Shown here piece by piece: positions 1 to 64,000 of a DNA stretch of 64,000 nucleotides. The notes under the pieces are model-generated. The model was not told where the DNA came from, ran no database searches, and saw nothing but the letters and a program-made list of their open reading frames with translations. The position numbers and the translations under genes were made by a program. Numbering within the stretch: the stretch's first letter is position 1; each line of letters starts with the position of its first letter. Source of the DNA: Thioalkalivibrio sp. ALJT. GTDB lineage: Bacteria > Pseudomonadota > Gammaproteobacteria > Ectothiorhodospirales > Ectothiorhodospiraceae. The stretch is from positions 268,001 through 332,000 of the forward strand of contig NZ_KB907121.1 in NCBI RefSeq assembly GCF_000381825.1, read 5' to 3'.

Positions 1-293
1 ACGATGCCGTCTTCCGGACGCTTGTAAGAGGCGCCGGTGGGGCAGACATTCACGCAGTCGGCATGCTCGCAGTGCATGCAGGACATCGGGATGTTGACGG
101 TCTTGTTATCCGGATAGTCGCCGACCTCGTAGTGGCGGATGCGGTTGAACCACACGCCGCTCGGGTCTTCGCCATAGGGACGGTAGTCGCTCAACGGACC
201 GGTGGTACCGCTGGTATTCCACTGCTTGCAGGCCACCGCGCAGGCATGACAGCCCACGCAGGTGTCCATGTCGATTACGAGTCCAAGTCGCAT
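1..293 (-). CDS. soeB: Sulfite dehydrogenase iron-sulfur subunit (SoeB-like), C-terminus outside window
   Basis: Electron-transfer subunit carrying ferredoxin-type [4Fe-4S] clusters that would pass electrons from SoeA to a membrane anchor. The visible N-terminal 97 residues start MRLGLVID and contain a CVGCHACAVAC cluster motif, then CMHCEHADCVNVCPTG. This is the layout of DMSO-reductase-family beta subunits (PhsB/TtrB/SoeB). There is no signal peptide, as expected for a cytoplasmic enzyme. The start has a GAGGGA ribosome site. The gene lies 72 bases after soeA on the same strand, so the two are probably co-transcribed, with soeC expected beyond the window edge. The assignment to Soe rather than another molybdoenzyme rests on the SoeA neighbour. 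Confidence 0.75.
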   Translation of the reverse strand, partial: MRLGLVIDMDTCVGCHACAVACKQWNTSGTTGPLSDYRPYGEDPSGVWFNRIRHYEVGDYPDNKTVNIPMSCMHCEHADCVNVCPTGASYKRPEDGI

Positions 294-365
294 GGTTGGT
301 ACTCCCTCAAAGCGTTCGTACGGGCGCCCCCTTGCCGGCCTTCGGCCGACACGGGGCGGGCCGGA

Positions 366-3275
366 TCAGTTCTTGTCGTCGTCCAGCGAGCCGCGGGTCA
401 GCACGTCACGGATGTCGCGGTTCAGGTGCACCGGCTGGTGCGCGGCGTAGCGCCCGATGTCCGGCGACGCCGACATACCCGGGGTGGCCTTGACCTCGTC
501 GAACTGCGGCCAGGAACCCTCTTCGTCCGCAGCGGCCGGAGTAATCTTGACCTTCAGGTCGTACCAGGCCGCCTGCCCGGTCACCGGGTCGGAGTTGGTG
601 ATGTTGTCGATCGGGTCACCCTTCTTCGGCAGCAGCTCGCTGATGAGGTGATTCATCAGGAAGCCTTTCTGCGACTCGTTCGCCTCCGGCTTCAGGCCCC
701 AGGCACCCTTCTGCTTGCCGATGGCGTTCCAGGTCCAGACGGTATTCGGCTCGCAGCCCTCGATCAGCTTGACCTGTACGCGGATCTTGCCGTTGTGGGA
801 TTCCACCCACACCCAGGACAGGTCCTCGATGCCCATGGATTCGGCCTTGCCCCGGTTCATGTACAGGTAGTTCTGGGCGCAGATCTGGCGCAGCCAGGCG
901 TTCTGCGAGTCCCAGGAGTGGTACATGAACATCGGGCGCTGGTTGACCGCGTAGAACGGATATTCGTCTTCGTCGATGCGGGTCTGCTCCAGCGGCTTGT
1001 GCCAGATCGGCAGCGGATCGAAGTACTGGGTCAGGCGATCCTTGTGCTCCTGCCTGGTCGGCTGCGGGCCGTCGTACAGCCCCTGGCCGGCCAGTTTGAA
1101 ACGCTGCTGGGTCTCGGAGTAGAGCTCGATCGTGATCGGATCGGTCTTGCCCACCCAGCCGGCGTGCTTGGCCAGTTCCAGGTAGTCCTTGTTGGCATAG
1201 CGATAGAATTGCTCGTTCGGCGCCAGGTGGTACATGAAGAACCCCTGGTTCTCGATGTAGGCCTCCCACTGCTTCGGGTTCGGCTCGCCGCGCAGATGGC
1301 TCTGGCCATCCTTACCGCGATAGCCGGACAGGAAGCCGATGCCCGGCTCCTTCTCGAAGTTGACGATGAAGTCCTTGTAGTCCGCGAACTTGCGGCTGCC
1401 GTCGTCCTTGGTGAACGCCGGGAACTTCAGACGGCTGGCCAGCTCGACCATCACCTCCTGCCACGGCCGCACGTCGCGGTCCGCCTCCAGGATCGGGTGG
1501 CGGATGGAGTCCGCCGCCGCGGCCGGCTCGGAGATCGGACGGTCCAGCATGGAGATGGTGTCGTAGCGCTCCAGATAGGTGGTATCCGGCAGCACCAGAT
1601 CGGCGAAGCTGACCATCTCGGAGTTGAACGCGTCCGAGACCACCAGGAACGGGATCTTGTACTCGCCGTTCTCGTCCTTCGCCCGCAGCATGTCCATGAC
1701 TTCGGCGGTGTTCATCGTGGAGTTCCACGACATGTTCGCCATGAAGAAGATCAGCGTGTCGATCGGGTACGGGTCGGCATTGACCGCATTGGTCACCACC
1801 ATGTGCATCAGGCCATGGTTGGAGACCGGCGCATCCCAGGAGAAGGCCTTGTCGATACGCAGCGGGTTGCCGTCGTCATCGATGACCAGGTCCTCCGGCG
1901 CGGTCGGGAACCCGAGCGGCGGGCTCTTCAGCGGGGTGTTCGGCGCGCATTCCTTCGCCGGCTTGATGCCCGGCGGGACATGCTTGGGGTACGGCGGCTT
2001 GGCCAGGTGACCGCCGGGGCAGTCCACCGAGCCCAGCATGATCTGCAGCAGGTGGATCGCGCGGCAGGTCTGAAAGCCGTTGGAATGCGCGGAGATGCCG
2101 CGCATCGCGTGCATGGACACCGGGCGCCCGAACACCTTGTCGTGCTTGCGGCCCCAGGAGTCGGTCCACTCGATGTCGAGCTCGATGGTCTCCTTGAACG
2201 CGACGTGCGCCATCTCGAGCGCCAGGCGCTCGGTCTGCTCGGCCGGTACGCCAGTGATCTCGGCGGTGTTCTCCGGGGAGTACTCGTCGCTCAGGTAGCG
2301 CTCGGCCAGCAGGGTCATCACGGTCTTGACCGGACGACCGTCCGGCGCAGTGTACTCGCCGAACAGTGCCGGCTTGATATCCACCTGAGTGCCGTCGACG
2401 AAGGCCTCCTTTTCCAACTCCCAGACCAGCGGGTTGCCGGCCTCGTCACGCAGGATCAGGCCATCGCCCTTCTGCCCCGGGGTCTGCACCACCAGCTGGG
2501 TGGCATTGGTGTAGCGCACCAGGAAGTCCCAGTCGAACTGGTCGTTCTTCAGCAGCACGTGCAACATGGACAGCGCGAACAGGCCGTCGGTGCCGGGCTT
2601 GATGCCCACCCACTCGTCGGCGATCGCCTGGTAGCCGGTGCGCACCGGGTTGATGGCCACGAACTTGCCGCCGCTACGCTTGAGCTTCTCCAGCCCGATC
2701 TTGATCGGGTTGGAGGCGTGGTCTTCCGCCACACCCCACAGCATGTGGTACTTGGTGCGGTCCCAGTCCGGGTCGCCGAACTCCCAGAAGGCGAAGCCGG
2801 TGGTGTACAGGCCGCCGGCGGCCATGTTCACCGAACAGAAGCCGCCGTGGGCCGCCCAGTTATAGGTGCCGAACTGGGTCGCCCAGAGGCCGGTCAGGGC
2901 CTGCATCTGGTCACGCCCGGTAAAGAACGCCAGCTTGCGCGGGTCGGTCTCGCGGATCTTCTGCAGGCGCGCGGACAGGGTGTCGATCGCCTCATCCCAG
3001 GAGATCGGCTCGAACTCGCCGGCACCGCGCTCGGTGCCCGGCTTGCGGCGCATCGGCTGCTGCAGACGCGCCGGGGACTGCTGCTTCATGATGCCGGCAT
3101 TGCCCTTGGCGCAGAGCACGCCCTTGTTGATCGGGTGATGCCGGTTCCCCTGGATGTAGCGGACCTTGTTGTCCTCCACGGTAACCTTGATGCCACAGCG
3201 GCAGGCACACATGTAGCAGGTGGAGTACTTGATCTCCTGCTTGCCGTGGTTCTCGAATTCGGGCAACGCGCTCAT
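366..3275 (-). CDS. soeA: Sulfite dehydrogenase molybdopterin subunit (SoeA-like)
   Basis: Large molybdopterin-guanine-dinucleotide subunit, about 969 residues, likely oxidising sulfite to sulfate in the cytoplasm with electrons entering the quinone pool. The N-terminus has a [4Fe-4S] site: C20, C23, C27 and C55. Molybdopterin oxidoreductase signatures follow, and the C-terminal third holds the dinucleotide-binding domain. I chose the ATG at 3275 because the protein then begins MSALPEFENHGKQ, close to the first cluster, with GAGG upstream. There is no Tat signal, which argues against periplasmic relatives such as PhsA or TtrA. It is followed by soeB and divergent from moaA, which makes the cofactor precursor. 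Specificity is inferred from family and context. Confidence 0.78.
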   Translation of the reverse strand: MSALPEFENHGKQEIKYSTCYMCACRCGIKVTVEDNKVRYIQGNRHHPINKGVLCAKGNAGIMKQQSPARLQQPMRRKPGTERGAGEFEPISWDEAIDTLSARLQKIRETDPRKLAFFTGRDQMQALTGLWATQFGTYNWAAHGGFCSVNMAAGGLYTTGFAFWEFGDPDWDRTKYHMLWGVAEDHASNPIKIGLEKLKRSGGKFVAINPVRTGYQAIADEWVGIKPGTDGLFALSMLHVLLKNDQFDWDFLVRYTNATQLVVQTPGQKGDGLILRDEAGNPLVWELEKEAFVDGTQVDIKPALFGEYTAPDGRPVKTVMTLLAERYLSDEYSPENTAEITGVPAEQTERLALEMAHVAFKETIELDIEWTDSWGRKHDKVFGRPVSMHAMRGISAHSNGFQTCRAIHLLQIMLGSVDCPGGHLAKPPYPKHVPPGIKPAKECAPNTPLKSPPLGFPTAPEDLVIDDDGNPLRIDKAFSWDAPVSNHGLMHMVVTNAVNADPYPIDTLIFFMANMSWNSTMNTAEVMDMLRAKDENGEYKIPFLVVSDAFNSEMVSFADLVLPDTTYLERYDTISMLDRPISEPAAAADSIRHPILEADRDVRPWQEVMVELASRLKFPAFTKDDGSRKFADYKDFIVNFEKEPGIGFLSGYRGKDGQSHLRGEPNPKQWEAYIENQGFFMYHLAPNEQFYRYANKDYLELAKHAGWVGKTDPITIELYSETQQRFKLAGQGLYDGPQPTRQEHKDRLTQYFDPLPIWHKPLEQTRIDEDEYPFYAVNQRPMFMYHSWDSQNAWLRQICAQNYLYMNRGKAESMGIEDLSWVWVESHNGKIRVQVKLIEGCEPNTVWTWNAIGKQKGAWGLKPEANESQKGFLMNHLISELLPKKGDPIDNITNSDPVTGQAAWYDLKVKITPAAADEEGSWPQFDEVKATPGMSASPDIGRYAAHQPVHLNRDIRDVLTRGSLDDDKN

Positions 3276-3494
3276 GGGGCGACCTCGTGATCTCGATTCA
3301 GTTATGCATCGCGTATTGTGGACGGGGCATGCGCGTTGCGCCAACGAGTCTTTTCTATTCGCTAATAAGAAAAAATTATCTGAGAAAGATTTTGTTTATT
3401 GTGGCACCCGGCATGGGGTGACTGGCGGCCCCCGGAAAATACTGAAAAAATGCTCTACGATGTGTACGAGCAAACATATCGCCACGCCCCGACC
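3276..3494. other. Intergenic region between soeA and moaA, partly AT-rich
   Basis: This stretch separates the divergent soeA and moaA genes. Around 3345-3405 it is clearly more AT-rich than its surroundings, with runs of A and T, as expected of a shared promoter region. I could not assign a convincing -35/-10 pair or a named operator. In-frame ATG codons at 3450 and 3510 are alternative moaA starts. Confidence 0.4.
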
Positions 3495-4517
3495 ATGAGC
3501 TGGAACACCATGGAATACACCTCCCCAGCGGCCCCGAACGGCCTCGTCGACGCCTTTGGCCGGCGCATCGAATACGTCCGCCTCTCGGTCACCGACCGCT
3601 GCGACCTGCGCTGTTTCTACTGCATGCCCAAGGGCTTTCGCGACTTCGAGGAACCCGAGCACTGGCTCAGCTTCGACGAGATTGAACGCGTGATGGGGGC
3701 CTTCGGGCGCCTCGGCACCCGCCGCGTGCGCCTGACCGGCGGCGAGCCGCTGGTGCGCAAGAACCTGCCGGACCTGGCCGCGCGCCTGAACGCCCTGCCC
3801 GGCATCGAAGACATCTCGCTGTCCACCAATGCCACGCGCATGGCGCGCCATGCCCGGGAGCTGAAGGATGCCGGGGTCGCCCGCATCAACGTCAGCCTGG
3901 ACTCGCTCAAGCCCGAGGTCTTCAAGGAAATCACCGGCGGCAAGCTGGAGAAGGTGCTGGACGGGCTGATGGCCTCCAAGGCCGCCGGCCTGAACCCGAT
4001 CAAGATCAACATGGTAGTGATGGGCGGGATCAACGAGCCGGAGGTCGAGGACATGGTCGACTTCTGCATCGAGCACGGCTTCACCCTGCGCCTCATCGAG
4101 ACCATGCCGATGGGCGACACCGGCCGCGAGGCGAAAGAGGGGCACTACGTGAATCTGCAGGACATACGCGCCCGGCTGGAACCCCGCTACAACCTGGTCC
4201 CCGGCGTGATGCCCGGCGGCGGCCCGGCACGCTACATGCAGATCCCGGATACCGACGTGCGCATCGGGTTCATCACCCCGATCTCGCAGCACTTCTGCGA
4301 CACCTGCAACCGCGTGCGCCTGTCGGTGGACGGCACCATCTACACCTGCCTGGGCAACGAGCACAGCCTGAATCTGCGCCCCTACCTGCGCGAGGGCTGC
4401 AGCGACGCGGAACTGGAAGAACTGGTGATCCAGGCCATCAACCTGAAGCCGGAACGCCACGAATTCTCCGAGCGACCGGAAAAGATCATGCGCTTCATGT
4501 CCATGACCGGCGGCTGA
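3495..4517 (+). CDS. moaA: GTP 3',8-cyclase MoaA
   Basis: Radical SAM enzyme that converts GTP to 3',8-cyclo-GTP, the first step of molybdenum cofactor synthesis. With the start at 3495 the protein has 340 residues, normal for the family. The N-terminal SAM cluster motif is C36-x3-C40-x2-C43. The C-terminal cluster motif is CDTCNRVRLSVDGTIYTC, and the protein ends in the double glycine (MSMTGG) needed for activity in MoaA. The reading frame stays open further upstream, and 3450 or 3510 are possible starts. No start has a good ribosome site. It stands beside soeA, whose product needs the cofactor. Confidence 0.93.
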   Translation: MSWNTMEYTSPAAPNGLVDAFGRRIEYVRLSVTDRCDLRCFYCMPKGFRDFEEPEHWLSFDEIERVMGAFGRLGTRRVRLTGGEPLVRKNLPDLAARLNALPGIEDISLSTNATRMARHARELKDAGVARINVSLDSLKPEVFKEITGGKLEKVLDGLMASKAAGLNPIKINMVVMGGINEPEVEDMVDFCIEHGFTLRLIETMPMGDTGREAKEGHYVNLQDIRARLEPRYNLVPGVMPGGGPARYMQIPDTDVRIGFITPISQHFCDTCNRVRLSVDGTIYTCLGNEHSLNLRPYLREGCSDAELEELVIQAINLKPERHEFSERPEKIMRFMSMTGG

Positions 4518-4572
4518 TCGCGCCCCTCCAGACGCAACGCGCGGCCCTCCATGTCGGCAGGCCCTCGAAGCC

Positions 4573-4640
4573 GTAGGAGCTCAGCCCCCTGAGCGATCGG
4601 CGCCGGACACGCCCCATCGGCCAGAGGGCTGGCCTCCTAC
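4573..4640. repeat. REP doublet (REPIN-like inverted pair)
   Basis: Two REP-like units lie head to head. Each begins with GTAGGAG when read inward from its own end. Each then has a small hairpin: CTCAG-CCCC-CTGAG in the left unit and GCCAG-CCCT-CTGGC in the right unit read on the minus strand. Both continue into CGAT(C/G)GG. GTAG plus a short imperfect hairpin is the hallmark of REP sequences mobilised by RAYT (TnpA-REP) transposases, and inverted pairs are called REPINs. It lies between the convergent moaA and uspA genes, a typical REP location. No RAYT gene is in the window. Confidence 0.7.
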
Positions 4641-4676
4641 AGAACCGTGAGAACGAAACCGCCGGGCTGCCGCGCA

Positions 4677-4712
4677 ACGCAGAAGGCCGGCTGAACCGCA
4701 GGCCTTCTGCGT
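4677..4712. terminator. Inverted repeat between convergent genes, possible bidirectional terminator
   Basis: A perfect 12-bp stem (ACGCAGAAGGCC and its complement) with a 12-base loop sits between the ends of moaA and uspA, 20 bases after the uspA stop on the minus strand. Neither side has a proper T-run, so intrinsic termination is uncertain. It could protect transcript ends instead. Confidence 0.45.
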
Positions 4713-4731
4713 GTCGGGACTGCGGGCGGGC

Positions 4732-5220
4732 TCAGTCGACGGCCTGCTCCGGCGGCAGTTTCTCCTTCATCGAGTCCGACAGCGGGACGTCGTGTACCAC
4801 CAGCACCGGCAGACGCGCGTTGCGCACCAGCCACTCGGTCGCGGACCCGGAGAGCATGCTGGCGATCTGGCTGCGCCCGCGCGTGCCCATCACGATCATG
4901 TCCGCGCCCCATTCCTCCGCATGGCGGGAGATCTCCTCCGGCGCACTGCCAATAGCGACCGCCACCTCGTCGTCCGCTTCGGCCCAGTCCTCGAGTTGTG
5001 CGCGGACCCGGTCTTCCGCCGAGTGCCGCATGTCCTTCGCGTTCAGCGGCGAGGTGCCGGCGCCACTGAAGGCGCCAGCGGCGCTGGGCCCGGCCACGTC
5101 CGAGGGCTTCATCACGTAGAGGAGGCGCTTCTTCGCCCCCGGGCAGTGCTGCCGGGCGACGGCCAGGGCCGCGGCGGAGGCAGGCGAGAAGTCGACGGCG
5201 ATGATGACGCGCTGCAGCAT
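4732..5220 (-). CDS. Universal stress protein, UspA family
   Basis: Single-domain cytoplasmic stress protein of 162 residues. The start MLQRVIIAVDFS matches the first beta strand of the fold and has a GAGGAT ribosome site. The C-terminal half holds the nucleotide-binding loop GTRGRSQIASMLSGSATEWL, the G-x2-G-x9-G-S pattern of ATP-binding members. An Ala/Gly-rich insert around residues 40-60 lies between strands two and three. It is convergent with moaA and divergent from the SulP gene. No specific partner can be inferred. Confidence 0.88.
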   Translation of the reverse strand: MLQRVIIAVDFSPASAAALAVARQHCPGAKKRLLYVMKPSDVAGPSAAGAFSGAGTSPLNAKDMRHSAEDRVRAQLEDWAEADDEVAVAIGSAPEEISRHAEEWGADMIVMGTRGRSQIASMLSGSATEWLVRNARLPVLVVHDVPLSDSMKEKLPPEQAVD

Positions 5221-5486
5221 GGGGATCCTCGGGCTGATCGTGGTCGGGCTGGTCGTGGGAAGGGCCTCGGCGCGGCCCCACAGGGGGCGCGCGGTTCAGC
5301 GTCGTGGTGCGAGGTGCTAGACTTCGCCCCCTTTTCGGCGGTTTCAGTCTGTACTGGCATCAGACCGCTTGCAACCGCGCCCGCCAGGGGTGTCACACGG
5401 GCGAGTTCCCCCGGCACCTGTTCGCTCAACCGTCAGTTCGGCTCTCGGTCGACAGGGCGGCGCGCATCCGTATTGGGGATTCCCAC

Positions 5487-6992
5487 GTGCAGCAGACCCT
5501 GACCGACTTCCTGCAACGCCAACGCAAGATCTGGCTGTTCAATGTGCGCGCCGACCTGATCGCCGGGGTCGTGGTGGCGCTGGCGCTGATCCCCGAGGCC
5601 ATCGCGTTCTCCATCATCGCCGGGGTGGACCCCAGCGTGGGCCTGTATGCCTCGTTCACCATGGCGGTCGTGATCGCCTTCGCCGGCGGACGCCCCGGCA
5701 TGATCTCGGCCGCGACCGGGGCCATGGCGCTGCTGATGGTGACATTGGTGGCGGAACACGGGCTGCAGTACCTGCTGGCCGCCACCATCCTGACCGGGAT
5801 CATCCAGCTCCTGTTCGCCTGGGCCAAGCTCGCGCGCTACATGATGTTCATCCCGCGCACGGTGCTGGTCGGCTTCGTGAATGCACTGGCGATCCTGATC
5901 TTCCTTTCGCAGGTGCCCTATCTGGTGGACGGCGACACCACCATGTGGGCGCTGGTCACCGCCGGCCTGCTGATCCTCTACGGCCTGCCGATGATCCCGG
6001 GCTACCCGAAACTGCTGCCGCCGCCGCTGGTCGCGATCGTAGTGCTCAGCGTGCTGGTCTACTTCATGGGGCTGCCGACGCTGGAGGTCGGCGACATGGG
6101 CGAGCTGCCGGACGGCCTGCCGGTGTTCCTGTTCCCGGACATCCCGCTGAACTGGGAGACCCTGCAGATCATCTTCCCGACCGCCTTCGCGCTGGCGATC
6201 GTTGGCCTGCTGGAGTCGCTGCTGACCGCCTCCATCCTCGACGACCTGACCGACACGCCCTCCGGCAAGAACCGCGAGGCCCAGGGCCAGGGGATCGCCA
6301 ACATTGTCACCGGCTGCTTCGGCGGCATGGCGGGCTGCGCGATGATTGGCCAGTCGGTGATCAACATCAAATCCGGGGGGCTGGGGCGGTTGTCCACGCT
6401 GTCGGCGGGGATCTTCCTGCTGATCTTCATCGTGTTCCTGGGCGACCTGGTCTCGATGATCCCGATGGCCGCGCTCGTGGCGGTGATGATCATGGTCTCC
6501 ATCGCCACCTTCGACTGGGGCTCGCTGACCACCCTGCACAAGCTGCCGCGCACCGACGCCACCGTGCTGATCGTGACCGTCGGCACCACGGTGATCACCC
6601 ACGACCTGTCACTGGGCGTATTCGCCGGCGTGCTGCTCTCCGCGATCTTCTTCGCGCGCAAGATGGTCAAGGCGGTCGAGGTCACCAGCGCGCTCTCCGA
6701 GGACGGCCGGACCCGGATCTACACCGTGCGCGGCCAGCTCTTCTTCGTCGCCGTGGACAAGTTCATCGACAGCTTCGACTACCGCGAGGGCATCCATAAG
6801 ATCGAGATCGACCTGACGCGCGCCTCGCTGTGGGACAGCTCCGCGGTGGCCGCCATCGACAAGGTCGTCGGCAAGTTCCGCCGCAACGGCATGGAGGTCG
6901 AAGTCAAGACCCCGCGCGGCGAGAGCGGCGAGCTCCATGATCGCCTGGCCCAGCACGACAAGGACGCCAGCCCGGGAGCCGGCGGACACTAG
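5487..6992 (+). CDS. SulP family anion transporter with STAS domain
   Basis: Inner-membrane transporter of 501 residues, likely for sulfate, bicarbonate or a related anion. I chose the GTG at 5487 because it has a GGGGATT ribosome site and begins just before the conserved start [18 protein letters not shown]. Open frame continues upstream but shows no membrane-protein character. The family signature region [22 protein letters not shown] is near residues 30-50. About ten to twelve hydrophobic segments follow, then a cytoplasmic STAS domain from about residue 410. In a sulfur-oxidising autotroph either sulfate or bicarbonate transport would make sense. The sequence alone does not decide. Confidence 0.88.
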
Positions 6993-7076
6993 TTAAGACG
7001 CTCGCGAGGATCACCCCAACCCGACAGGCTTCTCGGAAAAATTGGACCTCCTGTCCAGGCATGGCAGGCTAGACGC

Positions 7077-7805
7077 ATGATGAATCTTCGCCGGCCGGCA
7101 CCACCAGCCGACCCCCGGGCCGAGCAGGAGCGGATTCGGCGCGCACTGCTCTGGCCCATGCTGGGGGCCGCCATTCTGATCGTAATCCACACCCTGCATC
7201 ACCTGCTGGGCGGGGACTGGTCGCGGCTGGGCATCATCCCGCGCGACGCGATCGGGGCGCTGGGTATTGTCACCTCGCCGCTGATCCACGGGTCCTGGGG
7301 CCATCTGCTCGCCAATGTGCCAACCCTTTGGGTGCTCGGCATGCTCACGCTCTACGGCTTTCCCCGCGCCACCCGCACCGCCCTCCCGCTGATCTGGCTG
7401 ATGGGCGGACTGGGGGTCTGGCTGTTCGCGCGCGAGGGCTCCCACATCGGCGCCTCGGGCCTGACCCATGGGCTGATGTTCTTTGCCGTGGTCATCGGGA
7501 TCCGCCGCCGCGATGCGCTGTCCATCGCGGTGGCCCTCATCATCCTGTTCCTCTACGGCAGCATGTTCTGGGGTGTCTTCCCCAGTGCCCCCGGCGTCTC
7601 CTACGAAGCGCATCTGTTCGGCGCGGTCGTGGGCGCCGTCTGCGGCTGGTTCCTGTATCAGCGTGACCCGCTCCCGGTCTTTCGGCGGCACGACTGGGAG
7701 GACGATGACCCTACCGACGCCGAGACCCTGCGCAAGATCGAACAAGGCCGGCTCGACGAGATCGAGCCGAAGCAACCGCCGGAGGAACCTCGGGGCCGCG
7801 ACTAA
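7077..7805 (+). CDS. Rhomboid family intramembrane serine protease
   Basis: Inner-membrane protease of 242 residues that would cut substrates within the bilayer. The catalytic serine is S127 in GASG, and the histidine partner is H179 in YEAHLFGAVVG. The conserved loop motif HGSWGHLLAN is at residues 71-80. Six hydrophobic helices can be traced, followed by a charged cytoplasmic tail of about 45 residues rich in D, E, R and K. The gene begins 84 bases after the SulP stop and runs towards the convergent TonB receptor gene. Its substrate is unknown. Confidence 0.9.
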   Translation: MMNLRRPAPPADPRAEQERIRRALLWPMLGAAILIVIHTLHHLLGGDWSRLGIIPRDAIGALGIVTSPLIHGSWGHLLANVPTLWVLGMLTLYGFPRATRTALPLIWLMGGLGVWLFAREGSHIGASGLTHGLMFFAVVIGIRRRDALSIAVALIILFLYGSMFWGVFPSAPGVSYEAHLFGAVVGAVCGWFLYQRDPLPVFRRHDWEDDDPTDAETLRKIEQGRLDEIEPKQPPEEPRGRD

Positions 7806-7830
7806 GAACGCTTTACTGGACGCGGTTCAC

Positions 7831-9951
7831 TTACCGCCCGAAGGTCATGCGCAGCCCCGCCATCAGGGTCAGGCCCGGGGCCGGCTCGTAGTAGCGGCGG
7901 TTGCCGTCGTTGATGCGGATATTGTCGACGTGGTCCGCGTCCAGCAGGTTGTTCGCGGCCACGAAGGCCTCGACATGGGCGTTGCCGTCCTGCCAGTGGC
8001 GGCCCGCGCGCAGGTTCAGCGTGGTCTGCGCGCGAACCCGTTCGTCGTTAGCGTCGTTCACGTAGCGCCCGCCGGTGTACAGCGCATCGACGGTGAAAAA
8101 GTAAGGCCCCTGGCGCCAGTCGGCCTCCACGAACAACTGCTCGCGCGGCAAGCCGGGCAGCCGGTTGCCGTCGCGCCGTTCGCCCTGCTGATCCACAAAA
8201 TCCCGATAGCGGAAGTCGTTGAGGCTGAACGCGGTGGACAACGTCCACTGCTCGGTTGCGGACCAGTCGAGCGCCAGTTCGAAGCCGTTGCGCGCAGTGC
8301 GCCCGGCGTTGGTGTAGAAGGTGCGCCCGTCCACGTTGGGCGCCTCGAACGGGGCGATCTCGTCGCGCACCCGGGTCGCATAGACCGAGGCCTCCCAGGC
8401 CAGGCGGCTGGTCTCGCGGCGGATGCCGAGCTCGATGCTGCGCGCCCGCTGGGGGCCGAGATCGGTGTTGAATCCACCCCCGCCCTCGGGGTTCGCGAAC
8501 TCGGTGAACGTCGGTGTCTCGAAGTTGGTGGCCACGTTCACGTAGGCCCGGTAGTCCGGCTGGAAGTGCCAGATCAGCCCCGCCAGCGCGCTGGTCTCGC
8601 GGAAGGTCCGCGCATCCGAGCGATCTGGTTCGCCCACCCGTTCGGAGAAATGGTCATCGATGGACATGCGGATACGGTCGTGGCGCGCACCGAGCACCAG
8701 GTTCCAGTCCGATCCCAGCGCGGTATCGGTCTGCACGAACACCCCGCGCGAACGGGCGCGTTCGCGCTGATCCAGCGCGAGGTCGTCGATCGCGGGGGTG
8801 CCGCCGGGACAGTTCGCCAGCCCCTGGATATCGGTACAGCGCCGGGTGCGGTCGTCGCGCTGCTCTTCCAGGTCGATCCCGGTCAGCACTCGGGTCGGCC
8901 CGATCGCCTGTTCGTACTGGGCGTTGAGGCCGTAGAAGTCGCGCTCATAAGCTACCCGCGAGTCACCGGGGAATGGCAGTTGCTGTGCGTAGTCGCGCTG
9001 GGTCCAGAACCCGCCGAGGCGCAGTTCGCCGGGCCCGAGCGGCTGCTCCCACTGCAGCCCCGTAGTCAGCTGCTCGGCCTCCTGGGTGCTGTCCAGCGCC
9101 GTGGCCAGCGGGGCGGCCGCGCGGCGATTCTTGCGCATCTCCTCGCGCGTGAGTCCGCCGGGGTCGTCGGTGCGCGGGGCATCGAGGTAACGCAAGTGGA
9201 CGTTCAGCGTCCCCGCCTCCAGTTCCGAGGCGGTGTGCAGGCGCAGGTAGCGCTTCTCGGCGGTGGACTGGTCGCGGTAGCCGTCGATGGCGAAGTCGTG
9301 GGCGGTCAGGGAATAGCGGTGGGTGCCGTGATCCTGCTCGGCGATGGCCTCGGCGCGGCGATAGCCGTAGCTGCCCAGCAGCACCCCGCCGCCAAAGCCA
9401 CGCGGGTCGCGCCCGTCACGGGTGCGCGCCGCGATCACGCCACCGGAGGCATTGCCGTACAGCGCCGCGCTGGGGCCGCGCAGTACCTCGATGTCGCGCA
9501 GGTTCAGCAGGTCGATGGCGTCCACCTGTGACTGGCCGTCGGGGGTGGTCTCGGGGATGCCATCCTGCAGGATGCGTAGCCCGCGCACCCCGAACGGCGC
9601 CCGCGAGCCGAAGCCGCGGATGGAGATGCGCGCGTCCTGCGCGAAGTTGTAGCGGTTCTGGGCGAACAGTCCGGGCACGCGGTTCAGCGACTCGTCCAGC
9701 TGCAGGCCCTGGCGCCCCTCGGTGGCCTGGCGCTCGTCCACGCGCGATACCGCCGCCGGCAGGTCCGCCAGCGGCGTGGCCAGCCTGGGTGCGGTCACCG
9801 TGATCTCCACCGGGTCCAGCACCGGCACGGCGTCGGCGGCCAGCGTCGGTACGGCTGCCAGCCCCAGCAGCGACACGGCGCTGGCCGGGGCGCAATGCCG
9901 CGCCGCCCACGGCCACGTCCATGGCTCGGTCGCCCGGAGCTGGCGCATCAT
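7831..9951 (-). CDS. TonB-dependent outer membrane receptor
   Basis: Outer-membrane barrel of 706 residues that would import an iron chelate or other scarce ligand using TonB energy. After a signal peptide ending near LAADA comes a TonB box (VEITVTAP). The plug follows, with family motifs ISIRGFGSR and LRDIEVLRGPSAALYGNASGGVI, and then the 22-stranded barrel. The closest resemblance is to siderophore or Fe-citrate-type receptors (inference). The start codon follows the stop of the upstream gene with only two bases between, so the two are translationally coupled. This gives a pair with the secreted protein at 9954-11369. No sigma regulator pair (FecI/FecR) is nearby. Confidence 0.9.
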   Translation of the reverse strand: MMRQLRATEPWTWPWAARHCAPASAVSLLGLAAVPTLAADAVPVLDPVEITVTAPRLATPLADLPAAVSRVDERQATEGRQGLQLDESLNRVPGLFAQNRYNFAQDARISIRGFGSRAPFGVRGLRILQDGIPETTPDGQSQVDAIDLLNLRDIEVLRGPSAALYGNASGGVIAARTRDGRDPRGFGGGVLLGSYGYRRAEAIAEQDHGTHRYSLTAHDFAIDGYRDQSTAEKRYLRLHTASELEAGTLNVHLRYLDAPRTDDPGGLTREEMRKNRRAAAPLATALDSTQEAEQLTTGLQWEQPLGPGELRLGGFWTQRDYAQQLPFPGDSRVAYERDFYGLNAQYEQAIGPTRVLTGIDLEEQRDDRTRRCTDIQGLANCPGGTPAIDDLALDQRERARSRGVFVQTDTALGSDWNLVLGARHDRIRMSIDDHFSERVGEPDRSDARTFRETSALAGLIWHFQPDYRAYVNVATNFETPTFTEFANPEGGGGFNTDLGPQRARSIELGIRRETSRLAWEASVYATRVRDEIAPFEAPNVDGRTFYTNAGRTARNGFELALDWSATEQWTLSTAFSLNDFRYRDFVDQQGERRDGNRLPGLPREQLFVEADWRQGPYFFTVDALYTGGRYVNDANDERVRAQTTLNLRAGRHWQDGNAHVEAFVAANNLLDADHVDNIRINDGNRRYYEPAPGLTLMAGLRMTFGR

Positions 9952-9953
9952 GC

Positions 9954-11369
9954 TCAGTCGCGCAGGATCAGCGAGCCGGTCAGCAGTTCCCCGTGGTCGA
10001 GGAAGGCGTCGTAAAGGGCCCGGCTACGTTCGGCCAGGTCGTCGTCATCCTCCCAGGCCCCCGGGCGGTCAAAGGCGGAACCGGCGCGGTAGCCATTCGC
10101 CACCGCCATCATGAAGGCGGAGACCGCACGGGTGGTCACGCGCGGGTCGCTCACGCGGCCATCGGCGTAGTCCAGCCGGGCCGGCACGGTGCCACTGGCC
10201 AGCTGATAATCGAGCGCCCCCTGCAGCAGGCGGTCGATGGCGGTACCGATCCGGCCTTCCAGCTCCGGCGCGCGCTCGGTGAGCAGCCGGGACGTGCCCT
10301 CGCGCTCGCGCAGCGGCGAGAATCCGCCGGTCAGCTGGTGCACGAACCGCCACTGCGCGGCCACGTCGACGTAATCGGCGGCGGCATGGGCCTGGCCGTC
10401 ACGAAACTCGAGGCGTGCGGGCAGGCCCCAGTCGCGCAGGGGGCCATGTCCGTCGATCACCGCCGCGGCAATGGCGGCCGCCCGATCGGCCAGGGTCTCG
10501 GCCCGCGCCTGGTCGTCCGAGTCGCCGTAGAGATAGAGCATCTCGTACAGGGCCTTGTGCCCGCGCAGCATGGCGCCGATCTGGTCCAATGACCATTCGG
10601 CGCCCTGATCGAATACGTAGATGCCGGCGTCAGCGTCCCAGGCCGCATCGGCCGACCGCGCGAGGTCGCGCGCGACCTCCACCAGGTCCTCGCGCGAGTG
10701 CCCGAGCCAGGCCTCCAGGACCGGTCGATCCAGCTGCCCCATGTCGTCCGCACCACCCGGCTTGTCCTGCCGCACCCATGCATAGGCCGGGCCGTGCAGC
10801 GCATCCAGGCCATAGGCAAAGCCGTCCGCCTCCGAGCCGTTGGCGGCATGCACCGCGCCATCGCCGTAGCGCTCGTTGACCAGGTGACCTGCGAGCATGG
10901 ACATCACTGCGGTCGGCCGATGGGTGATGTCGTCGTACAGCCCCAGGTGCTCGAAGCGGCCCCCACTGTGATGCATGTGATACATGTACGCCGCATCGGC
11001 ATAAACCGAGGGTTCGGCTTCCGCCGAGCGGTGTACGTGGGCCTGCATGCGGCCGTCCTCCACCAGTTGCCCGTGAACCACGTCGAGCAGACCCAGCCAG
11101 GTCTCTCCGACCTTCTGCATCGGCTCCTCGCCAAGCTCCGGGCGGTAGCCTTCGTGGCCCAGCTCACTTGCGCGCATCAGGCGCCCCTTCACGCTGAGCG
11201 CGCCCAAGGCCATGAAGGCGTCACGCGCGGCCATGCCATCGGCATACACCAGCACCTGGCCATCGGCATCCATCCCCTGTGCCACCCCGGCCGGCGCGGC
11301 CTGCGCCTGCCCCATCCCGGTCAGGCCCAAGACCGCCAGTGCGGTCAGCGTCTTCGTCAATCGACCCAT
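9954..11369 (-). CDS. Secreted protein of unknown function, coupled to TonB receptor
   Basis: I do not recognise this 471-residue protein. The ATG at 11369 has an AGGGGG ribosome site at ideal spacing and gives a clear signal peptide (MGRLTKTLTALAVLGLTGMG, cleaved after AQA). The mature part looks mainly helical and acidic, with repeated LA/RA-rich helices that would suit a helical barrel. A Met/His-rich stretch, AAYMYHMHHSGGRFEHLG, lies at about residues 125-142 and could bind metal. No cysteine pair, lipobox or enzyme motif is evident. It is the first gene of a two-gene operon with the TonB receptor, so a periplasmic or exported role in ligand capture is a reasonable guess. Confidence 0.75.
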   Translation of the reverse strand: MGRLTKTLTALAVLGLTGMGQAQAAPAGVAQGMDADGQVLVYADGMAARDAFMALGALSVKGRLMRASELGHEGYRPELGEEPMQKVGETWLGLLDVVHGQLVEDGRMQAHVHRSAEAEPSVYADAAYMYHMHHSGGRFEHLGLYDDITHRPTAVMSMLAGHLVNERYGDGAVHAANGSEADGFAYGLDALHGPAYAWVRQDKPGGADDMGQLDRPVLEAWLGHSREDLVEVARDLARSADAAWDADAGIYVFDQGAEWSLDQIGAMLRGHKALYEMLYLYGDSDDQARAETLADRAAAIAAAVIDGHGPLRDWGLPARLEFRDGQAHAAADYVDVAAQWRFVHQLTGGFSPLREREGTSRLLTERAPELEGRIGTAIDRLLQGALDYQLASGTVPARLDYADGRVSDPRVTTRAVSAFMMAVANGYRAGSAFDRPGAWEDDDDLAERSRALYDAFLDHGELLTGSLILRD

Positions 11370-11463
11370 TGTTTCCCCCTGAAATGATGTAGAAAAGATG
11401 CCGGGGCTCACCCCCACCCGGAGAGATGACCCCGGACGCGCCCGACGGGTTCCGCCAAGGAAC

Positions 11464-11479
11464 GTTGCGCACACGCAAC
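11464..11479. promoter_or_regulatory. Short dyad in the porin/receptor intergenic region
   Basis: GTTGCG-CACA-CGCAAC is a perfect 6-bp dyad just upstream of the 11-bp direct repeats, in the region between two divergent transcription units. It could be an operator for a second regulator, but it may be chance. Confidence 0.35.
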
Positions 11480-11489
11480 AGTGTGGCCT

Positions 11490-11533
11490 TTTAACGCGAT
11501 CTTCACCTCGGCTTAACCCCGGCGTCACACCGA
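11490..11533. promoter_or_regulatory. Four 11-bp direct repeats, Pho-box-like
   Basis: Four successive 11-mers run without gaps: TTTAACGCGAT, CTTCACCTCGG, CTTAACCCCGG and CGTCACACCGA. They share the pattern yTTmACnCsrn with a strict 11-bp period. OmpR/PhoB-family regulators bind head-to-tail sites with this spacing, and the units resemble PhoB/PhoP boxes. The array lies about 85 bases upstream of the porin start and about 120 bases from the secreted-protein start. It could therefore control the porin, the receptor operon or both. The regulator is not in the window. Confidence 0.5.
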
Positions 11534-11618
11534 CTCCCCATGCTTGCGCCCCGTCGAGAGCCACCGCCTCTCGGGCAATTCGCACAGCACCATCATGCTT
11601 CAATTAGGGGAGAAACCC

Positions 11619-12638
11619 ATGAATCGCAAGCACCTGCTGACCAGCCTCATCGCCGCCGGACTCGTCGTCCCGGCCCTGGCCACCGCCGACTGGACCCTGT
11701 ACGGCCGCGCCCACCTGTCCGCCGATGTCCTCGACGACGGCGCCGACTACAACGAATTCAATGTGTCGAGCAATTCCAGCCGCCTGGGCTTCAAGGGCGA
11801 GCGCGAGTTCCGCGAACAGCTGGTCGGGATGTTCCAGATCGAACAACAGATCAATTTCGACACCAACGGTACGAATTTCGCGACTCGCGATACCTTCGTC
11901 GGCATCAAGGGCTCCGAGTGGGGCATGCTGCGCATCGGCAAGTTCGACACCCCGTTCAAGCGCGCCCGCGGCCCGGCCAACTTCTTTGGCGACCAAGTTG
12001 GCGACATGCGCAACCTGACCCGTTCGGGCGCACAGACCGGCCGCTTCGACGAGCGTTTCAACAACAGCATCCACTACCAGACCCCGAGCTTCGGCGGCCT
12101 GACCTGGAACATCCAGTACTCGAACGAGACGGACGACGCGACCACCACCGACGGGGCCCCGAACAAGGCCTACTCCACGTCTCTGAACCTGAGCATGGGC
12201 GACCTGACCGGCGCGCTGGCCTACGAGAAGCAGGAAGACGGCAACGTGAACCCGGATGCCTGGCGCCTGGCCGTCGGCTATCGCATCACCCCGGCTTTCC
12301 GCATGGGCGCCTTCTACCAGAACTCGGAAACCACCAGTGGTGACGATGCCGATATCTATGGCCTCGGCGGTCAGTTCCGTCTGACCCCGAGCATGTACCT
12401 GAACGGTCACGTCTTCCAGCTGGATTCCGATCTGGCGGATGCCGACGCCACGATGGTCGCCCTGGGCCTGGAGTACCGCCTCGACAGCGACCTGCGCTTC
12501 TACGGCAACATCGCCATGGTTGATAACGACGACAACTCGACCCTAGCGCCGTGGAACGCCGCCAAGACGGTCAGCCAGCCGGGCGTGGGTGGCGAGAACG
12601 CGACCGCCTTATCGATCGGCATGCGCTACGACTTCTGA
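11619..12638 (+). CDS. Outer membrane porin (general trimeric type)
   Basis: Outer-membrane diffusion channel of 339 residues. The ATG at 11619 follows AGGGGAG and opens a signal peptide (MNRKHLLTSLIAAGLVVPALATA). The mature protein starts DWTLYGRAHLSADV, typical of Gram-negative porins, continues with alternating beta-strand sequence including SSNSSRLGFKGERE and TRDTFVGIKG, and ends in phenylalanine (MRYDF), the sorting signal for the Bam complex. It is divergent from the secreted-protein/TonB-receptor operon, with Pho-box-like repeats between them, and a strong terminator follows. A phosphate-linked role is only inferred from those repeats. Confidence 0.92.
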   Translation: MNRKHLLTSLIAAGLVVPALATADWTLYGRAHLSADVLDDGADYNEFNVSSNSSRLGFKGEREFREQLVGMFQIEQQINFDTNGTNFATRDTFVGIKGSEWGMLRIGKFDTPFKRARGPANFFGDQVGDMRNLTRSGAQTGRFDERFNNSIHYQTPSFGGLTWNIQYSNETDDATTTDGAPNKAYSTSLNLSMGDLTGALAYEKQEDGNVNPDAWRLAVGYRITPAFRMGAFYQNSETTSGDDADIYGLGGQFRLTPSMYLNGHVFQLDSDLADADATMVALGLEYRLDSDLRFYGNIAMVDNDDNSTLAPWNAAKTVSQPGVGGENATALSIGMRYDF

Positions 12639-12687
12639 CCGAGCATTACCGGGGCCGGCGGCCAGGACCGCCGTCCCCGTTTTCCGT

Positions 12688-12723
12688 GCCCCGCCGGACT
12701 ACGCCCCGGCGGGGCCTTTTTTT
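12688..12723 (+). terminator. Rho-independent terminator of the porin gene
   Basis: A perfect 10-bp GC stem (GCCCCGCCGG and its complement) with a short loop is followed by seven T residues, 50 bases after the porin stop. Confidence 0.92.
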
Positions 12724-12730
12724 GTTGTCA

Positions 12731-13603
12731 TCAGTCGCGCAGGTGCTGCCGGGCGAAGCGGGTTACCCGGATCATCGCGTCGCGCGAGGCCAGATCGTCG
12801 GCAAAGGTGCGGTTGTTGCCGTTGCGGAAGTCGAAGCCGCGGCCCACACCGGGATATTCGATCCAGGTGACATCACCACCGCGGCTCTCCAGGCCATCCG
12901 CCGCCATGCGCGCGGTGCGGTGACGCTGGTACTGCTCCTCGTCGCCGATCAGGATCATCACCGGGATCTCGAACTGGTTGAACTCACTGGCATAGCGGTA
13001 TACCTGATGCGGCTCGCCAAGATTCGGATCCTGCACATGCGGGTAGTAGCCGGCCCAGCAGGCGACATCCTCGACCTGGCGCTCGAAGGTGACGGCGACC
13101 TTCAGGGTCTTGTAGCCACCGCGGGTGATGGAGACCAGGCAGGCGCGCTCTCCCACGATGTCGTCCCGCGCCAGCAGCACATCCAGCCCCTTGTTCAGAT
13201 CACCTTCCAGCTCGTAGTCATGATCCAGCGGGTGGGTCTCGATGAAGCGTCCGGTATACATATCCGGCGCCAGCACCACGAAGCCGCGCGCGGCCAGGCG
13301 CTTCACATGCCGTTCGGCCAGGTCATCCAGCCCGCGCCGGCCATGTGCCCAGAGGATCGCCGGGTAGGCCTCGGCGTCGGCCGGGCGCGCCACCATCGCC
13401 GGGATCCCTACACCGTCGCGCTCGTATTCAAGGCGCTCGACGACGACTTCGTGATTCTCCAGATCGGCATACAGCACGCCGTCTTCCCACCAGTCATCAT
13501 CCCACCACCAGTTGTCGGAACCGGTGGGCTCATTGGCCGCCAGCGGCGCCATGCACAGGCTGGCCATGGTCAGGAACAGGAGGGGACGCAGTGCAGAAAC
13601 CAT
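12731..13603 (-). CDS. Exported dienelactone-hydrolase-like protein lacking catalytic residues
   Basis: A 290-residue alpha/beta-hydrolase of the dienelactone hydrolase family, with a signal peptide (cleavage near LAANE) and a GAGGTG ribosome site. After a Trp/Asp-rich segment (residues 31-42) come the family landmarks PAILWAHGRRG and GFVVLAPDMYTGRF. The nucleophile elbow, normally G-x-(C/S)-x-G, reads S-I-T160-R-G. The catalytic histidine, normally in G-H-G-F, is R255 (GVGRGF). Aspartate D221 remains. Two of the three catalytic residues are thus replaced, so it may be a non-catalytic binding protein. The frame is intact over its full length, which argues against simple decay. It is convergent with the porin. 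Confidence 0.72.
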   Translation of the reverse strand: MVSALRPLLFLTMASLCMAPLAANEPTGSDNWWWDDDWWEDGVLYADLENHEVVVERLEYERDGVGIPAMVARPADAEAYPAILWAHGRRGLDDLAERHVKRLAARGFVVLAPDMYTGRFIETHPLDHDYELEGDLNKGLDVLLARDDIVGERACLVSITRGGYKTLKVAVTFERQVEDVACWAGYYPHVQDPNLGEPHQVYRYASEFNQFEIPVMILIGDEEQYQRHRTARMAADGLESRGGDVTWIEYPGVGRGFDFRNGNNRTFADDLASRDAMIRVTRFARQHLRD

Positions 13604-13713
13604 CAGACACCTCGCACGGTTCAAAAGGGGCAGGGCCGGTGGGCAGTAGACGCACCGCCGCCGGACTCTGTTCCGAGGGTAGTGCAACAGATGGCCACGT
13701 GCCGCCCTTCGCG

Positions 13714-14196
13714 CTACGAAAACCCGGACCTGGATGCGTCACCCTCGAAGCCAAGCTGGCGCCAGGCCTCGTAGACCGCCACCGCGACGGCATTGGATAG
13801 ATTCAGGCTGCGGGATCCGGCCTGCATCGGCAGACGCAAGCGGTGTTCGGGTGGCAGCGTCTGCAACACGGTATCCGGCAAGCCGCGGGTCTCGGGGCCG
13901 AACAGCAGGGCATCGCCGGTCTGGAAGCGGGCCTGGTCGTAGCGGGCCTGACCGCGCGTCGTCAGGGCAAACACGCGTTGCGGCCGCACCGATTCCCGCC
14001 ACTGTTCGAGGCTGTCATACTCTTGCACTCGGGCCAGCTCGCGATAGTCGAGCCCGGCGCGGCGCGCCCGCGCGCTGTCCAGCTCGAAGCCGAGCGGATG
14101 GATCAGGTGCAGCGCCGCCCCGGTGTTGGCCGCCAGACGAATGATATTGCCCGTGTTCGGCGGGATTTCCGGTTCATAAAGGACGATGTGAAGCAT
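13714..14196 (-). CDS. trmL: tRNA (cytidine(34)-2'-O)-methyltransferase TrmL
   Basis: SPOUT-class methyltransferase of 160 residues that methylates the ribose at the wobble position of two leucine tRNAs. It begins [26 protein letters not shown], the canonical TrmL start. It carries the knot motifs [11 protein letters not shown] and [19 protein letters not shown] near the C-terminus. Its start codon shares two bases with the divergent pyrD start, both within one CATG. The ribosome site is weak and must lie inside pyrD coding sequence. Confidence 0.93.
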
Positions 14197-15187
14197 GAGT
14201 GATTCGCGCACCGATCCGCGGCTGGCCCTGGAGTTCTGCGGGCTGCATTTGAACACGCCGCTGGTGCTGCTGTCCGGCTGCGTCGGCTTCGGCGAGGAGT
14301 ACACCCGGGTGGCCGGCTTCTCCAATCGCGATGCCGGTGCGATCTGCCTGAAGGGCACCACCGGCCAGGCCCGCCTGGGCAACGCGCCGCACCGGGTCTA
14401 CGAGACCCCGGACGGCATGCTCAACGCCATCGGCCTGCAGAACCCGGGCGTGGACCACGTAGTGGACCACACCCTGCCGCAGCTGGACTTCGAGGAGACC
14501 CGCTTTTTTGCCAATGTCTCCGGCTCCACCATCGAGGAGTACATCGAGGTCACCCGCCGCTTCGACGACTCGCCTATCGACGCCATCGAGATCAACATCT
14601 CCTGTCCCAACGTGAAGGAAGGCGGCGTCGCCTTCGGCAACGACCCGGACATGTCCGCGCGGGTGGTCGAGGCCTGCCGCAAGGTCACCTCCAAGCCGCT
14701 GATCACCAAGCTCTCGCCCAACCAGACCGACATCGCCGAGAACGCCCGGCGCTGCATCGAGGCCGGCACCGACGCTTTTGCGGTGATCAACACGCTGATG
14801 GGCATGGCGGTGGACGTCGAGAACCGGCGCGCGGTGATCGGCAACAACCAGGGCGGCCTCTCGGGGCCCGCGATCAAGCCGATCGCGCTGCTGAAGGTGC
14901 AGCAGGTCTACCAGGTAGCCGCACCGCACAACGTGCCGATCATCGGCCAGGGCGGCGTGATGAACGCGACCGACGCGCTGGAGTTCCTGATCGCCGGCGC
15001 CAGCACCGTCGGCGTGGGCACCGGGCTGTTCTACGACCCGCTGTGCCTCCCCAGGATCCTGCACGGCATCAGCGACTACATGGACCGCCACGGCTACACC
15101 CACGTCCGCGACCTGACCGGCACCCTGCAACTTAACGGCGCCGTCTCCGCCTGCGCCCCGCCCGCACCCCAGGACCCGACCACCTGA
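14195..15187 (+). CDS. pyrD: Dihydroorotate dehydrogenase, class 1B-like catalytic subunit
   Basis: FMN enzyme of 330 residues that oxidises dihydroorotate to orotate in pyrimidine synthesis. The start [28 protein letters not shown], the active-site loop [11 protein letters not shown] with its class 1 cysteine, and the FMN-binding stretch [22 protein letters not shown] all match the class 1B subgroup. Most gammaproteobacteria use membrane class 2 enzymes. Class 1B normally works with the electron-transfer subunit PyrK, which is absent from this window. An AAAGGA ribosome site lies inside trmL. The gene is divergent from trmL and convergent with ntrC. Confidence 0.85.
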
Positions 15188-15211
15188 AGGGCCGGGTCAA
15201 AAGCGATTCAA

Positions 15212-16648
15212 CTAAGCGTCGTCGAGGCCGAGTTCCTGGATCTTGCGGGTGAGGGTGTTGCGCCCCCAGCCGAGCAGGGCTGCCGCCTGCTGGCGGTGGC
15301 CGCTGGTGGCGTTGAGAGCCTCGCGAATCACGGTGCGCTCCAGCTGCGGCAGTACCGTACCCAGAAGGTTGTGTTCCCCCCGCTCCCAGTGCTGGCGTGC
15401 CACCTGCGCCAGCTCGTCAGTCCAGTCGCGCGGGGCGGCCACGGCACCGACCTGGGCAGTCGCCGCGTCCGCCCCGGTTGCGCTCGGCTGATGCAATTCG
15501 GCCGGCAGGTCATCCAGGTGCACCTCGCGTCCGGAGGCCATCACGGTCAGCCAGCGACAAGTATTCTCCAGCTGCCGAACATTTCCCGGCCAGCGCAAAC
15601 GCTTCAGCTCCGCAACCACCTCCGGGCGCATGGTCTTCGCCTCCACGCCCAGCTCCTGCGCCACCTCGGCCATGAAGTGCTGCACCAGCAGCGGGATATC
15701 CTCCGGGCGCTCGCGCAGGGAGGGCACGTGGATACGGATTACGTTCAGGCGATGAAACAGATCCTCGCGGAACAGGCCGGCGCGCACGCGGTCTTCCAGG
15801 TCCTGGTGGGTCGCGGCGATGATGCGCACATCCACCCGGATCGGCGTATGGCCACCCACGCGGTAGAAGGTGCCATCCGAGAGGACGCGCAGCAGCCGCG
15901 TCTGCAGGTCGAACGGCATGTCGCCGATCTCGTCGAGGAACAGCGTGCCACCATCGGCCTGCTCGAAGCGGCCCTTGCGGCTCTGGTTGGCACCGGTAAA
16001 CGCCCCGCGCTCGTGGCCGAACAGCTCGCTTTCCAGAAGGTCCTTGGGGATGGCCGCGGTGTTGAGGGCAATCAACGGCTGATCCGCACGCGGACTGTGC
16101 TGGTGCAAGGCCCGCGCGACCAGCTCCTTGCCGGTACCCGACTCGCCATTGATCAGCACGGTGATGTTGCTGCGCGACAGACGCCCAATCGCGCGGAACA
16201 TCTCCTGCATCGCCGGAGCCTCGCCGATAATCGGGGTCTCCTCGATACCCTGCGCGCCAGCCCCGAGGTCCTGACCGGCCTTGCGGGCCTCGAGGGCACG
16301 CTGCACCAGGGCCGCCGCCTCGTCCACATCAAAGGGCTTGGGCAAATACTCGAAGGCACCGGTCTGGTATGCCCCGACGGCACTCTCCAGGTCCGAGAAC
16401 GCGGTCATGATGATGACCGGCGGCGGGTCCGGGCGCGTCTGCATACGGGCGAGAAAGTCCAGCCCGTTCAGGCCCGGCATGCGGATATCCGCAACGATGG
16501 TATCCGGCACCGGGTCTCGGTCCAGGGCGGCCCAGGCGGCATCGGCGGTCTCGAAACCGCGCACGGCGATCCCCTGTCGCTGCAGGGCACGCTCCAGCAC
16601 CCAGCGAATCGAGTCGTCGTCATCGATAATCCAGACGCTGGGTTCCAT
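15212..16648 (-). CDS. glnG: Nitrogen regulation response regulator NtrC
   Basis: Sigma-54 activator of 478 residues that switches on nitrogen-assimilation genes when phosphorylated by NtrB. The receiver domain has D54 as phospho-acceptor and K104. The AAA+ domain has Walker A GESGTGKE (168-175) and the sigma-54 contact loop GAFTGA (215-220). A Fis-type helix-turn-helix at the end includes [20 protein letters not shown]. Its start overlaps the ntrB stop in TAATG, so the pair is translationally coupled. It is convergent with pyrD, with a 24-base gap. Confidence 0.96.
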
Positions 16649-17745
16649 TAATGCATGCCCTCCCTGGCATTCGACGGTTGTATCGGAAGCAGGATGTCAA
16701 ACGAGGTTGCGCCGGGGCGAGAGCGACACTCGATCAGACCGTCATGCAACTGGATCAGGCTCTGGGCAATGGGCAGGCCGAGCCCCGTGCCAGCCGCTCG
16801 TCCGGTCACCAGCGGGAAGAAGATCCGTTCGCGAATCTCTTCCGGTATCCCCGGACCGTTATCGCGCACACTCAGTTTGGCCACCAGTCGATGGCGGTGT
16901 CCCGATACCGTGTACTGGCGCAGGATGCGGGAGCTCAGGATAATCTCGCCACCACCCTCCAGCGCATGCACCGCGTTCTGCACCAGATTCAGGATCGCCT
17001 GCACCAGCATGTCGCGGTCCGCGTGCACATCCGGGATGCTGGGGTCGTAATCGCCGCGGACCTTCAGCCCCAGCGGGAGCTGCACGCTGACCAGGCCACG
17101 CACATGTTCCAGCACTTCGTGCAGGTTTACAGCCTCGCGGCGTGGCAGGTTGTTTGGCCCCAGCATGCGATCCACCAGGCTGCGCAGCCGGTCGGCCTCG
17201 CGGATGATGATTTGGGTGTACTCCTTGAGGCCCGAGTCATCCAGTTCGCTGGCCAGCAACTGGGCCGCCCCGCGCAGCCCGCCCAGCGGGTTCTTGATCT
17301 CGTGCGCCAGGCCACGAGTGACGGCGCGCGTGATCGCCTGCTGCTTTTGCAGCTGCTCCTCGCGGCTGATGCGCTCGTGGCGATCGATCGCGTTCAGCTC
17401 GAACAGCAACTGCCCCGGGCGCCCGCTCTCGCCGTGTAGCGGCGTGATAATCACATCGGCCAGAAAGCTGTCGGCCCGCATCGGTTCCAGTTGCCGCGCC
17501 CGCAGGGTCAGCGGCTGATCCAGGCTGAGTGTCGAACGCAGACGGCTGGACAGGTTGCGGTCCAGCTTGAGCCACTGCCCCAGGCCGTGCCCTAGGATGC
17601 GTTCGCGACTCAGACCCAGCAGTACTTCGGCGGCGCTGTTCAGGCTCAGGAGACACAGATCCGCATCCGTGACCAGCACGGCCGTTGACAGGTCGTCCCA
17701 CCATGGCGGAGTTACCGGAGCGGGAATGGAGGGGGGCGTGTTCAT
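16648..17745 (-). CDS. glnL: Nitrogen regulation sensor kinase NtrB
   Basis: Cytoplasmic histidine kinase/phosphatase of 365 residues that controls NtrC and is itself controlled by PII. A PAS domain lies at about residues 15-120. The dimerisation and phospho-acceptor motif is GLAHEIKNPLGGLRGAAQLL. The ATPase domain has N-box LVQNAVHALE, G1 DNGPGIPEEI and G2 GTGLGLPIAQ. I chose the ATG at 17745 with AGAGG upstream. Two NtrC-binding sequences lie about 200 bases upstream, which suggests autoregulation. No glnA gene is adjacent in the window. Confidence 0.94.
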   Translation of the reverse strand: MNTPPSIPAPVTPPWWDDLSTAVLVTDADLCLLSLNSAAEVLLGLSRERILGHGLGQWLKLDRNLSSRLRSTLSLDQPLTLRARQLEPMRADSFLADVIITPLHGESGRPGQLLFELNAIDRHERISREEQLQKQQAITRAVTRGLAHEIKNPLGGLRGAAQLLASELDDSGLKEYTQIIIREADRLRSLVDRMLGPNNLPRREAVNLHEVLEHVRGLVSVQLPLGLKVRGDYDPSIPDVHADRDMLVQAILNLVQNAVHALEGGGEIILSSRILRQYTVSGHRHRLVAKLSVRDNGPGIPEEIRERIFFPLVTGRAAGTGLGLPIAQSLIQLHDGLIECRSRPGATSFDILLPIQPSNAREGMH

Positions 17746-17757
17746 CACAAGGCCTCT

Positions 17758-17773
17758 AGCAGGAATCGCGCCA
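17758..17773 (-). promoter_or_regulatory. Sigma-54-like -24/-12 sequence before ntrB
   Basis: The minus strand reads TGGCGCGATTCCTGCT, with GG and GC elements at the required 10-base spacing and 10 of 12 consensus positions matched. The predicted transcript would begin within a few bases of the chosen ntrB ATG and exclude its ribosome site. Either the match is fortuitous or translation starts differently. Confidence 0.3.
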
Positions 17774-17944
17774 AGAAAAGGCTGGCGAGCGCGGCACCCG
17801 GGCCCGGGGAGCAGGTCATACACCTGCGGAGACACCGCCCCTGCCGTGGACATACAACCCCGGGCACCCAATTGGATTGGAGCCTCGAGAGGCACTAACT
17901 AAAGTAGAGGCACACGCTGCACTCCGGGATGCGCCAAACGCTGC

Positions 17945-17981
17945 GCACCGATCAGGTGCAACAATAGCACCAAACCGGTGC
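17945..17981. promoter_or_regulatory. Tandem NtrC-binding sites
   Basis: Two 15-bp dyads, GCACCGATCAGGTGC (17945-17959) and GCACCAAACCGGTGC (17967-17981), each fit the NtrC consensus GCACC-N5-GGTGC exactly. Their centres are 22 bases apart, about two helical turns, as in E. coli glnA control. The minus strand between them also reads TGGTGCTATTGTTGCA, resembling a sigma-54 promoter. Bound NtrC could thus activate from here or repress a promoter beneath. They lie upstream of ntrBC. Confidence 0.75.
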
Positions 17982-18069
17982 GCTCAACGCACCACCATTA
18001 GGCAACAAGGGCCATGAAAGCACAGGCTGACGCGCACGGTCATGGTGTCACCGTCTTGATCACACCCGG

Positions 18070-18386
18070 GGAGACATGGACCCATGAACGCACTCGCCTC
18101 GGCCCCGCAGATGTTCCGTGACCAGAACCGGCGCGGGCTCTGCCGACCCGCTGTTGACGGATTCGGGCCGCAACGCAAGATCAGGGAACCCGGGATGCCC
18201 GCCCCACAGGCGTATTGAATGCAGCGGCTCGGCCACCCGTCTTGAAATCAAACGTTTTCAATCGAAGGCGGGCGGACGCGCCACGTTGCGGCTCACCGGT
18301 CGCGGATCGGCTGCACGGCAGTCACCGCGCACTGAGCACACGCTCACGCGACGAAGCAGCGAGGGCGCACCAGAACGAGGGTTTCG
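18070..18386. repeat. Degenerate copy of a MITE-like dispersed repeat (copy C)
   Basis: This 317-bp non-coding stretch shares blocks with the copies at 25289 and 26556. Examples are a GGATTCGGGC(C)GCAACGCA segment near 18160, CACGGCAGTCACCGCGC near 18316, and the following CACGCTC-ACGCGACGAAGCAGCGAG. Its outer ends are imperfectly inverted (GGAGACATGG at the left, GGGTTTCG at the right). The right end stops exactly at the stop codon of the DUF4124 gene. No reading frame inside resembles a protein. Confidence 0.55.
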
Positions 18387-19019
18387 TCAAGGCGTGACCG
18401 GCGACGGGGCCTGCGGGGCCGAAGGCGCTCCGCCCGGCGGGAACTGCTGAGGTCGTTGCTGCTGTTGCTGATCCCGCGGGATCGCGGCACGCAACACGAT
18501 GAACTCGATCGTATCGCTGATGCCCAGCTGTTCTCCGGCCGCGTCAACCACGCGCGCCTGCAGGGTATAGCCCCCCCGATCCAGCCCCTCGAACGTGGCA
18601 CTCGGCGAGGCACCCTCACTAGCGGCCTCGCCATCCAGCAACCAGATCACGCGATGTCCGGCCTCGGCATCCAGATCCGGACTGAGTTCGAGGGTTGCGG
18701 TGACATTGCCATCATTGGCGCGCACACCGTCACCATCCGCCGGACTGGCGATCGCCACTTGATAGGCGGCGGCCACTTCGGGAGCAGGCTGGTCGCGTGA
18801 CCGCAGCGGCCGTTCGAGGATCTCGTCCGCTCCCTCCAGGGGCACCGCGCGCATGGGTTCGCGCACCTCGACCGGCTCGCTGGCACTGCCCTCCGGCGGG
18901 CGATCGCCAAAATGGATGTTGCCCTGATCATCGGTCCAGCGATAAACGTCGGCACTGGCCAACACCGGGACAAGAAGCGCGGCCAGCGGCCACACCAGCC
19001 AGGTCATGGAGCGGATCAT
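18387..19019 (-). CDS. DUF4124 domain-containing exported protein
   Basis: Envelope protein of 210 residues with function unknown. The ATG at 19019 has a strong GAGGAGGG ribosome site and opens a signal peptide ending LASA. The DUF4124 motif DVYRWTDDQGNIHFGDRPPEGS follows directly. The second half (about 90-180) looks like an immunoglobulin-type beta domain, with ITATLELSPDLD-like strands and RVIWLLDGEAASEGASPSATFEGLDRGGYTLQARVVDAAG. The tail is rich in Gln and Pro (RDQQQQQRPQQFPPGG). The gene's 3' end abuts a dispersed repeat. Proteins with this domain often flank glnA/ntrBC in gammaproteobacteria, which agrees with its position here. Confidence 0.8.
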   Translation of the reverse strand: MIRSMTWLVWPLAALLVPVLASADVYRWTDDQGNIHFGDRPPEGSASEPVEVREPMRAVPLEGADEILERPLRSRDQPAPEVAAAYQVAIASPADGDGVRANDGNVTATLELSPDLDAEAGHRVIWLLDGEAASEGASPSATFEGLDRGGYTLQARVVDAAGEQLGISDTIEFIVLRAAIPRDQQQQQRPQQFPPGGAPSAPQAPSPVTP

Positions 19020-19059
19020 GCGCTGCCCTCCTCGAGACGGTTTGGCTTGTCGGACTCGG

Positions 19060-19131
19060 ACGGCTGTCGCGGGCCTGGCGGGGCGTGGAAAAGGGACGGC
19101 TGTCGCGGGCCTGGCGGGGCGTGGAAAAGGG
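19060..19131. repeat. Perfect 36-bp tandem duplication
   Basis: Two identical 36-base units, each beginning ACGGCTGTCGCGGG, stand directly in tandem 40 bases upstream of the DUF4124 start. Identity is complete, so the duplication is recent or maintained. It lies in the likely 5' leader or promoter region of that gene, and the rest of the gap to 19318 shows nothing else recognisable. Confidence 0.9.
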
Positions 19132-19318
19132 ACCGCCATCCCATCACGTTCGCAGCTGATCCGGCCTGCAGAGAACCCCGGTATGCCTGCCCTGCAGACA
19201 CTGGGGTGCAGGCCAGCCTCCGTCGCGAGGCCAAACCGGCAGCGCCGTTGCGCTATATGCGAGCCGTATGTGCGCACGGTTAACACATTGCCCGCCGTTC
19301 GCACCTGCCCGGGCCGCT

Positions 19319-20179
19319 TCAGGCCGCTGCCCGAATCCAGACCCCCTGCAACCGCGCGGCCTCGGCCTGGAGGGCTACCAGCCGCTGACGTGCGGCATCT
19401 GCATCCGACTCTGCGCCGGTTTCCAGAGCAAGGAGCCAGTCGTCCAGTGCGGCCAGACGCAGCAGGGTCGGGGCCGCGCCACGCTCGATCGCGTTCAGCG
19501 GGCGCCGGGTGTTATATCCGGCCAGCAAGGCACGATAGCGCGCCGGATCCGGCTGGCCCGCCGCATCGACGATCACTGCCAGCGCGATACGCGCGAGCTG
19601 CCAGAAGGCCGGTACCGGTGCGGGCGGGACCACGAGATCCGCAAGCCCGGCGCCCTCGGGATAAAGCCGTACCGAACGCCAGTAGCTACCCGCCAGTGGC
19701 AGATCCTCGAACCGGTAGAGGCCCTGATGCTGCAATTCGGCGTCCAGCACCGTGCGCGCCCCCGCGCCCAGTCCCCCTGCCACTGCGTCAGCACGCTCGC
19801 GAACCTGCTGCTGCAGCACGCCCCGGCGATAGCCATCACTCACAGGAAGCCGGCTGGCCGGGTGCCGGCCCTGCCAGTCGGCGGCGCGTTCGCCCAGCGC
19901 CGCCAGACTACCGGGGCCTTCGGCCGCCACCGGGCCCTGCAGGGGCTGCCCTCGTTCCAGCACCAGGAATACGGAATCCGGGCCCTGGTCCACACCACGC
20001 CCGATGCAACGGCCGCAGCCCGCGGGCGCCTGCTCCAGAGCGGTCTCCAGCTCCGGCGCCACCGTGGGTGACAGATGCAGACACTGCACCGGGCGGCCCG
20101 CATGTTCAGAGCCCTCGGGGCCAGTCTCCAGGTCCAGGCCCGTAGCGGCACCTGCACGTGCAATATCGATTTCTACCAT
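19319..20179 (-). CDS. ThrB-like protein without kinase motifs
   Basis: A 286-residue protein in the place where pseudomonads have homoserine kinase (thrB next to DUF2782 and polA). The C-terminal part has the layout of the ThrB/aminoglycoside-phosphotransferase fold: PARYRALLAGYNTRRPLNAIERGAAPTLLRLAALDDWLLAL. The segment before it keeps length and predicted secondary structure. However, the catalytic H-x-D-x4-N loop is replaced by GSYWRSVRLYPEG, and no N-terminal ATP-loop motif is visible. The frame is intact with normal codon use. Its start overlaps the DUF2782 stop by seven bases. It may be a regulator or a relic. The homology call is by eye and moderate. Confidence 0.5.
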   Translation of the reverse strand: MVEIDIARAGAATGLDLETGPEGSEHAGRPVQCLHLSPTVAPELETALEQAPAGCGRCIGRGVDQGPDSVFLVLERGQPLQGPVAAEGPGSLAALGERAADWQGRHPASRLPVSDGYRRGVLQQQVRERADAVAGGLGAGARTVLDAELQHQGLYRFEDLPLAGSYWRSVRLYPEGAGLADLVVPPAPVPAFWQLARIALAVIVDAAGQPDPARYRALLAGYNTRRPLNAIERGAAPTLLRLAALDDWLLALETGAESDADAARQRLVALQAEAARLQGVWIRAAA

Positions 20180-20562
20180 CGGAAAATCACCCAGGACGGG
20201 GGAACAAAATTCGGGTCCAGTTCACTACGGCGCCCATCCAGGGTGCCGTCACCGGTCGTGTCAATCAGATAATAGGTCGGTCCGGCGGCAGGGGTGACCT
20301 CGACCATCACCAACACCCCGTCCACTCGGTATTCGCGCCACGTCTCGCCATCGCGCTCGATGATCAGGATGTCCGCGCGCTCCAGAAATTCCTGCTCGCG
20401 GGCGCGTTCGTCCAGCACCGGAGGCGGCGGGTCGGCACCCTCTTCCAGTTCCGGTGGAGGCGGGGTGTCGTCCCATTCGTGCTCCGTCTCGGCCAGGGCC
20501 GAGGCGGGCAACAGCCACAACGCGGCAAATAACGGCAGACTCAGGCGCAAAAGCGGCATCAT
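20173..20562 (-). CDS. DUF2782 family exported protein
   Basis: Small envelope protein of 129 residues, function unknown. A signal peptide (ending ASALAE) is followed by a Pro/Glu-rich linker. Then comes the DUF2782 core: DILIIERDGETWREYRVDGVLVMVEVTPAAGPTYYLID, ending in a Trp-rich tail (SWVIFRW). The family is conserved beside polA in gammaproteobacteria. The ATG at 20562 overlaps the LOG stop (TGATG); a GTG at 20565 is an alternative. It overlaps the following ThrB-like gene by seven bases, so the three minus-strand genes from 21287 to 19319 form one operon. Confidence 0.85.
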   Translation of the reverse strand: MMPLLRLSLPLFAALWLLPASALAETEHEWDDTPPPPELEEGADPPPPVLDERAREQEFLERADILIIERDGETWREYRVDGVLVMVEVTPAAGPTYYLIDTTGDGTLDGRRSELDPNFVPPSWVIFRW

Positions 20563-21287
20563 CACAGCTCCATCAGTCGTTTCTTTTCTTCTGCCGATGG
20601 CTCGAAGCTGCGGGCCTCGTAGTACTCGAAAATGACGTCCACCACGGCCTCCGGCGAATCTACCAATGAGTATAGCTGGAGGTCCTCCTGGTCGATGGTG
20701 CCCTGCTCCACAAGGGTGTCCTGGAACCAGTCGAGGAGCCCTTTCCAGAACTCGCTACCGACCAGCACGATCGGGATACGCCGCGTCTTTCCGGTCTGCA
20801 CCAGGGTGAGGATCTCGGCCAGCTCGTCCAGCGTGCCGAATCCGCCCGGCAGGACCACATAGGCCGACGCGTACTTCACGAACATCACCTTGCGCGAGAA
20901 GAAGTGCCGAAACCCCAGGCCGATATCCTGATAGGGGTTCGCGTTCTGCTCGTGCGGCAACTGGATATTCAGCCCGATGCTGGGCGAGCGGCCACTGAAG
21001 GCCCCCTTGTTGGCGGCCTCCATGATGCCGGGCCCCCCGCCGCTGACGACCGCAAAACCGGCGTCGGACAACTGCCGCGCGATGGTCTCTCCGAGCTCGT
21101 AATAACGGTGCTCGGGCGGGAAGCGGGCGGAACCGAAGATGCTCACCGATGGCTTGATGTGCGCCAGGCGCTCGAAGCCCTCCACGAACTCTGCCATGAT
21201 CTGGAAGATCTTCCAGCTCTCCCGGGTCAGGGCCGAGTCGTCGATCGGGCGCAGGCCCGGGTGTTCAGCGCGTTCTCGGTTGTTCAT
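20562..21287 (-). CDS. LOG family protein (nucleotide 5'-monophosphate phosphoribohydrolase-like)
   Basis: Cytoplasmic Rossmann-fold protein of 241 residues of the LOG/TIGR00730 group. These enzymes cleave the base from nucleoside monophosphates, including cytokinin precursors. The phosphate-binding motif is SGGGPGIMEAANKGA and the catalytic motif is PGGFGTLDELAEILTLVQTGK. The N-terminal extension is typical of the longer bacterial form. A ribosome site AGGAAG precedes the ATG. It is divergent from polA and heads the operon with DUF2782 and the ThrB-like gene. Confidence 0.9.
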   Translation of the reverse strand: MNNRERAEHPGLRPIDDSALTRESWKIFQIMAEFVEGFERLAHIKPSVSIFGSARFPPEHRYYELGETIARQLSDAGFAVVSGGGPGIMEAANKGAFSGRSPSIGLNIQLPHEQNANPYQDIGLGFRHFFSRKVMFVKYASAYVVLPGGFGTLDELAEILTLVQTGKTRRIPIVLVGSEFWKGLLDWFQDTLVEQGTIDQEDLQLYSLVDSPEAVVDVIFEYYEARSFEPSAEEKKRLMEL

Positions 21288-21420
21288 GCGGCGGCTTCCT
21301 TGAGTTGAGCGTCAAGCGTAACGGGCGCCCCGAGTGCGTACAAATAAACGCGGCCCAGTGGGCGCGCCCGCAGACGTCCCTGTAGAATGCCGCGCGTTCC
21401 CTGTCCGGACTCCGTACTTC

Positions 21421-24132
21421 ATGTCGCAAGCACCCCTCGTCCTGGTCGATGGCTCGTCGTATCTGTTCCGAGCGTTTCATGCCCTGCCACCGCTGACCGC
21501 GCCGGATGGCGCGCCGACCGGGGCGATGATCGGCGTGGCGAACATGCTGCGCAAGCTGCGCGCGGACTACGGGCCGGCGCACATGGCGGTGGTGTTCGAC
21601 GCGAAGGGGCCGACTTTCCGTGACGAGATCTACCCGGAATACAAGGCCACCCGCCCGCCGATGCCGGCAGAGCTGGGCGCCCAGATCGATCCGCTGCATG
21701 AACTGGTGCGGGCGATGGGCCTGCCGCTGCTGTGCGTCGAGGGCGTGGAGGCCGACGACGTGATCGCGACCCTGGCCGACCAGGCCGCCCGCGCCGGGCA
21801 CGACGTGGTGATCTCCACCGGCGACAAGGACCTCGCCCAGCTGGTGAATGACCGCATCACGCTGGTCAACACCATGAGCGGGGTCACGCTGGACCGCGAG
21901 GGCGTGCAGGAGAAGTTCGGCGTGGCCCCGGAGCAGATCGTCGACTACCTCGCGCTGATGGGCGACAGCGTCGACAACATCCCCGGCGTGGAGAAGGTCG
22001 GCCCGAAGACCGCGGCCAAGTGGATCGCGAAATACGGCGACCTCGACACCATCCTTGCGCAGTCCGACGCCATCGGCGGCAAGATTGGCGAGAACCTGCG
22101 TGCCGCAGCCGAGCGCCTGCCCACCTCGCGGGAGCTGATCACGGTCCGGCGCGATGTCGAGCTGGATACCGGCCCCGACGACCTGAACATCCGCGAGCCG
22201 GATCACGAGCGCCTGCTGGAGATGGTGCGCCGCTATGGCTTCACCCGCTGGCGCGCGGAGCTGGAGGGCGGCGAGGCCGGCGACAGCGCCGACAACGGGG
22301 GCAATCCGGGCTCGTCGCAGGCGCAGGGGGATTACCGCACGTTGCGCGAGGCGGCCGAACTGGCCGAGCTGCTGGAGCGTCTGGACCAGGCCGAGCGCGT
22401 CGCCTTCGACACCGAGACCACCAGCCTGGATGCGATGCGCGCCGAGATCGTCGGTATGTCCTTCGCCTTTGAACCGGGCACCGCGTACTACCTGCCACTG
22501 GCCCACACCGGGCCGGATGCCGACCCGCAGCTGCCGCGCGAGCAGACGCTCGAACGCCTGAAGCCGTGGCTGGAATCGGAGCGCCACGGCAAGCTGGGTC
22601 ACCACCTGAAGTACGACCGCAACGTGCTGGGCAATCACGGCATCACCCTGCGCGGCATCGTCGACGACACCCTGCTCGAGTCGTTCTGCCTGGATGCCGG
22701 CGCCAACCGCCACGACCTCGACTCCCTGGCCGAGCGCCACCTGGACTACAAGACCACGCACTACGAAGACGTGGCCGGCAAGGGGGCGAAGCAGATCCCG
22801 TTCGCCGAGGTGGACATCGGCATCGCCACCGATTACGCCGGCGAGGATGCCGACATCTGCCTGCAGCTGGATGCCGTGTTTCAGCCGCGCCTGCAGGAGG
22901 CTGAAGGCCCCGCGTTCGTCTACCGCGAGATCGAGATGCCGCTGGTCCCGGTGCTGGCGGATATCGAACGCGCCGGCGTGAAGGTGGACCCGGACCGGCT
23001 CGGCGAGCAGAGCCAGGAGCTTTTGGCCGAGATGGAGCGCATCGAGCGCGAGGCCTTCGCGGAGGCCGGGAGCGAGTTCAACCTCGGCTCGCCCAAACAG
23101 ATTCAGGAGATCCTGTTCGAGCGCCTGGGCCTGCCGGTGCTGCGACGCACCCCCAAGGGCCAGCCCTCCACCGCCGAGGACGTGCTGGAGCAGATGGCGG
23201 ACGACTACGCCCTGCCGCGCCTGATCCTCGAGCACCGCGGCTTGTCCAAGCTGCGCAGCACCTACACCGAGACCCTGCCCCGGCGCATCCACCCGGAGAC
23301 CGGACGGGTGCACACCTCCTATCACCAGTCGGGGGCGGCCACCGGGCGGCTGTCGTCCTCGGAGCCGAACCTGCAGAACATCCCGGTGCGCACCGAGGCC
23401 GGCCGGCGTATCCGCCGTGCGTTCATTGCGGATGAGGGCCACCAGCTGCTGGCGGCGGACTACTCGCAGATCGAGCTGCGCATCATGGCCCACCTGTCGC
23501 AGGACGCGGGCCTGCTGAAGGCCTTCGCAGAGGGTCAGGACATCCACCGCGCAACCGCCGCCGAGGTCTTCGGGCCGGCCCCGGAGCAGGTCTCCGGCGA
23601 TCAGCGCCGCGCGGCCAAGGCGATCAACTTCGGCCTGATCTACGGCATGTCCGCCTGGGGGCTGGCCCGCAACCTCGGCATCGAGCAGGGCGAGGCGCGG
23701 GAATACATCGACCGCTACTTCAACCGCTACCCCGGCGTGCACGACTACATGGAACGGGCCCGCGCCTCCGGCCGCGAGAACGGCTATGTCGAGACCCTGT
23801 TCGGCCGCCGCCTGTACCTGCCGGAGATCAACAGCCGCAACGGGGCGCGGCGCCAGCAGTCCGAGCGCGTGGCCATCAACGCCCCGATGCAGGGCACGGC
23901 CGCCGACATCATCAAGCGCGCGATGGTAAGGGTCGCGAACGAGCTCGCGGCCGCGCAGATCGACGCGCGCATGATCATGCAGGTCCACGACGAACTGGTG
24001 TTCGAGGTGGCCGATGCAGCGGTGGAAGACCTGACCACGCTGGTGCGCAAGGCCATGAGCGGGGCCGCGGATCTCGACGTGGAGCTGGTCGTGGACATCG
24101 GCACCGGCGCTAACTGGGACGACGCCCACTAA
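21421..24132 (+). CDS. polA: DNA polymerase I
   Basis: Repair and Okazaki-fragment polymerase of 903 residues with all three domains. The 5'-nuclease is at 1-290 (VDGSSYLFRAFHALPP, GDKDLAQLV). The 3'-5' proofreading domain is intact, with D330 and E332 in DTETTSLD. The polymerase domain has motif A DYSQIELRIMA (D680), motif B RRAAKAINFGLIYGMSAWG and motif C QVHDELVFEV (D857). The ATG at 21421 places the first beta strand (LVLVDGSSY) where expected. A weak -10 (TAGAAT, 21382-21387) lies upstream. The locus order resembles that of pseudomonads. Confidence 0.98.
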   Translation: MSQAPLVLVDGSSYLFRAFHALPPLTAPDGAPTGAMIGVANMLRKLRADYGPAHMAVVFDAKGPTFRDEIYPEYKATRPPMPAELGAQIDPLHELVRAMGLPLLCVEGVEADDVIATLADQAARAGHDVVISTGDKDLAQLVNDRITLVNTMSGVTLDREGVQEKFGVAPEQIVDYLALMGDSVDNIPGVEKVGPKTAAKWIAKYGDLDTILAQSDAIGGKIGENLRAAAERLPTSRELITVRRDVELDTGPDDLNIREPDHERLLEMVRRYGFTRWRAELEGGEAGDSADNGGNPGSSQAQGDYRTLREAAELAELLERLDQAERVAFDTETTSLDAMRAEIVGMSFAFEPGTAYYLPLAHTGPDADPQLPREQTLERLKPWLESERHGKLGHHLKYDRNVLGNHGITLRGIVDDTLLESFCLDAGANRHDLDSLAERHLDYKTTHYEDVAGKGAKQIPFAEVDIGIATDYAGEDADICLQLDAVFQPRLQEAEGPAFVYREIEMPLVPVLADIERAGVKVDPDRLGEQSQELLAEMERIEREAFAEAGSEFNLGSPKQIQEILFERLGLPVLRRTPKGQPSTAEDVLEQMADDYALPRLILEHRGLSKLRSTYTETLPRRIHPETGRVHTSYHQSGAATGRLSSSEPNLQNIPVRTEAGRRIRRAFIADEGHQLLAADYSQIELRIMAHLSQDAGLLKAFAEGQDIHRATAAEVFGPAPEQVSGDQRRAAKAINFGLIYGMSAWGLARNLGIEQGEAREYIDRYFNRYPGVHDYMERARASGRENGYVETLFGRRLYLPEINSRNGARRQQSERVAINAPMQGTAADIIKRAMVRVANELAAAQIDARMIMQVHDELVFEVADAAVEDLTTLVRKAMSGAADLDVELVVDIGTGANWDDAH

Positions 24133-24145
24133 CCGGGAGCTCAAC

Positions 24146-24643
24146 ATGTTCGCCCACCGCTTCAACCGGATCGCCGCCTGGCTGGTCGCACTGCTGCTGG
24201 TCGCAACGGCCTGGGTGCTGGCCGAGCGCTATCTGGACATCGGGGCCGACGCCGACCTGCCGATCGTCCAGGCGCAGGCCTGTGACCTCAACGCCGGCCC
24301 CTGCAGCACCGCCCTGGCACAGGGCGGCGAGGTGCGTCTGGAGATCACGCCGCGCCCGGTCCCGATGCTGCGGGAACTGACGCTGGATCTGCAGCTGGAT
24401 GCCGCAGCGCTGTCCGCGCTGGGCGCCCCGGAGACCCTGGAACTGGACCTGGCCGGGGTCGAGATGTACATGGGCTACCAGCGCCCGCGCCTGGAACATA
24501 CGGGTGCGGGCCAGTACCGCGGTACGACCACGCTGCCGATCTGCACCACCGAATCCATGACCTGGGCCGCCACCGCCATGCCGGCAGGCGAACCCGAGGC
24601 CTCTTTCGTTCAATTCCGCTTCATCACTGCACGCGACCATTAG
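24146..24643 (+). CDS. Membrane-anchored or exported hypothetical protein upstream of SCO
   Basis: A 165-residue protein with one N-terminal hydrophobic segment (AAWLVALLLVATAWVLAE, about residues 9-26), then a predicted beta-rich periplasmic domain. Two cysteine pairs may matter: C46/C53 in AQACDLNAGPCST, and C133 in LPICTTESM. Its position four bases before the SCO gene, with a good GGGAG ribosome site, suggests a shared envelope role in copper or oxidase assembly (inference). I do not recognise a named family. Confidence 0.75.
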   Translation: MFAHRFNRIAAWLVALLLVATAWVLAERYLDIGADADLPIVQAQACDLNAGPCSTALAQGGEVRLEITPRPVPMLRELTLDLQLDAAALSALGAPETLELDLAGVEMYMGYQRPRLEHTGAGQYRGTTTLPICTTESMTWAATAMPAGEPEASFVQFRFITARDH

Positions 24644-24646
24644 ACC

Positions 24647-25288
24647 ATGCAACGGATACCTGTCAGCAGCCTGTTCTGGGGCCTGGCCGTCCTCGCGGCC
24701 GGAGCCCTCCTGATCGTCGTCACCCTGAACCCGAGCGCGCCGCCGCTGGCCGAGCCCGGACATGCCAAGCTGCCGGTTGCCGAGGAGGTCCGCGGCGGCC
24801 CGATCGAATTGCCGGTGGCGACCCACGCGGAGCGCTTCGACCTCGCCGACTACGAAGGGCAATACGTATGGCTGTACTTCGGTTACACCTTCTGCCCGGA
24901 CGCCTGCCCCACCAGTCTCGGCTGGATCAGTGGCGCACTGAACCAGCTGCCGGAGGCGCTACAGGGGCAGGTAAACGCGGTCTTTATCAGCGTCGACCCC
25001 GAGCGTGATACCCCGGAGCACCTGGCGAACTACGTAGGCTACTTTCACACCGACATCCACGCCGCGACCGGGCCGAAGGATGCGCTGCGCGCCACAGCTC
25101 AGGACTACGGTGTATTTTTCGAACGCGCCGAGACCGAATCGGCCATGGGCTACGTGATCGACCACAGCTCTTCGACCTACCTGATCGGCCCCGCGGGCGA
25201 CCTGCTGGAGATCCACCCGCACGGGACCTCCGCGGCGGATCTGGTCGCAACGCTCGAGGCACACGCCCAGCCGGGGGACACGGACTAA
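24647..25288 (+). CDS. SCO1/SenC family protein
   Basis: Membrane-anchored periplasmic thioredoxin-fold protein of 213 residues, involved in copper delivery to, or thiol reduction of, cytochrome oxidase CuA. An N-terminal membrane segment (residues 9-27) is followed by the thioredoxin fold with copper ligands C83 and C87 (FCPDACP) and H173 (VIDHSSSTYL). It forms an operon with the preceding hypothetical gene. Its stop codon TAA lies within the CTAA target duplication of the MITE-like element that follows, so that element sits directly at the end of the gene. Confidence 0.93.
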   Translation: MQRIPVSSLFWGLAVLAAGALLIVVTLNPSAPPLAEPGHAKLPVAEEVRGGPIELPVATHAERFDLADYEGQYVWLYFGYTFCPDACPTSLGWISGALNQLPEALQGQVNAVFISVDPERDTPEHLANYVGYFHTDIHAATGPKDALRATAQDYGVFFERAETESAMGYVIDHSSSTYLIGPAGDLLEIHPHGTSAADLVATLEAHAQPGDTD

Positions 25289-25585
25289 GGAGACGCTGGT
25301 TTAATCGCACGTCCGCGCTCGAGTCGCTTTTGCGTGCGAACAAGGCGCGGTGACTGCCGTGCAGTCATTCTGCACAAGGGAGCCGCAACGCCGTGCGCAT
25401 GCAAAAGCGGCCGAGCCCCTGCTTTCAATGGCTTGTGGGGTTGGTGCCCCCCCCCGATTCTGGATGAATATGGCCCGATCCTGCGTTGCGCCGCTCGCGG
25501 GTAGAACCACTACCCGCTGCACGACGCGCCTTGTCTCTGAAAACAGGGGGCACCAACGCGGACGTGCGATTAAATCAGCGTCTCC
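25289..25585 (-). mobile_element. MITE-like element with 29-bp terminal inverted repeats (copy A)
   Basis: A 297-bp non-coding element bounded by 29-bp inverted repeats that differ at one position. The outer ends read GGAGACGCTG(G/A)TTTAATCGC. It is flanked on both sides by CTAA (25285-25288 and 25586-25589), a likely 4-bp target duplication. Its interior, read on the minus strand, matches the copy at 26556-26827 in long blocks such as GACAAGGCGCGT(C/G)GTGCAG, CGCAACGCAGGATCGGG and CCCTTGTGCAGAA. No transposase is encoded, so it would need one supplied elsewhere. Confidence 0.85.
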
Positions 25586-25653
25586 CTAATGCAGACGCCG
25601 GGGGAACACGGATCCTGCCTTGCAGGGCACCCCTCCGTCGCGGCGCAAACAAC

Positions 25654-25669
25654 TGTGAAGCACATCACA
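25654..25669 (+). promoter_or_regulatory. CRP/Vfr-type binding site
   Basis: TGTGA-AGCACA-TCACA is an exact match to the CRP core TGTGA-N6-TCACA. It lies upstream of the small-RNA candidate and could overlap or precede its promoter, as CRP does at the Spot 42 gene in E. coli. CRP, Vfr or another family member could bind. None is encoded in this window. Confidence 0.6.
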
Positions 25670-25699
25670 ACAAGATCCTGCACCCGGGGAACTTCTCCC

Positions 25700-25839
25700 C
25701 GCACGCAGCCTCTTAACAGACGAGCGCTCTAGCCCAGCGCGGCCCGCTTTCTCTCCCTGAGCGGGCAAAGGCCTCTACTCCCCCCCTGTAGAGAGGCCGA
25801 AACTTGCCCCGGCCCCTCCCCAGGCCGGGGCATTTTTTT
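25700..25839 (+). ncRNA. Candidate small RNA at the Spot 42/ErsA position
   Basis: Between the SCO gene and engB lies a stretch with no reading frame but strong secondary structure. It has a GCCCGCT/AGCGGGC hairpin (25740-25766), a GGCCTCTAC/GTAGAGAGGCC hairpin (about 25770-25799), and a perfect intrinsic terminator. In enterobacteria the Spot 42 RNA, and in pseudomonads ErsA, occupy the polA-engB interval. A CRP-type site stands upstream. The 5' end is not determined; 25700 is a rough guess. Confidence 0.45.
25806..25839 (+). terminator. Strong rho-independent terminator
   Basis: A perfect 9-bp stem (GCCCCGGCC and complement), an 8-base loop, then A and seven T residues. It points rightward although no plus-strand gene ends nearby other than SCO, 520 bases back. 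That supports a separate short transcript ending here. Confidence 0.9.
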
Positions 25840-25861
25840 GTCGGAAAGGCGTTGCCGGAAA

Positions 25862-26473
25862 TCACCCTTGCGCAGGCTGCAACCAGTCCGCAAGCAGGCC
25901 GCGCAAGTCCTCGACCCCCTGATTTTTCAGGGAGGAAAAGGTTTGCAGCGTGGCCTCGACGCCCATGGCCTCCAGCTCGCGCTGGGCACCATGCAGCTGG
26001 CGGTCCGCCTGTTGCCGCGAGAGCTTGTCGGCCTTGGTCAGCACGCAGTGCAGGTGGCAGCGATCCAGCGGCACCCAGTCCAGGAGCTGGCGATCGAGCT
26101 CGGTCAGAGGGCGCCGGATATCCATGATCAACACCAGCCCGCGCAGACAGCGACGGGCCCGGAGATAATCCCCGAGCAGCTGATCCCAGTGCTGGCGCTT
26201 GCCCGCCGAGACCTTCGCATAGCCGTACCCGGGGAGATCCACCAGACGCCAGTCCTCAGCCGGGGGCAGCGCAAACAGATTGATCTCCTGGGTGCGCCCC
26301 GGGGTGCGACCAACGCGCGCCAGCGCCTTGCGGTCACAGAGGCTGTTCAGCGCGCTGGACTTGCCGGCGTTGGAACGCCCGGCGAAGGCAATCTCGATGC
26401 CGTCATCGGGCGGCAGCTGCTCGACCCGGGCTACGCCCTTGATAAAGCCGGTCTCGCGAAAGCGGGGTTCCAT
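25862..26473 (-). CDS. engB: Ribosome biogenesis GTPase EngB (YihA/YsxC)
   Basis: Essential GTPase of 203 residues that helps assemble the large ribosomal subunit. G1 is GRSNAGKSS (residues 32-40), the switch region is GRTPGRTQEINLF, G3 is DLPGYGYAKV, and G4 is TKADKLS. The start codon gives the family's usual N-terminus, and AAGGAT lies upstream. It is convergent with the small-RNA candidate and divergent from cytochrome c4, with a MITE-like copy in the divergent gap. Confidence 0.96.
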   Translation of the reverse strand: MEPRFRETGFIKGVARVEQLPPDDGIEIAFAGRSNAGKSSALNSLCDRKALARVGRTPGRTQEINLFALPPAEDWRLVDLPGYGYAKVSAGKRQHWDQLLGDYLRARRCLRGLVLIMDIRRPLTELDRQLLDWVPLDRCHLHCVLTKADKLSRQQADRQLHGAQRELEAMGVEATLQTFSSLKNQGVEDLRGLLADWLQPAQG

Positions 26474-26555
26474 GGGCGGGGATCCTTGGCCGAGTACGGG
26501 GCTCGGGAAATTTTTGAGCGTAATTTAGCATTGTGCTATAAACTGCGCCGCTCAA

Positions 26556-26827
26556 GGAAATACGGGTCGGTCTATACCCTCGCGTCGGCATTTCGGGTTT
26601 TCCAGGACAAGGCGCGTGGTGCAGCGGGTACTGGTTCTGTCCACCCGTTGTGGATGGATTCGGGCGCAACGCAGGATCGGGGAACCCGGGGCGCCAATCT
26701 CAAAGATACTCGGGCGCCGTAACGGCATTGCGGTTCCCTTGTGCAGAAGGACTGCGCGGCGGTCACCGCGCCTTGGTCGCACGCTAAAGCGACGAAGCGG
26801 CGAGGGTGTACATTGACCCATGTTTCC
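26556..26827 (+). mobile_element. MITE-like dispersed repeat, copy B
   Basis: A 272-bp element whose ends are imperfect inverted repeats of about 28 bp (GGAAATACGGGTC at left; the complement of GGAAACATGGGTC at right). The interior is about as similar to copy A as the ends are diverged, in opposite orientation. No clear target duplication remains (TCAA at left, TTCA at right). It fills most of the gap between engB and cytochrome c4, and could influence the promoter of the latter. Confidence 0.7.
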
Positions 26828-26908
26828 TTCATGTTGATCGCCCTGCCATGGGGCACAAAGAACGGGTCGCGACCCGGCACGCATTTACAATGCAGGAGAT
26901 TCTCCGTC

Positions 26909-27532
26909 ATGAACTACAAGCTTTCCGCTCTCTTTGCTGCCCTGTCCGTATCCCTGCTGCTTCCGCTGTCGGCAGCCCAGGCGGGCGACCCCCAGCGCGG
27001 CCAGGAACTCTCCCAGTCCTGCGCAGCCTGCCACCAGGCAGACGGCAACAGCGTCAACCCGGAATGGCCCAAGCTTGCCGGCCAGCATCCGAAGTACACG
27101 GTCAAGCAGCTGCGTGACTTCAAGGCTGGCGAGAACCGCTACGATGCGCTGATGGCGGGCGAAGTCGCCAACCTGGACGAGCAGGACATGCGCGACCTGG
27201 CCGCCTTCTACGCCGAACAGGAAATCACCAGGGAAACCGCCGACGAAGACGTCGTTGAACGTGGAGAACAGATTTATCGCGGCGGCATCCCGTCGCAGAA
27301 CGTGGCCGCCTGCATCGCGTGCCACGGCCCGAACGGCAATGGCAACCCGGAGGCCATGTTCCCGGCGGTCGCCGGCCAGCACGCGCAGTACAGTGCTGAC
27401 CAGATGCGCCTCTTCCGCAGCGGCGAGCGCGCCAACGACAACGGCCGCATGATGCGCAATGTCGCGCGCAACATGTCCGATGCAGACATCGAGGCCGTGT
27501 CCCAGTACATGGCCGGCTTGCAGCCGAACTGA
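26909..27532 (+). CDS. Dihaem cytochrome c4
   Basis: Periplasmic dihaem electron carrier of 207 residues, likely donating to a terminal oxidase. A signal peptide (MNYKLSALFAALSVSLLLPL, cleaved after AQA) precedes two similar domains with haem motifs CAACH (38-42) and CIACH (135-139). The ATG at 26909 has AGGAGA nine bases upstream. The cluster engB, c4, ResB/CcsA is conserved in many gammaproteobacteria and links this gene to the biogenesis genes downstream. A perfect terminator follows. Confidence 0.95.
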   Translation: MNYKLSALFAALSVSLLLPLSAAQAGDPQRGQELSQSCAACHQADGNSVNPEWPKLAGQHPKYTVKQLRDFKAGENRYDALMAGEVANLDEQDMRDLAAFYAEQEITRETADEDVVERGEQIYRGGIPSQNVAACIACHGPNGNGNPEAMFPAVAGQHAQYSADQMRLFRSGERANDNGRMMRNVARNMSDADIEAVSQYMAGLQPN

Positions 27533-27580
27533 TTCGGCCCTGAAGTGCGCCGCGCAGGATTGCGGCGCCTGCAGCCAGGG

Positions 27581-27607
27581 AAGGGGCGGCCTCGGCCGCC
27601 CCTTTTT
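27581..27607 (+). terminator. Terminator of cytochrome c4
   Basis: Stem AAGGGGCGGC with its complement around a CTCG loop, followed by five T residues, 48 bases after the cytochrome stop. Confidence 0.93.
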
Positions 27608-27741
27608 ATTGGGCGAACAAAAAGCGAATCAGCCGAGCCTGGAATGCCGGACCGGACGGGGGCGTCATGATGAAGCACGGTGAACTCGACAGCGCGCGGT
27701 CGGTCCATGCAGGACTGCCTAACGCCCGTGCTGTTTATCTT

Positions 27742-28029
27742 GGAAATTGAACCGTAGACGCCGTGCTTCGCATAGTCCGGCGGTCAGGGAAGCTGTGATT
27801 CATGCAATAACCCGCGCGTTGTGACTGGCTGCGGGGCACTGCAAAGCCCCCCCGGGGGAACCCGCCCCCACACGCTACTCACGCAGGGAGCTGGTCAGCC
27901 GTCCTTGAAAGAAGACGCACACACGGATGGGATTTTCCTTGGGCAGAAAACCGCACGGCAGTCACGGCGCATTGGTCGCACATACAAGGCGGCCCAAGCG
28001 CAAAATGCATACATGAGTCGGGGTTTCCC
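27742..28029 (+). repeat. Degenerate dispersed repeat, copy D
   Basis: The right half (27930-28029) matches copies A and B: TTCCTTGGGCAGAAAACCGCACGGCAGTCACGGCG... corresponds to the TTCCCTTGTGCAGAAGGACTGC... block. The right end GGGTTTCCC resembles their termini. The left end (GGAAATTG) is assigned only by similarity of length. The copy ends 16 bases before the resB start. The remaining gap from 27608 shows no other feature except a 15-mer shared with 56843-56857. Confidence 0.45.
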
Positions 28030-28045
28030 TTAAGCAGGTTTCAGA

Positions 28046-30112
28046 ATGTCGAATAACGAACAGGCCGCTGGCACCCCTCCCGCATCCCGCCCGAAGGCCG
28101 CGCGCCAGCCACGGCGAACCCGCGTCATCGTCGATTTCATGGGCTCGATGAGCCTGGCGATCACACTGCTGGTGGCCCTCGCCATTGCGTCGGTGATCGG
28201 CACTGTCCTGGTGCAAAACGAGCCCTACACCGAATACCTGATGGACTATGGCCCGTTCTGGCACGAGATCTTTGCCGGCATGGGGCTGTACCAGGTTTAT
28301 TCCGCCACCTGGTTCGTGCTGGTGGTAGCGTTCCTGGTGATCTCGACCTCGTTCTGTGTGTATCGCCAGACCCCGGGCCTGCTCAAGGACCTCCGCCGTT
28401 ACAACACGCAGGTCAAGGAAAAGTCGCTGCGTGCGTTCAATTCCTCCGCCACGGCGGACCTGGACCAGTCCCGGGACGAATTCCTTAAACATGCACACAA
28501 GGTCCTGAAGGCGCAGGGCTTTCGGGCCCGTGAGAAAAGCCATGACGGGCATACCGTGATTGCGGCGATGCGCGGGCGCTGGAACCGCATGGGTTACCTG
28601 CTCACCCATGTCGGCATCGTGGTGATCTGCGTGGGCGCGCTGGCCGATGGCCCCACCCTGCTGAAGCTCAACGAATGGCTCGGAAATATCGAGATCGAGA
28701 CACGCAGCGTGCCGATCTCCGAGGTGCCGCGCTCGGCCTGGGCACCGAAAAGCAACCCGTCCTTCCGCGGCTCGGTGGAGATCCCCGAGGGCGCGTCGGC
28801 AAACGTGGTCTTCCTGCCCATGCGGGAAGGCTACTTCGTTCAGCCATTGCCATTCCGGGTCGAACTGGAGGAATTCCGCATCGAGCGCTTCTCCACCGGC
28901 ACCGAGAGCTCGTACGAATCCGACCTGATCATCCATGACCCGAACCGGGACGAGCCCCTGCACCACACGATCTCGGTCAACCACCCGCTGATCTACAACG
29001 GCTACGCGATCTATCAGGCCAGCTTCGCCGATGGCGGCACCCGGCTGGATATCGACGCGATCCCGTTGGGTGCCGAGGCCCTGCGGGAGCTCGAGATCCC
29101 GGGGCGCGTGTTCCAGGAGATGGAGGTCCCGACCCCCGATGGCGATACCCGCATCATCGAGTTCATCAACTTCCAGCTGGAGAACGTGGTTCCGCTACTC
29201 GACGAGGATGGCGTGCGCGAGAACCGGCATATGGGCCCGAGCTTCGACTTCCGCCTGATGGACCGTACCGGCCACGGGTTGTACTACCGCAACTACAAAC
29301 ACCCGGCCCTGCAGGAAGGCGCGATGTATTTCCTCAGCGGCGTGCGCGAAAGCCCGGCGGACGAATTCCACTACCTGTTCCTGCCGGCCGATGCCAACGA
29401 CTCGCTGGAGCGCTTCCGCACCTACCTGGCCATGCTGCACAACGCGGAGGTGCGCACGGCGATTGCACGCCAGGTTGCGCGTGACGACGACACGGTACCG
29501 GACGAACAAACGCAAGCCATCGCCACCACCACCGCTGAACTGATGGGCCTGTTCGCCCGGGGTGGCTACATGGCCGTGCACGAAGAGATCGAGCGCCGCG
29601 TGCCGGCTGAACGGGTCGAGGAAGTACGCGACCTGATGATCCGCATCCTGCACGCAGGACTCCAGGGCCTTTATATGGAAGTCCTGCAGGACGAAGGCGT
29701 GGTCTCGATCCAGGAGGAAGAGCAGCGCTTCCTGGAGGACACGATCTCGGCGATCAATGCCATCAGCCTTTATCAATCGCCGTTCTTCTTCCACCTGACG
29801 GACTTCGAACACCGTGAGGCCTCGGGCCTGCAGATCGCCCGCGCCCCCGGACAGAGCACGGTCTATACCGGCAGCGTGATGCTGATTGTCGGAATCTTCC
29901 TGCTGTTCTACGTGTCTTATCAGCGCCTGTGGATCATGGCGCGGCGACAGCAGGACGGCACGGGCACTCACGTGGTGATGGCCGGCACCAGCAACCGCCA
30001 TCAAGTGGAATTCGAAGAGCGTTTCGCGCATCTTAAGCAGTGGATCATTGAGCAAAAGCCGGTCGATGCCGCCAGCGGCAACACCCATGCGTCCAACAAC
30101 AAGAACGACTAG
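28046..30112 (+). CDS. resB: Cytochrome c biogenesis protein ResB (Ccs1)
   Basis: System II haem-ligation membrane protein of 688 residues. It partners CcsA to move haem to the periplasm and attach it to apocytochromes. It has three N-terminal membrane helices (about 36-60, 90-115, 180-200). A large periplasmic domain follows, with ResB motifs such as LIYNGYAIYQASFADGG. The last membrane helix is near residue 610 (VYTGSVMLIVGIFLLFYVSYQRLW). The ribosome site is weak. It leads an operon with ccsA and dsbA and follows cytochrome c4, a likely client. Confidence 0.94.
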   Translation: MSNNEQAAGTPPASRPKAARQPRRTRVIVDFMGSMSLAITLLVALAIASVIGTVLVQNEPYTEYLMDYGPFWHEIFAGMGLYQVYSATWFVLVVAFLVISTSFCVYRQTPGLLKDLRRYNTQVKEKSLRAFNSSATADLDQSRDEFLKHAHKVLKAQGFRAREKSHDGHTVIAAMRGRWNRMGYLLTHVGIVVICVGALADGPTLLKLNEWLGNIEIETRSVPISEVPRSAWAPKSNPSFRGSVEIPEGASANVVFLPMREGYFVQPLPFRVELEEFRIERFSTGTESSYESDLIIHDPNRDEPLHHTISVNHPLIYNGYAIYQASFADGGTRLDIDAIPLGAEALRELEIPGRVFQEMEVPTPDGDTRIIEFINFQLENVVPLLDEDGVRENRHMGPSFDFRLMDRTGHGLYYRNYKHPALQEGAMYFLSGVRESPADEFHYLFLPADANDSLERFRTYLAMLHNAEVRTAIARQVARDDDTVPDEQTQAIATTTAELMGLFARGGYMAVHEEIERRVPAERVEEVRDLMIRILHAGLQGLYMEVLQDEGVVSIQEEEQRFLEDTISAINAISLYQSPFFFHLTDFEHREASGLQIARAPGQSTVYTGSVMLIVGIFLLFYVSYQRLWIMARRQQDGTGTHVVMAGTSNRHQVEFEERFAHLKQWIIEQKPVDAASGNTHASNNKND

Positions 30113-30138
30113 AAGCTAGGCAGTCGAAGGAGCACCCT

Positions 30139-31311
30139 ATGTCCGTCCCCCACGAGGCCCTGGATTTCGAACGGCCCGGCATCTTGCGGCGCATCCAGCC
30201 GCGCGACTGGGCGTATATCGCCCTGACCATTGCGGTCGGTCTGATCGCGCACTGGCAGTACGGCCACATGATGGACCGCTACGACACCGGCGGACTGATC
30301 CTCGCGGTCGCCCTCAGCGCCTGGATGGGCTGGTTCTGGCGCCCGTGGCAGGCCTTCTCGATCATTGTCGGGGCCCTCGCACTGTTCGGTATCTGGATGT
30401 ACGGCGACGATCTTGCCCGCGGGAGCACCAACTTCTGGCTGAACTACGTCGGTTCGGGCCAGGCCGGTGTGATGTGGATGAGCGTCTTCCTGTACCTCTC
30501 CACCGTCGCGTACGTCACCGGGCTGTTCAGCCGCTCCGACTTCCCCACCCGGGTCGGCGGCGCGTTCGCCTGGATCGGTGCCGGCGCCGGGCTGATGGCC
30601 CTGCTGGTGCGCTGGCGCGAGATCTACCTGACCGATCCGACCTGGGGCTATATCCCGGTCGCCAACCTGTACGAGGTCTTCATCCTGCTGGCCGCGCTGA
30701 CCACGCTGATGTACCTCTACTACGAGAGCCGCACCGGCCAGCGCACCATGGGCGCGTTCGTGATGCTCGTGATCGCCGCGTCGGTTACCTTCCTGCTGTG
30801 GTACATGTGGGACCGCCAGGCACACGAGATCGAGCCGCTGGTTCCCGCTCTGAACAGCTGGTGGATGAAGATCCACGTGCCCACCAACTTTGTCGGCTAC
30901 GGCGGCTTCGCCATCGCCGCCATGCTGGGGGTGGCCTACCTGGTCAAGCACCGGCTGGAACGCACCCGCCCTGACGCCGCCATCACCCAGCGCATCCCGA
31001 GCAAGGAAGCCCTGGACAGCGTGATGTACAAGGCCATCGCGATCGGGTTCGCCTTCTTCACCATCGCCACCGTACTCGGCGCGATGTGGGCCGCCGAGGC
31101 CTGGGGCGGCTACTGGACCTGGGATCCGAAGGAGACCTGGAGCCTGATCCTCTGGCTGACCTACGCGGCCTGGCTGCACATGCGCTTTACCAAGGGCTGG
31201 CGCGGGCCGGTCATGGCCTGGTGGGCGATCATTGGCCTGTTCGTGACCACCTTTACCTTCCTGGGCGTGAACATGTTCCTGTCCGGCCTGCATTCCTACG
31301 GAGAGCTGTAA
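30139..31311 (+). CDS. ccsA: Cytochrome c biogenesis protein CcsA (ResC/CcsB)
   Basis: Haem-handling integral membrane protein of 390 residues, partner of ResB. The haem-binding WWD-type motif WGGYWTWDPKETW is near residues 322-334, and multiple hydrophobic helices with conserved histidines flank it. The start has an AAGGAG ribosome site 26 bases after the ResB stop. The stop codon is immediately followed by the dsbA start, so the three genes are surely co-transcribed. Confidence 0.95.
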   Translation: MSVPHEALDFERPGILRRIQPRDWAYIALTIAVGLIAHWQYGHMMDRYDTGGLILAVALSAWMGWFWRPWQAFSIIVGALALFGIWMYGDDLARGSTNFWLNYVGSGQAGVMWMSVFLYLSTVAYVTGLFSRSDFPTRVGGAFAWIGAGAGLMALLVRWREIYLTDPTWGYIPVANLYEVFILLAALTTLMYLYYESRTGQRTMGAFVMLVIAASVTFLLWYMWDRQAHEIEPLVPALNSWWMKIHVPTNFVGYGGFAIAAMLGVAYLVKHRLERTRPDAAITQRIPSKEALDSVMYKAIAIGFAFFTIATVLGAMWAAEAWGGYWTWDPKETWSLILWLTYAAWLHMRFTKGWRGPVMAWWAIIGLFVTTFTFLGVNMFLSGLHSYGEL

Positions 31312-31944
31312 ATGAAACGTCGTGAGTTCATGGGCGCCGTCGGCGGCGCCGGCCTGCTCCTCGCAACCGGAACCTCCCTTGCGGCCCCGTTCCGGGAGGG
31401 GCGGCACTACCGTGCGATCCAACCCCCGCTGGATACCGGTCTGGAAGACGGCAAGATTCGGGTGGTCGAGGTGTTCTGGTATGGCTGCCCCCACTGCTAC
31501 AACTTCGAACCCAAGGTCCAGGCCTGGAAGCCCGGCCTGGCGGACGATGTCCAGTTCGAGTACCTGCCGGCACCGATGAACGATGTCTGGGCCCTGCACG
31601 CTCGGGTGTTCTACGCCGCCAAAAAGCTGGGCGTGCTGGATGAAGTGCACCAGCCGTTCTATGACGCCATTCACGACCAGGGCCGCCAGCTGCGCTCCGA
31701 AGGCGCCATCCTGCGTTTCATCAACCAGCGTGGCCTGGACGCCGACGAATTCCGCGAGACCATGCGCTCCGACTCGGTACGGCGGCAGATCGTCACCGCT
31801 ACCGAGGCCGTGCAAGGGTACGGCGTCAGCGGTGTGCCCACCCTGGTCATCAATGGCGAAGCGATCGTCTCCTCCAGCATGGCCGGGGGTCACGACGAGA
31901 TGCTGGAGGTTGCCGATTTCCTGATTGACCGTGCTCGCAGCTAA
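31312..31944 (+). CDS. dsbA: DsbA-type thiol:disulfide interchange protein
   Basis: Periplasmic disulfide oxidoreductase of 210 residues. The thioredoxin motif is C59-P-H-C62 (WYGCPHCYNFEP), the classic DsbA sequence, and the cis-proline loop is VSGVPTLVING. The N-terminus MKRREFMGAVGGAGLLLA resembles a Tat-type signal with RRxFM, though Sec export is possible. It begins right at the CcsA stop. In System II organisms such a protein shapes the haem-binding cysteines of cytochromes, so the context supports a role in cytochrome c maturation as well as general folding. Confidence 0.94.
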   Translation: MKRREFMGAVGGAGLLLATGTSLAAPFREGRHYRAIQPPLDTGLEDGKIRVVEVFWYGCPHCYNFEPKVQAWKPGLADDVQFEYLPAPMNDVWALHARVFYAAKKLGVLDEVHQPFYDAIHDQGRQLRSEGAILRFINQRGLDADEFRETMRSDSVRRQIVTATEAVQGYGVSGVPTLVINGEAIVSSSMAGGHDEMLEVADFLIDRARS

Positions 31945-31961
31945 CGGACATGCGCGACATG

Positions 31962-31981
31962 CGCCCCGGCCCGCCGGGGCG
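31962..31981 (+). terminator. Hairpin between dsbA and acetolactate synthase genes
   Basis: CGCCCCGG-CCCG-CCGGGGCG forms a stable 8-bp stem 17 bases after the dsbA stop and 8 bases before the next start codon. There is no T-run. It may attenuate transcription or limit ribosome access to the next gene, which has no clear ribosome site. Confidence 0.4.
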
Positions 31982-31989
31982 TCTTCGGC

Positions 31990-33630
31990 ATGAGCACGCC
32001 AACCACCGCCCAGCGCCTGGTCGAGTGCCTTGAGCAGGAGGGCGCTGACCGCATCTTCGGCCTCCCGGGCGAGGAGAACATGGCCGTTCTCGACGCCCTG
32101 GCCGATTCCTCCATCGAGTTCGTTACCACGCGCCACGAACAGGGTGCCGCCTTCATGGCCGACGTCCACGGACGTCTTTCGGGCAAGGCCGGCGTCTGCC
32201 TGGCGACCCTGGGTCCCGGTGCGACCAATCTGATCACCGGCGTCGCCGATGCCAACATGGATCACGCACCACTGGTGGCGATTGCCGGCCAGGCCAGCAC
32301 TCACCGGCTGCACAAGGAGTCGCACCAGGTCCTCGACCTGAAAGGCCTGTTCCAGCCGATCACCAAGTACAGCTCCAGCGTGGTTGAGCCGGAGATCCTC
32401 CCGGAGGTGGTGCGCAAGGCCTTCAAGTGGGCGGAAGGCGGCAAACCCGGCGCCAGCTTTATCGAGCTGCCGGAGAATGTCGCATCCCTGCCCTGCCCCA
32501 ATCGGCCCCTGCCGGTGCATGCCGGTCCGGAGGCGGTACCGGCGGATGCCTCCATCGCGGCGGCGGCCCGACTCCTGAACGAAGCCCGCCACCCCCTGAT
32601 CCTGGCCGGGAACGGCGTCATCCGGTCCGGCGCCAGCGGCGCTCTCGGGCATCTCGCCAGTGCCCTGAACATCCCGGTCGCCAACACCTTCATGGCCAAG
32701 GGCGTACTGCCCTTCCGGCATCCGCTGGCGCTGGGTTCGGTCGGGCTGCAAAGCCAGGACTTCGTGAACTTCGGGTTCCACAAGGCCGATGTGGTCGTCT
32801 GCATTGGCTACGACTTGGTCGAGTATCCACCGAGCTTCTGGCACCCCGATGGCGACCGCATCCTGATCCACATCGACTCGGCACCGGCCGAGATCGATGA
32901 TCACTACAACGTGACCGCCGAGGTACTGGGCGACCTGACAACCTGCCTGCACCGCCTGGCGGAGCAGGCCACCCCGCGCGAGGAGACGGTCCTGCGGCCG
33001 CTGCGCCAGAGCCTGATCGAGGACATGAACGAGCACCGCGACGACACCCAGGTACCGCTGAAGCCACAAAAGCTGATCTGGGACCTGCGCACCGCGGCGG
33101 ATCTCGACGCGATCATGATCACCGATGTCGGTGCTCACAAGCTCTGGATGGCGCGCATGTTCCGCTGCGAGCTGCCCAATACCTGTCTGATCTCCAACGG
33201 ATTCGCCAGCATGGGCATCGCCCTGCCCGGCGCCATTGCCGCCGCCACACTGTACCCGGAACGTCAGGTTGTGGCCGTGACCGGCGATGCCGGGTTCCTG
33301 ATGAACGTGCAGGAACTGGAGACCGCCGTTCGCCTGGGGCTCAATTTTGTTGTCCTGATCTGGAACGACAACGCCTACGGCCTGATCGAGTGGAAACAGG
33401 TACGTGAATACGGGCGCAAGGCCTTTGTGGAGTTCGGGAACCCCGATTTCGTCCAGCTGGCGCAATCCTTCGGTGCCCGGGGCGTACGCATCGAACCGGG
33501 CGACAGCCTGGAGCAGGCCCTGCGCGAGTCCCTGGCGCAGCCGGGTGTCACTGTCATCGACTGCCCGGTGGATTACAGCGAGAACCTGAAACTGACGGAA
33601 CGTTTGGGCGAACTCGTGTGTCCATTCTGA
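31990..33630 (+). CDS. alsS: Acetolactate synthase, catabolic AlsS type
   Basis: Thiamine diphosphate enzyme of 546 residues that would condense two pyruvates to acetolactate. E50 in TTRHEQGAAF activates the cofactor. The ThDP/Mg motif runs from GDAGF (residue 432) to NDNAYG. The sequence RHEQGAAFMADVHGRLSGKAGVCLATLGPGATNLITGVADANMD-type region follows AlsS rather than the FAD-dependent IlvB group, and no IlvN small subunit is nearby. The only start with the correct N-terminus lies just after a hairpin, with poor ribosome-site sequence. Its role in an autotroph is unclear: overflow metabolism, pH balance or a backup for branched amino acids. Confidence 0.85.
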   Translation: MSTPTTAQRLVECLEQEGADRIFGLPGEENMAVLDALADSSIEFVTTRHEQGAAFMADVHGRLSGKAGVCLATLGPGATNLITGVADANMDHAPLVAIAGQASTHRLHKESHQVLDLKGLFQPITKYSSSVVEPEILPEVVRKAFKWAEGGKPGASFIELPENVASLPCPNRPLPVHAGPEAVPADASIAAAARLLNEARHPLILAGNGVIRSGASGALGHLASALNIPVANTFMAKGVLPFRHPLALGSVGLQSQDFVNFGFHKADVVVCIGYDLVEYPPSFWHPDGDRILIHIDSAPAEIDDHYNVTAEVLGDLTTCLHRLAEQATPREETVLRPLRQSLIEDMNEHRDDTQVPLKPQKLIWDLRTAADLDAIMITDVGAHKLWMARMFRCELPNTCLISNGFASMGIALPGAIAAATLYPERQVVAVTGDAGFLMNVQELETAVRLGLNFVVLIWNDNAYGLIEWKQVREYGRKAFVEFGNPDFVQLAQSFGARGVRIEPGDSLEQALRESLAQPGVTVIDCPVDYSENLKLTERLGELVCPF

Positions 33631-33667
33631 GCAGAAGGACTGTCCCCTCTCCAGGAGCATTGCCGCG

Positions 33668-34543
33668 ATGAACCCAATCGCGACCCGCCGCGAACCCGAC
33701 CCAACAACGCCCCGCGACCACTCCCCGCGCCAGCTCGGCCACCAGCACGAACCGGACAGTCAGCGTCTGCGGCTGCTCAGCTTCAATGCCCAGGTCGGCA
33801 TCCATTCCTCGCGGCTGCACCATTACGTGACCAACAGCTGGAAGCACGTGCTCCCGTACGGCGGGCGCATGGACAACCTCGACCGCGTGGCCCGCTTTAT
33901 CTCCGAATTCGATATTGTCGGCGTTCAGGAACTGGACGGTGGCAGCATTCGCAGCAATTTCGTCGATCTGGCGTCGTATCTCTCCGAACGCGCCCGGTTC
34001 CCGTACACCTACAACCGCATCAACCGCGACCTTGGCCAGTTCGCCAAGCACTCCCTCGCGCTGTTCTCGCGGCTGGAACCCGACCGGATCGAGATGCACC
34101 GCCTGCCCGGCGCCCTGCCCGGCCGCGGTGCGATCGAGGCCCGCTACGCGATGGGCGACGGCGAAGAACTGGTGCTGTTCCTCCTGCACCTGGCCCTGGG
34201 CAAGCGCACCCGCAAGTCCCAGCTGGCATACGTCGCCGAACACATCCAGGACCTGCCGCATGCGGTGGTCATGGGCGACCTGAACTGTCAGCAGGACAGC
34301 GAGGAACTGCGCCAGCTTGTCGCCCGTACCGGCCTGATGGAACCGATGGCCTGCCCCGCGACCTACCCCGCGTGGGACCCGCGCTTGGTATTCGACCACA
34401 TCCTGCTCACGCCGAACCTGCATGTGAGCGACGTGCGCGTCTATAACGTGGCCCTGTCCGATCACCTGCCAGTCGGGATCGAGATCGAACTGCCCCAGCG
34501 CCAGGCCCTGCATGAACCCGGCACCGCGGGGGCCGCCTCGTAG
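33668..34543 (+). CDS. Endonuclease/exonuclease/phosphatase family protein
   Basis: Cytoplasmic metal-dependent phosphoesterase of 291 residues with the DNase I/ExoIII fold. The motifs in order are LRLLSFNAQVGIH, IVGVQELDGG (metal-binding Glu), VVMGDLNCQQDS (Asp and Asn) and LSDHLPVGIEIEL (catalytic Asp-His). The first 35 residues are polar and likely disordered. There is no signal peptide. The substrate (DNA, phospholipid or sugar phosphate) cannot be judged. It sits 38 bases after alsS with AGGAG upstream. Confidence 0.86.
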   Translation: MNPIATRREPDPTTPRDHSPRQLGHQHEPDSQRLRLLSFNAQVGIHSSRLHHYVTNSWKHVLPYGGRMDNLDRVARFISEFDIVGVQELDGGSIRSNFVDLASYLSERARFPYTYNRINRDLGQFAKHSLALFSRLEPDRIEMHRLPGALPGRGAIEARYAMGDGEELVLFLLHLALGKRTRKSQLAYVAEHIQDLPHAVVMGDLNCQQDSEELRQLVARTGLMEPMACPATYPAWDPRLVFDHILLTPNLHVSDVRVYNVALSDHLPVGIEIELPQRQALHEPGTAGAAS

Positions 34544-34710
34544 CACAACACCGTTCCGGTCATCATCAGAAACCGATCGCCCCGCTGGCGGCACACCCGG
34601 CCTGGCCCCGGAAAAGCGCACGTGCCAATCCGGGTGCGTAGATGGATCGGTGTTTCTCTCATCGCGATCCGCGTTTACATTAGGTGACTCATCCTCCAGG
34701 CCCCGTCCCG
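34544..34710. other. Intergenic stretch with possible fragment of the dispersed repeat
   Basis: The right side, ending at GTGTTTCTCTC (34651-34661), resembles the termini of the MITE-like copies, and a CAGAAACCGATCG near 34567 could be the inverted counterpart. The interior is too short and diverged to be sure. A GTG at 34684 is an alternative start for the next gene. Confidence 0.25.
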
Positions 34711-35997
34711 ATGCCCGACAGCGACCTGCGCAAGACCGTCATCGAGCTCGAACGCTCACTGGACCGAGAGAAGGCCCTGCGGGACGCGACCCGCCGTGTG
34801 GCCCTGCGGTCGCTGGCGCTGGTAAGCGCCCACGTTCCTGCCCTTGAAGGCACGGTGCGCGATGTCAACCACGCCCTCGAACCGGGGGCCAGGGATATCG
34901 GCTGGCTGGACCGTCTGAGCGGCCAGCTTGCCGATGCCGTACGCTCCAGCGACCACAGCGAAGACCTTGCGGAGGCGATCCTTAACGTGGTCCACCGTGG
35001 CCTGCAGGGCTTCGAGTTCCTCGACTCCGAACTCGACGCCCTGACTCGGGCCGTCGATCACCGCGACAAAATGGAGATCGAACGCGCCCTTGGCCGACTG
35101 TTCGCGGTTCTGCATGACAAATGCCAGCAGGCCATGAGCGAACGCGAGGAGCTGACGCAGGTCGTCGGCGAGATCTGGCACCGACTGGAAGACGTGGACA
35201 CCGCGCTGTCGGAGGACGAGGCACGCGGCCAGCGTGCCCGCAAGTCGGTCTCCGAGCTGCACGCCGGGATCTCCGGAGACGTCGAGGACATCCGCGGCCG
35301 CGTTCTGAGCGGCAATGACCTCCCGACTCTGCGCCGCGAGGTCTCGCTCGGCCTCGACCGCATGATCACGCGAGTCAGTCACTTTCGCGACGCACAGGAA
35401 ACCGAACTGCGCGCAGCCGAGGAGCGCAACCGCGCCCTGCGCTCCAAGGGCCGCAGTCTGGAAGGCCAGGTACAGGCGCTGCGCAGCCGCCTGCAGCAGG
35501 CCCGCGCCGAGGCCTCCCGTGACAGCCTGACCGGCCTGCCCAACCGCAATGCCTTCGAGCAGCGCCTGCGCGAGCTGTCCGGGGCACTGGCACCAGGCGG
35601 AACGGCATCGCTACTGGTGTGGGACATTGACCACTTCAAGGCCATCAACGACCAGTACGGGCACTCCGCAGGCGACAAGGTCCTGCGCGCAGTCGCGGAG
35701 ATCCTCGCCGAAGGCGTACAGGAACCTGACTTTGTAGCACGCTACGGCGGCGAGGAGTTTGTAATGATCATCCACCGGGGACCGGACGCAGCCCATGCCC
35801 AGGCCGAGACCATCCGCCAGTCGGTGAGCCACCTGGTGGTGCGCGCCGGCAGCAAGCGGCTCAAGGTGACCATTTCCGCCGGTGTCACCGGGATCGATGC
35901 CAACGCCTCTCCCGAAGCCGTCTTCGATGCCGCCGACCACGCACTGCTGCAGGCGAAGAAACACGGGCGCGACCGAATCGAACGGGCCGGGTCATGA
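34711..35997 (+). CDS. Diguanylate cyclase with N-terminal coiled-coil domain
   Basis: Cytoplasmic GGDEF protein of 428 residues that would make cyclic di-GMP. The N-terminal 270 residues are charged and helical and end in a coiled coil (LRSKGRSLEGQVQALRSRLQQARAEA). This matches the DgcZ-like/DUF arrangement found in some pseudomonads. The catalytic domain starts SRDSLTGLPNRNAF and has a GGEEF active site. The inhibitory I-site position reads QEPD rather than RxxD, so product inhibition may be absent. No membrane segment is seen. The stop overlaps the next gene in ATGA. Confidence 0.9.
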   Translation: MPDSDLRKTVIELERSLDREKALRDATRRVALRSLALVSAHVPALEGTVRDVNHALEPGARDIGWLDRLSGQLADAVRSSDHSEDLAEAILNVVHRGLQGFEFLDSELDALTRAVDHRDKMEIERALGRLFAVLHDKCQQAMSEREELTQVVGEIWHRLEDVDTALSEDEARGQRARKSVSELHAGISGDVEDIRGRVLSGNDLPTLRREVSLGLDRMITRVSHFRDAQETELRAAEERNRALRSKGRSLEGQVQALRSRLQQARAEASRDSLTGLPNRNAFEQRLRELSGALAPGGTASLLVWDIDHFKAINDQYGHSAGDKVLRAVAEILAEGVQEPDFVARYGGEEFVMIIHRGPDAAHAQAETIRQSVSHLVVRAGSKRLKVTISAGVTGIDANASPEAVFDAADHALLQAKKHGRDRIERAGS

Positions 35998-36878
35998 GCG
36001 TGACACCGCACGTGATACTGGGCGAGGCCCTGTTCGACATCTTCCCGAACGGCGGCCGCGTACTCGGCGGTGCAGCGTTCAATGTGGCCTGGAACCTGCA
36101 CCAGCTGGGTGAAGCCGTGTGCTTCGTCGGAGGCATCGGGCGCGATGCCGATGGCGACCAGGTACGGGGGCGCATGACCGCGATCGGCATGGACACCCGC
36201 GGCCTCTACGCGCACCCCAGCGCACCGACCGGTCAGGTGCAGGTGACACTGGAGGACGGGGAACCGACCTACAGCATCGTGCCCGACCAGGCATACGATG
36301 ACCTCCCTGCGGCATGGGCCGAACAGCTCCCGGCCGACAGCCCCCTTCTGTACCACGGTACGCTCGCGCTGCGTACCGGCAATCGCGAGCTTCTGGAACG
36401 CCTGCGAACGCGCGCGCAACAGCGCTTCGTGGACGTCAACCTGCGCGCCCCGTGGTACGAGGCGGGCGATGTCCTCGCGCTGATGCGCGGGGCCGACGTG
36501 GTCAAGCTGAATACGGACGAAGCCGCGACGCTGGCACCGGATGTGGTCGCAGCGGAGCGCCCGGCGGCGCTCCTCGAACGCGCGGCCATCCGCTCCGCGC
36601 TGATCATCACGCATGGCGCCGACGGCGCCGGTATCCACACAGCCAACGGCCAGCACCACCACGCCCCGGCTCCCGCTGTCTCCGGCTTCCGCGACGCCGT
36701 GGGCGCCGGCGACGCCTTCGCCAGCGTCGCCATCATCGGCCTGCAAAACGCCTGGCCCTGGGCAACCACCCTGGAACGCGCCCTCCGCTTTGCCGCCGCC
36801 GTCTGCACCCTGCAGGGCGCCACCACCGACAACCCGGCCTTCTACCAGCAGGCCACGCGCGACTGGCCCCCGGCCTGA
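35994..36878 (+). CDS. PfkB family carbohydrate kinase (fructokinase-like)
   Basis: Ribokinase-fold sugar kinase of 294 residues. The N-terminal substrate motif is GGAAFNVAWNLHQLGE and the C-terminal catalytic motif is DAVGAGDAFASV with the active-site Asp. The start MSVTPHVILGEALFDIFPNGG resembles fructokinases. Its ATG overlaps the diguanylate cyclase stop by four bases, so the two are coupled. Possible roles include sucrose (osmolyte) turnover, as in halophilic and alkaliphilic relatives, but no sucrose gene is visible here. Confidence 0.87.
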   Translation: MSVTPHVILGEALFDIFPNGGRVLGGAAFNVAWNLHQLGEAVCFVGGIGRDADGDQVRGRMTAIGMDTRGLYAHPSAPTGQVQVTLEDGEPTYSIVPDQAYDDLPAAWAEQLPADSPLLYHGTLALRTGNRELLERLRTRAQQRFVDVNLRAPWYEAGDVLALMRGADVVKLNTDEAATLAPDVVAAERPAALLERAAIRSALIITHGADGAGIHTANGQHHHAPAPAVSGFRDAVGAGDAFASVAIIGLQNAWPWATTLERALRFAAAVCTLQGATTDNPAFYQQATRDWPPA

Positions 36879-36954
36879 AGACACGCCGGGACACAAAGAC
36901 CGCACGGCGCGGCATATCCCGCGCACGCGGCCCCCTCTACGGTACAGGACAGGG

Positions 36955-36972
36955 CGATCACCGACGTGATCG
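36955..36972. promoter_or_regulatory. Dyad upstream of the cupredoxin-like gene
   Basis: CGATCAC-CGAC-GTGATCG is a perfect 7-bp inverted repeat 30 bases before the next start codon. It could be an operator or a leader hairpin. No T-run follows. Confidence 0.4.
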
Positions 36973-37003
36973 TCCGTTCGAAAACAAAAGAGGAGGCATC
37001 ATC

Positions 37004-37390
37004 ATGAATCATTCAAGCCGTACACCCATCAGGGGCCTGGCGCTGAGCCTGGTACTGCCCCTGGCGCTGGCATTCTCGGCCACGGCAAGCGCCGAGGACG
37101 TCACCCGCATCCACCTGGAACAGCACAACGGCTATTTTGCCGCGGAACAAACCCTCGCCGACCTGAAGGCGGGTGAGTACGAGTTCGTGGTCACCAACAA
37201 AGCTGGCAAGGTCGCCGGCTTCCAGGTCCAGAATCACCGTACCGAGGAAACCCTGGCGATGTTCCCGCTGCAGCCGGGCGAGACTGGGTCGGCCCGAGTC
37301 ACGATCAGCGAGGACGGCTTCCGGTATCGCTGCCCGATCAACCCGACCCCTTGGTACGAGCTGGACAACGTCGGCCCCGCCGACGGCTGA
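37004..37390 (+). CDS. Exported cupredoxin-like protein
   Basis: Periplasmic protein of 128 residues with signal peptide (cleavage after ASA) and a strong AGGAGG ribosome site. The mature domain looks like a small beta sandwich. The sequence TRIHLEQHNGYFAAEQTLADLKAGEYEFVVTNKAGKVAGFQVQ ends in a FRYRCPINPTPWYEL loop. This resembles cupredoxin-like domains, with H in the first strand and one Cys near the end that could bind copper, but not all blue-copper ligands are present. It stands alone between hairpins. Function unknown. Confidence 0.6.
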   Translation: MNHSSRTPIRGLALSLVLPLALAFSATASAEDVTRIHLEQHNGYFAAEQTLADLKAGEYEFVVTNKAGKVAGFQVQNHRTEETLAMFPLQPGETGSARVTISEDGFRYRCPINPTPWYELDNVGPADG

Positions 37391-37403
37391 GCCGCCAGGA
37401 TAT

Positions 37404-37434
37404 CCGGGCCACACGGAAACCTCCGGTGGCCCGG
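37404..37434 (+). terminator. Hairpin after the cupredoxin-like gene
   Basis: CCGGGCCAC and its exact complement GTGGCCCGG enclose a 13-base loop, 13 bases after the stop. No T-run follows, so it may stabilise the transcript or weakly attenuate before the next gene. Confidence 0.4.
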
Positions 37435-37460
37435 GGTCCTGCGCACACGAGGAGACCTTC

Positions 37461-37913
37461 ATGGCCCTGCGACATACCTATTTTTCCGCAGCGGGTTTCA
37501 ACCCACTGCCGTATATCGACCGCTGGCTGCATCCCTATCGGCTGACCACTACCGTGACGCTCCGCGGCCGCACCGTCCGCATTCACTGGACGGACCGCGC
37601 GCTGGACGCCGTGGCAAACCGGACCGCACCGCTCTACGTCGAAATGCAGCTTTATTTCTCCTGCGTGGTGAAGAAGCGGGTGCTGTTTTACGAAACACTC
37701 CCCGCGTCCGATTTCATCGTGGCCGGCCCAAGGCTCCATGTGCGTGCCCGCACGGTGGAGTCCGATATCTGCTCACCCGAGGACTTCGCGGCCGGCTATC
37801 CCGCCCGCCGCGAACTCTCCAGTGCAGGGGCAATGCGCATGGTGCCACGTACCCTCTGGCTGGATTACCAGGGCGGCCAGTGGGTCGGCGAGATGGCCGT
37901 CGGCGATCCCTGA
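37461..37913 (+). CDS. Hypothetical cytoplasmic protein
   Basis: I do not recognise this 150-residue protein. It has a GAGGAGA ribosome site and codon use like its neighbours, so it is very likely real. The sequence is beta-rich and basic, with no signal peptide or membrane helix. Two cysteines occur (YFSCVVKK and ESDICSPEDF), and the start MALRHTYFSAAGFNPLPYIDRWL is hydrophobic. It lies between the cupredoxin-like gene and an FMN glutamate-synthase-like gene, neither of which points to a function. Confidence 0.7.
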   Translation: MALRHTYFSAAGFNPLPYIDRWLHPYRLTTTVTLRGRTVRIHWTDRALDAVANRTAPLYVEMQLYFSCVVKKRVLFYETLPASDFIVAGPRLHVRARTVESDICSPEDFAAGYPARRELSSAGAMRMVPRTLWLDYQGGQWVGEMAVGDP

Positions 37914-38034
37914 ACGCGCCACTCGGACCCCGGGACAGATCTCCCGGACGCTCGACCCTTACACTCGCGCACCGCTGCGCCAATATTCGGAGACCAATAC
38001 AGGCAAACGGGTACCACCCCGGAGAGAGGCCGCT

Positions 38035-39603
38035 ATGGGACAGTCCGGCTGGCTGATGGGTCTCATGGAGTTCATGTCGCTGCTGTTCATCTTCGTGGTG
38101 GGCAGCATCATCGCCGCGCTGCTGGTGGTCTATGTGATCGACCGCAGCCAGCGGACCCAGGCGATCCGCCGCAACTACCCCGTGATCGGCCGCCTGCGCT
38201 ACCTCCTGGAGCATCTCGGCAAGTTCTTCCGGCAGTACTTCTTTGCAATGGACCGCGAGGAACTGCCCTTCAATCGCTCGCAGCGCAGCTTTGTCTACCG
38301 GGCCTCCAAGGACCTGGACACCACCACGAGCTTCGGCTCCACACGAGATCTCGCTCCGGTCGGGTCGGTATTCTTCGTCAACTGCCCCTTTCCCACCCTG
38401 GCAACCGATGCAGCCGCCAGCGAGCCGCTCGTGATTGGCCCGCATTGCCCCCACCCCTATGCGGCGCGCTCACTCTTCAACATCTCGGGCATGAGCTATG
38501 GGGCCATCTCCCGACCCGCGGTGCAGGCCCTCGCACAAGGCGCCGCCCGCGCGGGCTGCTGGCTCAACACCGGGGAGGGCGGTCTGTCGCCTTACCACCT
38601 GGAGGCCGGATGCGATCTCGTGTTCCAGATCGGCACGGCCAAGTACGGGGTTCGAACCCCGGACGGGCAGCTGGATCATGACCAACTGCGGGAGATCGCC
38701 GCCCGGGCTTCGGTGCGCATGTTCGAGATCAAGCTGAGCCAGGGGGCCAAACCCGGCAAGGGCGGGCTGCTGCCAGGGCGCAAGGTCACCGAGGAGGTCG
38801 CGCGGATTCGCGGCATCCCGGTGGGCCTCGATTCCAGCAGCCCCAACCGCCACGTCGAGGTCGACAACGTGCCGGATCTGCTGGACCTGATTGCGGAGGT
38901 ACGCGCCACCACCGGCAAGCCCACCGGCATCAAGTTCGTGGTCGGGGCCTACGGCTGGCTGGAGACCCTGTGCGAGGAGATCCTCGAACGCGGTCCCGCG
39001 GCCGCACCCGACTTTGTAACCGTGGACGGGGCGGATGGCGGCTCCGGGGCCGCCCCCGGGGCCCTGATGGACAGCATGGGGCTGCCCCTGCACGAGAGCC
39101 TCCCGATGGTGGTCGACATCCTGGAGCACTACGCCCTGCGCGACCGGATTCGGGTGATCGCCTCCGGCAAGCTGGTCACGCCCACTGACATCGGCTGGGC
39201 GCTGTGCGTGGGGGCCGATTTCGCGGTGTCCGCGCGTGGCTTCATGTTCGCCCTCGGCTGCATCCAGGCCATGCAGTGCAACAAGGACACCTGCCCCACC
39301 GGCATCACCACCCACAATCCCCGCCTGCAGCAGGGCCTGGACCCAGCCCACAAGGCCGTGCGCGTCGCCCATTACATCCGCAACACCATCCATGAAGTCG
39401 AGGTGATCGCGCATTCCTGCGGCGTCCACGAACCACGCGAGCTGGAGCGTTTCCACGCCCGCATCGTCACCAGCCACGGGCAATCCGTCCCGCTGGACGC
39501 CTTCTATCCCGCACTGCGGGGCCGCCACCAGGGCCGCGATGCGCGGCCGGAGGTTGCACGCACAACCCCCGGCGGAGACCACCATCAGGGAAGCGCTGAA
39601 TAA
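38035..39603 (+). CDS. FMN-binding glutamate synthase family protein
   Basis: Protein of 522 residues with the FMN barrel of glutamate synthase but no glutaminase domain. An N-terminal membrane helix (FMSLLFIFVVGSIIAALLVVYV, about 13-34) anchors it. The barrel shows NISGMSYGAIS, NTGEGGLSPYH, FEIKLSQGAKPGKGG and VDGADGGSGAAP. Three cysteines with 3Fe-4S spacing follow (CIQAMQCNKDTC). Such stand-alone proteins are common but poorly understood; some may reduce other substrates. The start has GGAGAGAGG upstream. Confidence 0.88.
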   Translation: MGQSGWLMGLMEFMSLLFIFVVGSIIAALLVVYVIDRSQRTQAIRRNYPVIGRLRYLLEHLGKFFRQYFFAMDREELPFNRSQRSFVYRASKDLDTTTSFGSTRDLAPVGSVFFVNCPFPTLATDAAASEPLVIGPHCPHPYAARSLFNISGMSYGAISRPAVQALAQGAARAGCWLNTGEGGLSPYHLEAGCDLVFQIGTAKYGVRTPDGQLDHDQLREIAARASVRMFEIKLSQGAKPGKGGLLPGRKVTEEVARIRGIPVGLDSSSPNRHVEVDNVPDLLDLIAEVRATTGKPTGIKFVVGAYGWLETLCEEILERGPAAAPDFVTVDGADGGSGAAPGALMDSMGLPLHESLPMVVDILEHYALRDRIRVIASGKLVTPTDIGWALCVGADFAVSARGFMFALGCIQAMQCNKDTCPTGITTHNPRLQQGLDPAHKAVRVAHYIRNTIHEVEVIAHSCGVHEPRELERFHARIVTSHGQSVPLDAFYPALRGRHQGRDARPEVARTTPGGDHHQGSAE

Positions 39604-39831
39604 AGCCATCCCGGCTTTTTCAGCGCACGACAAGGCGCAGATCTCCACACCAGCGCGATCGGGTTCAGGGAGCCGCCAAGCCTGCGATAGGCGGGGAGAT
39701 GCCACAGCGTTCGACAGGGCTGGTATCCTCGCTGCCAGTAGACTGGCGGCCGCCAGGAAACACTGGATCAATGCACGCGGCCGCGCACGCTCTGTACCGG
39801 GCACGCCCCGACCGAGGATTCTGGAGGCCGC

Positions 39832-40197
39832 ATGAGCAGTACGCACCGTCCCACCGATATCCAGTTGCATCAGAAGTCGCGCATCCTGGAGCTGACCTAC
39901 GCCGATGGCTCGCATTTCGAGCTGCCCTGCGAATTTCTGCGCGTGTATTCGCCGTCGGCCGAGGTACGCGGGCACGGCAAGGGCCAGGAGGTGCTGCAGG
40001 TCGGCAAGGAGGATGTGAACATCACCGCGATCGAGCCGGTCGGAAACTACGCGGTGAAACTCGTGTTCTCCGATGCGCACGACACCGGCATCTACGACTG
40101 GGACTACCTGCACGAGCTCGGCACGAACCAGGAGCGTCTGTGGCAGGATTACCTCGATCGGCTGAAGGCGGCCGGCCACGAGCGCAAGACGCACTGA
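39832..40197 (+). CDS. DUF971 protein (gamma-butyrobetaine hydroxylase N-terminal-like)
   Basis: Small protein of 121 residues of the DUF971 family: [43 protein letters not shown] and [12 protein letters not shown]. Family members stand alone or join iron-sulfur carriers. This one lies directly before ubiE, the usual gammaproteobacterial position. The role is not established. The 228-base gap before it has only a weak AAGCC/GGCTT hairpin with T residues (39604-39622), which may terminate the previous gene. Confidence 0.9.
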
Positions 40198-40210
40198 CAA
40201 CGGCACATTG

Positions 40211-40960
40211 ATGAAAGAAGAACCCGGCAAGACCCACTTCGGCTACCAGACCGTCCCCGAGTCCGAGAAGGCCTCGCGGGTTGGCGAAGTCTTCCACTCG
40301 GTCGCCTCGCGCTACGACGTGATGAACGACCTGATGTCGATGGGCATCCACCGCGTCTGGAAGCGCTACACCCTGGAGCGCACCGGCCTGCGCCCGGGCA
40401 TGAAGATCCTGGATCTGGCCGGGGGCACCGGGGACCTGGCCGGGGCGTTTGCCCCGCGCGTCGGGCCCAAGGGGCAGATCGTGGTCTGCGACATCAACGC
40501 CTCGATGCTGGAGGCCGGGCGCGACCGCATGCTGGACGAGGGCCATGTGGGCAACCTCGACTTCGTGCAGGCGGATGCCGAACAGCTGCCCTATCCGGAT
40601 GACTATTTCGACCGCGTGACCATCGCCTTCGGCCTGCGCAACGTAACCCGCAAGGAGCGCGCGCTGGCCGAGATGCGCCGGGTGATCAAGCCGGGCGGGC
40701 GCGTGCTGGTGCTGGAGTTCTCCCAACCGATGGCGCCGTTGCGCCCGATCTACGATGTCTATTCGTTCAAGATGCTGCCACTGATGGGCAAGCTGGTCGC
40801 GAACGATGCGGACAGCTATCGCTACCTGGCGGAATCCATCCGCATGCACCCGGACCAGGAGACCCTGGCCGGGATGATGCGCGACGCCGGACTGGAACGG
40901 GTCGAATACGACAACCTGACCGGCGGCATCGTCGCACTGCACCGCGGCGTCAAACTCTAG
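40211..40960 (+). CDS. ubiE: Ubiquinone/menaquinone C-methyltransferase UbiE
   Basis: SAM-dependent methyltransferase of 249 residues that methylates carbon 2 of the ubiquinone ring precursor. The SAM-binding motif is [13 protein letters not shown]. The family signatures are [19 protein letters not shown] and [31 protein letters not shown]. The ATG at 40211 fits the family start; a TTG just before it is less likely. It is followed by ubiJ and ubiB, which act with it in the ubiquinone-synthesis complex. Confidence 0.97.
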
Positions 40961-40967
40961 CGTTGTC

Positions 40968-41591
40968 ATGGCCGAACCCATCGCACTACCCAGTCCGTTC
41001 GCGGCCCTGATCGAGGCCGTGCTGAACGAGCACCTGGCGAGCTCGCCGGAGCAGGACCGCGCGCGCCTGGCGGGGCGCGCAGTCGCCATCGTGATCGAAC
41101 CGCCGGGGCTGGCCTTTTCACTGGTCGGGGCTGCGGATCGTCTGCAGGTTTTCGGCGGTGTCGAGGACCCGGCGGATGGCACACTGGCAGGTTCGCCGCT
41201 GTCGCTGGCCGCGGCGCTGGGCCGCGACGACCGCTCCGGCCTGACCATCACCGGCGATGCCACTGTGCTGTCCGACCTGCAGCATGCGCTGCGCGATGCC
41301 GGCATCGACTGGGAAGGGCTGTTCGAGCGCTTTGCCGGCGCCGGGGCCGCCGGACCACTGCGCCACCTGCTGGATCAGGCCCGCGACGGTCTGCACCACC
41401 TCGGTCGCCGCTCCGCCGAGGATACCGCCGACTATCTGCGCGACGAACTCGAGTGGCTGCCGGCCGGCGGGGCCTTCGAGGCGTTTGCCGAAGACGTCGC
41501 CGAACTGCGTGATGGCGTCGCCCGACTGGATGCACGCCTGCGCCAGCTGGAAACCAGATCCGCCTCCGATCCCGACGACCGGCAGGCCTGA
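40968..41591 (+). CDS. ubiJ: Ubiquinone biosynthesis accessory factor UbiJ
   Basis: SCP2-domain lipid-binding protein of 207 residues that helps hold hydrophobic ubiquinone intermediates in the soluble Ubi complex. The N-terminal SCP2-like domain (about 15-110) is followed by a helical C-terminus ending in a coiled coil ([18 protein letters not shown]). The position between ubiE and ubiB is diagnostic. Its stop overlaps the ubiB start in TGATG. Confidence 0.9.
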
Positions 41592-43276
41592 TGCGCCGCG
41601 CGCTCTACCGGGGGCTGCGGCTGTGGACCATCGCACGGGTCCTGGTGCGCTATCGCCTCGACGTCATCCTGTTCACGCTGAAGCCGCTGCGCCCGCTCAG
41701 CTTCCTGCTCTACCTCGCGCCCTGGAACTGGTTTCGCCGCACCGAAGGCACGCGCGGCGAGCGCATCCGCCGCGCGCTGGAGGATCTGGGGCCGATCTTC
41801 ATCAAGTTCGGGCAAATGCTGTCCACCCGCCGCGACCTGCTGCCGGACGACATCGCGATCGAGCTGGCACGCCTGCAGGACCGGGTACCTCCGTTCCCGT
41901 TCGAGCAGGCGCGCGCACTGATCGAAGCGGAACTGGAACGCCCGATCGAGATCGCCTTCGCCACGTTCGAAGACACCCCGATCGCCTCGGCCTCCATCGC
42001 CCAGGTGCACGCGGCCACGCTGCAGGACGGGCGCGAGGTAGTGGTCAAGGTCGTGCGCCCCGGCATCCTCAAGACCATCCGCGCCGATCTTGAGGTGATG
42101 CATCTCATCGCGGACCTGGCCGATCGCTACTGGTCCGAGGCCAGACGCCTGCGCCCGCGCGAGGTGGTGGACGAATACGAAAAGACCGTCACCGACGAGC
42201 TGGACCTGATCCGCGAGGGCGCGAACGCCACCGCGATCCACCGCAACTTCGAGGACAGCCACCTGCTGTACATCCCGGAGATCATCTGGGACTACACGCG
42301 CCGCAGCGTGCTGGTGATGGAGCGCATCGGCGGCATCCCGGTCGCGGATATCGCCGCGCTGCGCGAACGCAACGTGGACCTGCGGCGGCTGGCCGAACGC
42401 GGGGTAGAGATCTTTTTCACCCAGGTGTTCCAGCACAACTTCTTCCACGCCGACATGCACCCGGGCAATATCTTCGTCGATGCCACCCATCCGGACGACC
42501 CAACCTACCTGGCGGTGGACTTCGGCATCGTCGGCTCGTTGCTGGACTCCGACCAGCGTTACCTGGCGGAGAACTTCCACGCCTTCTTCAATCGCGACTA
42601 CCGACGCGTGGCCGAGCTGCATGTGGAATCCGGCTGGGTACCCAAGGACACCCGCGTGGACGAGTTCGAGGCGGCCATCCGCACCGTCTGCGAGCCGATC
42701 TTCCAGCGCCCGCTGGACGAAATCTCCTTTGGCCAGGTGCTGCTGCGCCTGTTCCAGACGGCGCGGCGCTTCAACATGGAGGTCCAGCCACAGCTGGTAC
42801 TGCTGCAGAAGACCCTGCTGAACATCGAGGGCCTGGGCCGCCAGCTCTATCCACAACTGGACCTGTGGACGACCGCCAAACCCTTCATCGAGGACTGGAT
42901 GCACGAGCGCATGGGCGCGCGCGCATTCATCCGCAATGCCCAGCAGCATCTGCCGCGGCTGCTGGCGCACCTGCCGGAACTGCCCGTACACCTGGAAAAG
43001 GCCCTGACGGTGGAAGAACAGCGAGCCGAGCGCGACGCCGCTTTGCGCCGCCAGATCCGGGAACTGGAAAACGGCCTGAAACGCCAGGCCCGTCGCCGCA
43101 ATGAGGGCTGGGCGGGCGCCGCCCTGCTGGCCCTGGCCGGCCTGGCAACCCAACTGGAGGTCCCCGCCTGGCAGGGGCTCCCGTGGCCGGTCTGGCCACT
43201 CGCCCTGATCGGCGCCGGCATACTGCTGTTCGGGCTGCGTCCCGGCCCGCGCCGCCGGTCCGTCACCGACGACTGA
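41591..43276 (+). CDS. ubiB: Ubiquinone biosynthesis atypical kinase/ATPase UbiB
   Basis: Membrane-associated protein of 561 residues of the ADCK/UbiB kinase-like family, required for ubiquinone synthesis. The family KxGQ motif is K72-F-G-Q75, the Ala-rich loop is [11 protein letters not shown], and the catalytic region includes [13 protein letters not shown] and VDFGIVGSL. The C-terminus has two hydrophobic helices ([14 protein letters not shown] and [15 protein letters not shown]) that anchor it. It overlaps ubiJ by one base and ends the ubi operon, convergent with sucB. Confidence 0.96.
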
Positions 43277-43339
43277 ACCCGCCACGACGGGCCCGGATGG
43301 TGCGACCGCAGGTGACTCCTGCAATCCTGCCGTGCGGGC

Positions 43340-44680
43340 TCAGATGTCGAGCAGCATACGCGCCGGGTCCTCGATCGCGTCCTTGATCGCAACCAGAAAC
43401 TGGACCGCGTCAGCACCGTCGACCAGGCGGTGGTCGTAGGACAGGGCCACGTACATCATCGGCCGGATCACCACCTCGCCGTTCACGGCAACGGGGCGCT
43501 CCTTGATGGCATGCATGCCAAGGATCGCGCTCTGCGGCGGATTCAGGATAGGGGTCGAAAACAGGGAGCCGAATACCCCGCCGTTGGTGATGGTAAACGT
43601 GCCACCGCGCAGCTCGTCGATCTCCAGCTTGCCGTCGCGGGCGCGCTCGGCGAAATCCCGGATGCGCCGCTCGATCTCGGCAATCGAGGCATTGCCCGTG
43701 TCACGCAGCACCGGCACCACCAGACCGCGCGGAGACGATACGGCAATCCCGATATCGCTGTAGTGGTGGTAGACGATCTCCTCGCCGTCCAGCGCGGCAT
43801 TGATGATCGGGAAGCGCTCCAGCGCCCGCGTGGCCGCGGCCACGAACAGGCCCATGAAGCCGAGCTTGATGGCATGGCGTTTCTCGAAGCCGTCCTTGTA
43901 ACGACTGCGCAGGGCCATGGCCGCGGACATGTCCATCTCGTTGAAGGTGGTCAGCATCGCGGTGGACTGCTTGGCCTCCAGCAGACGGTCGGCAATGCGT
44001 GCGCGCAGTCGTGTCATCGGGACCCGCTCGATACGCCCGGCACGATCTGCCGCTTCGACCGGACGCGCGGCAGGCCGCACGGGGACCTCGGAGTCCTGCG
44101 TCGCCCCGGCCGCGCGGGTCCCGGATTCCGCCGTCCGCTGGTCGCGAACACGCTCCACGTCCTCGCGCTGGATACGGCCGCCTGCGCCAGTCCCCGTAAC
44201 CGCGTCGGCCTGGAGTCCGGCCTCCTGCAACAGGCGCCGCACGGACGGCGAAGGGGGCGGCGCACCGCCGGGATCGCCCGATACCGCACCAGCAGATGCG
44301 GGCTCGGGAACGGACGCAGCCGCGTCCCCCTCGCCGGCTGCGGGGGTATCGGAAGCCGGTTCTGCGGTCTGCGCCGAGGGCGTCTCTTGCGCCGCCGCCG
44401 CGGCGTTCGCATCCGTTGGCGCAGTGGCATCCGTGGCCGGGCCCAGATAGCCCAGCACGGTACTGGCCTGAACCACGTCACCCTCGCTGGCAGACAGTTC
44501 GGCCAGGGTCCCCGCAGCGGGTGCCGAAACCTCGAGGACGACCTTGTCGGTCTCCAGTTCGGCAATCAGTTCGTCGCGCTGAACGCTGTCACCCGCCTTC
44601 TTGTACAAGGCGACCACGGTCGCATCGGCGACCGACTCGGGGAGTTCCGGGACCTGGATCGGGGTGAGGTCGGATGCCAT
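43340..44680 (-). CDS. sucB: 2-oxoglutarate dehydrogenase E2 (dihydrolipoyl succinyltransferase)
   Basis: TCA-cycle core subunit of 446 residues. The lipoyl domain carries K46 ([12 protein letters not shown]) and is followed by a long Ala/Pro/Thr linker. The peripheral-subunit-binding domain starts [13 protein letters not shown]. The catalytic domain has H417 and D421 in SYDHRLVDG. Ribosome site AAGGAAG. It lies 42 bases after sucA. Some autotrophs lack this complex, so its presence hints that the organism can run a complete TCA cycle or that the complex serves biosynthesis. E3 is not in the window. Confidence 0.96.
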
Positions 44681-44722
44681 TTCGCTTCCTTGTGCTGTTC
44701 TGCGGATTGCGCGGGTTCGGGG

Positions 44723-47533
44723 TCAGAGGGTCGGGTGCGGGGTGTCGCGCGAGGTCAGGGGACCGAACGCTCGTTCCAGCAGATCGCGCTGCTGGAGCTT
44801 GTGCACCTCGGGGTAACCGACAGCGGGCGCCGCGGCCGGTGGCCGCGCCACGGCATGCAGGGTCTGTCCGCGCACGGCGAGCAACGGATTGATCCGCGGG
44901 GCGACAAAGGCCAGATACCCCTGATTCTCCGGCTCGTCCTGGACCCAGACAAACGCGTCCGCCTGCGGATAGCGGCCGAGCAGCTCGGCAAGCCGGGCCT
45001 CCGGGAACGGGTAGCACTGTTCCAGGCGCAGGATCGCGGTATCGAAATGCTCGCCCGTGGCCTGCTCCGCGACCAGATCGTAATAGATACGGCCGCTGGT
45101 GAGCAGTACGCGCCGCACCTTGTCCGGCTCGCTGATGGCCGCATCGTCGATGACCGTCTGGTACTGGCCGGAGGCCAGCGCATCGAGACCGGAGACGGCC
45201 GCCTTGTGCCGCAGCAGGCTCTTGGGGGTCATCACGATCAGCGGCTTGCGATAGGGCCGCAGCATCTGCCGCCGCAGCAGGTGGAACATCTGCGCCGGCG
45301 TGGTCGGCACGCAGACCTGCATGTTCTCCTGCGCCGCCAGCTGCAGGAAGCGCTCCGGGCGGGCCGAGGAATGCTCCGGCCCCTGACCCTCGTAGCCATG
45401 CGGCAGCAACAGGGTCAGGCCGCACAGCCGACCCCACTTCTGCTCGCCGGAGGAGATGAACTGGTCGATCACCACCTGGGCACCATTCACGAAGTCGCCG
45501 AACTGCGCCTCCCAGATCACCAGCGCCTCGGGGGCCGCGGTGGCGTAGCCGTATTCGAAGGCGAGCACGCCTTCCTCGGACAGCAACGAATCAATGACCA
45601 GAAAACGCGGATGATCCGGGTCCAGGCGCCGCAGCGGCACGATGGCCTTTCCGGTCTCCTGATCGTGCAGCACCGCATGACGGTGGAAGAAAGTGCCGCG
45701 ACTGGAGTCCTGCCCGGACAAACGAATGCGGTAACCGTCCTGAATCAGCGCGCCATAGGCCAGGGTCTCGGCCGCACCCCAGTCCAGCGGCTGTTCGCCC
45801 CGGGCCATGGCGACGCGGGCCTCCAGGATCTTCTGCACCCGCGCGTTGGGACGAAAGCCCTCCGGCGGCGTGGACAGTTGCTCGAGGATCCGCGCCAGGC
45901 GCTCGGCAGGGGCGCCGGTCTCCACGTCCTGGTCCCAGGTCTGGTTCAGGTAGGGACCCCAGTTGGTGGAGGACCCGGTATAGCCGTTGCGCTCGCGCAG
46001 CAGGGACCGGGCCACCGGCTTGCCGGCGTCGAGACGCTCGCGATAGGCATCCACTGCCTGGTCCTGGGCCTGTGCACTGGTCAGGCCGGCGTGCATCAGT
46101 CGCTCTGCGTAGCGTTCGCGGGTGGTCGGAATATCCCGAATGCGGTGATACATACGCGGCTGGGTCGCAGCCGGCTCGTCGGCCTCGTTGTGCCCCTGGC
46201 GGCGATAGCAAACCAGGTCGATCACCACGTCCTTGCCGAAACGCATGCGGTAATCCAGGGCAACCTGGGTAACAAACACCACCGCTTCGGGGTCGTCGCC
46301 ATTCACGTGCAGGATGGGCGCATTCACCATCTTGGCGACATCGGTCGCGTAATGAGTGGAACGCGCGTCCTTGAGCGTGGAAGTAGTAAATCCGATCTGG
46401 TTGTTCACCACCACGTGTACCGTGCCCTTGGTGGAGAAGCCCCGGGTCTGGGACATGTTCAGGGTCTCCATGACCACACCCTGCCCGGCAAACGCGGCAT
46501 CACCGTGGATCACCACCGGCATCACGCGAGCGCCCTTGCGGTCGCCGATGCGCACCTGGCGGGCGCGCACCGAACCCTTGACCACCGGTGTCACGATCTC
46601 CAGATGCGACGGGTTGAAGGCCAGCGCCAGGTGCAGCGCGCCGCCGGGTGTCGCGATATCGGACGAGAAGCCCAGGTGGTATTTCACGTCGCCGGTGCCG
46701 CGGTCGTCACGCGGGCGGCCCTCGAACTCCTCTGCCAGGGCCTCCGGCGACTTGCCAAACAGATTGACCAGTACGTTCAGGCGCCCGCGATGGGCCATGC
46801 CGACGACGATCTCCTTCAGGCCCCGGGCACCTCCCCGCTGGACCAGGGCGTTCAGCAGCGGGATCAGGCTCTCCGCCCCCTCCAGCGAGAAACGTTTCTG
46901 ACCAACATAACGCCTGTGCAGATAGCGCTCCAGGCCCTCGGCTGCCGTCAGCCGCTCGAGGATGGCCAGGCGCGTATCACGGTCGAATCCGAAATGCCCG
47001 TGTGCCGATTCCAGGCGTTCCTGCAGCCAGCGTTTTTCGTCGGTCGCCGTCAGGTGCATGTACTCGGCACCGACACTGGCACAGTAAGTCTCGCGCAGGA
47101 CACGCTCGATGGTATCCAGCGAGACCCGGCCTTCAATGAACAGGGAACCGGGATCGAAGGTGACATCCGCGCCGACCCGGTCCAGGCCGTGATGCTCGCG
47201 GCTCAGCTCGCGCGGCGGTTCCGGCGCCTCGCGCTCCAGCGGGTCGAGGCGGGCACCGAAGTGACCGAGATAGCGGTAGGCATTGATGAACTGAAGTACC
47301 CGGATCTGCAGCTGTTCGTGTGCGAGGTCCGGGCGGTCCGTGGAACGCCGGCGCCGCTCCGGACGCGGCGCGCCCTCGAGGGAACGAAAGTAGTCGGCCC
47401 AGGCCGGCGGGACCGAATCCGGGTCCGCCTGGTAGCGCTCCAGGAGGGCCTCGGCGAAGGCCAGGTTGTCCGGGTGCAGTTCCTGCCCGGATACGGGGCT
47501 GTCCAGCCGATGCCGGGATGGCATGTCGTTCAT
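44723..47533 (-). CDS. sucA: 2-oxoglutarate dehydrogenase E1
   Basis: Thiamine diphosphate decarboxylase of 936 residues, the usual size. The N-terminal E2-interacting segment is SVPPAWADYFRSLEG. It carries the E1 motifs KEIVVGMAHRGRLNVL and GDAAFAGQGVVMETLNMSQ, then HYATDVAKMVNAPILHVNGDDPE. The start at 47533 gives MNDMPSRHRLDSPVSG with GGGAAG upstream; open frame continues further upstream but is unlikely to be coding. It is divergent from uvrD and co-transcribed with sucB. Confidence 0.96.
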   Translation of the reverse strand: MNDMPSRHRLDSPVSGQELHPDNLAFAEALLERYQADPDSVPPAWADYFRSLEGAPRPERRRRSTDRPDLAHEQLQIRVLQFINAYRYLGHFGARLDPLEREAPEPPRELSREHHGLDRVGADVTFDPGSLFIEGRVSLDTIERVLRETYCASVGAEYMHLTATDEKRWLQERLESAHGHFGFDRDTRLAILERLTAAEGLERYLHRRYVGQKRFSLEGAESLIPLLNALVQRGGARGLKEIVVGMAHRGRLNVLVNLFGKSPEALAEEFEGRPRDDRGTGDVKYHLGFSSDIATPGGALHLALAFNPSHLEIVTPVVKGSVRARQVRIGDRKGARVMPVVIHGDAAFAGQGVVMETLNMSQTRGFSTKGTVHVVVNNQIGFTTSTLKDARSTHYATDVAKMVNAPILHVNGDDPEAVVFVTQVALDYRMRFGKDVVIDLVCYRRQGHNEADEPAATQPRMYHRIRDIPTTRERYAERLMHAGLTSAQAQDQAVDAYRERLDAGKPVARSLLRERNGYTGSSTNWGPYLNQTWDQDVETGAPAERLARILEQLSTPPEGFRPNARVQKILEARVAMARGEQPLDWGAAETLAYGALIQDGYRIRLSGQDSSRGTFFHRHAVLHDQETGKAIVPLRRLDPDHPRFLVIDSLLSEEGVLAFEYGYATAAPEALVIWEAQFGDFVNGAQVVIDQFISSGEQKWGRLCGLTLLLPHGYEGQGPEHSSARPERFLQLAAQENMQVCVPTTPAQMFHLLRRQMLRPYRKPLIVMTPKSLLRHKAAVSGLDALASGQYQTVIDDAAISEPDKVRRVLLTSGRIYYDLVAEQATGEHFDTAILRLEQCYPFPEARLAELLGRYPQADAFVWVQDEPENQGYLAFVAPRINPLLAVRGQTLHAVARPPAAAPAVGYPEVHKLQQRDLLERAFGPLTSRDTPHPTL

Positions 47534-47717
47534 TCGCGGTCTTCCCATTCCTGATGCGCCTACCCTTGAGACTCCGTCAGCACGCGAGGTTCCTCGGACT
47601 GCGCCCTGGCGCCCGGACACAGACGCCCTTCGAGAGTAGCGCGTTTGTACCGGCAAGGGCACACACGGGCGCCATGCGGAACGTGCGCTTCGGGCCCGGT
47701 TTCCCTACCATTCGCGC

Positions 47718-49922
47718 ATGGATGTCTCCGCCCTGCTCGATTCCCTGAACCCGGCCCAGCGCGAGGCCGTGGCCGCCCCGCCGCAACCCCTGCTGGTGCT
47801 GGCCGGCGCCGGCTCCGGCAAGACCCGCGTGCTGGTGCACCGTATCGCCTGGCTGATCGGCGTGGAGGGCGTGGCCCCGCACAGCCTGCTGGCGGTTACC
47901 TTTACCAACAAGGCGGCGGCCGAGATGCGCGGGCGCATCGAGGCGCTGCTGGGCCACCCGGCCAGCGGGCTGTGGGTCGGCACCTTCCACGGCCTCGCCC
48001 ACCGCCTGCTGCGCCAGCACTGGCAGGACGCGAAGCTGCCGCAGAGCTTCCAGATCCTCGACTCCGATGACCAGCTGCGCATGGTCAAGCGCGTGCTGCG
48101 CGGCCTCGAGCTGGACGAGGCGCGCTGGCCTCCGAAGCAGGCGCAGTGGTACATCAACGCGCGCAAGGACGAGGGCTCGCGCCCGGAACACCTGCCGGAT
48201 ACCGGCGACCCGGTCGCGCGCCAGTGGGTGCGCATCTACACCACTTACCAGCAGGCCTGCGAGCGTGCCGGGGTGGTGGACTTCGCCGAGCTGATGCTGC
48301 GCTCGCTGGAGCTGCTGCGCGACAACAAGGCCCTGCTGGAACACTACCGCGCGCGCTTTCGCCATGTGCTGGTTGACGAATTCCAGGACACCAACGACAT
48401 CCAGTACGCCTGGCTGCGCCTGCTGGCCGGCAAAAGCCCCGTGTTCGCGGTGGGTGACGACGACCAGTCCATTTACGGCTGGCGCGGCGCGAAGATCGAG
48501 AACATCCAGCATTTCCAGCAGGACTACCCGGGCACGCAGGTGGTGCGCCTGGAGCAGAACTACCGCTCCAGCGCCAACATCCTGAACGCGGCCAACGCGC
48601 TGATCCGCCACAACGCCGGGCGGCTCGGCAAGGAGCTCTGGACCGAGGGCCACGAAGGTGCCCCGGTACGCCTGTACACCGCACTGAACGAGCAGGAGGA
48701 GGCGCGCTTCATCGCCGAGACCATCGCCCGCCATGTGGACCAGGGCGGGCTGTATCGCGAGTGCGCGGTGCTCTACCGCTCCAACGCCCAGTCGCGGGTG
48801 CTGGAGGAGACCTTCATCGGCCGGCGTATGCCCTATCGCGTCTACGGCGGCCTGCGCTTCTTCGAGCGCCAGGAGATCCGCGATGCCCTGGCCTACCTCC
48901 GCCTGGCCGGCAACGGCGATGACGACGCCGCTTTCCTGCGCGTGGTCAACCAGCCGCCGCGCGGGATCGGCGAAAAGACCCTGGAGGGCCTGCGTCAGAC
49001 GGCCCAGGCAACAGGCACCAGCCTGCTGAAGGCAGCCGTACATGCGATCGACTCCGACGCCCTGCCCGGGCGCGCGCGCAACGCGGTCGCCGGGTTCGTG
49101 CAACTGGTCCGCACCCTGCAGCAGGAGCTGCCGCGCCAGCCGCTGGCCGATCAGGTGGAGCAGGCGATCGAGCGGGCGCAGCTGCGCGAGCACTACAAGA
49201 AGGAGAAGGGCGAGCGCGGCGAGGCGCGCCTGGAGAACCTGGACGAACTGGTGGGGGCGGCGCGCGCCTTTGACATGGATTCCACCGCCGAGGGCGAGGA
49301 TGAAGGCGACAACCGCCTGACCGAATTCCTCGCCCACGCGGCGCTGGAGGCCGGCGAGGGTGCGGCCGACCCGCACGAGGACGCGGTGCAGATGATGACC
49401 CTGCACTCGGCCAAGGGCCTTGAGTTCCCGCTGGTCTTCCTGACCGGTCTGGAAGAGGGGCTGTTCCCCAACTCGCGCTCGCTGGAGGAGCCGGGCCGGC
49501 TGGAAGAGGAGCGCCGTCTGGCCTACGTCGGCATGACCCGTGCGGAGCAGGAGCTGTACCTGATCCACGCCGAGACCCGACGCCTGTACGGCCGCGAGTC
49601 CTACAACGTGGCCTCGCGGTTTATCAACGAGATCCCGGAAGGCGCGCTGGAGGTGCTGCGCCCGCAGGCGTCGCCGTTTGGTGCCGGGCGCTTTGCCGCC
49701 GCGCGCCAGAAGACCGCGGGATTCGGGACCATGGACGCACGAGCGGCCGAGGCCTCCGCTGCGGGCCTGTCCATTGGCGCCCGCGTACACCATGCGAAGT
49801 TCGGCGAGGGCCTGGTCACGCAGTTCGAGGGTTCCGGCAACTCGGCCCGGGTGCAGGTGAACTTCGCCCACGCCGGCTCCAAATGGCTCGTACTCGGCTT
49901 CGCCAAACTGGAAGTCCTGTAG
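47718..49922 (+). CDS. uvrD: DNA helicase II (UvrD)
   Basis: 3'-5' superfamily 1 helicase of 734 residues in nucleotide-excision and mismatch repair. Q motif LNPAQREAV, Walker A AGAGSGKT (29-36), motif Ia VTFTNKAAAEMRGRI, Walker B VDEFQDTND, motif III GDDDQSIYGWRGA, motif IV RLEQNYRSS, motif V LHSAKGLEFPLVFLTG and motif VI RRLAYVGMTRAE are all present. The C-terminal Tudor-like domain (GARVHHAKFGEGLVTQFEG) favours UvrD over Rep. It is divergent from sucA. Confidence 0.96.
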   Translation: MDVSALLDSLNPAQREAVAAPPQPLLVLAGAGSGKTRVLVHRIAWLIGVEGVAPHSLLAVTFTNKAAAEMRGRIEALLGHPASGLWVGTFHGLAHRLLRQHWQDAKLPQSFQILDSDDQLRMVKRVLRGLELDEARWPPKQAQWYINARKDEGSRPEHLPDTGDPVARQWVRIYTTYQQACERAGVVDFAELMLRSLELLRDNKALLEHYRARFRHVLVDEFQDTNDIQYAWLRLLAGKSPVFAVGDDDQSIYGWRGAKIENIQHFQQDYPGTQVVRLEQNYRSSANILNAANALIRHNAGRLGKELWTEGHEGAPVRLYTALNEQEEARFIAETIARHVDQGGLYRECAVLYRSNAQSRVLEETFIGRRMPYRVYGGLRFFERQEIRDALAYLRLAGNGDDDAAFLRVVNQPPRGIGEKTLEGLRQTAQATGTSLLKAAVHAIDSDALPGRARNAVAGFVQLVRTLQQELPRQPLADQVEQAIERAQLREHYKKEKGERGEARLENLDELVGAARAFDMDSTAEGEDEGDNRLTEFLAHAALEAGEGAADPHEDAVQMMTLHSAKGLEFPLVFLTGLEEGLFPNSRSLEEPGRLEEERRLAYVGMTRAEQELYLIHAETRRLYGRESYNVASRFINEIPEGALEVLRPQASPFGAGRFAAARQKTAGFGTMDARAAEASAAGLSIGARVHHAKFGEGLVTQFEGSGNSARVQVNFAHAGSKWLVLGFAKLEVL

Positions 49923-50146
49923 TGCACTGATCAGGGTGGAGAACCACCCCGCAAAGAGACGGATACAGCACAGAGGGCCCGCAGGGCACCTGCTGCAAAG
50001 GCTGCATGTGTTCGGACCCCGCCCTGCTCGCTCGGCAGGCAGCAACCGATGCAGGCTTCACCCGGGAGAACGGCTTCGCTCCGGCCGGGAGGACAGGACC
50101 GCCCCCTGCCCCGCCTGCGTGCCTTCCGGCGCCTCCTGGTGATACG

Positions 50147-50170
50147 AAAAAGCCCCGCCGAGGCGGGGCT
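50147..50170 (-). terminator. Terminator of the DsrE-family gene
   Basis: On the minus strand AGCCCCGCC and its complement flank a two-base centre and are followed by TTTTT, 25 bases after the stop of the gene at 50195. The rest of the 49923-50146 gap shows no feature I can name. Confidence 0.9.
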
Positions 50171-50194
50171 CACGATGGCCGTCAGCAGGCTCGA

Positions 50195-50725
50195 TCACTC
50201 GATCTTGAGGTAGGCGAAGCCCTTTTCGTTTTGCAGCTCGGCGATCCGCACCACACCCGAGGGCACGAACTCGACGTGGTCATACACCTCTTCCTGATCC
50301 AGACCGATCTGCGAGCGCGTGATCTCGCACAGCTCCAGCTTCACTCCATGGGTGCTGGCCAGGCTCATCAGGCGACCACGCAGGGTATCGCGTTCATCCC
50401 TGAGCTCCGCATCGGCCGCGAACGGGGTATCGGCAAGATCATCATCCGTCAGGAACCGGATGCCGTGGGCGACGAACACGATGCGCACGTCCACGTCCAT
50501 GAACTCGTTCTGGTAATACGTCATCATGTTATTGATGCTGGTCAGCATCGCGGAGAAACGGCGCGGGTCGGCAAAATCAGCGTGATACACCACCCTGGCC
50601 TCCGGCTCGAAGGCCTTGGCCGCGGGCATGAAGGCCAGGCTGGCCAGTAGCAGCGCGGCCAGTAGCAGGCCGACCCCGGCACCGGTGGCATGGCGACGGG
50701 TATTGTCGGGGGATACGGGGAACAT
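50195..50725 (-). CDS. Exported DsrE-family protein
   Basis: Protein of 176 residues with a signal peptide (cleavage after AKA) and a perfect AAGGAGG ribosome site. The mature domain follows the DsrE/YchN fold: ARVVYHADFADPRRFSAMLTSINNMM, then VDVRIVFVAHGIRFL. The conserved cysteine is in KLELCEITRSQIGL, and the end FVPSGVVRIAELQNEKGFAYLKIE is typical. Cytoplasmic DsrE proteins relay sulfur during sulfur oxidation. The periplasmic form here could bind persulfide or metal. In a sulfur oxidiser that link is plausible but unproven. Confidence 0.85.
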   Translation of the reverse strand: MFPVSPDNTRRHATGAGVGLLLAALLLASLAFMPAAKAFEPEARVVYHADFADPRRFSAMLTSINNMMTYYQNEFMDVDVRIVFVAHGIRFLTDDDLADTPFAADAELRDERDTLRGRLMSLASTHGVKLELCEITRSQIGLDQEEVYDHVEFVPSGVVRIAELQNEKGFAYLKIE

Positions 50726-50854
50726 GAACGCCTCCTTGGGTCTTATGGGTCCTTGGATCTTGATCGGTATTTCCAGGGCAACACGGACTTGTGCCTCAGA
50801 ACAGTAGACGCATTGGACCGCCGCGACCATCCACCGCGACGGCATCCTTTTCGG

Positions 50855-50883
50855 TTGACCCGGCGCGCGCCCTTGGGTATGCT
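50855..50883 (+). promoter_or_regulatory. Sigma-70 promoter of rpsT
   Basis: TTGACC, a 17-base spacer, and TATGCT match the sigma-70 consensus well. Transcription should start near 50890, giving a leader of about 200 bases before the rpsT start codon. Confidence 0.7.
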
Positions 50884-50950
50884 CGCCGCCTTTTCCGGAA
50901 CTTTGGAGTCTGTCGAATCTGGGACGGATCTGCTGCACGTTCGGGACAGC

Positions 50951-51018
50951 GGCCCCTTTTCCGCTCTCTCTCGTTACATAGTCCCCACTATGCATCCCGA
51001 GAGACCGAAAAAAGGGCC
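50951..51018 (+). other. Long imperfect hairpin in the rpsT leader
   Basis: GGCCCCTTTTCCGCTCTCTC at 50951 pairs with GAGAGACCGAAAAAAGGGCC ending at 51018, about 20 base pairs with small mismatches and a 24-base loop. It lies within the predicted rpsT leader and could take part in control of S20 synthesis. A shared ACCCGACAGGCT motif follows at about 51054-51065. Confidence 0.5.
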
Positions 51019-51092
51019 TCGCTCTCCCATCACGCTCGCGGCGACCGCCCAAACCCGACAGGCTCCTAGCGAATCTACGCGAGGGAAGTACT

Positions 51093-51362
51093 TTGGCGAA
51101 TATTGCTTCTGCCCGTAAGCGGGCCCGTCAGGCGGTCAAGAACCGCGCTCACAACATGGCGCTGCGCTCCCGTTTCCGCTCGGCCCTGAAGGCCGTTCTG
51201 AAGCCGCTGCACAAGGGCGACGCCCAGGCGGCCGCAGAGGCCTACAAGTCGGCCGTGCCCGTGATCGACAAGACCGTGAGCAAGGGCTTGATCCACAAGA
51301 ACAAGGCGGCCCGCCACAAGAGCCGCCTGAACGCCCGCATCCGCGCCGCAGCCCAGGGCTAG
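51093..51362 (+). CDS. rpsT: Small ribosomal subunit protein bS20
   Basis: Primary 16S rRNA-binding protein of 89 residues, basic throughout ([21 protein letters not shown]...[14 protein letters not shown]). It begins with TTG, preceded by GAGGGA. The E. coli gene also uses UUG, which limits translation and permits feedback control by S20. The long structured leader upstream and a strong terminator downstream make it a single-gene transcript. Confidence 0.97.
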
Positions 51363-51414
51363 GCCCGGGCTTCCGGGCCGGTCTCGCGCCGGCCCTGGAT
51401 CAAGTGATTCGCGA

Positions 51415-51446
51415 AGCCGCGCCCCGGAACCGGGGCGCGGCTTTTT
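51415..51446 (+). terminator. Terminator of rpsT
   Basis: A perfect 13-bp stem (AGCCGCGCCCCGG and complement) with a two-base centre, then TTTT. A second hairpin (GGCCCGG-CTT-CCGGGCC type, 51362-51379) directly follows the stop codon. Confidence 0.93.
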
Positions 51447-51529
51447 GCGTGGCCCGCTTCAAGCAGGCACTGCATAACACCGCCCCGGCCTGCGCCGCCG
51501 CACGCCAGCGCAGGCCCCGTGTTTGGTAT

Positions 51530-53239
51530 TCAGGGCTGGATGACCCGCGCCGCGCCCTCGCCACGCGGATCGGACGCTGCCTCCAGACGGCCACTATCCA
51601 GCCTCCAGAGGATCGCGTGCATGTCGCCGAACGGCCGCACCTGCGGGGCCAGCTGATGCCCGCGCGCCACCAGCTGGCCCCGGAGTTCGGCGTCAAAGGC
51701 GCCGGTCTCGTGCTCCACCCGGTCCGGCAGGTATTGATGGTGATAGCGCGGCGCTGCAACCACCGCCTCGATGCCCTGCCCCTCAAGCACCCCGAGGATG
51801 CCGTGCAGCACCATGGTGATAATGCGGCTGCCCCCCGGTGTGCCCAGGATCGCCACTCGCTCGCCCGTGTCGACAAAGGTCGGACTCATGCTCGACAACG
51901 GGCGGCGCCGGGGAGCGATGGCGTTGGCCTCGAACCCTACCAGCCCGTACGCATTCGGCTCACCCGGCCTGGCCGAGAAGTCATCCATCTCGTTGTTCAG
52001 CAGCACGCCGGTTCCAGGCACCACGTAGCCGGAGCCGAACGGGTAATTGAGCGTGAGCGTGGCCGCGACGCGATTGCCGTCGGCATCGATCACCGAGAAA
52101 TGCGTAGTCTGCCGGCTTTCCTGTGCTGAAACCCCGGTCCGCGGGGCTTCCGGGTCCACCGACAGCGGCAGGTAACGGCTGGGAGTGGCCGTGTCCGGAT
52201 GAATCGTGGCCCGCAGTCCGGCCGCGTAGTCGCGCGACAACAGGCGCTCCAGCGGCATGCCGACATGATCCGGATCACCCAGATACTCGGCGCGGTCACG
52301 ATACGCGCGGCGCATGGCCTCGATGGTCAGGTGCGCGCGCATGTCCGGTGCGAGCGCGTCGAGGTCGTAGAAGGAAAGGATGTTCAGGATCTGGCCCAGC
52401 GCCACCCCCCCGGAGGATGGCGGCGACGCCGTGGTGATCTCGGCCCCGCGATAGTCCAGCCGCACCGGGTCACGCTCGACGACTTCGTAACCGGCGAGGT
52501 CCTCCAGCGCCCAGATGCCGCCCGCCGCGCGCACGCCGGCGACCAGCTGCTCGGCCAGCGCGCCGGCATAGAACCCGTCCCGACCCCTCTCCGCCAGGCG
52601 CTGCAGGGTGGCAGCCAGGTCCGGCTGGCGCAGGGTCGCGCCTTCTTCCGGCAGGCGGCCGTCAACCAGGTAGATATCGCGCGCGTCAGCCCCGTCGCGC
52701 AGGGCCTGGTGGCGGAAACCCGCCATCTGCAGGTAGCGGCCGCTGACCGCCACGCCGTCCTCGGCCAGACGGATCGCCGGGGCCAGGTTGTCCGCAAGCG
52801 ACAACCGCCCATAATGCGCGGCAATGTGATCCATGCCGGCCGGCATGCCCGGGATGCCGGCCGCGAGGACTCCATCGAGCGAGAGCCCGTCGATCACCTC
52901 GCCATCCGCATCCAGATACATGTCGCGATCGGCCGCGGCCGGCGCCGTCTCGCGGGCGTCCACCATCACGCTGCGCCGGGTCTCCGCCTCGTGCAGCAGG
53001 AAGAATCCGCCACCGCCTAACCCGGAGCCGTAGGGCTCGGCCACGGCAAGGGCCGCGGTAATCGCCACGGCGGCGTCAAAGGCATTGCCCCCGTCGCGCA
53101 ACACCTGCTCGCCCGCCTCGGTGGCAGCCGGATGGGCCGTTGCGATCGCATGCTGCCCGGGGCCGGCGACCGCCAGCGGCGCCGCCAGTGCCAGGACGGC
53201 AAGGAATGCACCGCGCAGCAAAGGCCGCTGCCAGTCCAT
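51530..53239 (-). CDS. ggt: Gamma-glutamyltransferase
   Basis: Periplasmic N-terminal nucleophile hydrolase of 569 residues that removes or transfers gamma-glutamyl groups, chiefly from glutathione. The signal peptide ends LAVAG. The autoprocessing site is QTTHFSVID, with T378 becoming the N-terminal nucleophile of the small subunit. Other landmarks are HPAATEAGEQVLRDGGNAFDAAVA and GLGGGGFF. The start was placed at 53239, eight bases after the ferredoxin stop, giving the signal peptide. It may recover cysteine and glutamate from glutathione. Confidence 0.94.
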   Translation of the reverse strand: MDWQRPLLRGAFLAVLALAAPLAVAGPGQHAIATAHPAATEAGEQVLRDGGNAFDAAVAITAALAVAEPYGSGLGGGGFFLLHEAETRRSVMVDARETAPAAADRDMYLDADGEVIDGLSLDGVLAAGIPGMPAGMDHIAAHYGRLSLADNLAPAIRLAEDGVAVSGRYLQMAGFRHQALRDGADARDIYLVDGRLPEEGATLRQPDLAATLQRLAERGRDGFYAGALAEQLVAGVRAAGGIWALEDLAGYEVVERDPVRLDYRGAEITTASPPSSGGVALGQILNILSFYDLDALAPDMRAHLTIEAMRRAYRDRAEYLGDPDHVGMPLERLLSRDYAAGLRATIHPDTATPSRYLPLSVDPEAPRTGVSAQESRQTTHFSVIDADGNRVAATLTLNYPFGSGYVVPGTGVLLNNEMDDFSARPGEPNAYGLVGFEANAIAPRRRPLSSMSPTFVDTGERVAILGTPGGSRIITMVLHGILGVLEGQGIEAVVAAPRYHHQYLPDRVEHETGAFDAELRGQLVARGHQLAPQVRPFGDMHAILWRLDSGRLEAASDPRGEGAARVIQP

Positions 53240-53247
53240 GCGGCGGC

Positions 53248-54089
<842 letters not shown>

Positions 54090-54107
54090 TCAATCAAGGA
54101 CTGCCCG

Positions 54108-54332
54108 ATGAGTGACGACTACCGCCCCCCGCTCGCCGACTACTGGGATCAGCTCGAATCCCGCTATGGTGGCGGCTTCAATTTCCACCAGATCTCGCGC
54201 GACGAACTCGCGCAACTGGTGGAACACCTGCGTCACGCGGTCAAGGAAGATCCGCAGGTCACGGACGTGGAAAAGCAGAATCTGGGCCTGGTGCTCAAGC
54301 ACGCCGAACAGACGCTGGCGAAGCGCCAGTAG
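54108..54332 (+). CDS. Small acidic hypothetical protein
   Basis: A 74-residue soluble protein with AAGGA upstream and codon use like its neighbours. It is mostly helical (DELAQLVEHLRHAVKEDPQVTDVEKQNLGLVLKHAEQTLAKRQ) after a Gly/aromatic start (YWDQLESRYGGGFNFHQ). I do not recognise a family. It is divergent from coaD. A GC hairpin without T-run (CCCGGCC/GGCCGGG, 54345-54363) follows. Confidence 0.7.
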   Translation: MSDDYRPPLADYWDQLESRYGGGFNFHQISRDELAQLVEHLRHAVKEDPQVTDVEKQNLGLVLKHAEQTLAKRQ

Positions 54333-54413
54333 TCGTACCCTGCCCCCGGCCGCAAGGGCCGGGTGCGCGCTGTGCCCGCAAGCACCCGGCTGAACCCGCA
54401 CGATGTGCCACAA

Positions 54414-55592
54414 TCAGTGCTCGCGCCCCGGCAGCGACGCCGCCTCAGTCGGCGCCGCACAAGGCGGCAGGGCTCGGCATTCGGCGCCTGTGTCCGGGAC
54501 ATGCGCCGTCGCACCCAGGGTCCGGGCATAGCGTCCCGGCCCCGCCAGGGCGGCCGCGCAACTCGCCGCCTCGCGCGCCTGCTCGCCGCACTCGCGGGCA
54601 ATCAGGACATGTGCGAGGTTATTCCACCCTTCATGGCGCGCCGGATCGCGCTCGATCAATGTCCGCAGTGCGTCTTCGGCCGTGGCCAGATCGCCCTGGG
54701 CGAATGCCACGTTGGCCCGCCCCACATAGGCGATCGCCTCCTCGGGCCAGTGTGCCATCGCCGTCTCGTAGCCAGTGGCCGCCGCCGCGAACCGCCCCGT
54801 CTGCTCCAGCTCGTTCACCGCCCGCAGCCAGCGCAGCGGGGTCGCCGTCGCCGGCAGGGTATCCGGAGCCATTACCAGGAAGGCCCAGCGCTCCCCGCGC
54901 GCCCAGGTACGCTCGAAGCGGGCGAAGGTGTTCACATGGCGCTGAATGGGGCCGCTGCGCAGAAAGATCTCGCGCTCATCCAGGTCGTAGCCAATGACGA
55001 CCGCAAAATGCCATTCGGGGATCATGGCGATGCCGAGATTCTGGAACACCACCACCGGATGGCCCGCGGCAACCTCGCGCAGGATGGATTCCAGCTGCGG
55101 TTCCAGGCGATAGGCGACCTGGTCCCGCGCCCGCACGGCCGCCCGCATCTCGGCCTGCAGGCTCCCCTCGCGGGCGGGGATATAGACCTCGTCGATCAGG
55201 TCATCCAGCGCGGCATCGATACCCCGGGCGTTCAGGGCGGTCGCCAGCGCGGCTGGACCGCACTGGTACTGCTCCTGGGGAAAGAAAGGGGTATCAGTCA
55301 GTTCCACCCGAGTGGGCAGGTCCGCCGGGGGCTCGCTGGCCAGGCCCGCGCTCTGCGGCGCGGTGGCGCAGCCACTCAGCACGAACACCGCGAGCAGGAG
55401 GCCGAACACGACAGCGGCAAGCCCGGGGGCTTGCCGCAGGGAAAGGGGCAACTGGCGCCTGGTGGGCCACGCGGAAAGTTCGGTTACCGATCGCTTCGCC
55501 AGAAGCGCCGGCGCTGCCTTGGGCAAGTGTGAAACAGGGTGGCTATTCCAGCACTTGCCCGCCTGGCTCCGGCATTTCTGGCTGTGCACCAT
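54414..55592 (-). CDS. PA2778-type lipoprotein, cysteine peptidase fold plus TPR-like region
   Basis: Protein of up to 392 residues with C39-like peptidase core: FFPQEQYQCGPAALATAL carries the Cys, and EWHFAVVIGYD the His. The C-terminal third is TPR-like (ATGYETAMAHWPEEAIAYVGRANVAFAQGDLATAEDALRTLI). A lipobox (VLSGC) is present, but with the ATG at 55592 it lies far from the start. A TTG at about 55454 would give a normal lipoprotein signal, so the true start is uncertain. It pairs with a PA2779-type gene just upstream, the arrangement in Pseudomonas. Function unproven; likely envelope maturation. Confidence 0.8.
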   Translation of the reverse strand: MVHSQKCRSQAGKCWNSHPVSHLPKAAPALLAKRSVTELSAWPTRRQLPLSLRQAPGLAAVVFGLLLAVFVLSGCATAPQSAGLASEPPADLPTRVELTDTPFFPQEQYQCGPAALATALNARGIDAALDDLIDEVYIPAREGSLQAEMRAAVRARDQVAYRLEPQLESILREVAAGHPVVVFQNLGIAMIPEWHFAVVIGYDLDEREIFLRSGPIQRHVNTFARFERTWARGERWAFLVMAPDTLPATATPLRWLRAVNELEQTGRFAAAATGYETAMAHWPEEAIAYVGRANVAFAQGDLATAEDALRTLIERDPARHEGWNNLAHVLIARECGEQAREAASCAAALAGPGRYARTLGATAHVPDTGAECRALPPCAAPTEAASLPGREH

Positions 55593-55620
55593 CGTCACCG
55601 CGAACTTCCCGCATGGCCCA

Positions 55621-56043
55621 CTAGTGACTGGCGCGCGCCGGCCCCACGAACGAGAAGACGTCGGTGACACCCACGGCATCAAGGATCACGAACATCAGGA
55701 ACACGATGGCGACCACGCCGATGGCACCAACAGCACCCGCCGGGTCGGTGTCCATGTGCGCTTCCAGACGGGCCAGCTCGGCGTCGGTCAGGCGCGCCAC
55801 GCGCTGCTCGGCACGCTCGGGATCGACCCCCATCTCGACCAGCCGGGCACGGACCTCGGAATCATCAAGCCGTTCCAGCAACTGGGCGCGGGTGTCGGCC
55901 ACGCTGGCCTGCTGGATCAAGCTGCCGGTATCGAGCATACCGGCGCCGGCAAAGGCCGGAGTGGCGGGCAGCAGGGTCAGGGCCAGCGCGACCAGGAAGG
56001 CCGCCGGGGCTGACAGGACTTGTCGGAACGAAGGGACGCGCAT
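55621..56043 (-). CDS. PA2779 family small membrane protein
   Basis: Envelope protein of 140 residues: a signal peptide (cleavage near AFAG), a helical acidic segment (IQQASVADTRAQLLERLDDSEVRARLVEMGVDPERAEQRVARLTDAELARLEAHM) and a C-terminal membrane helix (GAVGAIGVVAIVFLMFVILDAVGV). This is the PA2779 family. The strong GAGGAG ribosome site and the adjacent PA2778-type peptidase suggest it is that enzyme's substrate or partner. Confidence 0.88.
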   Translation of the reverse strand: MRVPSFRQVLSAPAAFLVALALTLLPATPAFAGAGMLDTGSLIQQASVADTRAQLLERLDDSEVRARLVEMGVDPERAEQRVARLTDAELARLEAHMDTDPAGAVGAIGVVAIVFLMFVILDAVGVTDVFSFVGPARASH

Positions 56044-56193
56044 GGACAGACTCCTCGAACAGGGAACGGGTAGCACAACATCTACGAGTGTAACGCGACC
56101 GCGGCACAAAGCGAGTGCCGCAACCCGGGAAAGCGCAGCCCGAATCACAAGCCTCGTGTTTCGCGCCCCGGATTTCGGCCCCGGGGTCCAGCC

Positions 56194-56619
56194 TCAGGTT
56201 TCGTCAGGGGCGTCGACCACGTTGATCTCGTATTCCAGCACTTCGACGCCGCGCGCCCAGGCCCCTCCACACACCGAGTTGTCGCGGGTACGCTCCTGCG
56301 TCTCGCCGGGACCCAGGGTGCGCCACAGGCGGGTCGTGGTGCGGACGTCATCCTCCAGTTCGCCAGGGCAGTTGTACGCGGTTCTGGTCACGCGTACCTC
56401 CAGCCAATCATCGGTGTTATTGGTGGCACGCCACTGGCCACGCACGTTGGCGCAACCATATTCGCGCATGCGGTACTCGAAGCTGACCTCGTCCGGAGAC
56501 CCATCCGCCGGCGCATAATAGGCCCCCTGCGCAAGTACCTGTCCAGGCGCGACGAAAGCAGCGCTCAGCACACTGGCGGCCACAAGGGCGAGAGTGCGAT
56601 TCGGGATTCGCGATTGCAT
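56194..56619 (-). CDS. Secreted hypothetical protein
   Basis: Protein of 141 residues with signal peptide (MQSRIPNRTLALVAASVLSA, cleaved near VLAQG) and a GGAGG ribosome site that fixes the start. The mature domain is acidic and beta-rich, with three cysteines (EYGCANVRG, AYNCPGELE, NSVCGGAW) that could form one disulfide. It resembles a small beta sandwich. I do not recognise the family. It is upstream of, and on the same strand as, the PA2779/PA2778 pair but 150 bases away. Confidence 0.75.
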   Translation of the reverse strand: MQSRIPNRTLALVAASVLSAAFVAPGQVLAQGAYYAPADGSPDEVSFEYRMREYGCANVRGQWRATNNTDDWLEVRVTRTAYNCPGELEDDVRTTTRLWRTLGPGETQERTRDNSVCGGAWARGVEVLEYEINVVDAPDET

Positions 56620-56975
56620 GTAGTCCTCCATCCGCTAGGCGGTATCCGATCCGGGCCCGCCTGACACGGGCTTGTGAGGGCGAAGACGCCCGGTCTGTCG
56701 CAATATGCCAAAGCCCTTTCTTCAACGTGGTTTTGGCTGAACCGAACGCCACGGGCGGCACATTGACAGCACGGGCACCTTGAAGCCTGTCGGGTCCGGG
56801 CGCGTGGCGGGAGAACGGTCCGGAACCGACCGTCGCCCAGCATCACGCAGGGAGCTGAAACGCAAATGAAAGGGGGCATCACCCGTTCAACCCGGGCCCG
56901 CGCCGCTCCAGGGGAAACACCAAGCCGTGCTTTCCTGGCGCAGTCGACCCCGCCGCAGCGGGGAACGGACGCGGC
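56620..56975. other. Intergenic region with short shared motifs
   Basis: This 356-base gap contains AGCCTGTCGGGT (56784-56795), the complement of a motif also present near 7020 and in the rpsT leader. It also holds a dyad ACGGTC-N7-GACCGT (56815-56833) and a 15-mer TCACGCAGGGAGCTG (56843-56857) that recurs at 27879. No gene or terminator is evident. Confidence 0.5.
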
Positions 56976-58241
56976 CTACTCGGTGTTCACGTGATAGGGG
57001 GAACAGCGTTTCGGCAGCAGCTCACCGCGAATACGCGGGTAGCAGGGCAGGCCCTGGTCGAACGGCGGCGCGTCCTCGCCCTGAATCAGCGGACGCAGAT
57101 AATCGCGCGCAGCCTGAGTGATGCCGTAGCCATCCGGGGTGATGAAGTCGCGCGGCATCCCCTGTTCAATGTCCGCCACCGTCTCCAGTGGAGTGAAACC
57201 GATACTCCAGCGGTACGGATCATTGGAGTCGCGACGGATGATCGGCATGAAGGCGTCCTCGCCGGCGACCACGCCCTCCACCGCCGCCCGGCCACAGGCA
57301 TAGGCCTGGTCCACATCCACCTTCGAGGCGATATGGCGGGCGGCACGCTGAATGTAATCCACGACCGCCCAGTGCAGTTTGTGCCCGGTCTTCTCCCGGA
57401 TCAATTCGGCCAGCCGCGGCGCAGCACCACCCAGCTGGGTGTAGGCATAGACATCGTGGCTCTGGGCCACCGAGAAGAGCCCGCCATCCGGGTTCTTGAT
57501 GCCCTCGGAGACCACCACCACACAGTAGCCATGACGCTCGATCGTCCGCTGCAGATGTTCGATGAAGTCGTCCTGGTCGAACGGGATCTCCGCGAACAGG
57601 ATCAGCATCGGGGGCTGGCCGTCGAATTCCTGGGCCAGCGCGGCCGCGGCGGCCAGCCAGCCAGCATGGCGCCCCATCACCTCCATCACGAAGACCTTGG
57701 TCGAACTGGTGTGCATCGATTCCACGTCCAGGCTGGCCTCGCGCACCGTGGTCGCGATGAACTTGGCCGCAGAGCCGAAGCCGGGGCTGGAATCGGTGAC
57801 GGCGAGATCGTTGTCGATGGTCTTGGGCACGCCGATCGCCTTGATCGGGAAGCCCATGCGCTCCCCCATCTTCGCCACCTTCAGTGCGGTATCCATGGAA
57901 CCGCCGCCCCCGTTGTAGAAGAAGGTGCCAATGTCATGGGCGCGGAACACCTCGACCAGGCGTTCGTATTGCTCCGGGTCCTTGTCGGGGTCGCCCAGAT
58001 CAAACCGACAGGATCCGAACGCACCGCCCGGGGTGTGCCTCAGCGCGGCCAGCGTCAGCGGATCCTCCTGATCGAGATCAATGATCTCCTCGCGCAGCAC
58101 GCCCAGGATGCCGTCGCGCGCGGCATAGATGCTTCCGAAATGGGCCGGATGGGCGCGCACCGCCTCGATCACCCCCCAGGCGCTGGCATTGATGACGGCG
58201 GTGACCCCGCCGGACTGGGCGTACAATACGTTCTGCGGCAT
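56976..58241 (-). CDS. pfp: Pyrophosphate-type 6-phosphofructokinase
   Basis: Phosphofructokinase of 421 residues, close to the PPi-dependent group of chemolithotrophs and methanotrophs. The PKTIDND motif (139-145) has Lys at the position that selects pyrophosphate. The substrate loop is EVMGRHAGWLAAAAAL. The phosphoryl-donor loop, usually GGDGS or GGDDS, reads GGGGS (111-115) and so lacks the usual Asp. Such enzymes are reversible and may also act on sedoheptulose bisphosphate in the Calvin cycle. It is divergent from fbp, so the two opposing reactions share a promoter region. Confidence 0.88.
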   Translation of the reverse strand: MPQNVLYAQSGGVTAVINASAWGVIEAVRAHPAHFGSIYAARDGILGVLREEIIDLDQEDPLTLAALRHTPGGAFGSCRFDLGDPDKDPEQYERLVEVFRAHDIGTFFYNGGGGSMDTALKVAKMGERMGFPIKAIGVPKTIDNDLAVTDSSPGFGSAAKFIATTVREASLDVESMHTSSTKVFVMEVMGRHAGWLAAAAALAQEFDGQPPMLILFAEIPFDQDDFIEHLQRTIERHGYCVVVVSEGIKNPDGGLFSVAQSHDVYAYTQLGGAAPRLAELIREKTGHKLHWAVVDYIQRAARHIASKVDVDQAYACGRAAVEGVVAGEDAFMPIIRRDSNDPYRWSIGFTPLETVADIEQGMPRDFITPDGYGITQAARDYLRPLIQGEDAPPFDQGLPCYPRIRGELLPKRCSPYHVNTE

Positions 58242-58623
58242 ACGAATCCTCCGTTACCCGACACTCGGGGAAGCGCGGAACAAGGTCGTCCGGACCTGCT
58301 CGGCGCACGCGACGCTGGATCATCCTGGCGATCTTGGCACTGATGCGGGGGTTGCCGCTTGCTGCGGACTCAACGGCCCCTGCCGTGGTCGATTCTGACG
58401 GCACGTCCCTGTGCCGCCGGAAAGGCCGCGCCGGAACCCATGCAGGGCCAGTGCCATCTCGACCCCACGCCAGGTCACACGCACCGATCGGCCCACCCGG
58501 GTGCTTTTGCTACACTATCCCGGTTAAGACACCCGGCGCACCGGGGCCGTTCGCCCCGTCTTGGTGCTTTCCGCACCCCGATTGCGCAGCGTCACCGATT
58601 CACAACAGCACCAGGATTGCATC
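58242..58623. promoter_or_regulatory. Divergent pfp/fbp control region
   Basis: A 382-base non-coding gap. An extended -10 (TGC-TACACT at 58508-58516) reading toward fbp predicts a start near 58523, giving a leader of about 100 bases. No convincing -35 is visible. A CbbR-type site might be expected in an autotroph, but I could not identify one with confidence. Confidence 0.4.
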
Positions 58624-59637
58624 ATGCATATCGGAACCACTCTGACCAACTACATTATCGAGACCCAGCGCGGTATCGAGGGCGCAACCGGCGAATTCAC
58701 CGGCCTGCTGAACGATATCGGCACGGCCTGCAAGAAGATTTCGGCCCTGGTCGACAAGGGCGACCTGGTCGGCGTCCTCGGCTCGGCCGGCTCCGAGAAC
58801 GTACAGGGCGAGACTCAGAAGAAGCTCGACATCATCACCAACGAGGTCTTCATCGAGGCACTGGGCCACAACGGCCACGCCGCCGGTCTGGCCTCCGAGG
58901 AAATGGACGAAATCTGCGAAATGCCGAAGGACACCCCACGCGGCCACTATCTGGTCCTGTTCGACCCGCTGGACGGCTCCTCGAACATCGACGTGAACGT
59001 CTCCGTCGGCACCATCTTCTCCATCCTCAAGGCCCCCGAGGGCGTCGAGGATCCGAAGACCGAGGACTTCCTGCAGCCGGGTACGCAGCAGGTCGCCGCC
59101 GGCTACTGCCTGTACGGCCCGTCCACCATGATGGTGATGACCACCGGCAAGGGCGTGCAGATGTTCACCCTGGACAAGGACTTCGGCGAGTTCCTGCTGA
59201 CCAAGAACAGCGTGCAGATCCCGGAAGAGACCCAGGAATTCGCGATCAACATGTCCAACAGCCGCTTCTGGGAAGCGCCGGTGAAGCGCTACATCGACGA
59301 ATGCCTGGCCGGCAAGGAAGGTCCGCGCGGCAAGGACTTCAACATGCGCTGGGTGGCCTCCATGGTCGCCGAGGTGCACCGCATCCTGTCGCGCGGCGGC
59401 GTGTTCATGTACCCGATGGATTCGAAGATGCAGGCCAAGGGCACAGCCGGCAAGCTGCGCCTGATGTACGAGGCCAACCCGATGAGCTTCATCATCGAAC
59501 AGGCCGGAGGGGCCTCTACCACCGGCCGCGAGCGCATCATGGACGTACGCCCCGAGGGCATCCACCAGCGCGTGCCGGTAGTGCTTGGCGCGAAAAACGA
59601 AGTGGAGCTGATCACCCGCTACCACAACGAGGGCTGA
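58624..59637 (+). CDS. fbp: Fructose-1,6-bisphosphatase class 1
   Basis: Calvin-cycle and gluconeogenic phosphatase of 337 residues. The metal and substrate motif [10 protein letters not shown] starts at residue 114, and [11 protein letters not shown] and [21 protein letters not shown] complete the class 1 signature. Reading frame continues upstream, but [11 protein letters not shown] is the family start. It is followed by a strong terminator and is divergent from the PPi-type phosphofructokinase. Confidence 0.97.
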
Positions 59638-59677
59638 TCTCTCCCTCCCCCGCGCGGCGGCCCGCCGCGCGGCCCCA

Positions 59678-59711
59678 AAGGCCCGGCCCCGCAAGGCGCC
59701 GGGCCTTTTTT
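59678..59711 (+). terminator. Terminator of fbp
   Basis: A perfect 10-bp stem (AAGGCCCGGC and complement) with six T residues. A second GC hairpin (CGCGCGGCGG / CCGCCGCGCG) lies between it and the stop codon. Confidence 0.93.
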
Positions 59712-59789
59712 GATCCCGCTAATCACCAGGCCGCAACGGCGGCCCGGGGCTGCGGCAAGGCGGTGCCTGTATAAGGCCGTGCTGTCCTG

Positions 59790-60740
59790 CTACGAGATCG
59801 CGTTCTTTTTCATGCGATACAGCAGGGTGTCGCGCGTGATCCCCAGCAGGCGGGCGGCGCGCGAACGATTGCCGGCGGTACGCTCCAGGGCCTGCCGGAT
59901 CAGGTCGATCTCCAGACGTTCCAGACTCAGACCATCCGGCGGGATCACCCACGGGCCCTGCTGCCGGTCGCGCGGGGACTGGAGCCAGGAATCCGGCAGG
60001 TCCTGCGGCTGGATCGTCTGCCCAGCCATGAAGATCACACAGCGTTCGACCAGATTCTTCAGCTCGCGCACGTTCCCGGGCCATGGCCAGCGTTCGAGCC
60101 AGCGCACCAGCGCCGGCGTGAACCGTGGTGGTTCAAGCCCATGGGCGCTGGCGAGCTCCAGGCGGAAATGCTCGACCAGGCGTCGCACATCACCCTGGCG
60201 CTGGCGCAACGGCGGCATTTCCAGCGGCACCACGAACAACCGATAGAACAGGTCGGGGCGGAAATGGCCCACGGCCACATGCTGATTCAGGTCCTGGTGG
60301 GTCGCGGCGATCACACGCACATCCACCTGCTCGGGTCGGGCCGCCCCCAGCGGCTGGCATTCGCCGCTCTCCAGAAAGCGCAGCAGCTTGGCCTGCGCCC
60401 CGGGCGGCAGTTCGGCGATCTCGTCCAGCAGCAGCGTGCCGCCATGCGCCTGACGAATCAGGCCCTGCTGGGCCTCACGTGCCCCGGTGAAGGCCCCGCG
60501 CCGATGGCCGAACAGCTCCGACTCGACCAGATCGGCCGGCAGGGAGGCGCAGTTCACGCTGACCAGGGGGCCCGCACTGCGCCGACTGTGTGCATGGATT
60601 CGGCGCGCCAGCCGTTCCTTTCCGGTTCCGCTCTCGCCCTGGATCAATACGGTGGCATCGGTGCGCGCCACCAGGTTCGCCTGACGCATCAGTGCCTGCA
60701 GTTCGGGGGAGTCACCAATCAGTTCCGAGGGGGTGTCCAT
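59790..60740 (-). CDS. Sigma-54 activator without receiver domain
   Basis: PspF-like enhancer-binding protein of 316 residues made of only the AAA+ and DNA-binding domains. Walker A is GESGTGKE (35-42), the sigma-54 contact loop GAFTGA (82-87), Walker B LLLDEIAE (103-110), the arginine-finger region FRPDLFYRL, and a Fis-type helix-turn-helix ends the protein (NRSRAARLLGITRDTLLYRM). No sensory domain precedes it, so it must be controlled by a partner, by expression level, or be constitutively active. It is divergent from a copper receptor that has a sigma-54 promoter, so it is the likely regulator of that operon. Confidence 0.92.
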   Translation of the reverse strand: MDTPSELIGDSPELQALMRQANLVARTDATVLIQGESGTGKERLARRIHAHSRRSAGPLVSVNCASLPADLVESELFGHRRGAFTGAREAQQGLIRQAHGGTLLLDEIAELPPGAQAKLLRFLESGECQPLGAARPEQVDVRVIAATHQDLNQHVAVGHFRPDLFYRLFVVPLEMPPLRQRQGDVRRLVEHFRLELASAHGLEPPRFTPALVRWLERWPWPGNVRELKNLVERCVIFMAGQTIQPQDLPDSWLQSPRDRQQGPWVIPPDGLSLERLEIDLIRQALERTAGNRSRAARLLGITRDTLLYRMKKNAIS

Positions 60741-60831
60741 CAGACCACATTTAACCGGGTTGAACAGGACTGAAAGCCTGCCCGGACCGGCCCCGTCTGG
60801 CAAGGCTTGAACGGCGGCACGGGCGGCAATG

Positions 60832-60868
60832 TGCGGTATTTGTCACGCCGGGTGTGGCATTTGCCGCA
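60832..60868. promoter_or_regulatory. Tandem upstream activating sites for the sigma-54 activator
   Basis: Two related 16-mers, TGCGGTATTTGTCACG (60832) and TGTGGCATTTGCCGCA (60853), lie 21 bases apart, about two helical turns. The second is a near-perfect dyad (TGTGGCA-TT-TGCCGCA). They stand 80-115 bases upstream of the sigma-54 promoter, the usual distance for enhancer sites. Confidence 0.55.
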
Positions 60869-60946
60869 CCCGTGGCCTGCTTGCCGGCCGGGCGTCCCGG
60901 CGCAAAATCGCGGGCCCAACAGTGGGTTGAGAGGCCCCACTCGGGC

Positions 60947-60962
60947 TGGCACGGGGTTTGCC
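60947..60962 (+). promoter_or_regulatory. Sigma-54 promoter of the copper receptor operon
   Basis: TGGCACGGGGTTTGCC matches the consensus TGGCACG-N4-TTGC(A/T) at every position but the last, with GG and GC at the required spacing. Transcription would start near 60973, leaving a 28-base leader with a CAGGA ribosome site before the ATG at 61001. Confidence 0.88.
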
Positions 60963-61000
60963 ATGGTTCGGTCTCCTGATGGACAACGGAGCAGGACGCA

Positions 61001-62962
61001 ATGAAAACTCGATACAGCTTGCCGGGCTGTCTGATGGGCGCAGGCCTGATGCTCGCCGTGACTCCCCTGGCAGCCGATGAACCGCCGCGACTGAGCCCGG
61101 TGGTCATCACGACTTCCCCCATGACCGGTCCGGGCATGGTCACCACCGACCCGCGTCAGCCCCGCCTGCCGCTGCCCGCCCATGATGGCGGCGCCTATCT
61201 CGGGACCATCCCGGGTTTTTCGGTCAGCCGCAAGGGCGGCACCAGCGGGGACCCGGAGCTGCGTGGGCTGGGCGGCTCGCGCCTGTCGATCCTGCTGGAC
61301 GACGACCCGATCCTCGGCGGCTGCGGGGGGCGGATGGACCCGCCAACGGCCTATGTCTACCCGCAGGCCTACGAGCACATCGAGGTCACCAAGGGACCTC
61401 AGAGCGTGCGCCATGGTGCCAGCCCCGCCGGCGTGGTGCGCTTCGAGCGCGCGGCCCCCCAGTTTGAAACCGCCGGAGAGATCCAGGGCTTTACGGGGAT
61501 CACCGTGGGTCGCTTCGACCGCTTTGATCTGGTCACGGATATCGCGACCGGAAACGAGCACGGCTACATCCGCGGCATTGGCACCCTGTCCGACCAGTCC
61601 GACTATCGCGATGGCGACGGCAACACGGTGCACTCGCAGTACTCGCGCTGGAGTGGCACCGGCATTGTCGGATGGCGCCCGGATGACGACACCCTGGTCG
61701 AGTTCACCCTGGACCGCTCGGATGCCGAAGCCGCCTACGACGATCGGGGCATGGACGGCACGCAATTCGAGCGCACCGGCTACAGCCTGGCCGTGACCCG
61801 AGAGCGCCTCGCACCCTGGCTGGACCAGATCGAGGCCCGGGTCTTCTACAACGCAATCGACCATGTGATGGACAACTTTACGCTGCGCGAGCCACCGGGC
61901 ATGCCGATGGTCAGCTACCCCGACCGTGTGACGACCGGGGCGCGCCTCGCCGCTGATTTCGTGCTGCCGGGCGAGGCCCTGCTGCACGCGGGGGCCGAAT
62001 ATCAGCGCAACCGGCACCGCGGCAACCGCCTGATGGGCATGGCGGCGCTCGGCTGGCGAGACGTGCCACGTAACGACACCGCCCGATTCCGCGATACCGG
62101 CGTGTTCGCGGAGCTGGAGTATCCGCTGACGGACACCCGCCGCCTGGTAACGGGGCTGCGCATGGATCGCTCGCGGGCCGAGGCCCAGGCCGAAAACGGA
62201 TTCGGCGGGGCCGCGGCCGGGAGCGTCGACAGCAGCAACCAGATGAGCGGCTTCCTGCGGGTCGAACAGGACTTCGCGGCCTGGCCGGCCACCGGGTACC
62301 TGGGTATCGGGCGGGCCGAACGCGCCGCCGACTTCTGGGAACGCCGTCGCGTGTTCGAGCTGGAGACCGAGACACTCACTCAGCTGGATCTGGGCGTACA
62401 GGTGCATCATGGCGACCTGACCGGATCCCTGGCCATCTTCTACGGTCAGTTCGATGACTACATCCTGATCGCCCGCGAGGCCCCCGAGGCGCGCAACGTC
62501 GATGCCACCACCTATGGCGCAGAGCTGGATCTGGCCTGGGCGCTGCACCCAAGCTGGACCGCCCGCGCCAGCGCCGCCTGGGTGCGCGCCCGGAATGACA
62601 GTGATGGCGTGCCCCTGGCACAGACGCCCCCCGCCGAGCTCACCCTGGGCCTGGAGTACGCGGCCGGGAACCGCTTTGCCGGGGCGCAGGTGCGCGGCGT
62701 TGCGCGCCAGGACCGCATCCACCTCGATCACGGCACCATCTACAGCTTTGATACCGAGGAAACGCCCGGATTTGCCACCGCCGCGGTCTATGCCGGGATG
62801 GAGGTCTTCGGAAACTCGCGGATCACCTTCGGTATCGACAACCTGTTCGACCGCAGCTACCGCGAGCATATCCAGCGCGGTCAGGCCGAGCTCGGCACCG
62901 CGACACGATCCATCAACGAGCCGGGTCGCACGCTATGGGCCAACTGGACCGTAGAATTCTGA
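61001..62962 (+). CDS. TonB-dependent copper receptor (OprC/NosA type)
   Basis: Outer-membrane receptor of 653 residues for copper. The signal peptide (cleavage near LAADE) is followed by TonB box-like PVVITTSP. The plug carries RKGGTSGDPELRGLGGSRLSILLDDDPILGGCGGRMDPPTAYV, which is the OprC signature with Cys and Met likely binding copper. The barrel ends in phenylalanine (WTVEF). It is preceded by a near-consensus sigma-54 promoter and followed by a PCuAC chaperone, forming a copper-acquisition operon. Confidence 0.93.
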   Translation: MKTRYSLPGCLMGAGLMLAVTPLAADEPPRLSPVVITTSPMTGPGMVTTDPRQPRLPLPAHDGGAYLGTIPGFSVSRKGGTSGDPELRGLGGSRLSILLDDDPILGGCGGRMDPPTAYVYPQAYEHIEVTKGPQSVRHGASPAGVVRFERAAPQFETAGEIQGFTGITVGRFDRFDLVTDIATGNEHGYIRGIGTLSDQSDYRDGDGNTVHSQYSRWSGTGIVGWRPDDDTLVEFTLDRSDAEAAYDDRGMDGTQFERTGYSLAVTRERLAPWLDQIEARVFYNAIDHVMDNFTLREPPGMPMVSYPDRVTTGARLAADFVLPGEALLHAGAEYQRNRHRGNRLMGMAALGWRDVPRNDTARFRDTGVFAELEYPLTDTRRLVTGLRMDRSRAEAQAENGFGGAAAGSVDSSNQMSGFLRVEQDFAAWPATGYLGIGRAERAADFWERRRVFELETETLTQLDLGVQVHHGDLTGSLAIFYGQFDDYILIAREAPEARNVDATTYGAELDLAWALHPSWTARASAAWVRARNDSDGVPLAQTPPAELTLGLEYAAGNRFAGAQVRGVARQDRIHLDHGTIYSFDTEETPGFATAAVYAGMEVFGNSRITFGIDNLFDRSYREHIQRGQAELGTATRSINEPGRTLWANWTVEF

Positions 62963-63015
62963 TCCAATATCGGGCGCACGGGTTTCGCCGGCGCCCCACG
63001 ACGAGGAAGCAAGAG

Positions 63016-63570
63016 ATGAACACATCCATTCGCACGCTTTGCGCACTCGCGCTGGTCGGCCTGTTCGCCACATCCGGTGCACATGCCCATCATGTTGAGG
63101 GCCACGAAGAACCGGGGTTCTGTGACTGCATGGAGGGCGTCGAGATCGATGAGCGGCCCTGGGTGCGCCTGATGCCCCCCGGCATGCGCAACACGGCCGG
63201 CTATATGACCCTGCGAAACACAACGGACGAAGATATCGACCTCGTGTCCGGGTCGTCGCCGGTTGCAGCGGTGACCGAGCTGCATGACCACGTGGAGGAC
63301 GAAGCAGGCGTGATGCGCATGCGCGAGGTCGAGGCCATCACCATTCCGGCCGGTGGCAAGGTAGAACTGCTACCCGGTGGCCTGCACGTGATGCTGATTG
63401 ACCTGCACGAGCCCCTGCAGGAAGGCCAGGCCGTCTCCATTGAACTGCATACCCACTCGGGCGAGCTGTTCACCGTGGAGGCCGAAGTCCGGCGTGCCGA
63501 GGGAGGGATGATGGGTCATGGTCACGAACACGACCAGGGTCATGGGACCGATGGCCATCACCATCACTGA
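63016..63570 (+). CDS. PCuAC periplasmic copper chaperone with His-rich tail
   Basis: Periplasmic copper-binding protein of 184 residues (signal peptide cleaved after AHA). The ligand set follows the H(M)x10Mx21HxM pattern as H90, M102, H124 and M126. An extra N-terminal CDC pair (C36, C38) and a C-terminal tail rich in His (GHGHEHDQGHGTDGHHHH) probably bind further copper. It likely receives copper from the receptor upstream and passes it to SCO or CuA sites. The gene has AAGCAAGAG before its ATG and ends the operon. Confidence 0.93.
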   Translation: MNTSIRTLCALALVGLFATSGAHAHHVEGHEEPGFCDCMEGVEIDERPWVRLMPPGMRNTAGYMTLRNTTDEDIDLVSGSSPVAAVTELHDHVEDEAGVMRMREVEAITIPAGGKVELLPGGLHVMLIDLHEPLQEGQAVSIELHTHSGELFTVEAEVRRAEGGMMGHGHEHDQGHGTDGHHHH

Positions 63571-63619
63571 CCCGTGAGGCACGGGGGTACCCGCGGGTGC
63601 CCCCGCACCGCCCCGGTTT

Positions 63620-64000
63620 CTACCCGGTGGCGCCGATCCAGAACTCGATGGAGCGGCCGAGGAAGTCGTCCCAGGTCATGTAGTGGGAGCCGTCGCAGGA
63701 GAAGGTCAGACTGACCATCCCGTTGAACAGGTTCACCGAGGCCGAACGCAGGTAGACGGTCTCGTCGGCGAAGCGCAGGGCCTTGAGCCCTTCGAAGACG
63801 CGGCCCACGGCGTCCTTCGGGAGCAGCGCCTCCTCCGGGTAGGGCTCATGGGGGAAGGCGAGGCAGACATCCGGGTCGGCGAGCGATTCGTGGGTCAGGA
63901 TGCGGTAGCGGTATGGGTCCTCGGTGGTCCACAGCGTGGCCCGCGAACTGGAAAAATGAAATACCCCCTGGAACACCCCGCGCTCGGTGAACAGCTCTTC
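63620..64000 (-). CDS. Unrecognised protein, N-terminus outside window
   Basis: A minus-strand reading frame of at least 127 residues runs open to the window edge. The visible part is beta-rich, with GVFHFSSSRATLWTTEDPYRYRILTHESLADPDVCLAFPHEP and TFSCDGSHYMTWDDFLGRSIEFW. I do not recognise a family. Codon use and GC at third positions match its neighbours. It is convergent with the copper operon. Confidence 0.6.
   Translation of the reverse strand, partial: EELFTERGVFQGVFHFSSSRATLWTTEDPYRYRILTHESLADPDVCLAFPHEPYPEEALLPKDAVGRVFEGLKALRFADETVYLRSASVNLFNGMVSLTFSCDGSHYMTWDDFLGRSIEFWIGATG

Follow-up and report, generated by a model that had tools for sequence, protein, structure and literature searches.

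We propose that positions 25720-25839, on the + strand of the 64-kb stretch of DNA analysed here (the window), are probably the gene of a trans-acting small RNA of about 120 nt. This gene would be driven by its own sigma-E type promoter, end at its own terminator, receive a further input from CRP and act through loops directed against ribosome-binding sites. The first-pass annotation had described an exact CRP core site, three hairpins and an intrinsic terminator at 25654-25839, with no reading frame; all of these elements are present, and the overlapping open reading frames of at least 60 aa are mechanical, none of them plausible. It had also placed the locus in the polA-engB interval, which is correct in that the predicted RNA gene lies between both genes, but polA is not its direct neighbour. 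The convergent neighbour is engB (yihA/ysxC; 25862-26473, - strand; TIGR03598, 220 bits, cut-off 124), which served as the anchor for locus comparison. polA (21334-24132, + strand; NF004397 and TIGR00593 over cut-off; 1202 bits, cut-off 720) is the next gene but two upstream; a gene without a Pfam match (24146-24643), the SCO1 gene (24647-25288), which is the upstream neighbour of the RNA locus, and a MITE-like element intervene. This 303-bp element (25286-25588), with 32-nt inverted ends that are 94% complementary, separates SCO1 from the CRP site; 19 bp of it occur again, without mismatch, at 26663-26681, beyond engB.

The predicted RNA folds into a series of stable hairpins. A covariance model of the locus, R1, matches 25716-25838 with 92.6 bits; the end of the RNA was set at the T-run of the terminator and its start at 5-7 nt after the -10 box, where transcription starts are expected. 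The segment 25708-25840 folds with -61.9 kcal/mol (z -4.65), and none of 200 shuffles was as stable. Starting at 25708, ahead of the predicted RNA, the minimum-energy fold gives the second C-rich hairpin a different pairing, whereas folding from 25718 or 25721 yields three hairpins and the terminator. Hairpin 0 (GCGCU / AGCGC) spans 25724-25740, hairpin 1 with the loop UCUCUCCCU spans 25742-25766, hairpin 2, with consecutive C residues in the loop, spans 25770-25798, and hairpin 3 with its T-run forms the intrinsic terminator at 25805-25839 (stem 25805-25832, C-rich loop, seven T to 25839), all on the + strand. A terminator search found one terminator, with 0.6 expected in shuffles, which is unremarkable alone. 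The loops are UCUCUCCCU, CCCCCC and the CCCUCCCC type. Hairpin 1 is the most conserved part of the fold; no other unpaired part is as conserved as its loop, the presumed seed, whose sequence is complementary to ribosome-binding sites of the GGGAG type.

Covariation between relatives supports this fold and its strand. Of 116 related genomes, 113 have an EngB that could be placed, and in 80 of these we extracted the sequence that follows its 3' end. R1 was built from a 33-sequence alignment of EngB-anchored loci (A1), whose rows were chosen by script and by eye: 37 loci were tried and 33 rows kept; no row came from L066 or L083, those from L025 and L044 covered a wrong stretch and were discarded, and L042 was trimmed. 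The A1 consensus reads AAGCGCU..AGCGCUU, followed by CCCGCUUnnCUCCCUGAGCGGG, a C-rich hairpin and the terminator, with CTCCCTGA of hairpin 1 nearly invariant; on this alignment RNAalifold predicts 25 pairs, 21 of them with two-sided changes. Applied to 81 EngB-anchored loci, R1 gave 67 matches in 56 loci, 11 of which hold two copies. In the alignment of these matches (A3; 64 distinct rows), 97.5% of the cells are paired, against at most 49.6% in every slid version, and 23 of the 25 pairs show two-sided compensatory change. A3 includes the training rows and is model-fitted, and counts of two-sided change on model-fitted alignments lean towards the model. Two-sided changes occur in 5 of 5 pairs of helix 1 (hairpin 0; 99.7% of cells paired), 6 of 6 of helix 2 (hairpin 1), 6 of 6 of helix 3 (hairpin 2) and 6 of 8 of helix 4 (the terminator), where the other two pairs never vary. 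A second alignment (A2) holds 82 matches from the first 80 loci found by a hairpin 1 pattern; all 19 pairs of the three helices that played no part in that selection show two-sided change. G-U cells outnumber A-C cells in both alignments (78 versus 10 in A3, 102 versus 17 in A2), which places the RNA on the strand reading towards engB. The first-pass annotation had counted missing conservation in close relatives among the outcomes that would speak against it, and conservation is clear: R1 matches 80 of the 116 relatives at E<=1e-3, the 33 training rows among them, and none was found at this threshold in the other 36.

The predicted main promoter is of sigma-E type, GGAACTT-N16-TCTTA, directly before the RNA at 25688-25715 on the + strand; the first-pass annotation had missed it. 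Its -35 box GGAACTT (25688-25694) and -10 box TCTTA (25711-25715) are conserved across the model matches; we take this consensus to be that of RpoE/AlgU. Promoters were scored on 10 key bases (GGAACTT, a spacer of 15-18, TCnnA). Scores of 9-10 were reached by 42 of 67 R1 matches versus 0.6% of order-1 resampled controls, the spacer is 16 in 61 of the 67, and in 59 the end of the -10 box falls between -2 and +1 nt relative to the model start. Every one of the 25 loci of the window's genus scores 9-10, and so does L234, with 10. In the pattern-selected, mostly betaproteobacterial set A2, 41 of 79 rows score 9-10 versus 0.7% of controls (of the 82 rows, 3 with too short an upstream sequence were dropped). 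Burkholderia-type loci are mixed: L111 of Burkholderia ambifaria scores 7, and in Paraburkholderia and Pandoraea several loci reach 9 with GAAACTT, their -10 box lying 4-6 nt further upstream. The genome encodes RpoE (309 bits, cut-off 236), and a promoter scan found no sigma-70 promoter within 25270-25870. The conserved control of the RNA thus appears to be the sigma-E type promoter, which sigma-E itself presumably uses.

The CRP site is a narrower feature: conservation of the RNA extends far beyond it, which the first-pass annotation had likewise missed. The core TGTGAAGCACATCACA at 25654-25669 (+ strand), an exact match and a site predicted from sequence, is the only exact CRP core in the window; 0.03 were expected from shuffles, and 3 of 100 shuffles had one. 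Among 26 scored loci of the genus, 14 keep 9-10 of the 10 core bases, namely the window and 13 species with EngB at least 77% identical, and in all 14 the centre of the core lies 54.5-55.5 nt before the model start. Two further loci keep 7 bases at the same place and ten others 5-6, so that within the genus conservation of the site holds in the close species and not beyond them, the site being absent from the more distant species among these 26 loci. The half-sites are kept while the spacers vary between loci, which is the pattern expected of a bound site; in the closest relative, G023, another exact core occurs besides the first, and its spacer is not the same (TGTGAAAAATTTCACA). In a sister genus, the upstream RNA copies of five loci (L035, L037, L038, L051 and L054) have CRP-like sites with 9 of 10 bases, about 7 nt further upstream. 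Judged by its bases, the site is real but clade-limited, and CRP as the conserved control of this locus has to give way to the sigma-E type promoter.

In the window, the core is centred some 59-61 bp before the point where transcription is predicted to start. With the start 5-7 nt after the -10 box, this is presumably close to the class I position, -61.5; activation is our guess from this position. The genome encodes a class III cyclase and a CRP equivalog (317 bits, cut-off 266), which among PDB entries matches Vfr best (E 5e-76), and because both are encoded, cAMP signalling is possible. We therefore suggest that in this clade cAMP-CRP, about 60 bp upstream, may provide a second input, most likely an activating one. 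A CRP site on a sigma-E promoter would make a two-input switch that is open to direct test.

The CRP site and the place of the gene would also fit a true Spot 42, that is, a CRP-repressed RNA of carbon catabolite control, and the length is similar. Indeed, the E. coli gene spf lies between polA and yihA and is repressed by cAMP-CRP, as described in passages of PMC3295665. This identity is nevertheless improbable: the likeness to Spot 42 (RF00021) goes no further than the interval and the upstream CRP site, the Spot 42 model gives the window 18.0 bits (cut-off 80), R1 has no hit at E. coli spf even when E values up to 10 are allowed, and the promoter is of another type. In E. coli the CRP core also sits at about -84, counted from the annotated 5' end, compared with about -60 in the window. 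Of the Spot 42/ErsA pattern that the first-pass annotation had recognised, what stands is an RNA gene of the ErsA/sX13/anti-hemB type; kinship with Spot 42 is not supported.

The predicted small RNA is widespread. Across a class sample, R1 matches 151 of 274 genomes and 125 of 221 genera at E<=1e-3 (132 genomes below 1e-7; 12 of the 151 are training genomes), and 123 genomes gave no match at 1e-3. polA or engB is present in 26 of 30 strong class loci and neither in 4. In a phylum sample, 53 of 398 genomes match at 1e-3, 10 of them from other classes (24.8-33.4 bits), and a weak match within the window itself (16.6 bits, E 0.004) looks like chance. When named genomes were searched for the hairpin 1 signature, at least 120 stretches came up, mostly betaproteobacterial by title; Ectothiorhodospira mobilis, Steroidobacteraceae and other gammaproteobacteria are also among the matches listed. 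R1 matches 120 of 120 listed signature loci, partly by construction, as the pattern is hairpin 1.

Several loci hold more than one copy. Two tandem copies stand beside engB in L035-L038, L040-L042, L048, L050, L051 and L054 (11 of the 56 matching loci), mostly each with its own promoter-like boxes. Four tandem copies lie between polA and engB in G216:C33:13149-13906 (L210, L221), a locus that the ErsA, sX13 and anti-hemB models of Rfam all match, and G307 has four R1 matches on one contig. Away from engB, opposite-strand pairs of copies occur in one genus of the window's family (G036:C22:5038-5501, G038:C1:2412924-2413428 and G040:C75:10934-11437). Near the RNA locus of G094, a cspA thermoregulator match exceeds the Rfam cut-off (L073, 1251-1691). 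In the closest relative G023 (L009/L234), an EAL-domain-like coding stretch, judged by eye, adjoins engB.

The nearness of engB raises the thought of a cis-acting regulator, one that would control engB or the opposite neighbour as an antisense RNA or at the 3' end, as the name anti-hemB would suggest. Among 121 signature sites listed, engB lies within 1.5 kb in 75, and it is convergent in 74 of these 75. We regard such a role as quite improbable: no engB match was found in the fetched stretch of the remaining 46 sites, the gene on the other side varies, the RNA stops short of engB, and in G023 about 2.5 kb separate the two.

We consider a trans-acting mechanism likely and propose the following: the small RNA has a sigma-E (RpoE/AlgU) type promoter to itself, from which it would be read in the direction of engB, would be made under envelope stress and would end at its own terminator. 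The nearly invariant CUCCCU of hairpin 1, acting as the seed, and the other C-rich loops may then pair with G-rich ribosome-binding sites and lower the translation of target mRNAs, probably with Hfq, whose gene is encoded in the genome. There is a precedent in sX13, whose C-rich loops target G-rich sites close to where translation begins; loops and sites were both required in reporters, according to the experiments reported in PMC3771888. Given this precedent and a conserved hairpin 1 loop complementary to GGGAG, we take the loop to be a translation-blocking seed. Its calculated pairing energies with the hfq, crp and fnr leaders are not distinct from those with other genes.

Some small RNAs with repeated loops titrate proteins, and the RNA could in principle bind Hfq or CsrA rather than pair with mRNAs. 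CsrA-type motifs are GGA, whereas the loops here are C-rich and contain no such GGA motif. From what PMC3771888 reports, hfq itself is an sX13 target, which would suit titration, but the sX13 loops act by pairing with G-rich sites, and we consider titration very improbable. The idea that the region is only a strong terminator for SCO1, perhaps also for engB, with no separate RNA function is barely credible, as a good intrinsic terminator at the end and convergent genes on both sides would fit it, but a terminator requires no covarying hairpins, invariant loop or promoter, while here four hairpins covary, the hairpin 1 loop is nearly invariant, the promoter boxes stand at a fixed distance, and the - strand has no T-run after the stems.

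We now turn to the relation of the predicted small RNA to named families. At gathering thresholds Rfam gives no match over the window, and kinship surfaces only in E-value mode. The closest named family is anti-hemB (RF02837), which scores 44.6 bits, below its cut-off of 49.5. In 20 loci scanned, four matches pass this cut-off: L024, of the window's genus (53.2 bits), L048 and L035, of its family, and L133 of Ectothiorhodospira mobilis. The anti-hemB model exceeds its cut-off in 13 of 274 class genomes and reaches E<=1e-3 in 124; at the latter level it also matches E. coli, Caulobacter and Deinobacterium, though always below the cut-off, so that chance hits are among its weak matches. The window RNA shares with anti-hemB hairpin 1 (CCCGCUU..CUCCCUGAGCGGG), the C-rich second hairpin, the terminator and, as L111 shows, the place beside engB; the window has both the hairpin 1 signature, which recurs among the matches listed, and the gene beside engB. 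It differs in that the Rfam model, of 81 positions, lacks hairpin 0, that the L111 promoter has only 7 of the 10 sigma-E bases, and that the window's far neighbour is SCO1/polA. Expression is on record for this family: the parts of PMC5688073 on ncS04, an anti-hemB member in B. cenocepacia, describe a 105-nt RNA with its 3' end determined by RACE.

ErsA (RF01719) resembles the window RNA mainly in setting. According to the relevant passages, it lies in the polA-engB interval (PMC8575079) and has an AlgU/sigma-22-dependent promoter (PMC8395346, PMC5819304); the window shares the interval, by sequence the promoter type, and the C-rich loops. A covariance search with ErsA, which the first-pass annotation had suggested, gives only 22.4 bits (cut-off 50); the likeness holds for interval and sigma-22/sigma-E type promoter and not for the score. 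In the ErsA-bearing locus L209 we read the promoter GAACTT-N17-TCATA from the sequence; a perfect palindrome, GTGAAAATATTTTCAC, lies there at about 1420-1440, directly upstream of the sigma-22 -35 box, with a spacing unlike a CRP core. R1 gives ErsA 30.8 bits, and hairpin 1 aligns poorly. The ErsA model finds 10 loci at 1e-3, all beside polA or engB; R1 matches the same place in all 10, with up to 84.8 bits, and 9 of the 10 lie below the ErsA cut-off.

sX13 (RF02232) scores the window at 22.8 bits (cut-off 50). Its description in PMC3771888 places it downstream of polA, with three C-rich loops that block G-rich ribosome-binding sites; the window RNA has C-rich loops and lies 3' of polA as well. 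The same account calls sX13 Hfq-independent. No GGAACTT box was seen before sX13 in L219 or L220, and R1 scores sX13 at 34.3 and 27.1 bits. R1 matches 8 of 10 sX13-model loci (10 of 12 were examined), one of them at only 20 bits, without a match in L225 and L227, and polA or engB stands beside 6 of the 10. alpha-r7 and alpha-r14 (RF02342, RF02344), which also have C-rich hairpins, reach 30.5 and 27.8 bits, far below their cut-offs of 60 and 58.8; alpha-r7 is named as a polA-locus RNA in the text of PMC3771888.

The R1 scores of ErsA and sX13 (27-34 bits) are also reached by some alphaproteobacterial and other out-of-class matches, which lie at 24.8-33.4 bits, and hence R1 scores alone do not settle kinship. 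This kind of RNA is already known, and its members have names; its breadth, the shared sigma-E promoter and the addition of CRP seem unreported, as we found none of the three in the portions of the open-licence literature searched. No open-licence paper containing both 'sX13' and 'ErsA' was found, and the main text of a 2024 ncRNA survey that includes Thioalkalivibrio lacks the whole word 'polA'. The sX13 study, in the sections consulted (PMC3771888), found no homologs outside Xanthomonadaceae and asked whether other polA loci encode sRNAs.

Taking the comparison as a whole, common descent of ErsA and sX13 with the window RNA appears likely on the present sequences, though not proven. With similar, modest conviction we suggest that anti-hemB, ErsA, sX13, the window RNA and hundreds of unannotated relatives go back to one ancestral sigma-E-driven small RNA against ribosome-binding sites, which gamma- and betaproteobacteria would have inherited from their common ancestor, with its place at polA/engB. 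Extending this descent to Spot 42, as a far-diverged or replaced occupant of the same site, is doubtful. Under shared ancestry, CRP control would have been added separately in different lineages, here atop the sigma-E promoter. R1 finds the RNA in 151 of 274 class genomes, compared with 1 (ErsA), 2 (sX13) and 13 (anti-hemB) over the Rfam cut-offs. If the proposal is true, an old envelope-stress RNA would be open to study in harmless organisms, and what has been learned from ErsA and sX13 about biofilm, virulence and envelope stress would be one case of it.
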